40,719 nt of DNA from an uncultured Caryophanales bacterium. GTDB lineage: Bacteria; Bacillota_I; Bacilli_A; RF39; UBA660. Under the pieces are notes generated by a model. That model worked only from the letters and a program-made list of their open reading frames with translations, ran no database searches and was not told the origin of the DNA. Shown here one piece after another: positions 1 through 40,719 of the stretch. A program made the position numbers and the translations under genes. Location: positions 1 to 40,719 of the forward strand of contig CAMOQR010000011.1 of the NCBI GenBank assembly GCA_946623125.1. Direction: 5' to 3'. The stretch's first letter is position 1. Each line of letters begins with the position of its first letter.

Positions 1-9
1 TAAACTCAT
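1..9 (-). CDS. Start of a following gene, possibly mutL (partial)
   Basis: The last codons of mutS overlap an ATG (bases 9..7) in the ATGA arrangement, and the frame continues M-S-L to the window edge. mutL very often follows mutS in Bacillota, so this may be the first three codons of mutL. Only three codons are visible, so the identity is inference from gene order. Confidence 0.4.
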
Positions 10-2558
10 TTTTTCTTTATTACTTCTTTATTTAGTTCATATAAAAATGATAATGCTTCCATTGGAGTCATTTCCAGTGGATTAATATTTTTAATTTTTT
101 CTTCTATTTCATTTTTCTTTTCTTCTACTTCTTTTTCATCAAGCTCAAATAAAGATGTTTGTGTAAATGTTTCTTTTTTTACATTTTTCTTTTCATAAAT
201 ATTTAGAATTTCATCTGCCCTTGTAATTAGACTTTCCGGTAATTTTGCAAGAGCTGCTACATGAATTCCATAACTTTTATCTACGGCTCCTGGTTTTACT
301 TTGTGTAAAAAAGTAACTTTTCCTTTTTCTTCTATGGCTGATACATGAACATTTTTTAAATTTTTTAAATCTTTTTCTAGAATTGTTAATTCATGGTAAT
401 GAGTCGAAAACATTGTTTTGGCTTTAATCTTATCATGAATATATTCAAGAATTGCTTGAGCAAGACTCATTCCATCATAGGTTGCGGTTCCTCTTCCTAA
501 CTCATCAAACAAGATTAGACTGTTTTCTGTTGCTTCTTGTAAAGCATAGTTTGCTTCTTTCATTTCCACCATGAAAGTGGATTCTCCACTTACTAAGTCA
601 TCACTTGCCCCGATACGAGTAAATATCTTATCAAAAATAGGTAGTGTTGCTTCTTTACATGGTACAAAACATCCTATTTGAGCCATAATAATAGTAATAG
701 CACATTGCCTCATATATGTTGATTTACCGGCCATATTTGGTCCTGTTATTAATAATACATTTGTTGTATGATCCATGATAATATCATTTGGAATATATTT
801 TTCTTTCATGACTTGTTCTACTACTGGGTGTCTGCAATCAATCAGCCTCAAAATCTTATTATCATTAAATGTTGGTCGCACAAATTTATAATTGTCACTT
901 ACAATAGAAAAAGATTGAAGCATATCAATTTCACTTAATATTTTGGCAGTTTTTTGTAAAGATTGTCCATATCTTTTAATAACTTCTCTAATATCCATAA
1001 ATAATTTATATTCTAAGGATATTATTTTTTCTTCTGCTCCTAATATAATATTTTCTTTTTCTTTTAAAACGGGTGTTATAAATCTTTCAGCATTGGCAAG
1101 GGTTTGTTTCCTTTCATATCCGTATTCTTCTTTTATTAAAGAGCATTGTCCTTTTGATACTTCAATATAATATCCAAATACTTTATTGAAACCAACTTTT
1201 AAATTTTTAATTCCTGTACGTTCTTTTTCTTCTTGTTCCATCTTAAGAATAAAGTCTTTCGATCCACTACTGATACTTTTTAATTCATCAAGTTCTTTAT
1301 TATATCCGCTTTTGATTAATCCTCCTTCATGTAATGTGTATGGAGCATCTTCTCGAATGGAATTATTTAATAATTCATAGATTTCTTCAAATGTATCTAT
1401 TTTTTTATCATATTTTAGTTCTGTTAATATTTCTTTTATTCTTGGTAGTACTTCTGTAGAGGATTTTAATTGAATTAAATCTTTGGCATTTAAATTTCCG
1501 TATGTTATTCTTCCTACTAATCTTTCTAAGTCATATACTTTTTCTAGACATTTTATTAAATCATCTCGTAATATGAATTCTGTGCTTAATAAAGATACAA
1601 AATCATATCTTTTTTCTATTTGGTTTTTATCGGTTAAAGGATTTAAAATACTATATTTTAAATATCTACTTCCCATGGCTGTTTTACATTTATCTAATAG
1701 CCATAGTAGACTATATTGCCTTTCTCTATTTCTGATTGTTTCTACTAATTCAAGATTTCTTTTTGTGTTATCATCAAATTCTAGATAAGATGATGATTTA
1801 ATAATGTTTACTGGTTGAAGGTGATGCAAATCCCCTTTTTTATTTTCTAAAATATAGTATAGTAAATGTTTTATTGTTTTTACTAATCTAATATCTTCAA
1901 CATTTTTATAAATATATTCATAGTCTCTTCCTTCATATTCTTCTTTGGTGATGGTTACTAATACTTCATAATTTGTTCTTAATTTTTCTACGATTTCTCG
2001 GTCTATCTTATCATTTACAATGACTTCTTTAAAATTATTTCTGACTATTTCTTTTATTACTTTGTCATGGTCTCCCTCAGTCATTGTAACATTAATTTCT
2101 CCTGTTGATATATCTGCAAAACAGATTCCATAGCAATAATTAAAATCATATATACTTGCAATATAATTATTGTCTTTTGAATCAATACTAGAATCAATTC
2201 TTGTTCCTTTCGTGATAACTTGTATGACATCTCTTTTTACCATACCTTTTGTTTCTTTGGGATCTTCTAATTGTTCACATATTGCAACTTTGTATCCTTT
2301 ATCAATTAATTCATCTACATAGGATACATAAGCATGGTGAGGAATTCCACACATAGGGACTCTTTCTTCTAGTCCTGCTTGTTTTCCTGTTAATGTTAAT
2401 TCTAGTACTCTTGAAGCAAGAATTGCATCATCAAAAAACATTTCATAAAAGTCTCCTAATCGAAAAAAGATAATGGTATCTTCATACTTATCTTTTATAT
2501 CCATATATTGTTGCATCATAGGACTTAATTTTGAACGATCAACTTCGCTTCTTTTCAT
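6..2558 (-). CDS. mutS: DNA mismatch repair ATPase MutS
   Basis: MutS recognises base mismatches and small loops in newly copied DNA and recruits MutL. The 850-residue product has the full MutS layout: the mismatch-reading F-Y-E motif at residues 37-39 (FYEMF), connector, lever and clamp regions, then the ATPase with Walker A TGPNMAGKST near residue 605, Walker B DELGRGT near 685 and the STHYHEL motif near 718. A QTSLF sequence near residues 800-804 fits a beta-clamp binding motif. The open frame begins three codons earlier at a GTG, but that GTG is part of the ribosome site AGGTGG (about 2564-2569); the ATG at 2558 sits at normal spacing behind it. A TATAAT lies at 2578-2583, so it may have its own promoter. 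The stop overlaps the start of the next gene, suggesting a mutS-mutL operon. Confidence 0.97.
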   Translation of the reverse strand: MKRSEVDRSKLSPMMQQYMDIKDKYEDTIIFFRLGDFYEMFFDDAILASRVLELTLTGKQAGLEERVPMCGIPHHAYVSYVDELIDKGYKVAICEQLEDPKETKGMVKRDVIQVITKGTRIDSSIDSKDNNYIASIYDFNYCYGICFADISTGEINVTMTEGDHDKVIKEIVRNNFKEVIVNDKIDREIVEKLRTNYEVLVTITKEEYEGRDYEYIYKNVEDIRLVKTIKHLLYYILENKKGDLHHLQPVNIIKSSSYLEFDDNTKRNLELVETIRNRERQYSLLWLLDKCKTAMGSRYLKYSILNPLTDKNQIEKRYDFVSLLSTEFILRDDLIKCLEKVYDLERLVGRITYGNLNAKDLIQLKSSTEVLPRIKEILTELKYDKKIDTFEEIYELLNNSIREDAPYTLHEGGLIKSGYNKELDELKSISSGSKDFILKMEQEEKERTGIKNLKVGFNKVFGYYIEVSKGQCSLIKEEYGYERKQTLANAERFITPVLKEKENIILGAEEKIISLEYKLFMDIREVIKRYGQSLQKTAKILSEIDMLQSFSIVSDNYKFVRPTFNDNKILRLIDCRHPVVEQVMKEKYIPNDIIMDHTTNVLLITGPNMAGKSTYMRQCAITIIMAQIGCFVPCKEATLPIFDKIFTRIGASDDLVSGESTFMVEMKEANYALQEATENSLILFDELGRGTATYDGMSLAQAILEYIHDKIKAKTMFSTHYHELTILEKDLKNLKNVHVSAIEEKGKVTFLHKVKPGAVDKSYGIHVAALAKLPESLITRADEILNIYEKKNVKKETFTQTSLFELDEKEVEEKKNEIEEKIKNINPLEMTPMEALSFLYELNKEVIKKK

Positions 2559-2591
2559 TTTTACCACCTGTTTTTTTATTATAACATAATC

Positions 2592-3473
2592 TTATTTATC
2601 TGTTTTCTTTTTTTGCTTTTTCTTATTCTCCATATGAATTAGAATAGATGGATCTTCTTGCTTTTTATTTTTCTTTCTTACTGTCCAATTTTCTTCATTG
2701 GTTAAGAATGTATAGGCATAGAAGCCTTCTATACATAGGATAATAATAGGATATGTTTTTTCTAGGAAAAATCCTAATACTAATATGACTACATTAACCA
2801 TTAATAGACTTGCAAAAAGAAATAAGTCAATATTTGTATCATGATATTTTCTTTTTCTAAATATTTTATCATACATAATAATTAATACTCTAGATATTCC
2901 TACTGCTAATGCAACCATTAAAAGTAGAATATACTCTTTATATTTATCAGTCCATTTTACTTTATTATTTATCTCTAAATCTTCGTATTCTATATGGTAA
3001 TAATCACATATTTTTTTACAAAAAGCATTATATCCATTTTTAATGGCATTATCCCAATTTCCATTATTAATAAACTGGATAATATAAGTATCAATATATT
3101 CTTCAATTTCTTCTTCGGTTATGAATTTGGAAAAATCATCTCCTACTTGTACCCGTATTAACCCCTCATCTCTTGCTACCATGATTAACATACCGGTCTC
3201 ACCAATATCAAATTCATCATATACTTGGTTTGCATATTCTTCCATTTCCAAATCTTCTAAATTCTTTACTGTAACTACATAATAATTGATTAATTCAATA
3301 TCGTGTAAATAAGAAGATATTTTTTTGATATAATCTTTTGTATCTTTTTTTATGATGTTTGCCTCATCTGTTATATAAATATCTTCTCCTTTTTGAACAA
3401 TTGCCAATGTAGAGATTGGATACATTAGTATTATTGTGAATAATAATAGATATATTTTTACTTTTTTCATCAT
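2592..3473 (-). CDS. Membrane-anchored TPM-domain protein
   Basis: The 293-residue product starts with a signal peptide (hydrophobic stretch to about residue 24, likely cut after TLA), followed by an extracytoplasmic TPM-type domain (PF04536 family, about residues 30-150), two or three hydrophobic helices (about 175-255) and a lysine-rich cytoplasmic tail. TPM proteins are named for TLP18.3/Psb32/MOLO-1; in bacteria their role is unclear and some act in membrane protein quality control. An AGGAG at 3479-3483 precedes tandem ATG codons (3473 and 3470); I took the first. The longer frame begins at a GTG overlapping the ribosome site. A TGATAAAAT extended -10 lies at 3489-3497. No terminator is visible before mutS 33 bp downstream, so read-through into mutS is possible. 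Family assignment is from the overall pattern. Confidence 0.75.
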   Translation of the reverse strand: MMKKVKIYLLLFTIILMYPISTLAIVQKGEDIYITDEANIIKKDTKDYIKKISSYLHDIELINYYVVTVKNLEDLEMEEYANQVYDEFDIGETGMLIMVARDEGLIRVQVGDDFSKFITEEEIEEYIDTYIIQFINNGNWDNAIKNGYNAFCKKICDYYHIEYEDLEINNKVKWTDKYKEYILLLMVALAVGISRVLIIMYDKIFRKRKYHDTNIDLFLFASLLMVNVVILVLGFFLEKTYPIIILCIEGFYAYTFLTNEENWTVRKKNKKQEDPSILIHMENKKKQKKKTDK

Positions 3474-3488
3474 TACCACTCCTATTTT

Positions 3489-3497
3489 ATTTTATCA
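3489..3497 (-). promoter_or_regulatory. Extended -10 promoter of the TPM gene
   Basis: TGATAAAAT on the minus strand, about 16 bp before the translation start. No clear -35. It belongs to a recurring extended -10 pattern in this window. Confidence 0.45.
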
Positions 3498-3534
3498 TAT
3501 TTTTTCCTATTTCTTTTTGTTTCTTTTTGTTTCT

Positions 3535-3559
3535 GACAATTATTTGTAAAGAGACAATT
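3535..3559. repeat. Direct repeat GACAATT x2 upstream of the SDR gene
   Basis: GACAATT occurs at 3535-3541 and 3553-3559, 18 bp apart centre to centre (near two helical turns), just upstream of the extended -10 TGTTAAAAT (3585-3593) of the SDR gene. This could be a regulator site or an accident of AT-rich sequence. Confidence 0.3.
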
Positions 3560-3609
3560 TTCTTTCTTTTTTTTATTAATTTAATGTTAAAATTATTTTA
3601 GGTGATTTT

Positions 3610-4554
3610 ATGATAAGTATGAATTATAAAAATAAGGTGTGTGTGGTAACAGGTGCAAGTTCTGGAATTGGCTTAAGTACTGTTAAGCTTTTGGTAGAAG
3701 AAGGGGCTATTGTCTATGCACTTGACCGTAATGTTTTGAAGAATGATTCGATTCATTTTATCGAATGTGATTTATGTAAGAGAGAAAGTATAGATCTTGC
3801 TTTTCATCAAATTCCTGAGGAGATTGATTGCTTTTTTGGAGTTGCAGGTTTATCTGGTGCATTAACGGACTATTATACAACATTTACTGTTAATTATATT
3901 GCTAATAAGTATATTACGGAAGAATATTTAAAGTTGCGTATGAAAGATCATGGTGCTATTTGTTATGTTACATCTGTTGCTGGAGAATATTGGAGTAAGT
4001 ATTCTTCAGAATTCCGTGATTTTACCAAGGCTATGAGTTGGGATGAGATGATGTCTGTTCTTCATCAACGGGCTGAAAAAGATACAGTTGGTGTTATGGC
4101 TTACCCATTATCAAAAAGGGCTCTAAACTATTATATGGCTGAGGTTTCTTTACTTTTTGGGCGTCGAGGAGTTCGTGTTAATGCACTTCTTCCAGCCTCA
4201 ACAGAAACGGGTATGATGCGGGAGTTTGAGGTTGAGGCTGGTGGACATGATGCCTTAATTTCTCAAACAGGAATTGCTGAGAGACTTGCAAAACCGGAGG
4301 AAATGGCTTATCCATTGCTATTCTTAAATAGTGATCTTGCTAGTTTTATTTCAGGTATTTGCTTAACCGTTGATTTTTGTAATGATGCAATGATTAAAGT
4401 TGGAAAAAAACATGATCGATTAGATATGAAAGTTGGGAATCGTCTATTTAATTTAGGATTTATTCAAAAAATGTTACGAAAAAAATTACAACCTTTACAA
4501 GATGAGACAAAAAAATCCGAAAGCACTACTCCTTCGGATGATGATATTATTTAA
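3610..4554 (+). CDS. Short-chain dehydrogenase/reductase, 3-alpha-hydroxysteroid dehydrogenase-like
   Basis: A 314-residue NAD(P)-dependent oxidoreductase of the classical SDR superfamily. Seen: nucleotide-binding TGASSGIG at residues 14-21; Asp39 at the end of the second strand, which usually favours NAD over NADP; Asn95; catalytic Ser122; and Tyr165-Lys169 (YPLSK). Two features are unusual. Ser122 and Tyr165 are 43 residues apart instead of the usual 12-14, an insertion also seen in 3-alpha-hydroxysteroid dehydrogenase/carbonyl reductases of the Comamonas HsdA type. A polar C-terminal tail of about 40 residues follows the SDR fold (ending SESTTPSDDDII). The substrate cannot be read from sequence; a steroid or bile acid is only a guess. 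AGGTGA at 3600-3605 supports the ATG at 3610. It is a lone plus-strand gene, so probably monocistronic, ending at the hairpin at 4706-4741. Confidence 0.85.
   Translation: MISMNYKNKVCVVTGASSGIGLSTVKLLVEEGAIVYALDRNVLKNDSIHFIECDLCKRESIDLAFHQIPEEIDCFFGVAGLSGALTDYYTTFTVNYIANKYITEEYLKLRMKDHGAICYVTSVAGEYWSKYSSEFRDFTKAMSWDEMMSVLHQRAEKDTVGVMAYPLSKRALNYYMAEVSLLFGRRGVRVNALLPASTETGMMREFEVEAGGHDALISQTGIAERLAKPEEMAYPLLFLNSDLASFISGICLTVDFCNDAMIKVGKKHDRLDMKVGNRLFNLGFIQKMLRKKLQPLQDETKKSESTTPSDDDII
4509..4539 (-). terminator. Minus-strand terminator inside the SDR coding region
   Basis: On the minus strand ATCCGAA (4539-4533) pairs with TTCGGAT (4521-4515), with two more inner pairs, and is followed by seven T (4515-4509). 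It lies 16 bp past the stop of the 34-aa gene, inside the last codons of the opposing SDR gene. Confidence 0.75.
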
Positions 4555-4659
4555 TTATTGTTTTTTATCCTCATCACTTTTTTTAGCAAGTACTAATGAA
4601 CAATAGATAAATAATACAAGAACGACGAATATAAAGATTCCTATTATTTTCCAAATCAT
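4555..4659 (-). CDS. 34-aa single-helix membrane peptide
   Basis: A short frame encodes 34 residues: MIWK, a hydrophobic helix of about 19 residues (IIGIFIFVVLVLFIYCSLV), then a charged tail LAKKSDEDKKQ. The layout suggests a single-pass membrane peptide with the tail in the cytoplasm. A purine-rich AAAAGGGG lies about 7 bp before the ATG, and a strong terminator follows directly (4509-4539), so the unit looks like a complete small gene and not noise. The stop codon abuts the stop of the convergent SDR gene. No function is recognised; such peptides can be subunits or regulators of membrane complexes, but nothing here links it to a partner. Confidence 0.55.
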   Translation of the reverse strand: MIWKIIGIFIFVVLVLFIYCSLVLAKKSDEDKKQ

Positions 4660-4705
4660 CTTTTTTCCCCTTTTTTTTCAGTATACTATTATTTTTAATT
4701 TATGT

Positions 4706-4741
4706 AAAATCTTTCTTTTTATGAAATGGAAAGATTTTTTT
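4706..4741 (+). terminator. Terminator of the SDR transcript
   Basis: AAAATCTTTC (4706-4715) pairs with GAAAGATTTT (4729-4738), followed by T residues. It lies about 150 bp beyond the SDR stop, so the SDR message would run antisense through the whole 34-aa gene. Confidence 0.7.
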
Positions 4742-4781
4742 CTTTGTTTTTGTATTTTTATCTAGAAAATTTACAGAATTT

Positions 4782-4813
4782 AAAAAAAAGATGCCTTTCT
4801 TTTGCATCTTTTT
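4782..4813. terminator. Bidirectional terminator after the YitT gene
   Basis: AAAAAGATGC (4785-4794) pairs with GCATCTTTTT (4804-4813), with T runs on both strands. On the minus strand it follows the YitT gene, whose stop codon lies at its edge. Confidence 0.85.
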
Positions 4814-5705
4814 AATCTACTAAATACTTTTTAAAATTTCCATTTATTCCAATACCTTCTGTTTTTATCATAAAGGCATGAGAATCTAACTCTTTTAAAT
4901 GTCTTTCTAATCTTTCTACTTCATATTTTGATAATGCGGAGTATATTACATATGTTTTTTCATTGTGATATCCTCCTACTGCCTCCCAGTATGTTGCATC
5001 TCTTGCTAGTTCCTCTTTTATAAAAGTAATAATTTGTTCTGGATTTTTTTTGGTAAATATTTGAACAGTACTAAATATGTTTTGCTTATGGGTATGATCA
5101 ATTACTATAGATGCGATAACGGAATATATAATGGAATAAATCATAGTATTTAATCCATAGATTATCCCACATATGCCAAATATTATGATGTTTATTGTTG
5201 CACCAATTTTTCCAATTGATAGTCTTCTGCTTCGCATCGATAATATAATACCAATAATATCTGTTCCTCCACCTGATGCGTGTGTTGTAAATATTAGGCC
5301 ACATCCTGCTCCTGCAACCATTCCTCCAATTAAAACATTGGTTAGTGTTTCTTCAACTATTAATGATTCTGGGGATGGGATAATTGATAGGAAAAGTGTT
5401 TGAAAGATAATACAGGTTATGGTTCTTGCAAAAAATGTTCTACTTACAAGTTTATAACCTAATATTAGTAATGGTATATTCAGTGCAAAATTGATGATTC
5501 CGGATATATCAAAATCAATATGAATATTCGCTATATAATAGATTAGGCTTCTTAATAATTGGGAGATACCTAGTACACCACCACTATATAATGAATTCGG
5601 TACAATAAATATATTCATGCCGATTGCAAATAATAGGCAACCAATAATTGCTTGAAATAGTTCTTTTTCATTCCATTTTAGTAAATTTTTAAGTTTTCTT
5701 CCCAT
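4812..5705 (-). CDS. YitT-family membrane protein (DUF161/DUF2179)
   Basis: A 297-residue integral membrane protein with about five or six hydrophobic helices in the first 200 residues, including the glycine-rich THASGGGTDIIG segment typical of the family, and a soluble C-terminal DUF2179 domain (about 205-290, around VQIFTKKNPEQI and TYVIYSALSKYE). YitT/YebE/YpjP-type proteins are common in Bacillota; their transport or sensing role is not established. The open frame reaches back to a TTG at 5738 without a ribosome site. The ATG at 5705 has AGAGGG eight bases upstream and is preferred. A good promoter (5776-5804) and a leader hairpin (5728-5766) precede it, and a terminator follows, so it appears to be its own transcription unit. 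Confidence 0.88.
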   Translation of the reverse strand: MGRKLKNLLKWNEKELFQAIIGCLLFAIGMNIFIVPNSLYSGGVLGISQLLRSLIYYIANIHIDFDISGIINFALNIPLLILGYKLVSRTFFARTITCIIFQTLFLSIIPSPESLIVEETLTNVLIGGMVAGAGCGLIFTTHASGGGTDIIGIILSMRSRRLSIGKIGATINIIIFGICGIIYGLNTMIYSIIYSVIASIVIDHTHKQNIFSTVQIFTKKNPEQIITFIKEELARDATYWEAVGGYHNEKTYVIYSALSKYEVERLERHLKELDSHAFMIKTEGIGINGNFKKYLVD

Positions 5706-5727
5706 TTTATCCCTCTTCCATAACAAA

Positions 5728-5766
5728 AGGAAACCCAATTAATATTAACCTATTAAAGGATTTCCT
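5728..5766 (-). promoter_or_regulatory. Leader hairpin of the YitT gene
   Basis: In the 65-nt leader, AGGAAATCC (5766-5758) can pair with GGGTTTCCT (5736-5728), nine pairs with one G-U, followed by TTTTGTT. This looks like an attenuator or weak terminator between promoter and ribosome site. No known riboswitch class is recognised. Confidence 0.4.
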
Positions 5767-5775
5767 CATGTATTC

Positions 5776-5804
5776 ATTATATCATTTTTTTCTTATTTTT
5801 GCAA
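5776..5804 (-). promoter_or_regulatory. Promoter of the YitT gene
   Basis: Minus-strand TTGCAA (5804-5799), a 17-bp spacer, then TATAAT (5781-5776), the latter as extended TGATATAAT. It lies just past the stop codon of the TM2 gene. Confidence 0.75.
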
Positions 5805-5807
5805 GTT

Positions 5808-6134
5808 TTAATCTTTTAGTGGTACTCCGTTAGCATCTGTTGAAATACTTCCTGTTAAAATCATAATTCCTTCAATGAAGCCCCAAAGGCCACCAATACC
5901 ACATGTTACTAATGTAACGATGATTTGTGCAACTCCTCTTCCTGTATTTCCTAAATAGAAATTGTGAATTCCCCATGCTCCTAAAAATAGTCCTAATAAA
6001 CCAGCAGCCATTTTAGATTTTGCTTCACTATTTGTTGATTGCATGTTTGTTCCATCTTGGTTAGCACCACAGCTTGGACAAAATTTTTGTGCATCTTCCA
6101 TTTCTGATCCACAATTAATACAATATTTTGCCAT
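5808..6134 (-). CDS. Zinc-ribbon and TM2-domain membrane protein
   Basis: The 108-residue product has an N-terminal zinc ribbon with Cys5, Cys8, Cys19 and Cys22 (CINC...CPSC), a polar linker (about 28-40), then a TM2 domain: two hydrophobic helices with the GAWGIHNFYLGNTGRG turn (about 52-67) and a second helix to about residue 95. TM2 proteins are small two-helix membrane proteins of unknown bacterial function; zinc-ribbon versions are common in Bacillota. A clear AAGGAG precedes the ATG at 6134. The promoter of the downstream YitT gene begins right after its stop, and no separate terminator is visible. Confidence 0.9.
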   Translation of the reverse strand: MAKYCINCGSEMEDAQKFCPSCGANQDGTNMQSTNSEAKSKMAAGLLGLFLGAWGIHNFYLGNTGRGVAQIIVTLVTCGIGGLWGFIEGIMILTGSISTDANGVPLKD

Positions 6135-6207
6135 ATTTTCACTCCTTTTTTTCTTATTTTACCACATTTCTTTATATTTTGTTTGATTATTTTTATTTTT
6201 TTTAATT

Positions 6208-8280
6208 TTATTTTTGAAATTGTGAATTATATAATTCAGAATAGAAACCATTTTTTTCAATTAATTCTTTATGTGTTCCTTGTTCAACAATGTTTCCATC
6301 TTTCATAACAAGAATTAAATTTGCATTTTTTATAGTTGACAGTCTATGGGCAATAATAAATGATGTTTTCCCTTCTGTTAATTTATCCATTGCTTTTTGA
6401 ACTAATTCTTCCGTTCTAGTATCTACGTTTGATGTTGCCTCATCTAATATTAAAAATGGAGCATCTTCAATCATACCTCTTGCGATTGTTAATAACTGCT
6501 TTTGTCCAGATGAGATAGATTCGTTATCCCCTACTTCTGAGTTTAGTCCTCCTGGTAGAGTCTTAATAAAATGGTCTACTCCAACTGTTTTACATACATC
6601 CCATAATTTTTCATCTGTTACCTTTTTCTTATTAAAGATTAAGTTATCGCGAATGGTACCATCAAACAACCAAGTATCTTGTAATACCATAACAAATAAG
6701 TCGTGTATGTTTTTTCTTGTTAATTCTTTAATAGATTTTCCATCTATTAAAATATCTCCTTCATTAATATCATAAAACTTCATTAAAAGATTAACTATTG
6801 TTGTTTTTCCAGCTCCTGTTGGCCCTACTATTGCAATTTTTTCACCCGATTTTGCTTTTGCACTAAAATCTTTTATAATCATTCTTTTATCATCATAACC
6901 AAACTTAACATTTTTAAATTCAATGTTTCCTTTTGTTTCTGTTTTATTAATTTTTTCTTTTAGATTTGATTCATCTGGAAGTTCTTCTTCGTCCATAAAT
7001 TCATATACTCTCTCTGCAGATGCCGCAATTGATTGCATTGTTGTCATTGCTTGAGCAATTCTTGATAAAGGGTTTGTAAATAATCTTACATAAATCATAA
7101 AGGCAACAATTGTTCCAAATGAAGTTTTCCCATTCATGACTAAAAGTGCTCCTACTACGCAAACGGATACATAACCAAAATTTCCTATAAAATGCATAAT
7201 GGGTTGCATAATTCCTGATAAAAATTGACTTTTTCGATTACAGTTATATAAGTTTTCGTTGATTCTGTCAAATTCTTCTAAGGCATTTTCTTCTCCATTG
7301 TAGGCTTTTACTACATTATGCCCTGAATAAATTTCTTCTATATGTCCATTTAAATCTCCTAGTTCTTTTTGTCTTTGACTAAAGTATTTTTGAGATTTCT
7401 TTAATAATAAGAATGATAAAGCAAAACCTATAATACTTGCTAGTATAGCAGTTATTGCCATGGTCCAGTTTGTTACAAACATCATGACAACAGAACCTAA
7501 AAATAAAGTTATATTACTGACAAGGGATGTTATATTATCACTCATATTAATTCCAATATTATCTACATCATTTGTAACTCTTGATAAAACATCTCCTGTT
7601 TCATGAGTATCAAAATATTTTAGAGGAAGACGATTTATCTTTTTACTGATATCGCTTCGCAATCTCTTAGAGTATCCTATTCCTACATAGGCCATCATAA
7701 GACCTTCAGCATAACCTAATAGGGAATTTAATAAATAGATGATTGCTAATATAATTACTCTTTTTTGTAGTTCTTTTTTATTTATTTTTGGTTCTATTAT
7801 ATTTTTTATGGATTTTGGCATATTATCTAAAGATTGAAATAAATCTTCTGTAACCATATTTTTATCCATTTTTTGTAGATTATTTAAGTATGCTATTTGG
7901 TCTTTTCCAGAAATTGTTTGATTCTCTATTTTTATTGGTTTTATGATTTCCTCTTTTGTTGTTTGTGGTAGTTTATTAAATTCTATTATCCAATTTTCAT
8001 TGGAATTATTTTGATATTCTTGATAGTTTTGTTCTACATTTTGAATTATTTTATCTGTTACAATTTGGATTTTTTTCACGTCTGGTTTGATTCCATCACT
8101 TATTACATCTGTTACATCTGCTAGTTTGTTTGGAGCAATCGTTGATAACATTGCTGCTATAAGGGCAAAGACACAAGATATTAATAAAATGTATTTCCAA
8201 CGATTTAGACTAAAGAATATTCTTTTTAGAGTTCCTTTTAAGTCTTTTGCTTTTTCTTCTGGTTTATTATGTCTAGGCAT
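6208..8280 (-). CDS. Heterodimeric ABC exporter half with canonical Walker B and large outer loop
   Basis: A 690-residue type IV ABC exporter half: transmembrane domain (about 30-430) and nucleotide-binding domain (about 450-690). Walker A GPTGAGKTT starts near residue 486, Walker B has the catalytic Glu614 (LILDEATS) and the switch His645 (IIAHRLS) is present, but the signature is ISSGQ (589-593) in place of LSGGQ. Between the first two helices (about 50-172) lies a hydrophilic insert of roughly 120 residues, presumably outside the cell, as in some Bacillota drug exporters of the BmrCD kind. GAGGAGGAG precedes the ATG, which overlaps the end of the upstream ABC gene by 8 bp, so translation is probably coupled and the two products form one heterodimer. 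The substrate is unknown; drugs, lipids or peptides are all possible. No terminator is obvious after the stop. Confidence 0.93.
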   Translation of the reverse strand: MPRHNKPEEKAKDLKGTLKRIFFSLNRWKYILLISCVFALIAAMLSTIAPNKLADVTDVISDGIKPDVKKIQIVTDKIIQNVEQNYQEYQNNSNENWIIEFNKLPQTTKEEIIKPIKIENQTISGKDQIAYLNNLQKMDKNMVTEDLFQSLDNMPKSIKNIIEPKINKKELQKRVIILAIIYLLNSLLGYAEGLMMAYVGIGYSKRLRSDISKKINRLPLKYFDTHETGDVLSRVTNDVDNIGINMSDNITSLVSNITLFLGSVVMMFVTNWTMAITAILASIIGFALSFLLLKKSQKYFSQRQKELGDLNGHIEEIYSGHNVVKAYNGEENALEEFDRINENLYNCNRKSQFLSGIMQPIMHFIGNFGYVSVCVVGALLVMNGKTSFGTIVAFMIYVRLFTNPLSRIAQAMTTMQSIAASAERVYEFMDEEELPDESNLKEKINKTETKGNIEFKNVKFGYDDKRMIIKDFSAKAKSGEKIAIVGPTGAGKTTIVNLLMKFYDINEGDILIDGKSIKELTRKNIHDLFVMVLQDTWLFDGTIRDNLIFNKKKVTDEKLWDVCKTVGVDHFIKTLPGGLNSEVGDNESISSGQKQLLTIARGMIEDAPFLILDEATSNVDTRTEELVQKAMDKLTEGKTSFIIAHRLSTIKNANLILVMKDGNIVEQGTHKELIEKNGFYSELYNSQFQK

Positions 8281-10033
8281 TGTTTAACTCCTCCTCACTT
8301 AGTTGCGATAAAGCAATTTCTTTATATATTTTACAACTTTTTAATAATTCTTTATGGGTTCCTATTCCCACACATTCTCCTTTATCTAATACCACTATTT
8401 TATCAGCATTCATTATTGTTCCAATTCTTTGAGCAACAATCATACTTGTTGCATCTTTAGTGTATTTTTTTAATTCTTTTCTAAGGGTTGCATCTGTTTT
8501 ATAATCTAGGGCACTAAAGGAATCATCAAATATATAGATTTCTGGATCTCTTGCTATGGCTCTAGCAATAGATAGACGTTGTTTCTGCCCACCACTAACA
8601 TTTGTTCCTCCTTTGGCAATATGTGCTTGATACTGTTTATCCATTTTTTCTACAAAGTCACTGGCTTGGGCAACTCGTATTGCTTCTTTTACTTTTTGAA
8701 GGTTTGGCTTTTCTCTTCCGTTATCTCCATAAGAGACATTTTCTTCTATTGTTCCTGTAAACATTACAGCCTTTTGTGGAATATATCCTATTCTATTATT
8801 AAGTTCTTTTAAATCATATTCTTTTACATTTACACCATCTACAAATACTTCTCCATCTGTTGCATCATATAATCTTGGTACTAAATTGATTAGAGTAGAT
8901 TTTCCACTACCAGTAGATCCTATAAAGGCAATCGTTTCTCCTTGATTTACTTGAAAACTGATATGTTTTAATAAATATTCATCAGCATCTGGATATTTGA
9001 AACTTACATCTCTAAATTCTATTGTTCCTTTTTCTTTTGTTTTTCCCTTAAAATTACCAGACTTGATGGATAGAGAACAATCAAGCACTTCATTAATACG
9101 ATTGGCTGATACTCTGGCTCTTGGTAAAACCATAAATATCATTGTAAGCATTAAAAATGACATAATTACTTGCATTCCATAACTTGAAAATACGACCATA
9201 TTACTAAAAGTATTGATTTTTCCAATCATGGAGCTATTCATAATAATATAGGCCCCTACTACATATATTCCTAGATGTTGAAAATGCATTACAAAGTTCA
9301 TAATTGGGTCCATAATTGCGAAGGTCCTTGTTATTTTTAAATGAATTCCAGTTAATTCTTCATTTACATTATTAAATCTTTTTTCTTCAAATTTTTCTGC
9401 ATTAAAAGCATGAATTACTCGAATACCTGTAATATTTTCCCTTGTTACTCCGTTTATTTTATCGGTATATTTTTGAATTTTTTCAAATCTTGGAGACACA
9501 ATTTTTATAATAATTAAATTTGTTGTTACAATGATAACAACTCCAAGTGCTGTTACAAGACTTAATTCGTGGCTTTTTCCAAGTATTTTTAATAATGCCC
9601 ATACCGCCATAACGGGTGCTTTTACTAATAATTGTAATCCCATAGCTAAAAGCATTTCTATTTGTGAAACATCATTTGTTGTTCTTGTAATTAAACTGCT
9701 CGTTGAAAAGCGTTTAATTTCTGCTATACCAAGAGACTCTACTTTAGCAAATATTTTTCTTCGAATTGATTTTGAAAATCTTGCAGATAATAAGGATGTA
9801 AAAAATCCTACACTAATCGTACAAATAAGACTTCCAACTGCACATGTTAGCATATGAATTCCTGCATCTATTATTTCCTTCATAGTACTATCTTCCGTTT
9901 GTACTAATATGGTTATCTTACTCATATATTCTGGCATTCTTAAATCTAAAAATACCGAAAAAATGACTAATAACGCAATCACCAGTACAATTATCAAATC
10001 TTTTTTTGTTAAGTTTTTAAATAATTTTATCAT
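8273..10033 (-). CDS. Heterodimeric ABC exporter half with degenerate ATP site
   Basis: A 586-residue partner of the next gene. The six-helix transmembrane domain spans about 1-320 and the ATPase domain about 335-586. Walker A is GSTGSGKST (from residue 372) and the signature VSGGQ (479-483) is intact. The Walker B region is IYIFDDSFSALD with Asp504 where the catalytic Glu belongs, and the switch His is Gln535 (IVAQRIG). Such loss marks the subunit that forms the non-hydrolysing site in asymmetric exporters (TM287/288, LmrCD, BmrCD). The frame opens 15 codons earlier, but AAGGA stands seven bases before the ATG at 10033, so that start is preferred. A promoter with TTGACT and TAGAAT (10063-10091) drives the two-gene operon. 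Confidence 0.92.
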   Translation of the reverse strand: MIKLFKNLTKKDLIIVLVIALLVIFSVFLDLRMPEYMSKITILVQTEDSTMKEIIDAGIHMLTCAVGSLICTISVGFFTSLLSARFSKSIRRKIFAKVESLGIAEIKRFSTSSLITRTTNDVSQIEMLLAMGLQLLVKAPVMAVWALLKILGKSHELSLVTALGVVIIVTTNLIIIKIVSPRFEKIQKYTDKINGVTRENITGIRVIHAFNAEKFEEKRFNNVNEELTGIHLKITRTFAIMDPIMNFVMHFQHLGIYVVGAYIIMNSSMIGKINTFSNMVVFSSYGMQVIMSFLMLTMIFMVLPRARVSANRINEVLDCSLSIKSGNFKGKTKEKGTIEFRDVSFKYPDADEYLLKHISFQVNQGETIAFIGSTGSGKSTLINLVPRLYDATDGEVFVDGVNVKEYDLKELNNRIGYIPQKAVMFTGTIEENVSYGDNGREKPNLQKVKEAIRVAQASDFVEKMDKQYQAHIAKGGTNVSGGQKQRLSIARAIARDPEIYIFDDSFSALDYKTDATLRKELKKYTKDATSMIVAQRIGTIMNADKIVVLDKGECVGIGTHKELLKSCKIYKEIALSQLSEEELNNA

Positions 10034-10062
10034 TTTAATTTCCTTTCTTATTGACCTTATAC

Positions 10063-10091
10063 ATTCTATCGTATGCAAAAAAAATAGTCAA
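10063..10091 (-). promoter_or_regulatory. Promoter of the ABC exporter operon
   Basis: Minus-strand TTGACT (10091-10086), 17-bp spacer, TAGAAT (10068-10063). The -35 lies within the terminator hairpin of the preceding patatin gene. Confidence 0.7.
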
Positions 10092-10109
10092 GTTGTTAAC
10101 TATTTTTTT
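10077..10109 (-). terminator. Terminator of the patatin gene
   Basis: On the minus strand AAAAATAGT pairs with ACTATTTTT around a 10-nt loop, followed by eight T. It contains the patatin stop codon and, in its descending half, the -35 of the ABC operon. Confidence 0.75.
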
Positions 10110-10947
10110 CTTTTAGAAATTCTTGAATTTGTTTTAATTTATTAGAAGAATCCAATCTTCCTAATTCATACATTTCTTTTATTCTTTTTTTATTCTTTTC
10201 TAGTCTTTTTATATGAATTGTTTTGGAAGGTCTTATTACCAATATTTCTTTTTTATTTTCCTTATCTATGATATATTCTTTTGTTTCATTATATTTTTGA
10301 TATCTTTCTTGAATTGTTTTTATAAAGTTTGGATATTTCTTATATTTCCATTCATATGGTTTTGTAGTTGATTTCTTTTTTCTGTATTCTTTTGGTCTTG
10401 TTTCTACTACAATGATTTTGTCATATTTTTCTTTTTCTGCCCATTTGATTGGAATAGAATCACTCATTCCTCCATCTAAGTATTCTTTATTTTCTATTTT
10501 TATATTTTTTGATACAAGTGGCATGGATCCTGATGCTCTTAAATATTCCATTTCTTTTTCTATATCTTTTATTTCTTTATATTCTGGCATTCCTGTTTCT
10601 AGATTTGTCATTACGACATAGAACTTTGTTTTACGATTGTTAAAGGCTTTAAAATCTAATGGATAAGTTTTATATACTATTTCTTGAAAACAGGTTTCTT
10701 TATTCATAATATTTCCTGTTGTTAAGAAAGAATAAAAACCCATATATTCTTTTTTATGTACATATTCTAAATTATAATTAATACATCTTTTTGGTTGATT
10801 TGTGATGTAGTTTATTCCGAATAAGGCTCCTGCTGATACTCCTATTACTGCATCTACTTTAATGTTATTTTCCATTAATATATCTAAGACACCTGCGGTA
10901 TAGATTCCTCTTAATGCTCCACCTTCTAATACTAAAATTGACTTCAT
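10096..10947 (-). CDS. Patatin-like phospholipase
   Basis: A 283-residue serine lipid hydrolase of the patatin/RssA type. Seen: the oxyanion glycine-rich motif EGGALRGIYTAG (8-19), nucleophile Ser38 in GVSAG and the partner Asp158 in DGG, giving the Ser-Asp dyad; the C-terminal third is basic and helical. Bacterial single-domain patatins hydrolyse acyl esters of membrane lipids; the true substrate is unknown. No signal peptide is present, so it acts in the cytoplasm or at the inner membrane face. The frame extends 14 codons upstream, but GAGGAG directly before the ATG at 10947 and the stop of the preceding gene seven bases away favour this start. It forms a coupled two-gene operon with the unknown membrane-anchored protein upstream. 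Confidence 0.9.
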   Translation of the reverse strand: MKSILVLEGGALRGIYTAGVLDILMENNIKVDAVIGVSAGALFGINYITNQPKRCINYNLEYVHKKEYMGFYSFLTTGNIMNKETCFQEIVYKTYPLDFKAFNNRKTKFYVVMTNLETGMPEYKEIKDIEKEMEYLRASGSMPLVSKNIKIENKEYLDGGMSDSIPIKWAEKEKYDKIIVVETRPKEYRKKKSTTKPYEWKYKKYPNFIKTIQERYQKYNETKEYIIDKENKKEILVIRPSKTIHIKRLEKNKKRIKEMYELGRLDSSNKLKQIQEFLKEKNS

Positions 10948-10954
10948 GTTCTCC

Positions 10955-11899
10955 TCATTCTTCACCTGATGTTTGTTGTTCTTTCTCAACTTTGTTTATT
11001 TTTAATCCTCTTTCTATTAATTCCTCTATGGTATGTTTATTTGAATCTAATATTTCTCTAATCGGTGTTTTTTTCTCATCTCTTCCTCTTATTCCTGGAA
11101 CAACTACAAATACTCTGTCTGACTTTTTTTCATCCCATTCATATCGAAATTCATCATTTTCATATAATACTTCTTTTTCTTGTTCTTCATTGTTTTCTTT
11201 TACTTCTTCCTCCACATACCATAAGAAGTCATAGTCATCATCTTTGAATTCACAAAAGTCATCTTGTTTTGCCTCACTTTCTGGCAATATGTATATATCA
11301 TTTATGTTTTTCTTATGACAACGATACATTTTGATTGCGTCTGTTGTTAAAGAATCATCTATTTTTTTAAATTTTAAAGTAGAATCATCTGAATCAATAC
11401 CAGTATATGTCATTCTGTTTACAATGTCCTCCATTAAAGTACTATCTTTTCTTAAATATTCTATTAAGTCTTTTTTCTCATCGCTTCCTGCTTCTTGTAA
11501 TTCTATTTTTTCAATACAATAAGTATATAACTTTGTATTTGTATCTGCAAAGTATAATTTCGATTGAGAATTACATTCTTCTTGTTTTGTAATAGATAAC
11601 GTATAATCAAAATCTTGTTCTTTAAATTGTTGTGGTACTTCTATTTCCTTGGTAAAAACTTCATATTTAATATCTGTTGAATCTACTAATTTTTCTTCTG
11701 TACTTATATGTACTTTTCTACTTGCTTGATAAAATAATCCTCTAAATGACTCTATTTTTGTTGTTTTATTATAATGTTTGATACAAAAAACGGGTATTTC
11801 TCCTCCAGCAATACGTGCATAATCTATTAATGCAGATGCTGCCCCTATTAAGATAAATAATAATATTAGTTCTTTAATTGTTCCTATAAATTTACTCAT
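10955..11899 (-). CDS. Unknown membrane-anchored extracytoplasmic protein
   Basis: A 314-residue protein with one N-terminal hydrophobic helix (about 9-28) and a large polar domain. Notable are an early block AGGEIPVFCIKHYNK and SFRGLFYQASRKV (about 31-61), then long acidic segments (about 195-245, many D and E) and a basic end. The helix followed by a polar domain suggests a type II membrane protein with the domain outside the cell; without the helix being cut it stays anchored. I do not recognise the family. Five cysteines in the outer domain could form disulfides. AGAGGG lies eight bases before the ATG. It is followed seven bases later by the patatin gene, whose ribosome site overlaps this stop, so the two are likely made together. 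Confidence 0.7.
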   Translation of the reverse strand: MSKFIGTIKELILLFILIGAASALIDYARIAGGEIPVFCIKHYNKTTKIESFRGLFYQASRKVHISTEEKLVDSTDIKYEVFTKEIEVPQQFKEQDFDYTLSITKQEECNSQSKLYFADTNTKLYTYCIEKIELQEAGSDEKKDLIEYLRKDSTLMEDIVNRMTYTGIDSDDSTLKFKKIDDSLTTDAIKMYRCHKKNINDIYILPESEAKQDDFCEFKDDDYDFLWYVEEEVKENNEEQEKEVLYENDEFRYEWDEKKSDRVFVVVPGIRGRDEKKTPIREILDSNKHTIEELIERGLKINKVEKEQQTSGEE

Positions 11900-11925
11900 A
11901 TTGATCCCTCTTTATTATCTCTTTC

Positions 11926-11955
11926 ATTATAACAAAAAAATAAAATACTAGTCAA
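11926..11955 (-). promoter_or_regulatory. Promoter of the unknown/patatin operon
   Basis: Minus-strand TTGACT (11955-11950), 18-bp spacer, extended -10 TGTTATAAT (TATAAT at 11931-11926). The -35 falls in the terminator hairpin of the ohrR operon. Confidence 0.7.
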
Positions 11956-11967
11956 TTGAACTAGTAT
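11932..11967 (-). terminator. Terminator of the gpx-trxB-trxA-ohrR operon
   Basis: ATACTAGT pairs with ACTAGTAT (arms 11960-11967 and 11945-11952) around a 7-nt loop, followed on the minus strand by an interrupted T run. It overlaps the ohrR stop codon. Confidence 0.8.
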
Positions 11968-12403
11968 CTTTTTCTTTGTTAAATGTTTTTAAAATATCAT
12001 TTAGTATTCTATGTAAGTTTTTTGCATCTTCTATATTTAAATCTATACACTTTCCAACTTCAAGTGGAATTGTTTTAGCAATTTCTTTTACTTTCTTTCC
12101 TTTTTCCGTTATCCTAATAATACAATTTCTCTCATCGCTTTTATATTTTTCTTTTTTTATGTATTCTTTTCTTTCTAATTTCTTTAAAACTGGTGTTAGG
12201 GTTCCTGAATCTAGATAAAGTCTTTCTCCTAATGTTTTAATATTTATTTCATCTTGTTCCCATAATACTAGCATTACTAAATACTGAGTATATGTTAAAT
12301 CTATTTTTTCTAGGGATGGTTTATATCTTCGAATGATTTCTTTGGAACATGCATATAACGGAAAACAGATTTGATTATTTAGTTTTAATACTTCTTCTTC
12401 CAT
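11948..12403 (-). CDS. ohrR: OhrR-type organic peroxide sensor, MarR family
   Basis: A 151-residue winged-helix repressor. It matches OhrR and not generic MarR: the N-terminal block NQICFPLYACSKE carries the reactive Cys13, and Tyr27 and Tyr38 sit where Bacillus subtilis OhrR has the two tyrosines that hold its reactive Cys15 (same offset of two). The recognition-helix region LYLDSGTLTPVLKKLE (63-78) is nearly that of OhrR. Oxidation of the cysteine by organic hydroperoxides releases OhrR from DNA. Three further cysteines are present; Cys119 lies close to where two-Cys OhrR proteins carry their resolving cysteine. It is the last gene of an operon with gpx, trxB and trxA, one base after trxA, so it would regulate itself through the palindrome at 14170-14193. 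Confidence 0.87.
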   Translation of the reverse strand: MEEEVLKLNNQICFPLYACSKEIIRRYKPSLEKIDLTYTQYLVMLVLWEQDEINIKTLGERLYLDSGTLTPVLKKLERKEYIKKEKYKSDERNCIIRITEKGKKVKEIAKTIPLEVGKCIDLNIEDAKNLHRILNDILKTFNKEKDTSSID

Positions 12404-12404
12404 A

Positions 12405-12710
12405 TTATTGAATCATATTTTTAATTTCGTCTTTTGATTTTAGTCCTACTTCTGTTTTAATTAACTTTCCATTTTCAAATAAAAGTAAAGTTGGAATTGA
12501 TTCTATTTCATATTCTTCTAATATGTTATCTGCTGTATCTGTATCAATTTTATAAAACTTACAATCTTCTGTTTCTTTTGCAATTTCATCTATAATTGGT
12601 GATAACATTTTACATGGTCCGCACCATGTTGCGAAACAATCTATTAATACCTTTCCTTTTTCATTTTTTTTCTCATTAAATTCTTCTTCTGTAATTTGTA
12701 TTACTTCCAT
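12405..12710 (-). CDS. trxA: Thioredoxin
   Basis: A 101-residue thioredoxin with the WCGPC active site (Cys30, Cys33), the cis-proline in SIPT, and the usual length. It passes electrons from thioredoxin reductase to disulfide targets in the cytoplasm. Here it lies between trxB (1 bp gap) and ohrR (1 bp gap) and downstream of a peroxidase, so its likely main client in this operon is the glutathione peroxidase-like enzyme. The ribosome site GGAGG sits in the last codons of trxB. Confidence 0.95.
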   Translation of the reverse strand: MEVIQITEEEFNEKKNEKGKVLIDCFATWCGPCKMLSPIIDEIAKETEDCKFYKIDTDTADNILEEYEIESIPTLLLFENGKLIKTEVGLKSKDEIKNMIQ

Positions 12711-12711
12711 T

Positions 12712-13605
12712 TTAATCCTCCATTTCTTTTATTGCAGTTGTTGCTGCTATTGCTCCATCTGATACTGCTGTTGTTAATTGTCTTAATTCTTTTTCTCTGG
12801 AATCTCCTGCAACATAGATTCCTTTTATATTCGTATGTACTCCATCTTCTGATTTGATGTAGCCATCTTGTGTTAATTCAATGATGTTTTTAAATATTTC
12901 ATTTTTAGGTGCTTGACCAATTGCGATAAATAAACCGTTGATTTCAATGGTATTTGTTTTTCCTTCTTGATTTACTATTTCAATACTTTCTAGATGTTTT
13001 TCTCCATTTATTTTCGTAATAGTACTATTCATGATTCTTTCTATATTCTCTTTTTTTAGTACCTCATCAACGTATTTTTTTTCTCCTCTAAAAGTATCTC
13101 TTCTATGAATTAAATAAACTTTCTTGGCAATGTTTGATAGATATATGGCTTCTTCTAATGCTGTATTTCCTCCGCCATTTACCGCAACAATTTTATTTTT
13201 AAAGAAATTTCCATCACAAGTAGCACAGTAGGATACTCCTTTTCCAATTAAATCTACTTCTTTTGGTAAATTTAATTTTCTTTTATCGGCTCCTATTGCT
13301 AGGATAACAGCCTTTGCTTTATAATGATCTTTATTTGTCTCCACCGTTTTATCTTTTTCTACTCGAATTACGGTTTCAAATTTTATTTCTGCTCCTAGTT
13401 CAAGTGCTTGATTATATAAATTCGTTGCATAATCATAGCCTGATATTTTTGGAATTCCTGGATAATTTTCTATCTCTGGCGTATTGATAATTTGACCACC
13501 ATATGTTTTTGCTTCTAAGACAAGTACTTTTTTATTAGCGCGTCTTGCATAAAGTGCTGCTGTTAATCCTGCAGGTCCTGCTCCTACAATAATGATATCA
13601 TACAT
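12712..13605 (-). CDS. trxB: Thioredoxin reductase
   Basis: A 297-residue NADPH-dependent flavoprotein. Seen: FAD-binding GAGPAGLTAALYARRA (8-23), the redox-active CATC (Cys127, Cys130), NADPH-binding GGGNTALEEA (144-153), HRRDTFR (168-174), and the C-terminal FAD motif GIYVAGDSRE. This is the low-molecular-weight bacterial type. It reduces the thioredoxin encoded immediately downstream. AGAGGTGA precedes the ATG at 13605, and gpx ends 11 bp upstream, so it is the second gene of the peroxide-defence operon. Confidence 0.95.
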   Translation of the reverse strand: MYDIIIVGAGPAGLTAALYARRANKKVLVLEAKTYGGQIINTPEIENYPGIPKISGYDYATNLYNQALELGAEIKFETVIRVEKDKTVETNKDHYKAKAVILAIGADKRKLNLPKEVDLIGKGVSYCATCDGNFFKNKIVAVNGGGNTALEEAIYLSNIAKKVYLIHRRDTFRGEKKYVDEVLKKENIERIMNSTITKINGEKHLESIEIVNQEGKTNTIEINGLFIAIGQAPKNEIFKNIIELTQDGYIKSEDGVHTNIKGIYVAGDSREKELRQLTTAVSDGAIAATTAIKEMED

Positions 13606-13616
13606 GAAATCACCTC

Positions 13617-14153
13617 TTATATGTATTTTTTAATTATTTCTTCCATCTTCATTGGATCTTCTATTGGAGAATATCTTGCAACAATGTTTCCTTCACGATC
13701 TATTAAGAATTTTGTAAAATTCCATTTAATATCATTTTTTTCTTTACAAGTAGTGCTTATTTTTTCTACACCCTTCATGGTAATTTTATTTTTCATTCCT
13801 TCCAGAATTTCTTTAGGAGAATGTTGTTTTAAATATTTCCAAAATGGATCAGCATTTTCTCCATTTACTTCTACTTTTTTTAATTGATCAAATGATGTTT
13901 GATACTTTGCTGTACAAAACTCATGAATTTCATTATCATCTCCTGGTGCTTGATGACCAAACTGATTGCATGGAAAATCTAATATTTCAAATCCTTTTTC
14001 ATGATACTTTTGATATAACTCTTCAAGTGCTTTATATTGTGGTGTAAAACCACATCCTGTTGCAGTATTCACAACTAGTAATACTTTTCCTTTTAAATCA
14101 CTGATTACTAAGTCTTTTCCATTTCTTCCTTTTACAACATAGTCGTATATCAT
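13617..14153 (-). CDS. gpx: Glutathione peroxidase-like, thioredoxin-dependent peroxidase
   Basis: A 178-residue peroxidase of the GPx family reducing hydrogen or organic peroxides. Catalytic residues are visible: Cys34 in NTATGCGFTP (Cys, not selenocysteine), Gln near 64-68 in FPCNQFGHQ, and Trp144-Asn145 in KWNFTKF. Cys80 in EFCTAKY matches the resolving cysteine of thioredoxin-dependent GPx-like enzymes, and trxB and trxA follow in the same operon, so thioredoxin rather than glutathione is the likely reductant. AAGGAAGGA ends about seven bases before the ATG. A near-consensus promoter with an OhrR-like palindrome precedes it. Compared with many bacterial GPx there is a lysine-rich stretch at about 112-140 before the Trp motif. 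Confidence 0.93.
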   Translation of the reverse strand: MIYDYVVKGRNGKDLVISDLKGKVLLVVNTATGCGFTPQYKALEELYQKYHEKGFEILDFPCNQFGHQAPGDDNEIHEFCTAKYQTSFDQLKKVEVNGENADPFWKYLKQHSPKEILEGMKNKITMKGVEKISTTCKEKNDIKWNFTKFLIDREGNIVARYSPIEDPMKMEEIIKKYI

Positions 14154-14169
14154 ATCATTTTCCTTCCTT

Positions 14170-14193
14170 AATTAGATTGTATACAATTTAATT
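14170..14193. promoter_or_regulatory. OhrR-like operator palindrome
   Basis: A perfect 12-bp palindrome ATTGTATACAAT (14176-14187) is flanked symmetrically by 2-bp spacers and AATT on both sides, making a 24-bp near-perfect dyad over the -10 of the gpx operon. A second dyad, ACAATT-N7-AATTGT, overlaps it at 14183-14201. The AATTGTATACAATT-like core resembles published OhrR boxes as I remember them. Binding is inferred. Confidence 0.65.
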
Positions 14194-14204
14194 TTAATTG
14201 TCAA
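14176..14204 (-). promoter_or_regulatory. Promoter of the gpx-trxB-trxA-ohrR operon
   Basis: Minus-strand TTGACA (14204-14199), 17-bp spacer, TACAAT (14181-14176). The palindrome covers the -10. Confidence 0.8.
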
Positions 14205-14233
14205 TTGCTTTTTATTGAAATGTGTGGTATAAT
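14205..14233 (+). promoter_or_regulatory. Divergent promoter of the 171-aa gene
   Basis: TTGCTT (14205-14210), 17-bp spacer, TATAAT (14228-14233), with TGG before the -10 (extended). Its -35 directly abuts the -35 of the gpx promoter, so the two promoters are back to back. Confidence 0.75.
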
Positions 14234-14264
14234 ATTGAAAGTTTGTGTTCAAGAAGGGGTTTAT

Positions 14265-14780
14265 ATGAAAGAATTAGGGTTTATTATCCTAGAAAATGGT
14301 AAAATTATTAAATTTGGAGAATATTATTGTACAATTTATCGGAATAATCAAGATAAGAAGCATTTTCATGATTCTGCTTTTCAAGAAATGCTTTCAAAAT
14401 ATAAAAAGGATTTTCCTTTTATTTCAGATGTTGGGTCTTTTCATGTTTTAGAAAGTCTTCCTTTTTTAGCCAGAAATCATTGTATTACAGTTGTTAATGC
14501 ATCCTCAGGATCTTTCCAAGTTTTGCTTCCTATCATGGTTATGACTACTCCAGAGAATATTTCTGCATCTCAGAAGAATGCTTTAATTTCTGTTGAAAAG
14601 ACTATGAATTATTTTGATAATGGACTATCAGATATTCATTCTTTTTCTGAGGATGGACAAGAAGAAAAAAGTTATTCTACGATTGATGATTTTTATTATG
14701 ATAAAGTTCAATATCCTTATCATTCTTCTTTTCAACCAGTTAATGATTATTCAAAAGCATTATTAAAAAGATATCAGTAG
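14265..14780 (+). CDS. Unknown 171-aa cytoplasmic protein
   Basis: The 171-residue product has no signal peptide or long hydrophobic helix. It begins MKELGFIILENGKIIKFGEYY and has a mixed composition with a hydrophobic central block (about 83-97, SFQVLLPIMVMTTPE) and a tyrosine-rich end (FYYDKVQYPYH). I do not recognise it. The open frame extends upstream to 14205, but that part covers the promoter; the ATG at 14265 has AAGGGG at good spacing. It is transcribed divergently from the peroxide-defence operon, and the shared control region suggests it could respond to the same stress. A strong terminator overlaps its stop. Confidence 0.75.
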   Translation: MKELGFIILENGKIIKFGEYYCTIYRNNQDKKHFHDSAFQEMLSKYKKDFPFISDVGSFHVLESLPFLARNHCITVVNASSGSFQVLLPIMVMTTPENISASQKNALISVEKTMNYFDNGLSDIHSFSEDGQEEKSYSTIDDFYYDKVQYPYHSSFQPVNDYSKALLKRYQ

Positions 14781-14795
14781 ATGATATCTTTTTTT
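14767..14795 (+). terminator. Terminator of the 171-aa gene
   Basis: AAGATATCA (14767-14775) pairs with TGATATCTT (14781-14789) around a 5-nt loop, then a run of T. The stop codon lies in the loop. Confidence 0.88.
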
Positions 14796-14822
14796 TAACA
14801 AAAAAACTAGGTTTGACCTAGT
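14796..14822 (-). terminator. Terminator of tRNA-Glu
   Basis: On the minus strand AACTAGGT (14822-14815) pairs with ACCTAGTT (14811-14804) around a 3-nt loop, followed by TTTTTGTT. It lies 11 bp beyond the CCA end of the tRNA. Confidence 0.85.
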
Positions 14823-14833
14823 TATTGTTTTTA

Positions 14834-14910
14834 TGGTAGCCTGTACGGAATTCGAATCCGTGAATGTTACCTTGAGAGGGTAATGTGTTAAGCCACTTCA
14901 CCAACAGGCC
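14834..14910 (-). tRNA. tRNA-Glu, anticodon CTC
   Basis: A complete cloverleaf of 77 nt with encoded CCA. The acceptor stem GGCCTGT pairs with ACAGGCT (G-U at 1-72). The anticodon stem TTACC/GGTAA closes the loop CTCTCAA, anticodon CTC at 14876-14874, reading GAG. The T arm ACGGA-TTCGAAT-TCCGT is perfect. The body matches Bacillota tRNA-Glu (TTGGTGAAGTGG in the D region). It has its own promoter and terminator. AT-rich Bacillota mostly rely on the TTC anticodon, so this is the minor isoacceptor. Confidence 0.95.
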
Positions 14911-14932
14911 ATATATGTCAATTGACTATATC

Positions 14933-14961
14933 ATCATACCATAAAAACTATTTTATGACAA
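14933..14961 (-). promoter_or_regulatory. Promoter of tRNA-Glu
   Basis: Minus-strand TTGTCA (14961-14956), 17-bp spacer, TATGAT (14938-14933) with a TGG extension. The palindrome GTCAATTGAC (14917-14926) lies at the expected transcription start. Confidence 0.65.
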
Positions 14962-14969
14962 TCTTTTTT

Positions 14970-16304
14970 TTACATTTCTTCTTTTGTTTCTGCTTCTACT
15001 TGTACAATTACTTCTCTTAATTTTTGAATTAATCCTTCCATGTATGCACATCCCATGAAACAAATTACAGAATCTAATTCATCTTTTAGTTTATCCATGG
15101 TAGTTTCAGAAATACTATCACCATTTTTTAGCCCTTCAATAATCATTTTAGAACTTACTCCTGGATAGTCCGTTGGATACTCTCTATTACTATCTATTTC
15201 TGTTACAAAGGCTTTATCTGCAACATTTAAGGCATCTATAAATTCATCTTTAAAATCTCTAGTTCTCGAATATGTATTTGGTCGGAATACTACAACTAAT
15301 CTTTTATCTGGATATTTTTGTCTAACAGATTCTAGAGTTACTTTGATTTCTGTTGGATGGTGTGCATAATCATCTATAATTGTAGTTCTTCCTATTTTTT
15401 GGATTGCAAATCTTCTTTCGGCATTTTTAAATGTTTTTAATGCTTCATAAATATCTTTACTTGAAATTCCTATTTCTTTACACATAATGATGGCTGCTGC
15501 TGCATTTTGTACCATATGTTTTCCATAAAGTGGTATTTCAAAACTTCCATAAAACTCATCTTTTATATATAAATCAAAGATAGATCCTTTTTCTTCTAAT
15601 TTTAAATTTTTAATTACAACATCATTATTAAAATTAAATCCATAAAATATTACTCTGGTAGAATATCCGATTTTTTTTACTTCTTCATTGTCTCCATTAG
15701 CAATTACTAAATTACTTGTATTATTTGCAAAAATTTCAAATGTATTTCTAATATCATCGATATCTTTGTAGCATTCCATATGTTCTTTTTCAATATTTGT
15801 AATAATAGAATATGTTGGATAATATGCTGTAAAATGACGATTAAACTCATCACTTTCTACCACAAAGTATTCATTTTGCTTAGAAGCAAATCCATCCCCT
15901 GCTCCAATAAAGTAATTACAACCAATTGTTGATTCTAGTATATGTTTTATTAAGGAAGAAGTTGTTGTTTTTCCATGGGTTCCACTTACACCTATGGTTT
16001 TAAACATTTTAATAACATCACCCATAATTTCATTATATTTTTTTATTGTAAGTCCTAATTCTTTTACTCTTTTTATTTCTGGATGATCTTCACTAAATGC
16101 AACACTATAGGTTACAATTGTGTCTTTATCAATTGGATGTGTTTGGTCATAATAAATTGGAATAGATCTTTCCTCTAATCCTACTTGGGTAAATTTATGG
16201 GCTTTTGCATCATCGTAACCTGATACTTCTGCACCTAAATCATATAATATTTGTGCAAGAGTTGACATTCCTGTTCCTTTAATTCCAATACAGTAATATT
16301 TCAT
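14970..16304 (-). CDS. murC: UDP-N-acetylmuramate--L-alanine ligase MurC
   Basis: A 444-residue cytoplasmic Mur ligase that adds L-alanine to UDP-MurNAc with ATP, the first step of the stem peptide of peptidoglycan. Seen: the N-terminal Rossmann-like UDP-binding start CIGIKGTGMSTLA, the ATP P-loop GTHGKTTTSS, the central-domain FVVESDEF, HMECY and NAAAAI segments, and the C-terminal domain with IDDYAHHPTEI and FRPNTYSRT. Length is normal for MurC. The frame extends 42 codons upstream, into queH, but AAGGA lies six bases before the ATG at 16304. A promoter with TTTACA and TATAAT precedes it, so it is probably its own unit. No clear terminator was found before the tRNA promoter. Confidence 0.94.
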   Translation of the reverse strand: MKYYCIGIKGTGMSTLAQILYDLGAEVSGYDDAKAHKFTQVGLEERSIPIYYDQTHPIDKDTIVTYSVAFSEDHPEIKRVKELGLTIKKYNEIMGDVIKMFKTIGVSGTHGKTTTSSLIKHILESTIGCNYFIGAGDGFASKQNEYFVVESDEFNRHFTAYYPTYSIITNIEKEHMECYKDIDDIRNTFEIFANNTSNLVIANGDNEEVKKIGYSTRVIFYGFNFNNDVVIKNLKLEEKGSIFDLYIKDEFYGSFEIPLYGKHMVQNAAAAIIMCKEIGISSKDIYEALKTFKNAERRFAIQKIGRTTIIDDYAHHPTEIKVTLESVRQKYPDKRLVVVFRPNTYSRTRDFKDEFIDALNVADKAFVTEIDSNREYPTDYPGVSSKMIIEGLKNGDSISETTMDKLKDELDSVICFMGCAYMEGLIQKLREVIVQVEAETKEEM

Positions 16305-16328
16305 TTTCATTCCTTCTCTCTTTTTTTC

Positions 16329-16373
16329 ATTATATATGATACAAATTAGATTGTAAAGTTTCCTAATTTGTAT
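16329..16373 (-). promoter_or_regulatory. murC promoter with flanking inverted repeat
   Basis: Minus-strand TTTACA (16357-16352), 17-bp spacer, TATAAT (16334-16329). A perfect 11-bp inverted repeat, ATACAAATTAG (16339-16349) and CTAATTTGTAT (16363-16373), brackets the -35. It could be an operator or, as RNA from queH, a stem without a T run. Confidence 0.65.
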
Positions 16374-16381
16374 CTTTACAT

Positions 16382-16993
16382 CTATTTTATGTCTTTCTTT
16401 TTTGTTTGTTTCGAATAAATACATCCACAATAATCTTGTCGATATAAATTGTAAATTCTTGATAATTCTATACTTCTTTTATATCCTTCTTTTTTCTTAA
16501 AATCAGAGTATAAATAAGTAGATTTATATTTGGTATCTAACTCTTCTCCTATTTCATTGATCCAATTGGCATTCTTATGAGGAGAAAGAGTTAAGGTTGT
16601 ACAAAAATATGGAAAATCATACTTTTCTGCAATTCTTGCTGCCTCTTCTAGACGCAATTGATAGCATTTATAACATCTTGCTCCTCTTTCCGGTTCCTGC
16701 TCTAGACCTTTTGATATTTCATAAAACTTTTCAGGTTCATAATTTCCTTCCATTAGTGATATTTTATATTTTGTAGGAATTATTTGAATTAATTTTTTTA
16801 TTTCTTCTATTCTCTTTTGATATTCTTCTTTTTCCGTAATATTAGGATTATAGTAAAATATTGTTACTTCGAAAAATGAGGATAATCTTTCAAGTACTGC
16901 ACTACTACAAGGAGCACAACATGCATGTAATAAGAGTTTGGTACCCTCTTTGATATTTTCAATTTGTTTTTCCATTTCTATATCATAGTTCAT
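16382..16993 (-). CDS. queH: Epoxyqueuosine reductase QueH
   Basis: A 203-residue enzyme for the last step of queuosine synthesis in tRNA, reducing epoxyqueuosine to queuosine; QueH is the non-cobalamin alternative to QueG. It shows the DUF208/QueH cysteine pattern: HACCAPCSSAV (Cys25, Cys26, Cys29), CYKC (Cys107, Cys110) and YCGC (Cys189, Cys191), which hold an iron-sulfur cluster and a second metal in the family. AAGGAGG lies six bases before the ATG. The extended -10 TGATATAAT at 17019-17027 overlaps the stop of the upstream kinase-like gene. No other queuosine gene is in the window, so the cell may salvage precursors. Confidence 0.92.
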   Translation of the reverse strand: MNYDIEMEKQIENIKEGTKLLLHACCAPCSSAVLERLSSFFEVTIFYYNPNITEKEEYQKRIEEIKKLIQIIPTKYKISLMEGNYEPEKFYEISKGLEQEPERGARCYKCYQLRLEEAARIAEKYDFPYFCTTLTLSPHKNANWINEIGEELDTKYKSTYLYSDFKKKEGYKRSIELSRIYNLYRQDYCGCIYSKQTKKKDIK

Positions 16994-17018
16994 ATTATTC
17001 CTCCTTTTCTAAGTGCTA

Positions 17019-17027
17019 ATTATATCA
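17019..17027 (-). promoter_or_regulatory. Extended -10 promoter of queH
   Basis: TGATATAAT on the minus strand, overlapping the stop codon of the preceding gene; the -35 region (TAGAAA) is weak. Confidence 0.55.
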
Positions 17028-17528
17028 CAAATCCGTTCCTTTTTCTATTGCTTTTAATAAATTCTTATATTCTTTGGCGTTTTTTATAATTATTCCTTTT
17101 CTTGTATTTTTTAACATCCAAGATTTCATTTCTTCTTCCGGATAATATTCTAAATCTTTAAGTAATTTTTGGTAAAGTTCTTTCGTTATTTGATAGGGTT
17201 CTTTTATTATACCTAATTTTTGTTTTATACATCTTTTTCTTAATCTTTTTTTTAATAATTTTTTAGGATAATTTAAATAGATAATTGTTGAGGAAGAGAA
17301 TGCTATTATGTCTTTATTTTTTCTTGGCATTCCTTCTATTATCCAATCTTTTTCTTTTTGAATAATTTGGTTAATTATATTCTTTTGTTCTTCTTCAGAC
17401 CTTTTTTGATTGAACTCATTATATACTATTTCATCCATAGAATATCTTTTTATATGATATCTTTCCTCTATTATTTTAGATAATGTTGTTTTCCCACTTG
17501 CAATATTTCCAATTATCATTACTTTCAT
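17025..17528 (-). CDS. P-loop kinase-like protein (adenylate kinase/FlaR type)
   Basis: A 167-residue P-loop NTPase with Walker A GNIASGKTT (7-15) and the layout of small nucleotide-kinase-like proteins often annotated as topology modulation protein FlaR or adenylate kinase-like: IEGMPRKNKD after the lid region, IIYLNYP, and a basic KKRLRKRCIKQK stretch. True substrate unknown; it is shorter than adenylate kinase (about 215 residues) and lacks its zinc or normal lid. Only a weak purine-rich ribosome site (AAGAAG) precedes the ATG. It sits between an acyl-CoA synthetase-like gene, separated by a terminator, and queH. Confidence 0.75.
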   Translation of the reverse strand: MKVMIIGNIASGKTTLSKIIEERYHIKRYSMDEIVYNEFNQKRSEEEQKNIINQIIQKEKDWIIEGMPRKNKDIIAFSSSTIIYLNYPKKLLKKRLRKRCIKQKLGIIKEPYQITKELYQKLLKDLEYYPEEEMKSWMLKNTRKGIIIKNAKEYKNLLKAIEKGTDL

Positions 17529-17549
17529 ATTTTTCTTCTTTCTACATAC

Positions 17550-17576
17550 GAAAAAAAGGAGTTATTTTCCTTTTTT
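17550..17576 (-). terminator. Terminator of the acyl-CoA synthetase-like gene
   Basis: AAAAAAGGA and TCCTTTTTT pair around a 7-nt loop that holds the stop codon; a T run follows on the minus strand. Confidence 0.8.
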
Positions 17577-19313
17577 CTCTTCTTCTTTTTCTAATGTTTT
17601 ATAATCTACTTTTCCATATAATGTTTTTGGTAATTCTTCACGAAATTCATAATATTTAGGAAGAGAATATACGGATAGACTTTCTTTACACATTTCTATA
17701 ATTTCTTTTTTTATTTTTGCAGTTGGTTGAATTCCTTTCTTTAATACAATAAATGCTTTTGGTACATGCATTTTATACTGATGAGGAATTCCTATTACAC
17801 AGACTTTATCTACAGCATCATGTTTTGCAATTGTCTCTTCTATTTGAGATGGATAAACATTAAATCCTGATACTACTATCATTCTCTTTAATCTCTGTGT
17901 GTAATATACAATTCCATTAGGGGCAATATATCCAATATCTCCTGTATGTAACCAAACAGATCCATCATCATGGCGTTTTAAGACATTATCCGTTTCTTCT
18001 TTATTATTTAAATACCCCATCATTAGAGTTGGACCTTGAACACAGATTTCTCCTTCTTCTCCCATAGGTAGTTCTTCTAGTGTTTCTGGATTACATATTT
18101 TATATGTATTTCCTACCATTGGAATTCCAATGCTTCCTGGTTCATTAGTTCCAGGAAATGTATAACATGTTGCGGCAACAGACTCTGTCATTCCATATCC
18201 TTTACCAATATTAACATGGGCACCATGTTTATGTAGAAAATCATTGATTCTAGCCTCTGCTGTAACAGTTAGATGATCTCCTCCAGAGATAATGTATTTT
18301 AATTGTGACATATCCACATTATCAAATTTTGGATTTGACATCATTCCTTCCCAAAGAGTTGGGACACCAAGAATTACATTCGGTTTATCATATTTCCATA
18401 TTTTATAGAACCGATTTGCATCATATTCTGGCATAAGAATTGTCTCTACTTTTAAACATAGAGGAGTATGAATACATACACCTAAACCAAATCCATGAAA
18501 TATAGGCAGGATTGTTACAATTTTATCTTTTGGTCTTACATCAATTACATTTACAGCAGATTGTTGAGCAATTGCATTAAAGCTATAATTAGAAATCATA
18601 ATTCCTTTTGGCGTTCCAGTTGTTCCTCCACTATGAAGAATTATTGCAAGATCATCTGATTTTCTTTCTCCTTTATAGTTTTGATTGCTTGTTACTCCTA
18701 CTGCCATGAAATCTTTCCATGACATATAATTATTATCTGTTATACTAGGTCTTTTCATGAGTAGGCTTCTTGTTAGAGTATATCCAACAGTTAAGCCCAA
18801 TGGCATAGATTCTTTTGGAGATACTAATATTGTCTTATATACTAATGTCTTTGGGATAATATCATTCATTTTCTCATAATCAAAATCAACTAAAAATAAA
18901 ATTCTAGATTTTGATTCTTTTAAATAATGATGAAGTTGTTCTGGACTTGATAATGGATGAACCATATCAGCAACTGCTCCAATTTTATTGCAGGCATAAA
19001 ACACATATAATGCCTCTGGCATATTTGGCATGCATATTGTTACAATGTCTCCTTCTCTCACACCAAATTCTCTTAATGCTTTTGCAGATATATTAATATC
19101 GTTAAAGAACTCATTGTAACTAAATCTATTTCCGAAATAATTAAGAGCAATAAAGTCTTTATCATCTCCTACTTCATCAATTAAATAATCATAGATTGTT
19201 TTTTTGGTAAATTTTATGCTTCTTTCTTCTCTTGAATAATACTCAAGCCATGGTGCATTTGGATCCTTTTTTTTCTTAAATATTTTTGTAATTAGATCTT
19301 TTAATGGGGTCAT
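17562..19313 (-). CDS. AMP-dependent synthetase, acyl-CoA ligase-like
   Basis: A 583-residue adenylate-forming enzyme (ANL superfamily), expected to activate a carboxylic acid with ATP as acyl-AMP and transfer it to CoA or a carrier. Seen: P-loop HSGGTTGTPKG (227-237), GYGMTES, the TGDIGY aspartate motif, hinge region QRLKRMIVVSGFNVYP, and the C-terminal lysine region TLYGKVDYKTL. The pattern is nearest long-chain fatty acyl-CoA ligases; substrate not determinable. The frame reaches back 21 codons; AGGAG nine bases before the ATG at 19313 favours that start (an ATG three codons earlier touches the AGGAG). It is monocistronic, with a TATAAT at 19356-19361 and its own terminator. There are no beta-oxidation genes nearby, so a role in lipid synthesis or exogenous fatty-acid use is equally likely. 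Confidence 0.88.
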   Translation of the reverse strand: MTPLKDLITKIFKKKKDPNAPWLEYYSREERSIKFTKKTIYDYLIDEVGDDKDFIALNYFGNRFSYNEFFNDINISAKALREFGVREGDIVTICMPNMPEALYVFYACNKIGAVADMVHPLSSPEQLHHYLKESKSRILFLVDFDYEKMNDIIPKTLVYKTILVSPKESMPLGLTVGYTLTRSLLMKRPSITDNNYMSWKDFMAVGVTSNQNYKGERKSDDLAIILHSGGTTGTPKGIMISNYSFNAIAQQSAVNVIDVRPKDKIVTILPIFHGFGLGVCIHTPLCLKVETILMPEYDANRFYKIWKYDKPNVILGVPTLWEGMMSNPKFDNVDMSQLKYIISGGDHLTVTAEARINDFLHKHGAHVNIGKGYGMTESVAATCYTFPGTNEPGSIGIPMVGNTYKICNPETLEELPMGEEGEICVQGPTLMMGYLNNKEETDNVLKRHDDGSVWLHTGDIGYIAPNGIVYYTQRLKRMIVVSGFNVYPSQIEETIAKHDAVDKVCVIGIPHQYKMHVPKAFIVLKKGIQPTAKIKKEIIEMCKESLSVYSLPKYYEFREELPKTLYGKVDYKTLEKEEEKKGK

Positions 19314-19412
19314 TTTATTCATCTCCTGTATTCTATATCTACTAATTATTTTACTATTATATTCTAAAAAATACAATTCTAAATGATTTGTTTTCTTTTT
19401 ATCAATATTTTG

Positions 19413-19421
19413 TGATATAAT
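19413..19421 (+). promoter_or_regulatory. Extended -10 promoter of hpt
   Basis: TGATATAAT, 24 bp before the hpt start. It lies within a short region divergent from the acyl-CoA ligase-like gene. Confidence 0.6.
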
Positions 19422-19444
19422 TTAGTCAATTAATGGGAGGTATT

Positions 19445-20029
19445 ATGAAAAGGAGACTTTTAATTGATGAAGAGATCATTCAAAAACGTATTAAACAACT
19501 TGCCGATGAAATAAATCATGACTATCAAGGAAAAGAGCTTACTTTAATTTGTATTTTAAAAGGAGCTATTTATTTTTTTACTGATTTATCAAGAAGAATT
19601 AATTTACCTACAGAACTTGAATTTATTCGTATATCCAGTTATCACGGAGAAAACAGTACAGGTCATGTTGATATGAAAATGGGGCTTGATCATTCTATAA
19701 AAGGAAGAGATGTTTTAATTGTTGAAGATATTATTGATTCTGGTAGAACGCTTTCTTATTTAGTTGATTATCTATCACTAGATGAACCTAATAGTATAAA
19801 GATTTGTACATTACTTGATAAACCGGAAAGACGTGTTGTAGACGGTATAAATGTTGATTATGTTGGCTTCAAAATTAAAGATCGTTTTGTTGTGGGATAT
19901 GGATTGGATTTAGATGAAGAATATCGGAATTTACCAAATGTTGAATGCTTTACTCATGATACTTATCAGAATCTTCAAAATGATCGTTACGAAATTTATA
20001 AGCAATTGATTAAGAAAAACAACTCCTAA
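19445..20029 (+). CDS. hpt: Hypoxanthine phosphoribosyltransferase
   Basis: A 194-residue purine-salvage enzyme joining hypoxanthine or guanine to PRPP. Seen: the N-terminal DEEIIQKRIKQLADEI region, the flexible-loop SSYHGENSTG, the PRPP-binding VLIVEDIIDSGRTL (about 91-104), KPERR, and the C-terminal VVGYGLDLDEEYRNLP that closes on the base. Length is typical. The frame starts four codons earlier at an ATG inside the ribosome site GGGAGG; the ATG at 19445 has correct spacing. It is followed by a strong terminator. Confidence 0.95.
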   Translation: MKRRLLIDEEIIQKRIKQLADEINHDYQGKELTLICILKGAIYFFTDLSRRINLPTELEFIRISSYHGENSTGHVDMKMGLDHSIKGRDVLIVEDIIDSGRTLSYLVDYLSLDEPNSIKICTLLDKPERRVVDGINVDYVGFKIKDRFVVGYGLDLDEEYRNLPNVECFTHDTYQNLQNDRYEIYKQLIKKNNS

Positions 20030-20044
20030 AAGAGTTGTTTTTTT
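20015..20044 (+). terminator. Terminator of hpt
   Basis: AAAAACAACTC (20015-20025) pairs with GAGTTGTTTTT (20032-20042) around a 6-nt loop, ending in T. It contains the hpt stop codon. Confidence 0.9.
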
Positions 20045-20052
20045 GCTATAAT
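20044..20052 (+). promoter_or_regulatory. Extended -10 promoter of the DUF1295 gene
   Basis: TGCTATAAT begins in the T run of the hpt terminator, 18 bp before the next ATG. This would give a leader of only about 12 nt that starts at the ribosome site GGGAGG. Confidence 0.5.
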
Positions 20053-20070
20053 AGTATGGGAGGATAAATT

Positions 20071-20874
20071 ATGATTTTTACAAAAGAACTATTATTTATT
20101 TTTATTGCTATATTGGTGGTTTGCTCGATAGGATTTAAAAAGTATGTTTGGTTTATTTCTTTAGGATATGGTTTTTCTATTTCTATCGTTGGAGTGATGC
20201 TTCTAGTTCTATTTTTTGATGAACTTGATTTTTTTAAAGTACTTTCTTGTATTATTCTTATTGCCTATGGTCTACGATTAAGTGGATTCCTTGCTTTAAG
20301 AGAATTAAGAAGTAGTAGCTATAACTCTAAAATGAAGGGAGAAATATCGGATGGATCTCATATGGGGATACCTGTTAAAATTATGTTGTGGGTAACTTGT
20401 GGCCTTTTATATCTTCTTATGACTTCTCCTGTTATTTATCGTTTTATTAATAAAGATTCATACGATACAATGTTTATTATAGGTCTTTTACTTGCCGTTG
20501 TTGGAATTTTGATTGAGGCTATATCCGATATTCAAAAAAGTAATTCAAAAAAGAAAAATCCAAATCGTTTTTGTGATTCTGGATTATTTCAATTTGTTAG
20601 ATGTCCTAACTATTTTGGAGAAATGATTATTTGGACAGGAATTTTTTTATCTGGTATTACTTCTTTACAAGGTATTGGCCAATGGATTTTTGCAATCATT
20701 GGATATGTTGGAATTATTTATGTCATGTTTAGTGGTGCAAGAAGATTAGAAATCAGACAAGATAAAAATTATGGGGAGTTAGAAGAATATCAAAAGTATA
20801 TAAAATCCACTCCAATACTAATTCCTTTTATTCCTCTTTATAGCGTAAAAAAATATAAATGGTTAGTTGGATAA
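20071..20874 (+). CDS. DUF1295 membrane protein (steroid 5-alpha-reductase/ICMT-like fold)
   Basis: A 267-residue integral membrane protein with about six or seven helices. The C-terminal third has the family motif RFCDSGLFQFVRCPNYFGE, then RRLEIRQDKNYGELEEYQKYIKSTP, which marks DUF1295, related to steroid 5-alpha-reductases and isoprenylcysteine methyltransferases. In those enzymes this region binds NADPH or AdoMet. The bacterial substrate is unknown, probably a lipid-like molecule in the membrane. GGGAGG precedes the ATG. A terminator that serves both strands follows. It is downstream of hpt but separated from it by a terminator with a new -10. Confidence 0.85.
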   Translation: MIFTKELLFIFIAILVVCSIGFKKYVWFISLGYGFSISIVGVMLLVLFFDELDFFKVLSCIILIAYGLRLSGFLALRELRSSSYNSKMKGEISDGSHMGIPVKIMLWVTCGLLYLLMTSPVIYRFINKDSYDTMFIIGLLLAVVGILIEAISDIQKSNSKKKNPNRFCDSGLFQFVRCPNYFGEMIIWTGIFLSGITSLQGIGQWIFAIIGYVGIIYVMFSGARRLEIRQDKNYGELEEYQKYIKSTPILIPFIPLYSVKKYKWLVG

Positions 20875-20875
20875 T

Positions 20876-20906
20876 AAAAACGTTTCAAAAAAGGAAACGT
20901 TTTTTT
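20876..20906. terminator. Bidirectional terminator between convergent genes
   Basis: AAAAACGTTTC (20876-20886) pairs with GAAACGTTTTT (20894-20904), with T runs both ways. It serves the DUF1295 gene (+) and the DUF1846 gene (-). Confidence 0.92.
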
Positions 20907-22368
20907 AATTGTTTTCTTGAATAAATTCATTTTCACAAGTAAGATTAATTTTTAATTCTTTTAACGTTTTTTTATCACTACCTGTTACAATATATGTTGC
21001 ATGTGCTTCCATATTATGTAGTTTTGTTAGATTTGACATTGCTTTTGCAGCAAGTGGATTGGTAACAGAACAAATACTAAGTGCTGTTAATACTTCTGAT
21101 AGATTTAATCGATCTCCTGTATTCATTTCTTTTTTTAATTTTAGAATTGGTTCTAGTATTGTTGGTGATAATAAATAAATATCATCTGGGATTTTACTTA
21201 AGTATTTAATCGCATTTAAGACAACTGTTCCTGCAGGGGTCATTAAATTTGTTTGTTTCCCGGTTATAATTTTTTTATTTACTTTAAAGGCTATTACAGG
21301 AAGTCCTTTTTCTTTTTTACTTTTTTCTAAGGCTGGTTTTATTACTTCTAAATAATTCTCATCAATATTTAATTCATTCATTAAAACTTTTATTTTTTTA
21401 TAAGTATCTTCATCACATAATCCCATTTTATAATTTGTTTTTTCATTATAATATCTTCTTACAATTTCTTTTTTTGCGGCTTCTTCTACTATTTTTTCAT
21501 CTTTGATACAGAAACCTACCATATTTACTCCCATATCAGTTGGAGAATAATAGATATCTTTTTTGGATACTTTATTTAATATGTTTTTTAATATTGGAAA
21601 TGTTTCTATGTCTCTATTGTAATTTGTTGCGGTGATTCCATATTTCTCTAGGTGATAAGGGTCAATCATATTTGCATCTTTGATATCTGCTGTTGCAGCC
21701 TCATATGCAATATTTACAGGATGTTTTAGGGGAAGATTCCATACAGGAAATGTTTCAAATTTTGCATATCCTGCATTTACTCCTCTTTTGTTTTCATGAT
21801 AAATTTGAGAAAGACATGTTGCTAGTTTTCCAGAGCCTGGTCCTGGGGCATTCACTAATATTAAAGGTTTCGTAGTTTCTATATATGGATTTTTACCATA
21901 CCCTTCTTCACTAACAATTGTGTCAACATCTGTTGGATAGCCTTTGGTAAATGTATGAATATAGGTTTTAATTCCATTTCTGTTCAGTCTTTTTATAAAT
22001 TTATCTACACTTACTTGATTTTGATACATTGTAACAACAACACTGTTAACAGAAAATCCTAATTCTTTTGATTTCTTTATTAAATTTTCTATTTCATTAT
22101 CATAAGTTATTCCATATTCTCCCCGTAATTTATTTCTTTCAATATCTCCTGCATTAATGCAAAAAATTATTTCTAAGTCTTTTTTTAATTCTAAAAACAT
22201 GCTGATTTTTGCATCATTTTTAAATCCAGGTAATACTCTTGCCGCATGAGAATCATCAAATAACTTTCCCCCTACTTCTAGATATAATTTATCAAATAAT
22301 TTAAATCTTTCTTTGATTCTTTTGCTTTGTATTTTTACATATTTTTTATTATCAAATCCAATTTTCAT
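20905..22368 (-). CDS. DUF1846 family protein
   Basis: A 487-residue soluble protein matching the DUF1846 family of Bacillota, which are about 490-500 residues long. Recognised blocks are the start KIGFDNKKYVKIQSKRI, the LEVGGKLFDDSHAARVLPGF segment (about 31-50), the P-loop-like NAPGPGSGKLATC (about 174-186), and SPTDMGVNM. The glycine-rich stretch suggests nucleotide binding, but the biochemical activity is not known to me. AGGGTGA precedes the ATG, with an extended -10 TGATATACT at 22386-22394. It ends in a shared terminator. It is probably a single-gene unit. Confidence 0.85.
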   Translation of the reverse strand: MKIGFDNKKYVKIQSKRIKERFKLFDKLYLEVGGKLFDDSHAARVLPGFKNDAKISMFLELKKDLEIIFCINAGDIERNKLRGEYGITYDNEIENLIKKSKELGFSVNSVVVTMYQNQVSVDKFIKRLNRNGIKTYIHTFTKGYPTDVDTIVSEEGYGKNPYIETTKPLILVNAPGPGSGKLATCLSQIYHENKRGVNAGYAKFETFPVWNLPLKHPVNIAYEAATADIKDANMIDPYHLEKYGITATNYNRDIETFPILKNILNKVSKKDIYYSPTDMGVNMVGFCIKDEKIVEEAAKKEIVRRYYNEKTNYKMGLCDEDTYKKIKVLMNELNIDENYLEVIKPALEKSKKEKGLPVIAFKVNKKIITGKQTNLMTPAGTVVLNAIKYLSKIPDDIYLLSPTILEPILKLKKEMNTGDRLNLSEVLTALSICSVTNPLAAKAMSNLTKLHNMEAHATYIVTGSDKKTLKELKINLTCENEFIQENN

Positions 22369-22385
22369 TCTATCACCCTAGAAAA

Positions 22386-22394
22386 AGTATATCA
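22386..22394 (-). promoter_or_regulatory. Extended -10 promoter of the DUF1846 gene
   Basis: TGATATACT on the minus strand, 18 bp before the ATG; no clear -35. Confidence 0.5.
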
Positions 22395-22414
22395 TTTTTT
22401 TATTTTTATGTATT

Positions 22415-22449
22415 AAAAAAAGATATATTATTTTCTTATATCTTTTTTT
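22415..22449 (-). terminator. Terminator downstream of surface paralogue A
   Basis: GATATA (22422-22427) with its A run pairs with TATATC (22437-22442) and T run around a 9-nt loop; it works on both strands, but only the minus strand has a gene leading into it. The 100 bp between it and the stop at 22551 hold nothing I can identify. Confidence 0.7.
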
Positions 22450-22550
22450 CATTACATTTGTACTTTATTTTTTTTATTTATCCACTTGTTTCAATTAGCA
22501 GACTTATATATTAGATTTTTTTATTGGTGAGAATATTTTATATATATTTT

Positions 22551-23915
22551 TTATCCCAGTCTAAATGCAGGAGACATTCCATATTCACCAGTAGTTCCAT
22601 TATAATTACCTCCCGTTAAAACTACATAGACACTTGCTGATGAGTTATTTCTTGCTGTTCTCGTATACCAATATTCCGCCGTTCCATTGAATTTTTTTTC
22701 TGCTTTGGAATAGTTTTCTTCACTTAAATTGATAGATTTATAATAGTCTAATTGTCGTGATGATTCATATGCAGAATCGTTTGAGTAAAAACCATATGAT
22801 ACAATATAGTTTCCATATATTTCTCTCATTGCAAGTAAATATAGTTTATCTGTTGTTATATAGTTTTCTGTTTCGTTAGAATTATGGCTTGATACTACTC
22901 TGGTATCTATGATTGCATCTTTTAATACTTCTGGAAACGTGTTATAAATCGTATTGTTTACATATGTTCTTGCTGCACTATCTCTCCAACCACCATTAGA
23001 ATAATTAGATGAAATCCAATTTGAGTTGGATACTATATCTGCAAATTCTATTACAAATCCACATGCTGTTTGACTAAATGTAGAAGATAGGCATTCATTT
23101 TGGGTTGATTTGTTGGCAATTCTTAAGGTATGAATTCCTAAATTTCCCAAATCTATTGTTCTTGTATCTCCAACGGAATAAACATTTACATTTTTTTCTT
23201 TTACAGCCTTAACGATAGTTTCCCAACTATCTGTTCCAAAAGCAATTGGATCTGGGATTGGTTCTTTTATTTCTATATTTGATATAAATTCTATATTGTA
23301 ATTACAGATTGCATTTACTGTAAATGGTATTGTTAAAGTTAATAATAGTACGATATATTTTGTTTTTTTAACCTTAATTACTATAGTGCTTCCAATTATC
23401 ATTATTAATATAGAAATATACATTAAAAAACTGTTTCCTGTTTTTGGATTATTTGAGGTTACATTGTTTCCATTTGATAGGTTTACTACTAATTTTTTAT
23501 TATCTTGGTAAACTCCATCTTTAAAATCACTTTCTTCTACTTCTTTATGATATTTTACTCTTAAGGATACTGATTTTTCTTCTTTTGGTTTAATGATTTT
23601 ATCATCATCTGTTTCTAAAGAATAAACAATATAGTCAGATTCTTTTGTCAAACTACTTTCATCTAGTAAATATTCTTCATCTGATTCATTCTTAACTTTT
23701 ACTGTATATAAAGCAGAATCCCCTACTTTACTCATATTTAGATTTAAGTTAATATTTCTTCCATCAATTACAGGATTGCTTTTTTCTTTTGCACTTCCTT
23801 CAAGTGAGGATAGATTAATAGACTCAATTTTAATCTTACTTTCATCGCATGTCTCAGCATATGAAAGGATAGGAATTAATAATAAAAGTAGCATTACTAA
23901 TAATTTCTTTTTCAT
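22551..23915 (-). CDS. Surface protein A: Ig-like domain, NPKTG, second export signal, DUF6273 domain
   Basis: The 454-residue product is built in two halves. Half one: signal peptide (cut after SYA, residue 20), an Ig-like or beta-rich domain (about 21-150), NPKTG at 156-160, a helix (163-180) and basic KVKKTK, the layout of a sortase-anchored protein. Half two starts at once with another hydrophobic helix ending FTVNA (187-202), which looks like a second signal peptide before ICNYNIEF, followed by a domain of the DUF6273 type (about 230-454; GWRDSAARTYVNN, ITTDKLYLLAM, and the end GMSPAFRLG). Residues 1-205 are clearly homologous to the gene at 26606-27553. AGGAG and a good promoter precede the ATG. 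Function is unknown; the outer domains suggest adhesion or binding. See findings for the double-export idea. Confidence 0.8.
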   Translation of the reverse strand: MKKKLLVMLLLLLIPILSYAETCDESKIKIESINLSSLEGSAKEKSNPVIDGRNINLNLNMSKVGDSALYTVKVKNESDEEYLLDESSLTKESDYIVYSLETDDDKIIKPKEEKSVSLRVKYHKEVEESDFKDGVYQDNKKLVVNLSNGNNVTSNNPKTGNSFLMYISILIMIIGSTIVIKVKKTKYIVLLLTLTIPFTVNAICNYNIEFISNIEIKEPIPDPIAFGTDSWETIVKAVKEKNVNVYSVGDTRTIDLGNLGIHTLRIANKSTQNECLSSTFSQTACGFVIEFADIVSNSNWISSNYSNGGWRDSAARTYVNNTIYNTFPEVLKDAIIDTRVVSSHNSNETENYITTDKLYLLAMREIYGNYIVSYGFYSNDSAYESSRQLDYYKSINLSEENYSKAEKKFNGTAEYWYTRTARNNSSASVYVVLTGGNYNGTTGEYGMSPAFRLG

Positions 23916-23937
23916 ATGTACTCTCCTATTTTATTTT

Positions 23938-23966
23938 ATTATAGCTATTTTTCTTATTATTCGCAA
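23938..23966 (-). promoter_or_regulatory. Promoter of surface paralogue A
   Basis: Minus-strand TTGCGA (23966-23961), 17-bp spacer, TATAAT (23943-23938), just after the DUF362 terminator. Confidence 0.65.
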
Positions 23967-23969
23967 TAT

Positions 23970-24013
23970 AAAAAGAGACTTTTGACAAAGGGTATTTTGT
24001 AAAAAGTCTCTTA
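23970..24013 (-). terminator. Terminator of the 538-aa protein/DUF362 operon
   Basis: AAGAGACTTTT (23973-23983) pairs with AAAAGTCTCTT (24002-24012), extended by an inner ACAAA/TTTGT stem, then T residues on the minus strand. Confidence 0.88.
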
Positions 24014-24035
24014 TTTCATTAATCAATTATTTGTC

Positions 24036-24923
24036 TTATATTTCTATTAGCTCGTAATTTGTAGTTCCAAGTCCAATACTTTCTGCATATTCTGTTATAT
24101 GTCTTCCTACTTGTCTATCTACTCTTTCCATCATTTTAGTGTGTCCTGGATCATTAGAATTCCAAATAGCATCTAAGAATGCTTGGTCATTTGCAACCGG
24201 ATCAAGGGATGCAAATATACCAATGTCTTCCATAACTGGATCACCTTGATTACAGTCACAATCACAATCAACACTTATTGCATTTGCAATCGTTATATAA
24301 ACAATTGGTTTGTTATTTTCTTTTAAATAATCAGCAACTGCTTTAGCTGCTTCTGCCATTGATTCAATAAAATCTTTTTGTTCATAATCTACACTCCAAC
24401 ACTTATCTGGATCTTCTGTTTGACCACAACTATGAATGTATGCTTTTCCATTACGAGATGCAATACCAATGGATTGATTTTTTAAGTTTGCTCCAAATCC
24501 ACCCATTGCATGTCCTTTACCATGTGCTAGGTTGATAATAGAATCATAATTTTTAAAATTTTCTCCAATGATATCATATTTTAAATGTCTTCCATTTTTT
24601 ACTGGAATTTTAAACTCATTATCTTCATCCATGATATCAACTTCTGCAAAAGAAGTAAATCCATGTTTTTCTGCGGTTTTTAAATGATCTTCTTTATTAT
24701 TTCTGGAACCAGGATATGCTGTATTACATTCTAGAATTGTTCCATTTAATTCTTTTACAAATGGTCCAATTAAATCTGCTTTTAAATATCCTTTTGCTCC
24801 ATCTTCTCCTGTTGATACTTTTACTCCTATTTTTCCTTTTAATTCAACTCCAAGTTTCTTATAAATTCTTCTTAGACTATCTGTTGTAATTTCTTTTGTA
24901 AAGAATACTTTTGCTTTTTCCAT
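24036..24923 (-). CDS. DUF362 domain protein
   Basis: A 295-residue protein of the DUF362 family. Typical segments are GVKVSTGEDGAKGYLKADLI (about 33-52), TAYPGSRN, INLAHGKGHAMGGFGANLKN and the C-terminal VDCDCDCNQGDPVMEDIGIFASLDPVANDQA. DUF362 proteins are often linked to iron-sulfur or ferredoxin domains; here no separate 4Fe-4S ferredoxin domain is visible, but the cysteines in SVDCDCDCNQG could bind a metal. No signal peptide is present, so it is cytoplasmic. Activity unknown. Its ATG directly follows the stop of the upstream membrane-protein gene (no gap), and AAAAGGAG lies in the end of that gene, so the two are translationally coupled. Confidence 0.88.
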   Translation of the reverse strand: MEKAKVFFTKEITTDSLRRIYKKLGVELKGKIGVKVSTGEDGAKGYLKADLIGPFVKELNGTILECNTAYPGSRNNKEDHLKTAEKHGFTSFAEVDIMDEDNEFKIPVKNGRHLKYDIIGENFKNYDSIINLAHGKGHAMGGFGANLKNQSIGIASRNGKAYIHSCGQTEDPDKCWSVDYEQKDFIESMAEAAKAVADYLKENNKPIVYITIANAISVDCDCDCNQGDPVMEDIGIFASLDPVANDQAFLDAIWNSNDPGHTKMMERVDRQVGRHITEYAESIGLGTTNYELIEI

Positions 24924-26540
24924 TTAATTCTCCTTTTCGATTTCTATTATTTTGATTACAGTGCTTTCTTTATTATATTTTATTTTTACTTTATCATTCT
25001 CTTTTAAGAATGGTAATAAGTCTTTCTTATCTTTAATAGATATCTTATATTTATTATCTTCTGTATCTGTAATATAGTAGTATGTATTTCCATCCATTAC
25101 GACATCTTTTATTTCTTTTATTACTATTTCTTTTTCTTTTTTCGCACTTGTTATTTCTTCTCCAAATTCATTTAAGTAGTTTTCACTTGCTTTTTCAATT
25201 CCTTTTGAACTGTCTGTTACAACTACCTTTTGGTAATCTGCAACATCTACAAAAGCATACATTTTTACTAGCCCTGCGTTATCTTTTAAACTAATTAAAT
25301 AAGTTGGTTTTCCGTTTAGGTTAATTAGTAAAGGGAAAGTTGATGTATAATTCATTTGTTGTACTTGTCCTTTGGCAGAATCCATTGCGGAATATTCTTC
25401 TGCGCCGGCTACTCCATAGAATTTAGTTTCTTTCGTTCTCATATTTGTTAAGATAAATCCAATATTTGATTCATCTGTTAATACTGATGTGATTCCAGTG
25501 TACAAATAAATATCATCATCCATGGCTAAATAATTATACCCTGTTGTAGTTGCAACTACATCTTTTTGAGTGAAGATAGAATTCCAATAACCATTCTTAT
25601 ATTTACCCCAATCATTTACTTGTTCAAGGATTAAATCAGCCTCATATACATGATCAACCCATTTTGGAATATCTTTTAATTTATAAAACTTACTTTTTCC
25701 ATTTGTAGGATCTAGTATTACAATTCCTTTTACTTCTCTTCTTTGACTTATTCCATGATATTTTACTACGCTTGCTATCCAATATGGTTTTCCTTCATTA
25801 TCTATTTCAAAATTAATAGAATCAAAATTATAAAATGGATAACTAAATTGAAGTTTTCGATATAAGTTTTCATTGAATAATGCAGATGGTGCATATTTCA
25901 TTCCTTTTTCTAGTTTGATTAGTTTAGCTTTTCCATTTGTTGAATCTACTGTAATATATCCTGTAATTCCTTTTTTACGGTTTGTTAACCATTTAATTGC
26001 TCCATTATATTCTAATGGTGTTACTCTAATAATATCATCATTATAATTAATTTGTGTATAGGCATCTGATACATCATATTGAGATACTAATTCACTCATT
26101 TGTCCCATAACACGATCTCCTAACTTTTCTGATGAATCTCTATCAAGTAATGGTAGTTTTTGGAAATCAACTTCTTTTATTTCTTCTTGGAATGATTTTG
26201 TTGTATCTACTTCAATTCTTTCATAATACTTTTTTGCATTAAACAATGGTGAATTTATAATTACTAATAAAATCATAATGATAAAGTATGCTGGTAGTAT
26301 TAACCAGACTTTTGAAATTTTATATTTTGTATATTTTTTTCCAGACATTAAATCTTGAAATTTTTGTCCTGTTTTTATAATTGTAATACTTCCAATTAAT
26401 ATTAGTAATATTGGTACTATAAATGCATAAAAGCCAAAATTATGAATATCTATTGCTGGATATGTCATATAGTAAGATATTAATGTATATAGAATTGTTA
26501 TAAGTATTGCAATTCCTATTTTATTCTTATTTTTTCTCAT
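24924..26540 (-). CDS. Unknown membrane protein with large extracytoplasmic domain
   Basis: A 538-residue protein. The N-terminal part has three hydrophobic helices (about 8-26, 35-55 and 78-100), then a large polar region to the end, presumably outside the cell. The outer part has repeated beta-hairpin-like blocks ending in similar phrases (GYITVDSTNGKAKL, GIVILDPTNGKSKF), reminiscent of PepSY-type or other small repeat folds. I do not recognise a family. The ORF opens at a GTG within the ribosome site AGGTGA; the ATG at 26540 is better placed. An extended -10 TGATATAAT lies at 26558-26566. Its last codons carry the ribosome site of the DUF362 gene, with stop and start touching, which suggests that the two proteins work together. 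It sits between two paralogous surface-protein genes. Confidence 0.75.
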   Translation of the reverse strand: MRKNKNKIGIAILITILYTLISYYMTYPAIDIHNFGFYAFIVPILLILIGSITIIKTGQKFQDLMSGKKYTKYKISKVWLILPAYFIIMILLVIINSPLFNAKKYYERIEVDTTKSFQEEIKEVDFQKLPLLDRDSSEKLGDRVMGQMSELVSQYDVSDAYTQINYNDDIIRVTPLEYNGAIKWLTNRKKGITGYITVDSTNGKAKLIKLEKGMKYAPSALFNENLYRKLQFSYPFYNFDSINFEIDNEGKPYWIASVVKYHGISQRREVKGIVILDPTNGKSKFYKLKDIPKWVDHVYEADLILEQVNDWGKYKNGYWNSIFTQKDVVATTTGYNYLAMDDDIYLYTGITSVLTDESNIGFILTNMRTKETKFYGVAGAEEYSAMDSAKGQVQQMNYTSTFPLLINLNGKPTYLISLKDNAGLVKMYAFVDVADYQKVVVTDSSKGIEKASENYLNEFGEEITSAKKEKEIVIKEIKDVVMDGNTYYYITDTEDNKYKISIKDKKDLLPFLKENDKVKIKYNKESTVIKIIEIEKEN

Positions 26541-26557
26541 ATTAATCACCTGTTTCT

Positions 26558-26566
26558 ATTATATCA
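26558..26566 (-). promoter_or_regulatory. Extended -10 promoter of the 538-aa/DUF362 operon
   Basis: TGATATAAT on the minus strand, 17 bp before the ATG; no clear -35. Confidence 0.55.
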
Positions 26567-26571
26567 AATAA

Positions 26572-26606
26572 TAAATAAAAGAAAAAGAAGCTTTTTACTC
26601 CTTTTT
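26572..26606 (-). terminator. Terminator after surface paralogue B
   Basis: AAAAAGGAG pairs with CTTCTTTTT (one G-U) around a 7-nt loop, then CTTTTATTTAT on the minus strand. It starts at the gene's stop codon and is weaker than the others. Confidence 0.5.
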
Positions 26607-27553
26607 TACATCATACAACTATCACCTGTTCCATATATATAGGTATGATTTTCTTCAATACCATCATCATAGTGAATTAAGTCCTCACTATATAATGAAT
26701 TATTATGTTGTTGATAATACATGTAATTTGTGTTTGGTGTGCAAGTACCTGCTCCTTCAATAAAGTTTATATGATTAATATTGTATTTACTATGAAGCCA
26801 CTCATTCCATGTCATGTTTTCTACAAACTCATATTCTTTTGGTTCATTATATGTACCATACATTTTTTTTTGAATATAAAACTTTTTAAAATTTATTTTT
26901 TCTATTTCTACATTAGAATCTATTTTTATTTCTACTTTACATATTGCATTTGTAATCATTGGTAGGAATAAAAACATGGCTATTATGGTAAGAGCAAGTG
27001 TTTTTTTCTTGTTTTTCTTACTTATGATAAATATACTTAGTGATAGTATTATCATTATAATTAATAAGGTTAATAAAATATTAGAAAATGTAGTAGGATT
27101 TTGTATATTGTTATTATTTGATAAATTTACTACTATTTCTTGATTATTATTATAGATTCCATTTTGAAAATCAGATTCGTCTACTTCTTTATTATAACTA
27201 ACTCTTAATTGAATTTCTTTTTCTTCTTGTGGTTCTATTGTTTTATCTTTTGATAGAATACTATATTCTATATATTCTGATGTCTTTGCAAAAGAGTTTT
27301 CATCTATTTCAAATGGTGTTTTCTCTTCATTTTTTACTAATATATTATAAGTAATGGAATCTCCTACTTTATCCATTTCAATATTTAAATGGATTTTTTT
27401 ATCTTTAATTGTGGCTGGGGATTTTTCTATTGCAAATCCATTACTTGATATAGCATTAATAGATTGAATGGAAATATTATCAGAATTACATGTTTCAGCG
27501 CTTATGCATAATGGTAATAATAATAAAATGATTAGTAATAATTTCTTTTTCAT
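26606..27553 (-). CDS. Surface protein B: paralogue of A with a short Cys-containing C-terminal domain
   Basis: The 315-residue product repeats the plan of surface protein A: signal peptide (cut near SAE, residues 19-20), beta-rich domain with the shared blocks KVGDS, LRVSYNKEVDESDFQNGIY and VVNLSN, then NPTTF (152-156) where A has NPKTG, a helix (157-178), KKNKKK, a second hydrophobic helix ending MITNA, then ICKVEIKIDSNVEIE. The C-terminal 100 residues differ from A: MTWNEWLHSKYN (about 247-258), then Cys271 and Cys313. The Gly of a sortase signal is replaced by Phe, so sorting may be lost and the helix may be a plain anchor. The start overlaps the stop of the preceding surface gene (ATGA), so they are cotranslated. 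Function unknown. Confidence 0.78.
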   Translation of the reverse strand: MKKKLLLIILLLLPLCISAETCNSDNISIQSINAISSNGFAIEKSPATIKDKKIHLNIEMDKVGDSITYNILVKNEEKTPFEIDENSFAKTSEYIEYSILSKDKTIEPQEEKEIQLRVSYNKEVDESDFQNGIYNNNQEIVVNLSNNNNIQNPTTFSNILLTLLIIMIILSLSIFIISKKNKKKTLALTIIAMFLFLPMITNAICKVEIKIDSNVEIEKINFKKFYIQKKMYGTYNEPKEYEFVENMTWNEWLHSKYNINHINFIEGAGTCTPNTNYMYYQQHNNSLYSEDLIHYDDGIEENHTYIYGTGDSCMM

Positions 27554-29055
27554 AATTCTACTTGGTCATCCTTTTTTTCTTTTTTCTTGGTATATATTTT
27601 AAATATAATACATACACTTGCGATTAGTATTAAGAAGAAGATAAAGATTGATGATACTGTTAATGGGTTAATTGTAGTTGCCCATCTTGCTTCTATTGTT
27701 ACATTTTCGTATGGCATAGTAAATTTATTCGTACTAATACTTACTGTTCCATCTTTATTTGTTGTTAGGTCTTCTTCATTAAATTGTACTTTTTCTTGAC
27801 TGTCCGTTGTAACAGTTAAACCTGCTAGTTTTAAACCTTTTTTAGCACTTACTTTAAAAGATATTACTTCTCCTCCAGCCGCTCTATCAATTACTTCAAT
27901 GGTTCCATTCCCATCTGTTTTTGTACGAATATTATATTTAATATTATCTTTTGCAATTGTTACAGTTGGACGTAGTCCGGCACGTGGTATTCCTCCACAA
28001 TTTGTACTAGACATACATATATCTCCAGATGAGGAAACAAAATATGCAAAATCACTACCTTCATTAGAAGAACTGGTATAATTTCCTGCTAATGTTTTCA
28101 ACCAATAACTAGTATTCCATATCCATTTGTAATCATCCGATACAAATTGTTTTAAATCCCCTATATTACTGTATGATGTTCCATCTTCTTCTGTAGGAGA
28201 AATCTCATTAGATAACCATTGACTTAATGGAAGATGTTTTTTACTGATTGAATAAATTAAATTATCAAGATTGCTTATATTTAACATATCTACACTAGAT
28301 ACATCATATCCCATATCATTTAATTGATCTTTATAATCATATAAATATCCAACAATATAGGAATCATCTATAAATTCAATATTTGTATATCCATCCAAAA
28401 AATTATCATAACTTTTTACTAAATTGCTTCTATTTTGATACCCAGTTGGGAAAAGATTAAAAGTAGCATATATTGGATAATTAGCATTTCCTTTTTCTCC
28501 GGTTACTCCTCTTGCCAATTCATTTTGAAGTGCATATTCTCCTCTTAAATAATTATTAATAACCGTATAAGGATAAATTTTTATAGAATCATTTCTATAT
28601 GTTTTTCCTTCTTCCACATACTCTTCTCCTGGCACAAACATATAATATGCACTTTTACCTTCACGTAAGGCAAAACTTTCTATACCATCTAATGAATCCA
28701 ATTCATATTTTTCCATAATTTTGTTCATAAATTCATCATAATCTACTTGGTTACCATCAAAATAGTAAGTAAAATTTGAATAACTGGAACAATTTCCGTT
28801 TGAGCATTCTATCTTTTCATAGTATTTGCTAGGATCCAGTACAATTTTGTCGTAATTTGCTCCAACATATAAGTTATATTTGGAAAGCATTTTTACTTCA
28901 TTTTCATTACTATCTATGATGTAGAAGTGTTCATTTCCGCATGATATTTCACTACCTATGGTATTTAAATTACCAGATTCTACTTTACAATATTCTTTTG
29001 CATTTACAATTAGGGGGATAAATAAAATTAAAATTAACAATATTTTTTTCTTCAT
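27550..29055 (-). CDS. Surface protein C with InlB-repeat-like domain and C-terminal anchor
   Basis: The 501-residue product has a signal peptide (cut after VNA, about residue 19), a large N-terminal region without recognised family (about 20-300, several cysteines), a block around SYWLKTLAGNYTSSSNEGSD and GGIPRAGLRPTVTI (about 315-375) that resembles the end of DUF6273-type domains, a beta domain like the divergent InlB B-repeat (about 380-456, ending EARW), NPLTV at 463-467, a membrane helix and a tail KKKEKKDDQVEL. It is anchored in the membrane, exposed outside, with a possible binding role. Only a weak ribosome site (TAGAGTAG) is seen. It is first in an operon with surface protein B, overlapping it by four bases. 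Confidence 0.78.
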   Translation of the reverse strand: MKKKILLILILFIPLIVNAKEYCKVESGNLNTIGSEISCGNEHFYIIDSNENEVKMLSKYNLYVGANYDKIVLDPSKYYEKIECSNGNCSSYSNFTYYFDGNQVDYDEFMNKIMEKYELDSLDGIESFALREGKSAYYMFVPGEEYVEEGKTYRNDSIKIYPYTVINNYLRGEYALQNELARGVTGEKGNANYPIYATFNLFPTGYQNRSNLVKSYDNFLDGYTNIEFIDDSYIVGYLYDYKDQLNDMGYDVSSVDMLNISNLDNLIYSISKKHLPLSQWLSNEISPTEEDGTSYSNIGDLKQFVSDDYKWIWNTSYWLKTLAGNYTSSSNEGSDFAYFVSSSGDICMSSTNCGGIPRAGLRPTVTIAKDNIKYNIRTKTDGNGTIEVIDRAAGGEVISFKVSAKKGLKLAGLTVTTDSQEKVQFNEEDLTTNKDGTVSISTNKFTMPYENVTIEARWATTINPLTVSSIFIFFLILIASVCIIFKIYTKKKEKKDDQVEL

Positions 29056-29077
29056 ATACTACTCTACTTTCTTATTC

Positions 29078-29107
29078 ATTTTATCATATTAAAAAAATTT
29101 ATTTCAA
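29078..29107 (-). promoter_or_regulatory. Promoter of the surface C-B operon
   Basis: Minus-strand TTGAAA (29107-29102), 18-bp spacer, TAAAAT (29083-29078) in the extended form TGATAAAAT. Confidence 0.6.
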
Positions 29108-29117
29108 TATGATATAT

Positions 29118-29150
29118 AAAAAAAATAGATTTTTTACATCTATTTTTTTT
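29118..29150 (-). terminator. Terminator of the MMPL/YhgE-like operon
   Basis: AAAAAAAATAGAT (29118-29130) pairs with ATCTATTTTTTTT (29138-29150) around a 7-nt loop; eight T follow on the minus strand. It overlaps the stop codon. Confidence 0.88.
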
Positions 29151-30825
29151 CTAATTTATAAATAAAAATTGTTTCATCTACATTGTTACTTGAAAATCCT
29201 TTATAGTTTTTACTTAGATTTCCTAACTGTTTTATTCTGTAGGTATAGTTTGTTGCGAGATGAGAATATTCTGTCAATTTTTTAATTCCTTCTCTATTTA
29301 TTTTTGAAATTCCTTCTTCTAATTCTGTACTACCACTTGTTAATTGTTTTCCTCCATCAACTAATTGATTGGATCCTTCATATAATTTACTTAGTCCATC
29401 TGTAAGATTCGTTGATCCTTCTTGTAATTGTCCAATTCCTCCAACTAATGTATTTATTTTTTGCTTAAAAGCATCAATATATTCTTGTTTTATTTCTGTA
29501 GAATCATCAAGCCCTAATACACTTTTTAAAACAATTTCTATTGTTGCGTTGGCACCACTTAATTTCGCCTGAGCATATGGAAGTGTTGCTAAATTGTTTT
29601 GAGCATCAACTATTCCTTCGTTATAGGCTTTTATTCCTTCTTCTAATTGAGTCTTTATTTGTTCTAATTGTGCCAATTGATTTTCTTGTTCTTCCGTTAT
29701 TAAGTTAGCCTCTTTTAATTGATTTAGTTGAATAATTTGAGATTTTACTGTTAAAAGTTGATTTTCTAATTCTTCTTTTTTATTTTGTGCTTCTTCAATT
29801 CCTGCTTTTAATTTTTCTTCTGTTTCTCCTTTTGTAATTTCATTTAATAGTCTTTGATTGTCTTGATAAGTACTATATAGTTTATCTACTAATATATTTA
29901 GAGAAGAAATAGAAGTTGTGTTATCATTAATTTGTGTTAGTCCTTCTTTTATGGCATCTGATCCATCTAATGCTTGTTCAAGTCCTTTGTTTAACTCTTC
30001 TAATCCATTATATAACTTTCTTGTTCCATCATTTAATTGTTTAGAACCATTTTCTAATGCATTCATTCCATTTTGTAGAGTATTCATTGAATTATTTAGT
30101 GTATATACTTTATCTAATTTATTTAAATCTGCATTTTCAATTAGTTTTGGTGTTGCCATGATATACACTTCACCTAATTCAAATTTTTCTGTTTCATATG
30201 AAATGGTAATTTTATCAAAGTTTTTTAATTCCTCTATTTTTGTACTTTCATATAATCCTGGAGATGATATCCCTGTTATTACATTCATTGTACCTGTATT
30301 TACTATTTTTCCATTATCAATTTGAATATTTGTATTACCTTTTGTTGGTAATGTCATTATTGTTGCGACTACAAAAGGGGTATATAGATTACTATCTTCT
30401 TGATAAGAGTTATTATGAAATAACAATTCGATTTTAATATTTCCTTTTTTATTTTTTATATCATTATATTTCTTTTCTTCTCCATTTAAATAATATTTTG
30501 TTTGTACTCCTATCGGTAAAGACGAAGAGATTTTACCTTGATATACAATCTCTTTTCCAGTAGATTTCCATGTTATTTTTTCATTTTCTTTTGAGAATTT
30601 TTCATCTCCATTTACGTTTTTAATATTTTCTAGATTGGTATAGTCTTCTATCTCTCCTTTTTCAATATCTTTTAATCTAACATTAATACTTGTTTTTTCT
30701 ACTTCTCCATTTGATTTTAATGTTGTATAAACTGTTTCTTGTTTTGTCATTGCAAATGTTGAAATTGGATTGAATAAAGATAATAGTGTTATTGGAATTA
30801 TTAATTTTTTTGATAAATAATTCAT
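29140..30825 (-). CDS. Secreted YhgE/Pip-like coiled stalk protein
   Basis: The 561-residue product has a signal peptide (cut near STFA, about residue 25), a beta-rich N-terminal region (about 30-230), then long helices with roughly seven- to eleven-residue glycine repeats such as LQNGMNALENGSKQLNDG, LYNGLEELNKGL and, later, LQEGSTNLTDGLSKLYEGS, typical of YhgE/Pip and related outer stalks (about 240-320 and 465-520). A charged coiled coil lies between (about 325-410). Unlike YhgE/Pip proteins, no block of membrane helices follows; the protein ends with a polar segment, so it is the extracellular part alone. AAGGGA precedes the ATG, one base after the MMPL gene's stop, so the stalk and the transporter are likely partners. 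Confidence 0.78.
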   Translation of the reverse strand: MNYLSKKLIIPITLLSLFNPISTFAMTKQETVYTTLKSNGEVEKTSINVRLKDIEKGEIEDYTNLENIKNVNGDEKFSKENEKITWKSTGKEIVYQGKISSSLPIGVQTKYYLNGEEKKYNDIKNKKGNIKIELLFHNNSYQEDSNLYTPFVVATIMTLPTKGNTNIQIDNGKIVNTGTMNVITGISSPGLYESTKIEELKNFDKITISYETEKFELGEVYIMATPKLIENADLNKLDKVYTLNNSMNTLQNGMNALENGSKQLNDGTRKLYNGLEELNKGLEQALDGSDAIKEGLTQINDNTTSISSLNILVDKLYSTYQDNQRLLNEITKGETEEKLKAGIEEAQNKKEELENQLLTVKSQIIQLNQLKEANLITEEQENQLAQLEQIKTQLEEGIKAYNEGIVDAQNNLATLPYAQAKLSGANATIEIVLKSVLGLDDSTEIKQEYIDAFKQKINTLVGGIGQLQEGSTNLTDGLSKLYEGSNQLVDGGKQLTSGSTELEEGISKINREGIKKLTEYSHLATNYTYRIKQLGNLSKNYKGFSSNNVDETIFIYKLEKK

Positions 30826-30826
30826 T

Positions 30827-32893
30827 TTATTTCCCTTCTTTCATTTTTTTTGTTGTTTTCAGTATGAATTTATCTCCTAATATTAATAAGGATGGTAAAA
30901 TCAAAATAACAACTAGCATACTAATAATTGATCCTCTTGCAAGGAGTGTACATATAGAACCTATCATATCAATTTTTGTAAATAAGGCTACTCCTATCGT
31001 TGCAGCAAAGAAACAAAGTGCTGATGATATGATAGATGGAACTGTAACTTTCAATGTGTTTTCCATTGCTTTCTTTTTATCTTGCTTCTTGTTGTTTCTC
31101 TCTTCTAAATATTTTGTAGACATTAGTATTGCGTAGTCTATTGTTGCTCCTAACTGTATCGTTCCTACTATAATAGAGGCAACAAATGGAAGCGTTGTGT
31201 TCGTATAGTATGCACATGCCATGTTCATAAAGATAGCAAATTCGATTGCTAAGATCAAAATGATTGGTAATCCAATTGATTGTAATACTACTACCATTAT
31301 GATAAATATAACAATTATTGATGTATAGTTTACCATTTTAAAATCATGATCTGCTATCGTTACCAAATCTTTCATTAATGGCCCTTCTCCTGCAAGTATT
31401 GCATTTTTATCATATTTTTTAATAATCTTATCAATTATATTTACTTGATTGTTTAATTCATTTGATGCAATTTCATATGTTGAATTTATTATTATTAATT
31501 GATACTTATCATTTTCTATTAAATCTTTTAAATCTTCTGGCAATAAATCTTCCATATCTCTTGATGCTATCGTTGAAGGTGATAACACTAGACTTATTCC
31601 TTTTACATCATTTATTTCATCTACCATTTTGTCTATTTCATTCTTTTTAATATTTTTATTCATTATTACAATTTCTGGTGAAATGATATTAAATTTTTCT
31701 GCTAGAGATGAATTTGCTACATGAAATGGTAAAGTTTTTGGTAAAGAATCATCTAGTTTATAATATATTTCATAATTCTTATTTCCTATATATGCTGGAA
31801 TCATTAATAAAATAAATATGATGAACATTCCAATATAATGTTTAATGGAGAATTTTTGGATTTTTTCAAATTTTGGAAATAGATTTTTATGTTTTGTTTT
31901 TACAATCCATTTATCAAAACACAATACAAGTGATGGAAAAATTGTTAATACTGTGATTAGTCCAAATAATACTCCTTTTGCCATTACTAATCCTATATCT
32001 GTTCCTAGTGTTAAGTCCATTGTACATAATGCTAAAAAGCCTGCAAATGTTGTTAAGGATGATCCTATTACTGATTTAAAAGTTTCTTGAATTGCAGTTG
32101 ACATTGCTTTTTTATTGTTTTTTTCTTTTTCTTTTGCTTGTTCATATTTATGATATAAGAATATTGAAAAATCTGTTGTCACTCCTAATTGCAACACAGC
32201 ACTTATTGCTTTTGTAATGTAGCTGATTTGTCCAAAGAAAATATTAGTTCCCATATTATAAATTATAGCAAGTCCGATATTTCCTAGTAAAAAGACTGGC
32301 ATAATATAACTGTTTGTTGCAAATAATAAAACAATTATACATAGAATTACAGATATTATTACGTATATAGCAATTTCTTTGTCAGATGTTATCTTTGTAT
32401 CTAATAACATTGATGTCATACTACTTACTTGACTCGCATCTTCTACTGTCTCTCTTAATTCTGTTACGGCATCTATTGTTATATCTTCTGATGTTGCGCC
32501 ATCAAAGGTAACCATAATAATACTTGTATCATCATGATATAATTTTTCTAAAACTTTTTCTGGTAACATTTCTTTAGGAATGCTAGTTCCTATTCCATCT
32601 ATAATACTAAATACTTTGTTTACTCCGTTGATTTTTTTTATCTTTTCTTCTAGTTTTAATACTTGTTTTGCATCTTTCATATCTGTCATTACGAAAGCAT
32701 AAGATCCTAAACCAAAATCATCTGTTAATATTTTTTCTCCTTTTATTGTTTCAATATCTTCTGGTAAATATACTAAAATATCATAGTTAATCTTTGTGTT
32801 ACAGTATCCTATTATTGCTGGTATAAGACATAATAGACCAATCCATAATATTAAATTACTATGATTTGCAATCCAATCTGCTATTTTTTTCAT
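30827..32893 (-). CDS. MMPL/RND-family transporter
   Basis: A 688-residue membrane protein with the two-fold RND plan: helix 1 (about 13-30), an outer loop domain (about 35-165), six helices (about 170-330), then a second outer domain (about 375-510) and five or six more helices (about 515-680). The repeated segments TDFSIFLYHKYEQAKEK (first half) and IDYAILMSTKYLEERN (second half) match the helix-4 region of MMPL proteins, where Asp residues carry protons. Bacillota MMPL proteins export lipids, peptides or drugs. GAGGAGGG precedes the ATG. It is first in an operon with the stalk protein; a TetR regulator is divergent, which suggests substrate-induced expression. Confidence 0.9.
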   Translation of the reverse strand: MKKIADWIANHSNLILWIGLLCLIPAIIGYCNTKINYDILVYLPEDIETIKGEKILTDDFGLGSYAFVMTDMKDAKQVLKLEEKIKKINGVNKVFSIIDGIGTSIPKEMLPEKVLEKLYHDDTSIIMVTFDGATSEDITIDAVTELRETVEDASQVSSMTSMLLDTKITSDKEIAIYVIISVILCIIVLLFATNSYIMPVFLLGNIGLAIIYNMGTNIFFGQISYITKAISAVLQLGVTTDFSIFLYHKYEQAKEKEKNNKKAMSTAIQETFKSVIGSSLTTFAGFLALCTMDLTLGTDIGLVMAKGVLFGLITVLTIFPSLVLCFDKWIVKTKHKNLFPKFEKIQKFSIKHYIGMFIIFILLMIPAYIGNKNYEIYYKLDDSLPKTLPFHVANSSLAEKFNIISPEIVIMNKNIKKNEIDKMVDEINDVKGISLVLSPSTIASRDMEDLLPEDLKDLIENDKYQLIIINSTYEIASNELNNQVNIIDKIIKKYDKNAILAGEGPLMKDLVTIADHDFKMVNYTSIIVIFIIMVVVLQSIGLPIILILAIEFAIFMNMACAYYTNTTLPFVASIIVGTIQLGATIDYAILMSTKYLEERNNKKQDKKKAMENTLKVTVPSIISSALCFFAATIGVALFTKIDMIGSICTLLARGSIISMLVVILILPSLLILGDKFILKTTKKMKEGK

Positions 32894-32916
32894 ATTTTTC
32901 CCTCCTCATTTTAATA

Positions 32917-32944
32917 ATTCTATGCTTTCTAAAAAAATAGTTAA
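32917..32944 (-). promoter_or_regulatory. Possible promoter of the MMPL operon
   Basis: Minus-strand TTAACT (32944-32939), 16-bp spacer, TAGAAT (32922-32917). No convincing TetR operator palindrome was found in the 176 bp between the divergent genes. Confidence 0.4.
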
Positions 32945-33024
32945 GTGTTTTTTTCTTCTTTTTGTTGTTTAGGCTACATTTTTCTTTATTTTGTTTATGT
33001 TTTTTCCAATTTTTGTTGGTTATC

Positions 33025-33053
33025 TTTACATTTATCGTTTATTTTACTATAAT
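33025..33053 (+). promoter_or_regulatory. Promoter of the TetR gene
   Basis: TTTACA (33025-33030), 17-bp spacer, TATAAT (33048-33053). Confidence 0.7.
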
Positions 33054-33069
33054 GGTTTTGGTGGTAATT

Positions 33070-33651
33070 ATGAAAAAAAAAGAAGATTTACGTATAACTA
33101 AAACAAAAGCAAGCCTTTATAGAGGATTAATGGAGTTGATGAGAGAACATCCTTTTGAAGAGATTAAAGTATCTGAAATTTGTTCTATTTCTTTAATCAA
33201 TCGTTCAACTTTTTATGATCATTTTAATGATAAGTATGAGCTTTTAGAGGCATTAATCAATGATATGAAAAAGGATTTGATTGAATCTTTAATTATTGAT
33301 AAAACAATCACTACAATTAAAGATTATTTTTTAGAGGCTATGGTCTTAATTCTTAATCATATTGAGAAGAATAAAGATATTTATTCTTCTATTGTTAAAA
33401 TTAATAGCAATTCTATTGCAAGAGATATGATAAATGACGTATTACTTAATTCTGTTATTTCTGAATTTAATGATCACGTCATTAATCATTCTAATATTCC
33501 AACCCGTTCTTTAATTTTATTTTATGCCAGCGGGGTTGCTAATATTATTAATGATTCTTTACTAGAACCTAATACTTTTGATAAGAGTAAGATTTATTCT
33601 ATTTTAGATAGTTTAATTCCTAATTTAGATTTTATCGAATATAAAAAATAA
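33070..33651 (+). CDS. TetR-family transcriptional regulator
   Basis: A 193-residue regulator with an N-terminal TetR helix-turn-helix: ITKTKASLYRGLMELMREHPFEEIKVSEICSISLINRSTFYDHFNDKYELLEAL (about residues 8-61), with the usual STFYDHF recognition helix. The remaining all-helical part would bind a ligand and form the dimer. It resembles the DhaS/TetR_C subgroup in the short N-terminus. The open frame extends 36 codons upstream through the promoter; the ATG at 33070 has GGTGG at good spacing. It is divergent from the MMPL/YhgE-like operon, so it probably represses that operon and itself. A terminator shared with the opposite gene overlaps its end. Confidence 0.88.
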   Translation: MKKKEDLRITKTKASLYRGLMELMREHPFEEIKVSEICSISLINRSTFYDHFNDKYELLEALINDMKKDLIESLIIDKTITTIKDYFLEAMVLILNHIEKNKDIYSSIVKINSNSIARDMINDVLLNSVISEFNDHVINHSNIPTRSLILFYASGVANIINDSLLEPNTFDKSKIYSILDSLIPNLDFIEYKK

Positions 33652-33676
33652 AACACTTTTACAGTGTTTTATTTTT
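33644..33676. terminator. Bidirectional terminator between TetR and the 254-aa gene
   Basis: A perfect 14-bp stem (33644-33657 with 33663-33676) around the loop TTTAC, with T runs on both strands. It contains both stop codons. Confidence 0.93.
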
Positions 33677-34433
33677 CTATTACAAGTGAATTTATAATCT
33701 CATTTATTTTATCATCTGTATAATAATCTAATTTATAAAAAGCAAGATAATAAAGTTCATCATTTTCTATAATAAATGCTCGTTTTATATTTTTTTCTTC
33801 AATCATATATCCTATTCTATCTCCATCTAGATAAGTAATATTATCTAGATTAGGAAGTGCTATTTCTATTAAATTAAAAAAATAGTTTTCTTGTATTTTT
33901 GTTATAGGAGTTAAAAAATTACATTTAATTTTTTTTCTCTCTCTTACATGTCTTACTAAATCTACATCATTTGTTATATTATATTTTTTAAAATAATATT
34001 TTCTGAAAAAATCAGAAGTATATAATGGAAAACGATTTAATTCATAATAATATCCATCTTCACTCGTATCTTCTATTTTTACCATTTGTGAGTCATACTT
34101 TCCCACTTCAAATGAAGCGATTACTTTATTATCTTCTCCAAATAAGGCATATGCTGTTTCATTTTCTCTTTGTTCTGTTTGTTCAAAACCATCAAATACG
34201 TTTTTTACTTTTACTTTATATTTATCAGATTCTACTACAAAATAGTCTTCTTCTTTTATTTTACTTTGATGAATATTCATTACTTTCCCAATATTATATT
34301 GTTTTTCATATACTTTTTTATCCATATATAAATCTTGTGTTAATACAATAAATGTTTTAAAAATTGCATATAATCCAACATATAATATAATCAATAATAT
34401 AGTAAACGTGGTTTTTGACATTTTTTCTATCAT
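33669..34433 (-). CDS. Unknown membrane-anchored protein, 254 aa
   Basis: One N-terminal hydrophobic helix (about 8-29) is followed by a polar domain of about 220 residues rich in Lys, Glu and Tyr, presumably outside the cell. There are alternating beta-like segments (FVVESDKYKVKVKNVFDGFEQ; VIASFEVGKY) but no motif I can name. Only one cysteine (in KCNFLTPI). A G-rich ribosome site (GGGGGG at 34442-34447) lies about ten bases before the ATG, which is unusual in this AT-rich region. It follows uppP by 15 bp and is probably cotranscribed with it, which might hint at a cell-envelope role. That is weak evidence. Confidence 0.65.
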   Translation of the reverse strand: MIEKMSKTTFTILLIILYVGLYAIFKTFIVLTQDLYMDKKVYEKQYNIGKVMNIHQSKIKEEDYFVVESDKYKVKVKNVFDGFEQTEQRENETAYALFGEDNKVIASFEVGKYDSQMVKIEDTSEDGYYYELNRFPLYTSDFFRKYYFKKYNITNDVDLVRHVRERKKIKCNFLTPITKIQENYFFNLIEIALPNLDNITYLDGDRIGYMIEEKNIKRAFIIENDELYYLAFYKLDYYTDDKINEIINSLVIEK

Positions 34434-34448
34434 TATGAATTCCCCCCT

Positions 34449-35258
34449 TTATATAAAGAACATGATGGAAAATAGTGCTATTGCAAATAAATAGATTGAA
34501 AATTTCCATAAATTCTTTCTTTCTACTGTTTTTGTTAACCAGTTATATGATAAATAAGTAAATACTCCTGCTGCAATCATTCCTAAGATATAATGAAAGA
34601 TAAGTCCTGTTTCTTTTAACATTGGACTAAACTCGCTAATACCAAGAATCATCGTTGCAATACTTACAGGTAAATATAACATAAAGGAATATTTTAGAGA
34701 CGTTTTATTGTCAAATCCTCTAAGAATACATCCTACTAGTGTCATACCACTTCTAGATATTCCAGGTAATAAAGCAACTACTTGAAATAGACCTATTAGA
34801 AAAGCATCTTTTACAGTTATATCTTTATCTTCTTTTTCCCCTTGACAATGAATTGTTAAAAGTAAAAATAAAGCAGTTATAATAAAACCAATTCCAACAA
34901 TAAAAATGTTTTTAGATAAAATTTGTTCCATTGGGTCTTTTATAATTAAACCTAAAACTCCTACTGGTAATGTTCCTACTAATACCATCATAACATAATG
35001 AAAAGCATCTTTTCCTTCTTTTCCCTTAGATATGATATACTGATAAATTCCTTTTATATATTTTTTTAATTCTTTTCTTAATATAATGACAATTGCTATA
35101 AATGATGCAAAATTTAGGAATATTTCTAAGTTTAAATCTTGAAATATTCTGGTATTAAAAATTGCCTTAAATATGTATATATGACCACTGCTTGATATTG
35201 GTAATGGCTCTGTTATTCCTTGTAGTATCCCTAAAATAATGTATTTTATAATTTCCAT
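34449..35258 (-). CDS. uppP: Undecaprenyl-diphosphatase UppP/BacA
   Basis: A 269-residue membrane enzyme that dephosphorylates undecaprenyl pyrophosphate, recycling the lipid carrier of wall synthesis; overproduction gives bacitracin resistance. It has about seven helices and both family motifs: ILQGITEPLPISSSGH (11-26, catalytic Glu17 and His26) and LPGISRSGMT (about 164-173) with the catalytic Arg. In motif one the usual Phe after Glu is Pro. AGGAG lies seven bases before the ATG and an extended -10 TGATATAAT at 35282-35290. It is followed by the 254-aa gene. Confidence 0.94.
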   Translation of the reverse strand: MEIIKYIILGILQGITEPLPISSSGHIYIFKAIFNTRIFQDLNLEIFLNFASFIAIVIILRKELKKYIKGIYQYIISKGKEGKDAFHYVMMVLVGTLPVGVLGLIIKDPMEQILSKNIFIVGIGFIITALFLLLTIHCQGEKEDKDITVKDAFLIGLFQVVALLPGISRSGMTLVGCILRGFDNKTSLKYSFMLYLPVSIATMILGISEFSPMLKETGLIFHYILGMIAAGVFTYLSYNWLTKTVERKNLWKFSIYLFAIALFSIMFFI

Positions 35259-35281
35259 TTTTTCACTCCTATTATGAATTC

Positions 35282-35290
35282 ATTATATCA
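35282..35290 (-). promoter_or_regulatory. Extended -10 promoter of uppP
   Basis: TGATATAAT on the minus strand, 23 bp before the ATG. Confidence 0.6.
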
Positions 35291-35299
35291 TATTTTTAA

Positions 35300-35875
35300 T
35301 TAATGAAATATTAAAAATAATCCAAACAGTATATTAAACACTAATTCTAGTGATAATAAATATTTATTATTAAATTTTTTTCCTAATATACTACTTATAC
35401 CATATATTATTATAGATGTTATTACTAATATTAGTAACATTCTATTAAAATGATTTATTCCTAATCCTATTAATAATATGAATTTAGATATTGATATGGT
35501 TTGTTTTATTAGATTTTGTTTTTCTATCGAATCCAGTATGATTTCTAATATTGTTATTCCAATTACTCCTCCCAATAATATCCATTGTAGTTTCATTTTA
35601 TAGTGAAGAATTAAATAAATTAGAATCATCATGATAAAACTATCTATGAATGTATTAGAGATTCTATATAATACTCTTTTACTTTCTGATTCTTCTTTAA
35701 AATAATATATTGCTTTTAAAATAAAGTAAGTTAATAATAATGAATAAGATATACTAATAAAGATGATACCTAGAGTATTATTTTTGATTGTTTGTGTAAT
35801 GATACTAAGTGTTAAAAAGATGGGAAGAATTGATGCATTAATAATCGATATTATCATATTATAGATACTTTTCAT
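35300..35875 (-). CDS. Unknown polytopic membrane protein, 191 aa
   Basis: A very hydrophobic product with about six helices separated by short charged loops (KAIYYFKEESESKR, DSIEKQNLIK, GKKFNNKY). No motif identifies a family, and no catalytic residue stands out. The frame opens at a GTG four codons earlier within the ribosome site AGGTGA; the ATG at 35875 is eight bases behind it and is preferred. An extended -10 TGATACAAT lies at 35897-35905. It ends 41 bp before the uppP start, with the uppP -10 in between, so it may be transcribed alone or with uppP by read-through. Confidence 0.6.
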   Translation of the reverse strand: MKSIYNMIISIINASILPIFLTLSIITQTIKNNTLGIIFISISYSLLLTYFILKAIYYFKEESESKRVLYRISNTFIDSFIMMILIYLILHYKMKLQWILLGGVIGITILEIILDSIEKQNLIKQTISISKFILLIGLGINHFNRMLLILVITSIIIYGISSILGKKFNNKYLLSLELVFNILFGLFLIFH

Positions 35876-35896
35876 AAAAAATATCACCTCATATTC

Positions 35897-35905
35897 ATTG
35901 TATCA
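35897..35905 (-). promoter_or_regulatory. Extended -10 promoter of the 191-aa gene
   Basis: TGATACAAT on the minus strand, 21 bp before the preferred ATG. Confidence 0.5.
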
Positions 35906-35926
35906 AAAGTTAATTCTATTTTAAAT

Positions 35927-35955
35927 AAAAATACAAACACTTTGTTTGTATTTTT
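35927..35955 (-). terminator. Terminator of the pseudo-phosphoglycerate-mutase gene
   Basis: AAAAATACAAAC (35927-35938) pairs with GTTTGTATTTTT (35944-35955) around a 5-nt loop; T run on the minus strand (also on plus, where no gene leads in). Confidence 0.85.
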
Positions 35956-35965
35956 GTGATAATAA

Positions 35966-37414
35966 TTATTTAATAATGGATTTTAATATACTACCAATAA
36001 TTGTTTTTTCTCTCATTAGTGAATCTAGTTTTTGATCGGCTGTAATACAATGAAGTGCTGTACTTAATATATCATTGGTATCTCCTGGGAATAAGTCATA
36101 TTTACTTCTTGGATAGGTATAATCATAGAAGAATATTGGTATTTGCATTTCATAGTCAAGAGTTACTTTTTCTCCATTATAATCTGCTAAAGGTAATTGT
36201 TTTTTTAATCCAAATAAAGATGTAATAATTAATGTGTGATTATTTGTGCATACATCTGCAATATTTTTTATAATCATATCTAGTTTTGTTAATTCTTCTT
36301 TTAAATGATTTATAGTAGATGAGGTGTCCATATAATAATCAAATACAAAGAAATCATATGGTGTTTCATTAATTAATCTTTCTATATAATCTTCTTTATA
36401 AAAATCATCTGTTTTTTGCATAAAACAAATAATTGGATTATTAATAGAATTTAGCCCATTTGCATAAAAGTTTACTAAGTTAATATATTTATCATCTGTT
36501 ATAATTAAGGCTCTTTTTTGATTTCTTATCAATATATTTGCTAGACTATTTTCATATTCTATATTATCAATAAAAGATGGAATTGTATAATTACTATAAA
36601 GTTTAATTAAAGCAAAAACTGGCATATATACTGGTTCTTTAAAGACAGATTGAGCATTTTGATAAATTGCTTTTATTAAATTATCATAATTATTTCTTCT
36701 TGTATTAAAGAATAAAATCGTATCATGATTTGCTATAAAACAACTATTTGTTGCACAAAAACCTTGTACATTACATGGTAATACATTGGATTGTTCTAGA
36801 ATTTGTAATTTTTTTTCTGTTTCTGTCCATCTTTCACAGGAACAGAAAAAGAACATTTTCTTGGTATAATCTAATTCTTGTTTTGTAATTTCTTCTGATA
36901 AAGATTCTTTTCCAATCACAAAGCCTACTGTTATTCTTTGATTGATATGAAATTTTATATAATTAATAATCGATATTAGTTTACTATAATCTTTTGTTGT
37001 AATTTGAGATAAAATCAAGTGTAAATATATTTTTTTATTAGGGTCGAGATTCATTCGATTAACTAAATTGTTTACTTGTTCTACGATCTTATCATTGGTT
37101 GGCTCTAGAAAAATATGTAGTTTTGTATTAGGATCAGATGATGAGTTTTTCAAATTTTGATATACAGGGTTTGCATCCATTTTTTCATTTATAACATAAT
37201 CTTTTATATAGTTTACTTCTGATTTATAAGTATCTCCTAAAAAGAATCTTTGATAGGCTCCTCTATACTCTACTGATGATGTTATAGCCGTAGTAAAATA
37301 TGAAGTTTCTTTTATTTTTGATAAATTTGGCATTGCTTGATCAATATCAATGCTATAACTTCCAGGTCTTTCAATCCCTAGTCCGTTGATTAAGAATATC
37401 ACACTTTTTCTCAT
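35966..37414 (-). CDS. GpmI-like (cofactor-independent phosphoglycerate mutase) protein lacking metal ligands
   Basis: The 482-residue product has the outline and length of GpmI/alkaline-phosphatase-fold proteins: SVIFLINGLGIERPGSYSIDIDQAMPNLSKI at the start (like the DGWG...A.TPN motif), NHDTILFFNTRRNNYDNLIKAI (like FNFRPDR), and KLDMIIKNIADVCTNNHTLIITSLFGLKKQL (like the VD..L....TLLITADHGN motif). The active residues have changed: the first metal-binding Asp is Asn (LINGLG), the ADHGN pair is SLFGL, the DMVGH region reads FDYYMDTSSTI and so lacks His, and the last His is absent before the IPIFFYD segment. It is therefore probably a non-enzymatic relative or one with a different activity. 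The frame opens at a GTG in the ribosome site AGGGTGAT; ATG 37414 is preferred. It has its own promoter and terminator. Confidence 0.65.
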   Translation of the reverse strand: MRKSVIFLINGLGIERPGSYSIDIDQAMPNLSKIKETSYFTTAITSSVEYRGAYQRFFLGDTYKSEVNYIKDYVINEKMDANPVYQNLKNSSSDPNTKLHIFLEPTNDKIVEQVNNLVNRMNLDPNKKIYLHLILSQITTKDYSKLISIINYIKFHINQRITVGFVIGKESLSEEITKQELDYTKKMFFFCSCERWTETEKKLQILEQSNVLPCNVQGFCATNSCFIANHDTILFFNTRRNNYDNLIKAIYQNAQSVFKEPVYMPVFALIKLYSNYTIPSFIDNIEYENSLANILIRNQKRALIITDDKYINLVNFYANGLNSINNPIICFMQKTDDFYKEDYIERLINETPYDFFVFDYYMDTSSTINHLKEELTKLDMIIKNIADVCTNNHTLIITSLFGLKKQLPLADYNGEKVTLDYEMQIPIFFYDYTYPRSKYDLFPGDTNDILSTALHCITADQKLDSLMREKTIIGSILKSIIK

Positions 37415-37432
37415 GCCAATCACCCTATTTTT

Positions 37433-37441
37433 ATTATATCA
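37433..37441 (-). promoter_or_regulatory. Extended -10 promoter of the GpmI-like gene
   Basis: TGATATAAT on the minus strand, 18 bp before the ATG. Confidence 0.55.
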
Positions 37442-37461
37442 TTCTTTTGTTTTTTCTTTTC

Positions 37462-37492
37462 AAAAAAAACGTAAAAAATTTCTTTTTACGTT
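37462..37492 (-). terminator. Terminator of map
   Basis: On the minus strand AACGTAAAAA pairs with TTTTTACGTT (arms 37483-37492 and 37468-37477) around a 5-nt loop, followed by six T. It overlaps the map stop codon. Confidence 0.85.
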
Positions 37493-38246
37493 AATCATCT
37501 AATCTTGGGGTTAATATTTCATAACCATCTTCTGTTACTAATATGGTATGTTCATAATGTGCTGCGGGACTATGATCTAGTGTTTTTACTGTCCACTCAT
37601 CATCTAATACATAAACATCTCTGTGTCCAAATGTTAACATCGGTTCAATACAGATGACCATTCCTGGTTTTAATCTTGGACCTGTATTTGCAATTCCATA
37701 ATTAGGTACTTCAGGATCTTCATGCATGTCTTTTCCAATTCCATGACCGCATAGTTCTCTAACAACTCCTAAATGATGACTTTCTGCATATTTTTGTACA
37801 GATGCAGAAATATCTCCAATTCTTGCACCCGGTTTTACTTCTTTAATTCCTTCATATAATGCCTTTTCTGTATGCTCCATCAAATACTTTTTATCATCAT
37901 CAATTTCTCCTACAGCATATGTCCAAGCAGCATCTCCTTGATATCCTTTGTATCCAATTACAACATCTATGGTTATGATATCTCCATTTTTTAGTTTATA
38001 ATTATCTGGTATTCCATGAACTACTGTATCATTTACACTTGTACATAAAGTTGCTGGAAATCCTTCAAATCCTTTGCAGGTTGGAATTGCATCATTATCT
38101 CTTATAAATTTTTCACATAAACGATCTAATTCTGCTGTTGTAATTCCCGCTTTTATATATGGCTTAATAAATTGATGCATTTTAGATACAAGCATCCCTG
38201 CATGTCTCATCAATTCTATTTCTCTATCACTTTTTATTGTAATCAT
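37491..38246 (-). CDS. map: Methionine aminopeptidase, type I
   Basis: A 251-residue enzyme removing the initiator methionine from new proteins. All metal ligands are visible: Asp94 (ITIDVV), Asp105 (YQGDAAW), His168 (CGHGIG), Glu201 (CIEPM) and Glu232 (HYEHTI), along with substrate-binding His77 (VVHGIP) and His175. Length is that of the single-domain bacterial form. The frame extends 37 codons upstream into the preceding terminator, but TGGAGG lies six bases before the ATG at 38246. A TATAAT lies at 38268-38273. It is apparently monocistronic. Here it stands outside the ribosomal-protein cluster where map often lies. Confidence 0.95.
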   Translation of the reverse strand: MITIKSDREIELMRHAGMLVSKMHQFIKPYIKAGITTAELDRLCEKFIRDNDAIPTCKGFEGFPATLCTSVNDTVVHGIPDNYKLKNGDIITIDVVIGYKGYQGDAAWTYAVGEIDDDKKYLMEHTEKALYEGIKEVKPGARIGDISASVQKYAESHHLGVVRELCGHGIGKDMHEDPEVPNYGIANTGPRLKPGMVICIEPMLTFGHRDVYVLDDEWTVKTLDHSPAAHYEHTILVTEDGYEILTPRLDD

Positions 38247-38315
38247 ATGTTTCCTCCAAACATCATGATTATACCTCTTTTTTGCAAATCCTTCCACTAT
38301 TTTCTTTTTATCATG

Positions 38316-38342
38316 AAAAAAAGTAAAGAAAACTTTACTTTT
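38316..38342 (-). terminator. Terminator of the 52-aa Met-rich gene
   Basis: AAAAGTAAAG pairs with CTTTACTTTT (arms 38333-38342 and 38319-38328) around a 4-nt loop, followed by T residues on the minus strand; starts at the gene's stop codon. Confidence 0.85.
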
Positions 38343-38499
38343 ACATTTCATCATCAAACATATTATACATTTTTCTACTGGCTTCTTTTCCCATTTCTTT
38401 CATGGATTTTATCTTTTCTGGATGTTTCTTTAAATACATATATCCCATAATACCCATTCCACTCATGATAGCCATCATTTTCATTGTCATCATTTTCAT
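38341..38499 (-). CDS. 52-aa methionine-rich small protein
   Basis: The short frame encodes 52 residues of which 15 are Met (29%): MKMMTMKMMAIMSGMGIMGY at the start, which could form a short amphipathic or membrane helix, then a basic-acidic part YLKKHPEKIKSMKEMGKEAS. It has a strong ribosome site (AGAGGTGA), a possible -10 (TGGTATAAT at 38541-38549, inside the end of recD2) and a strong terminator at its stop, so it looks like a real gene. Small Met-rich helix-plus-lysine proteins occur near YtxH-like or DUF3918-like families, but I cannot assign it. Possible roles for so many Met include copper binding, oxidant scavenging or membrane interaction; none is shown here. Confidence 0.7.
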   Translation of the reverse strand: MKMMTMKMMAIMSGMGIMGYMYLKKHPEKIKSMKEMGKEASRKMYNMFDDEM

Positions 38500-38505
38500 A
38501 TTTTT

Positions 38506-38529
38506 CACCTCTACTTTTATTATGAGGTG
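38506..38529 (-). promoter_or_regulatory. Hairpin hiding the ribosome site of the 52-aa gene
   Basis: In the message, CACCTC (38529-38524) can pair with GAGGTG (38511-38506), which is the Shine-Dalgarno core of the 52-aa gene. The loop is 12 nt. This could make translation conditional. Confidence 0.4.
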
Positions 38530-38535
38530 TTTTCT

Positions 38536-40719
38536 TTAAATTATACCATTTATTAAATAATCTTTTATTGTTGTTCTTCTAATATCACTATTTGTATTTT
38601 TAGATGCTAGTTTTAATGCTTCTAAGTCTCCTATAATATATAGTTTTTTCTTGGCTCTCGTTACTGCTGTATAAATCAGTTTTTGGTATAGCATTTTTCT
38701 GTAACTCATTGTAATTGGCAATATTACAATGTCAAATTCAGAACCTTGAGCCTTATGAATACTTATTGCATAGGCTTGACGAAAGTTATTATAGTTTGTT
38801 GGAGTGTATTTTACTATATTCGAATCAAAATCAATATATATTTCTTTTTTTGATGATACTTCCATTCGATCAATTAATCCAATATCTCCATTATATACAT
38901 TTTCATCTGGCATATTCGTTAATTGAATTACTTTATCATTTTCTCTTAATAGAAAATCTCCTTGTCTTTGTTCTTTTTTTTCTTTTGACTTAGGATTATA
39001 AATGTCTTGGACTCTTCTATTAATTTCGTCTATTCCATTGATTCCTTTATACATTGGTGCTAAAATCTGTATTTTCTTATAAGATAGATCTTTATAAGTA
39101 TTTGATATTTCACAGATATTGTCCATGATGTCTTCATCTTTGCACTTTATTAAAGTTAGATCTTCTTCTTGATTAAAAATATCTTCTAAAATATTTTCTT
39201 TTCTAATGTCATACGCTAATGAAATAATATTAGAATCTTTTCCTTGACGATATAATTCTTTTAATTCAACAACTTCTAGTTTTTCACTTGCAATTAAGTC
39301 ATGTAGTACTTGACCAGGTCCTACACTTGGAAGTTGATGATCATCACCTACTAATATCATCTTACAATTACTTGATAATCCTTTTATTAAATTAGCCATT
39401 AAATAGGTATCCACCATACTAGATTCATCTATAATTACAAATTCTACTTTCGATTTATTATATTCATTTACTTGAAATTTATTGGTATCTTTTGACCATT
39501 TTAAAAAGCGATGAATCGTACTTGCATTTAATAGTGTTGTCTCACTCATTCGTTTTGCAGCCCTTCCTGTTGGAGCAAGAAGTGCAATTTTTTCATTTAA
39601 TTTTTCATAAGATAATTTATTCATTAAACGATATAATTCACAAATTCCTTTCATAATGGTTGTTTTACCGGTTCCAGGGCCTCCTGTTATAATTAAAAAA
39701 TTTCTTGTAAAACTTTTTGTAATGGCAAGTCTTTGTTGTTCATTATATTCTATTTCAAAATACTGTTCTAACTCTTTTATAGCATCTTCTACCTTTTTAT
39801 TTTTTTCTTCTTTTTTACTATTTAATAATCTTACTCTTTTCACAATCGTTGTTTCTGCTTCATACATTTCTTTTAAATAATAACGATCTTCTTTTTTTAT
39901 GATTTTAATATCTTTTTCTAATTCTTCTAAACAATTTTTATATACAGATTCTTCTATAGGAGTATTAACTACTTTTATGGTGTATTTTGCAAGCTCTTCA
40001 TAGTAATAATAACTATGTCCTATCGTATTACTTATTTCTTGCATTACATATAAAATTGTTGCTTTAATTCTTTTTGGGTCGTCTTTTTTTATTCCGCCTT
40101 TTAAAGCAATGGTATCTATTTTTTTAAATGTCATATCTTCAATATCTTGTATGATTTGATAAATGTCTTCTTCAATGATAGATTTTGTCTTTTTCTTATA
40201 ATAGTTATAGATAATCATAGAGTCTTTTGTTGAAAAGCCAATATCTCCAAGATATAATATTGTTTCATAACTAGATTCGTATTCTTTTAAAGTTTCATGA
40301 AGGGTTTCAATGTTTTTTTTAGTAATTCCAGGAATTAAAATTAAATTATCAGGAGTCTCTAAGATAATTTTTAAGGTATCTTTTCCTAGTACCTCAACAA
40401 TACTTTCTGCTTTTTTCTCACCAATTCCTTTAAAGAGCCCACTTGTTAAAAATTCAATGATAGAGTCTTTTTCTTCTGGTTTGCATCTTTCATAACTCTC
40501 TACTTGAAATTGTTCTCCATATTTCATATGTGTTACCATTTTCCCATAGAATTTATAGGTATCAATATCATTTAACTCATGAAAATAGCCAGTAAACGTT
40601 AACGTTCTTCCGATATAATCTGCTAGTTGCTCTTGATTCGTATCCTCTACTTTTATAAGTCCTATATAATAACCAGAATTACTTTGGTAGATACTTCTTT
40701 GATATTTTCCTTTGATATA
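38536..40719 (-). CDS. recD2: RecD2-family DNA helicase (5' end outside window)
   Basis: An SF1B helicase of the RecD2/TraA type, 5'-3' directed, involved in DNA repair and replication-fork maintenance in bacteria without RecBC. Seen: N-terminal OB-like region (frame open to the window edge, ...YIGRTLTFTGYFHELND), helix-hairpin-helix repeats with LFKGIGEKKAESIVE and LILIPGITKKNIE, Walker A TGGPGTGKTT, Walker B VIIDESSMVDT, GDDHQLPSVGPGQ, the SH3-like domain, and C-terminal YAISIHKAQGSEFDIVI and YTAVTRAKKKLYIIG. The reading frame continues unbroken for 60 codons above an internal Met at 40539 up to base 40719, and those residues match the family's N-terminus, so the true start lies beyond the window. 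At least 727 residues are present. A -10-like sequence for the Met-rich gene lies in its last codons. Confidence 0.93.
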   Translation of the reverse strand, partial: YIKGKYQRSIYQSNSGYYIGLIKVEDTNQEQLADYIGRTLTFTGYFHELNDIDTYKFYGKMVTHMKYGEQFQVESYERCKPEEKDSIIEFLTSGLFKGIGEKKAESIVEVLGKDTLKIILETPDNLILIPGITKKNIETLHETLKEYESSYETILYLGDIGFSTKDSMIIYNYYKKKTKSIIEEDIYQIIQDIEDMTFKKIDTIALKGGIKKDDPKRIKATILYVMQEISNTIGHSYYYYEELAKYTIKVVNTPIEESVYKNCLEELEKDIKIIKKEDRYYLKEMYEAETTIVKRVRLLNSKKEEKNKKVEDAIKELEQYFEIEYNEQQRLAITKSFTRNFLIITGGPGTGKTTIMKGICELYRLMNKLSYEKLNEKIALLAPTGRAAKRMSETTLLNASTIHRFLKWSKDTNKFQVNEYNKSKVEFVIIDESSMVDTYLMANLIKGLSSNCKMILVGDDHQLPSVGPGQVLHDLIASEKLEVVELKELYRQGKDSNIISLAYDIRKENILEDIFNQEEDLTLIKCKDEDIMDNICEISNTYKDLSYKKIQILAPMYKGINGIDEINRRVQDIYNPKSKEKKEQRQGDFLLRENDKVIQLTNMPDENVYNGDIGLIDRMEVSSKKEIYIDFDSNIVKYTPTNYNNFRQAYAISIHKAQGSEFDIVILPITMSYRKMLYQKLIYTAVTRAKKKLYIIGDLEALKLASKNTNSDIRRTTIKDYLINGII

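Follow-up and report, generated by a model that had tools for sequence, protein, structure and literature searches.

Dual surface proteins of uncultured gut and rumen bacteria: an Ig-like domain, an internal sorting signal, a signal-peptide-like segment and exchangeable tails in one chain

Two open reading frames on the minus strand of the window, the whole stretch of 40,719 nucleotides analyzed, encode surface proteins A and B, which are built from the same parts in the same order: a signal peptide, an Ig-like domain (D1), an NPxT motif, a hydrophobic segment, a Lys/Arg loop, and a second hydrophobic segment ending in AxA (Table 1). This inner end reads VNA before IC in A (A202/I203) and TNA before IC in B (A203/I204), and the tail of B gave no match in a Pfam search. 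The two proteins align with 49% identity over their first ~219 residues. The initial annotation had described paralogues with a shared N-terminal scaffold, an inner export signal, and unrelated tails, which is borne out by this alignment and by a family of about 60 such proteins (dual proteins hereafter); of its estimate of ~205 shared residues ending at NAIC, the shared scaffold stands and the end point does not, as the homology runs ~15 residues beyond NAIC. The start of B and the gene of protein C overlap by 4 bases, and the sorting signal of C consists of NPLT (27658-27669), a hydrophobic segment, and KKKEKK.

Table 1. Genes and protein parts of A, B and C in the window (residue numbers are those of each protein)
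Feature	Position	Strand	Remarks
Protein A ORF	22551-23915	minus	454 aa, intact
A N-terminal signal peptide, residues 1-20	23856..23915	minus	
A Ig-like domain D1 (putative anchor), residues 21-155	23451..23855	minus	single Cys at residue 23
A NPKTG sortase-type motif, residues 156-160	23436..23450	minus	NPxT at same place in 51/58 relatives
A first hydrophobic segment and basic loop, residues 161-186	23358..23435	minus	
A inner signal-peptide-like segment ending VNA, residues 181-202	23310..23375	minus	score 16.4
A predicted docking strand with Cys204, residues 203-217	23265..23309	minus	strand, pLDDT 81-88 (AlphaFold)
A variable tail, residues 218-454	22554..23264	minus	
DUF6273 in A tail, residues 292-453	22557-23042	minus	Pfam E 3e-17
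Protein B ORF	26606-27553	minus	315 aa, intact
B N-terminal signal peptide, residues 1-19	27497..27553	minus	
B Ig-like domain D1 (putative anchor), residues 20-151	27101..27496	minus	single Cys at residue 22
B NPTT motif, residues 152-155	27089..27100	minus	
B first hydrophobic segment and basic loop, residues 156-184	27002..27088	minus	
B inner signal-peptide-like segment ending TNA, residues 178-203	26945..27022	minus	score 9.5
B predicted docking strand with Cys205, residues 204-218	26900..26944	minus	
B variable tail, residues 219-315	26609..26899	minus	
MTWNEW motif in B tail	26798-26815	minus	
Protein C, surface protein adjoining B	27550..29055	minus	one signal peptide, ordinary C-terminal sorting signal

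All 58 relatives belong to one bacterial family, in which the dual-protein profile matched 33 of 145 sampled genomes, and the source genome carries additional full copies found by profile search; the architecture of A and B is therefore not due to chance. The arrangement spans many genera of uncultured gut and rumen bacteria with the reading frame open throughout, and the proteins reach up to 2511 aa. Relatives were absent from the viral contigs and plasmids searched, and a viral or plasmid origin was rejected. D1 of A and B had no Pfam or NCBIfam match above the cut-off, while the matches of D1 in relatives were weak: NF012200 (choice-of-anchor D) in two of 17 members (best E 0.0018) and PF22544 (HYDIN-VesB-like Ig) in one of 17 (E 0.0035). 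B scored 13.8 bits against NCBIfam NF033846 (Rumino_NPXTG), under the curated cut-off of 23.5. No PDB sequence related to D1 was found, only chance-level matches to the hairpin of the two hydrophobic segments, and weak Pfam matches to Glucos_trans_II and HisKA_7TM were set aside as they stem from this hairpin.

The NPxT motif is found where expected in 51 of 58 members, against a chance of ~0.4% each, and [NSV]PxT in 55 of 58, with G as the fifth residue in just 24 of these 55; three members have lost NPxT and kept the inner site. The loop between the hydrophobic segments is net positive in 59 of 60. The features of sortase substrates, namely, an LPXTG-like motif, a hydrophobic segment, and positive residues, are thus present, but the signal is not C-terminal, being followed by the inner segment and a tail of ~110 to ~2,280 residues. 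Judged by these motifs, the dual proteins would work like sortase substrates rather than as standard members of that class. The source genome encodes five sortases, one of which matches solved class B sortases (E 7e-41), and six relative genomes have three to eight each, including two without a dual-protein match. A class B sortase of Clostridioides difficile cleaves a sorting signal bearing a C-terminal extension (PMC5569036).

The inner segment has the features of a type I signal peptide: a basic n-region, a short h-region, and an AxA-type site where -1 is Ala and -3 is small or aliphatic, while +1 is frequently Leu or Ile in place of the charged residues of N-terminal sites. A site matrix was trained on the N-terminal signal peptides of the family with the same locus left out, and the 5th percentile of the true N-terminal ones was taken as the pass mark. 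Median scores were 13.4 for inner segments, 4.0 for first hydrophobic segments, and -1.5 for 39 other helices of the window, with 47/60, 7/60, and 0/39 passing, respectively. The earlier suggestion that this segment resembles a signal peptide and not a plain membrane helix is supported by these scores, although 13 of 60 inner segments fall below the mark, among them that of B, whose 9.5 is slightly under 10.3. The refuting outcomes that the initial annotation had named and that can be computed thus did not arise. In A, the first hydrophobic segment scores -0.3 against 16.4 for the inner one. One member, L045, is a fused tandem duplication in which both units have a signal peptide and then KSMTAVEYIESIASNN; since the two units share this layout, its inner segment is, on sequence grounds, a signal peptide by descent. 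NAIC was rejected as a lipoprotein site because Ile or Leu precedes the Cys in place of the Gly, Ala, or Ser of a lipobox. Signal peptidase I genes are present in the genome. In one genome only, such a gene adjoins a dual gene, and this was given no weight here.

The conserved unit ends ~15 residues past NAIC, behind a beta strand. When different tail classes are compared, similarity exceeds background up to +15 and drops afterwards, which places the join ~15 residues later than the initial annotation had it. In 17 of 20 close pairs, which are not independent, this strand is better conserved than the hairpin separating it from D1, for instance at 93% against 38% in a pair with 83% identity in D1. 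Both AlphaFold models, resting on 17 sequences, put the strand within the D1 sandwich (pLDDT 82-88, or 81-84 with the whole tail included), and structure alignments to Ig/PapD/MSP-like domains and WxLIP in the PDB cover model residues ~26-218, docking strand included. By conservation and structure prediction, the first strand of the tail seems to belong to the anchor domain; it would fit D1 in an uncut chain as well.

Furthermore, 24 members have one lone Cys near the start of D1 and another just behind the inner site, 34 have neither, and none has one alone; D1 of the 24 has no other Cys. This co-occurrence amounts to four changes on the tree and one independent contrast on strongly supported branches. 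Total Cys parity (12/24), an uninformative test, lends no support to a disulfide, and a search of five genomes for disulfide catalysts gave neither a Thioredoxin_4 nor a VKOR gene. The pairing suggests that a disulfide Cys23-Cys204 (A numbering) is probably formed in some two-fifths of the members.

The tails vary independently of this scaffold. A and L083 share 68% identity in D1 and 2% in the tail, L104 and L105 share 60% and 8%, and crude tail classes change at least 21 times on the D1 tree, so that, at the sequence level, tails have really been exchanged among scaffolds; the constant export scaffold with swapped tails first proposed from the locus is thereby supported. No tail among the 58 dual proteins ends in a hydrophobic anchor. 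DUF285/PARCEL repeats form the tail in six of 17 scanned members. This repeat is described as horizontally distributed (PMC2996958), and in dual proteins it is cargo behind the scaffold of D1, NPxT, and signal peptide.

The reading proposed here, to which we give about an even chance as a whole, is that each dual protein of this modular surface family is a single precursor. The N-terminal signal peptide would export D1, and NPxT with the subsequent hydrophobic stretch would stop transfer and present the sorting signal, after which the inner signal peptide would restart export and bring out the tail. We infer one cut by signal peptidase I behind the inner AxA and another by a sortase at NPxT, which would take out the hairpin and leave D1 fixed to the wall. 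At its start, the tail would contribute ~15 residues as the beta strand that is predicted to fit the D1 sandwich, and it would be held by D1 through this strand, often with a disulfide in addition. The tail would be displayed rather than released because it would be docked through its first strand, and D1 would serve as a reusable wall anchor for exchangeable outer domains gripped at their N-terminus.

An uncut chain is a less likely explanation of the same proteins: the two helices would remain as a membrane hairpin, and D1 together with the tail strand would make up a single Ig-like domain immediately beyond the membrane, from which the tail would be displayed. The modeled strand sits on D1 without a cut, the loss of NPxT in three members and the common Leu or Ile at inner +1 suit this reading, and the tail-less member L076 has D1, both hydrophobic segments, and a terminal strand without NPxT or AxA. 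However, a plain hairpin would need neither NPxT, present in 51 of 58, nor the combination of Ala at -1 and a small or aliphatic -3, and the first hydrophobic segment of these proteins lacks the signal-peptide-like scores of the inner one. That both sites are cut and the tail diffuses off as a secreted protein from an anchored D1, the released variable domain of the initial annotation, is improbable. Such a polyprotein agrees with the inner signal peptide scores, the encoded sortases and signal peptidases, and tails with no anchor of their own, but unrelated tails share conservation over their initial 15 residues, which track D1, the strand is modeled inside D1, and the lone Cys residues are paired; a docked tail is likelier than a released one because its first strand seems to belong to D1. 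A recent or erroneous fusion of two genes, in which a separate inner start would normally give rise to the tail, is scarcely credible: L045 shows that such fusions arise through tandem duplication, but ~60 proteins of many genera keep the same open arrangement, just two of 60 members have a potential inner start accompanied by a ribosome-binding-like core, which rules out inner translation for nearly all, and B has no start codon at the inner position.

Several known systems resemble parts of the proposed docked-tail architecture. LPXTG/NPXTN-type sortase-anchored proteins, including class B motif variants, share the signal peptide, ectodomain, NPxT, hydrophobic segment, basic residues, and genomic sortases, and protein C represents their ordinary form, whereas in dual proteins the sorting signal lies within the chain, ahead of a further export signal and a large outer domain whose C-terminus is free. 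The Bradyrhizobium FbcH cytochrome bc1 precursor is reportedly a polyprotein processed by signal peptidase, and its type likewise has an internal signal peptide before a second exported product; dual proteins differ in the sorting signal of one half, the shuffled second half, and halves that apparently re-join via a strand. The SlpA precursor of C. difficile is cleaved to give two subunits that do not separate, which is similar to the proposed model in that one precursor yields two pieces associated at the surface, but the protease, domains, and wall attachment differ, and SlpA is not known to carry a sortase signal. WxLIP (DUF916-DUF3324, WxL clusters) also has an Ig-like surface domain, and the D1 model aligns with WxLIP 9i1y (Z 8.5, rmsd 3.4, 122 residues); as far as tested, only the fold is common, and neither DUF916 nor DUF3324 matched in Pfam at E<=0.01 in 17 members. 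In the part of its description available, WxLIP has a C-terminal helix besides its two Ig-like domains, and an internal signal peptide and tail swapping do not appear there (PMC10599100).

Searches of an open-access library found no account of an internal signal peptide in a sortase substrate. It is tentatively suggested, at somewhat less than even confidence, that dual proteins follow an undescribed anchoring strategy, in which an Ig-like wall anchor is split by a removable hairpin of sorting signal and signal peptide, the strand that it lacks comes from the N-terminus of any of several outer domains, and the pieces remain joined after two cuts. Sortase systems are known to hold proteins by the C-terminus. 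If the proposal is true, the polarity would be reversed: the first half of the precursor would carry the anchor, and a strand, in some cases with a disulfide, would keep the second half docked, so that proteins would be fixed to the wall by their N-terminus and be swappable by recombination. Annotation pipelines may then overlook sorting signals and signal peptides that lie inside a chain, and the family would amount to a naturally occurring system of split-protein display, its cargo exchangeable, in uncultured bacteria of the gut and rumen.

The surface proteins A and B are 49% identical across their first ~219 aligned residues and follow a common order: a signal peptide, an Ig-like domain (D1), NPKTG or NPTT, a hydrophobic segment, a Lys-rich loop, and a second hydrophobic segment terminating in VNA/IC or TNA/IC. 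The initial annotation's description of a shared N-terminal part with two export signals and unrelated tails is thereby confirmed, but its join point at NAIC is not, as the chains remain alignable ~15 residues further downstream and are unrelated thereafter. The C-terminal part of A is DUF6273, and the short tail of B carries an MTWNEW motif. The last 4 bases of the neighbouring gene C overlap the start of B, and the two probably form one operon; in the window, B and A are separated by a pair of unrelated genes that includes DUF362. A terminator-like inverted repeat is found at 23965-24020, upstream of A, between A and the DUF362 gene. Protein C has a signal peptide, an ectodomain, and then NPLT, a hydrophobic segment, and KKKEKK at its extreme end; by its sequence, it is an ordinary sortase-type protein with a C-terminal sorting signal.

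Surface protein genes of the window
Gene	Position	Strand	Product
C	27550-29055	minus	surface protein
B	26606-27553	minus	surface protein
A	22551-23915	minus	surface protein

The dual arrangement (D1, NPxT, hairpin, inner site, and tail in one chain) was read in 60 proteins of 315 to about 2,500 residues; family counts use 58, with L045 and L077 excluded. In profile searches, the same genome was found to have at least two more full copies together with weaker ones; within the same family, matches occur in 33 of the 145 genomes sampled, some short of the full dual form, and a phylum-wide sample gave matching genomes only from that one family. The records that bear names come from uncultured genome bins and were deposited under Erysipelotrichaceae, Bacillales, Tenericutes, Firmicutes, or Bacilli, and RUG isolate names among them can be read as naming the rumen as a source. 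Contigs of L071 and L072 (G057:C14, C2) both start with a near-identical scaffold end followed by partly different tails, as if the assembly had broken within repeated scaffold sequence. A relative without a tail (L076, 598-1239, G115:C10) has D1, two hydrophobic segments, and the terminal strand, having lost both NPxT and AxA.

A cleavage-site matrix was trained on the N-terminal signal peptides of the family, always excluding the locus to be scored, and applied to inner segments, first hydrophobic segments, and a comparison set of 39 other helices from window proteins. The median score was highest for the N-terminal signal peptides (23.2), followed by inner segments (13.4), first segments (4.0), and other helices (-1.5). 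The 5th percentile of the genuine N-terminal signal peptides was reached by 47/60 inner segments, 7/60 first segments, and 0/39 other helices. The inner segment of A passes this mark (16.4) and that of B falls just under it (9.5). By sequence, the inner segment of the family reads as a signal peptide, in line with the proposed resemblance. L045 (1993-5283, G000:C8; 1,097 aa) is an in-frame fusion of a tandem duplication, each of its two complete units having a signal peptide, a domain, and an NPKT sorting signal. Its N-terminus reads as a signal peptide and then KSMTAVEYIESIASNN, and the same pair recurs after the inner NPKT-hydrophobic-KKEKK stretch, direct evidence in the sequence for an inner signal peptide by descent, which shows how such segments can arise. 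An inner translation start is rejected for nearly all members, as the inner n-region of B has no start codon and only 2/60 dual proteins have one with a ribosome-binding-like core. In one genome, a complete signal peptidase I gene (L112, 1471-1986, G057:C14) immediately precedes the gene of a dual protein.

The NPxT segment resembles a sorting signal: the motif NPxT occurs in 51/58 and [NSV]PxT in 55/58, against a chance expectation for NPxT of ~0.4% per protein, and the basic loop is net positive in 59/60. Only 24/55 have G as the fifth motif residue, a looser pattern than the textbook one. Five sortase genes are present in the genome, and one of them (328 aa) is close to solved class B sortases. 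Clostridioides difficile SrtB cuts CD3392 extended C-terminally by two CwpV repeats, so a cuttable sorting signal need not be terminal (PMC5569036). No C-terminal hydrophobic anchor was found on the tail (0/58). Elsewhere, a sortase gene (L039, 1225-3454, G000:C8) is followed by genes for proteins like TasA/camelysin-type secreted proteins, with a peptidase S26 match at C8:39898 in the same stretch.

Tails were sorted into crude, motif-based classes (DUF285/PARCEL, DUF6273, InlB-type repeats, MTWEEW, and other), with a minimum of 21 class changes along the D1 tree. A and L083 have 68% of D1 in common but just 2% of the tail, and the corresponding values for L104 and L105 are 60% and 8%. The initial annotation's view of an unchanging export scaffold whose tails are exchanged is borne out, with a docking strand counted as part of the scaffold. 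One InlB-type repeat tail (L043, 255-3164, G000:C10) has an end that reads like a Hint/intein-type domain, and its NPxT is degenerate (NAFTG).

When proteins of different tail classes are compared position by position, their similarity exceeds background up to +15 past the inner Ala and falls to background beyond it, and residues +4, +6, +8, +12, and +14 are mostly hydrophobic, as expected of a strand. Among pairs with similar D1, which are not independent, the strand is more conserved than the hairpin lying between it and D1 in 17/20 (for example, D1 83%, hairpin 38%, strand 93%). AlphaFold gave pLDDT 82-88 for strand 205-217 in A 1-238 and 81-84 in full-length A, where the tail itself is not resolved. 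Nearly all Ig, PapD, MSP, and WxLIP matches in the PDB cover model residues ~26 to ~218, reaching the C-terminus in small targets (110/112 residues of 2e6j; 1msp chain residues 3-126), at middling Z values of 7-8.7 that indicate a common fold only. From this conservation, the models, and the PDB spans, the first strand of the tail appears to belong to D1, replacing a late strand of the Ig-like fold with the hairpin inserted ahead of it. Widespread stand-alone proteins of 160-200 aa (L082, L096, L021-L034) have one N-terminal hydrophobic segment, a related Ig-like domain, and, just past the segment, an LNINGTANI-like strand resembling the docking strand; relative to these, the dual proteins may thus have arisen as circular permutations.

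In both models, short bridges at residues 18-20 and 198-201 are compatible with parallel strands lying side by side, an arrangement that would place Cys23 close to Cys204. Scoring Cys within 5 residues of the start of mature D1 and within 3 past the inner site, both were found in 24/58, neither in 34/58, and one only in 0/58; the D1 Cys is the sole one of D1 in 24/24 paired proteins. Each trait requires four changes on the D1 tree, and these coincide, as no protein is discordant, but only one independent contrast falls on strongly supported branches. Total Cys parity added no support, and neither Thioredoxin_4 nor VKOR genes were found in five genomes; a disulfide may plausibly join the D1 and tail pieces.

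The most likely reading, given about an even chance, is that the chain would be cut twice, with D1 wall-anchored and the tail remaining docked. An uncut chain standing as a membrane hairpin has a clearly lower probability, and release of the tail is less likely still.

The component parts of the dual proteins are of known kinds, but the open-access literature searched yielded no description of their combination, in which an internal sorting signal and an internal signal peptide lie within an Ig-like domain that carries swappable cargo. Since two same-genus relatives without any dual-protein match keep their sortases, the dual proteins look accessory.
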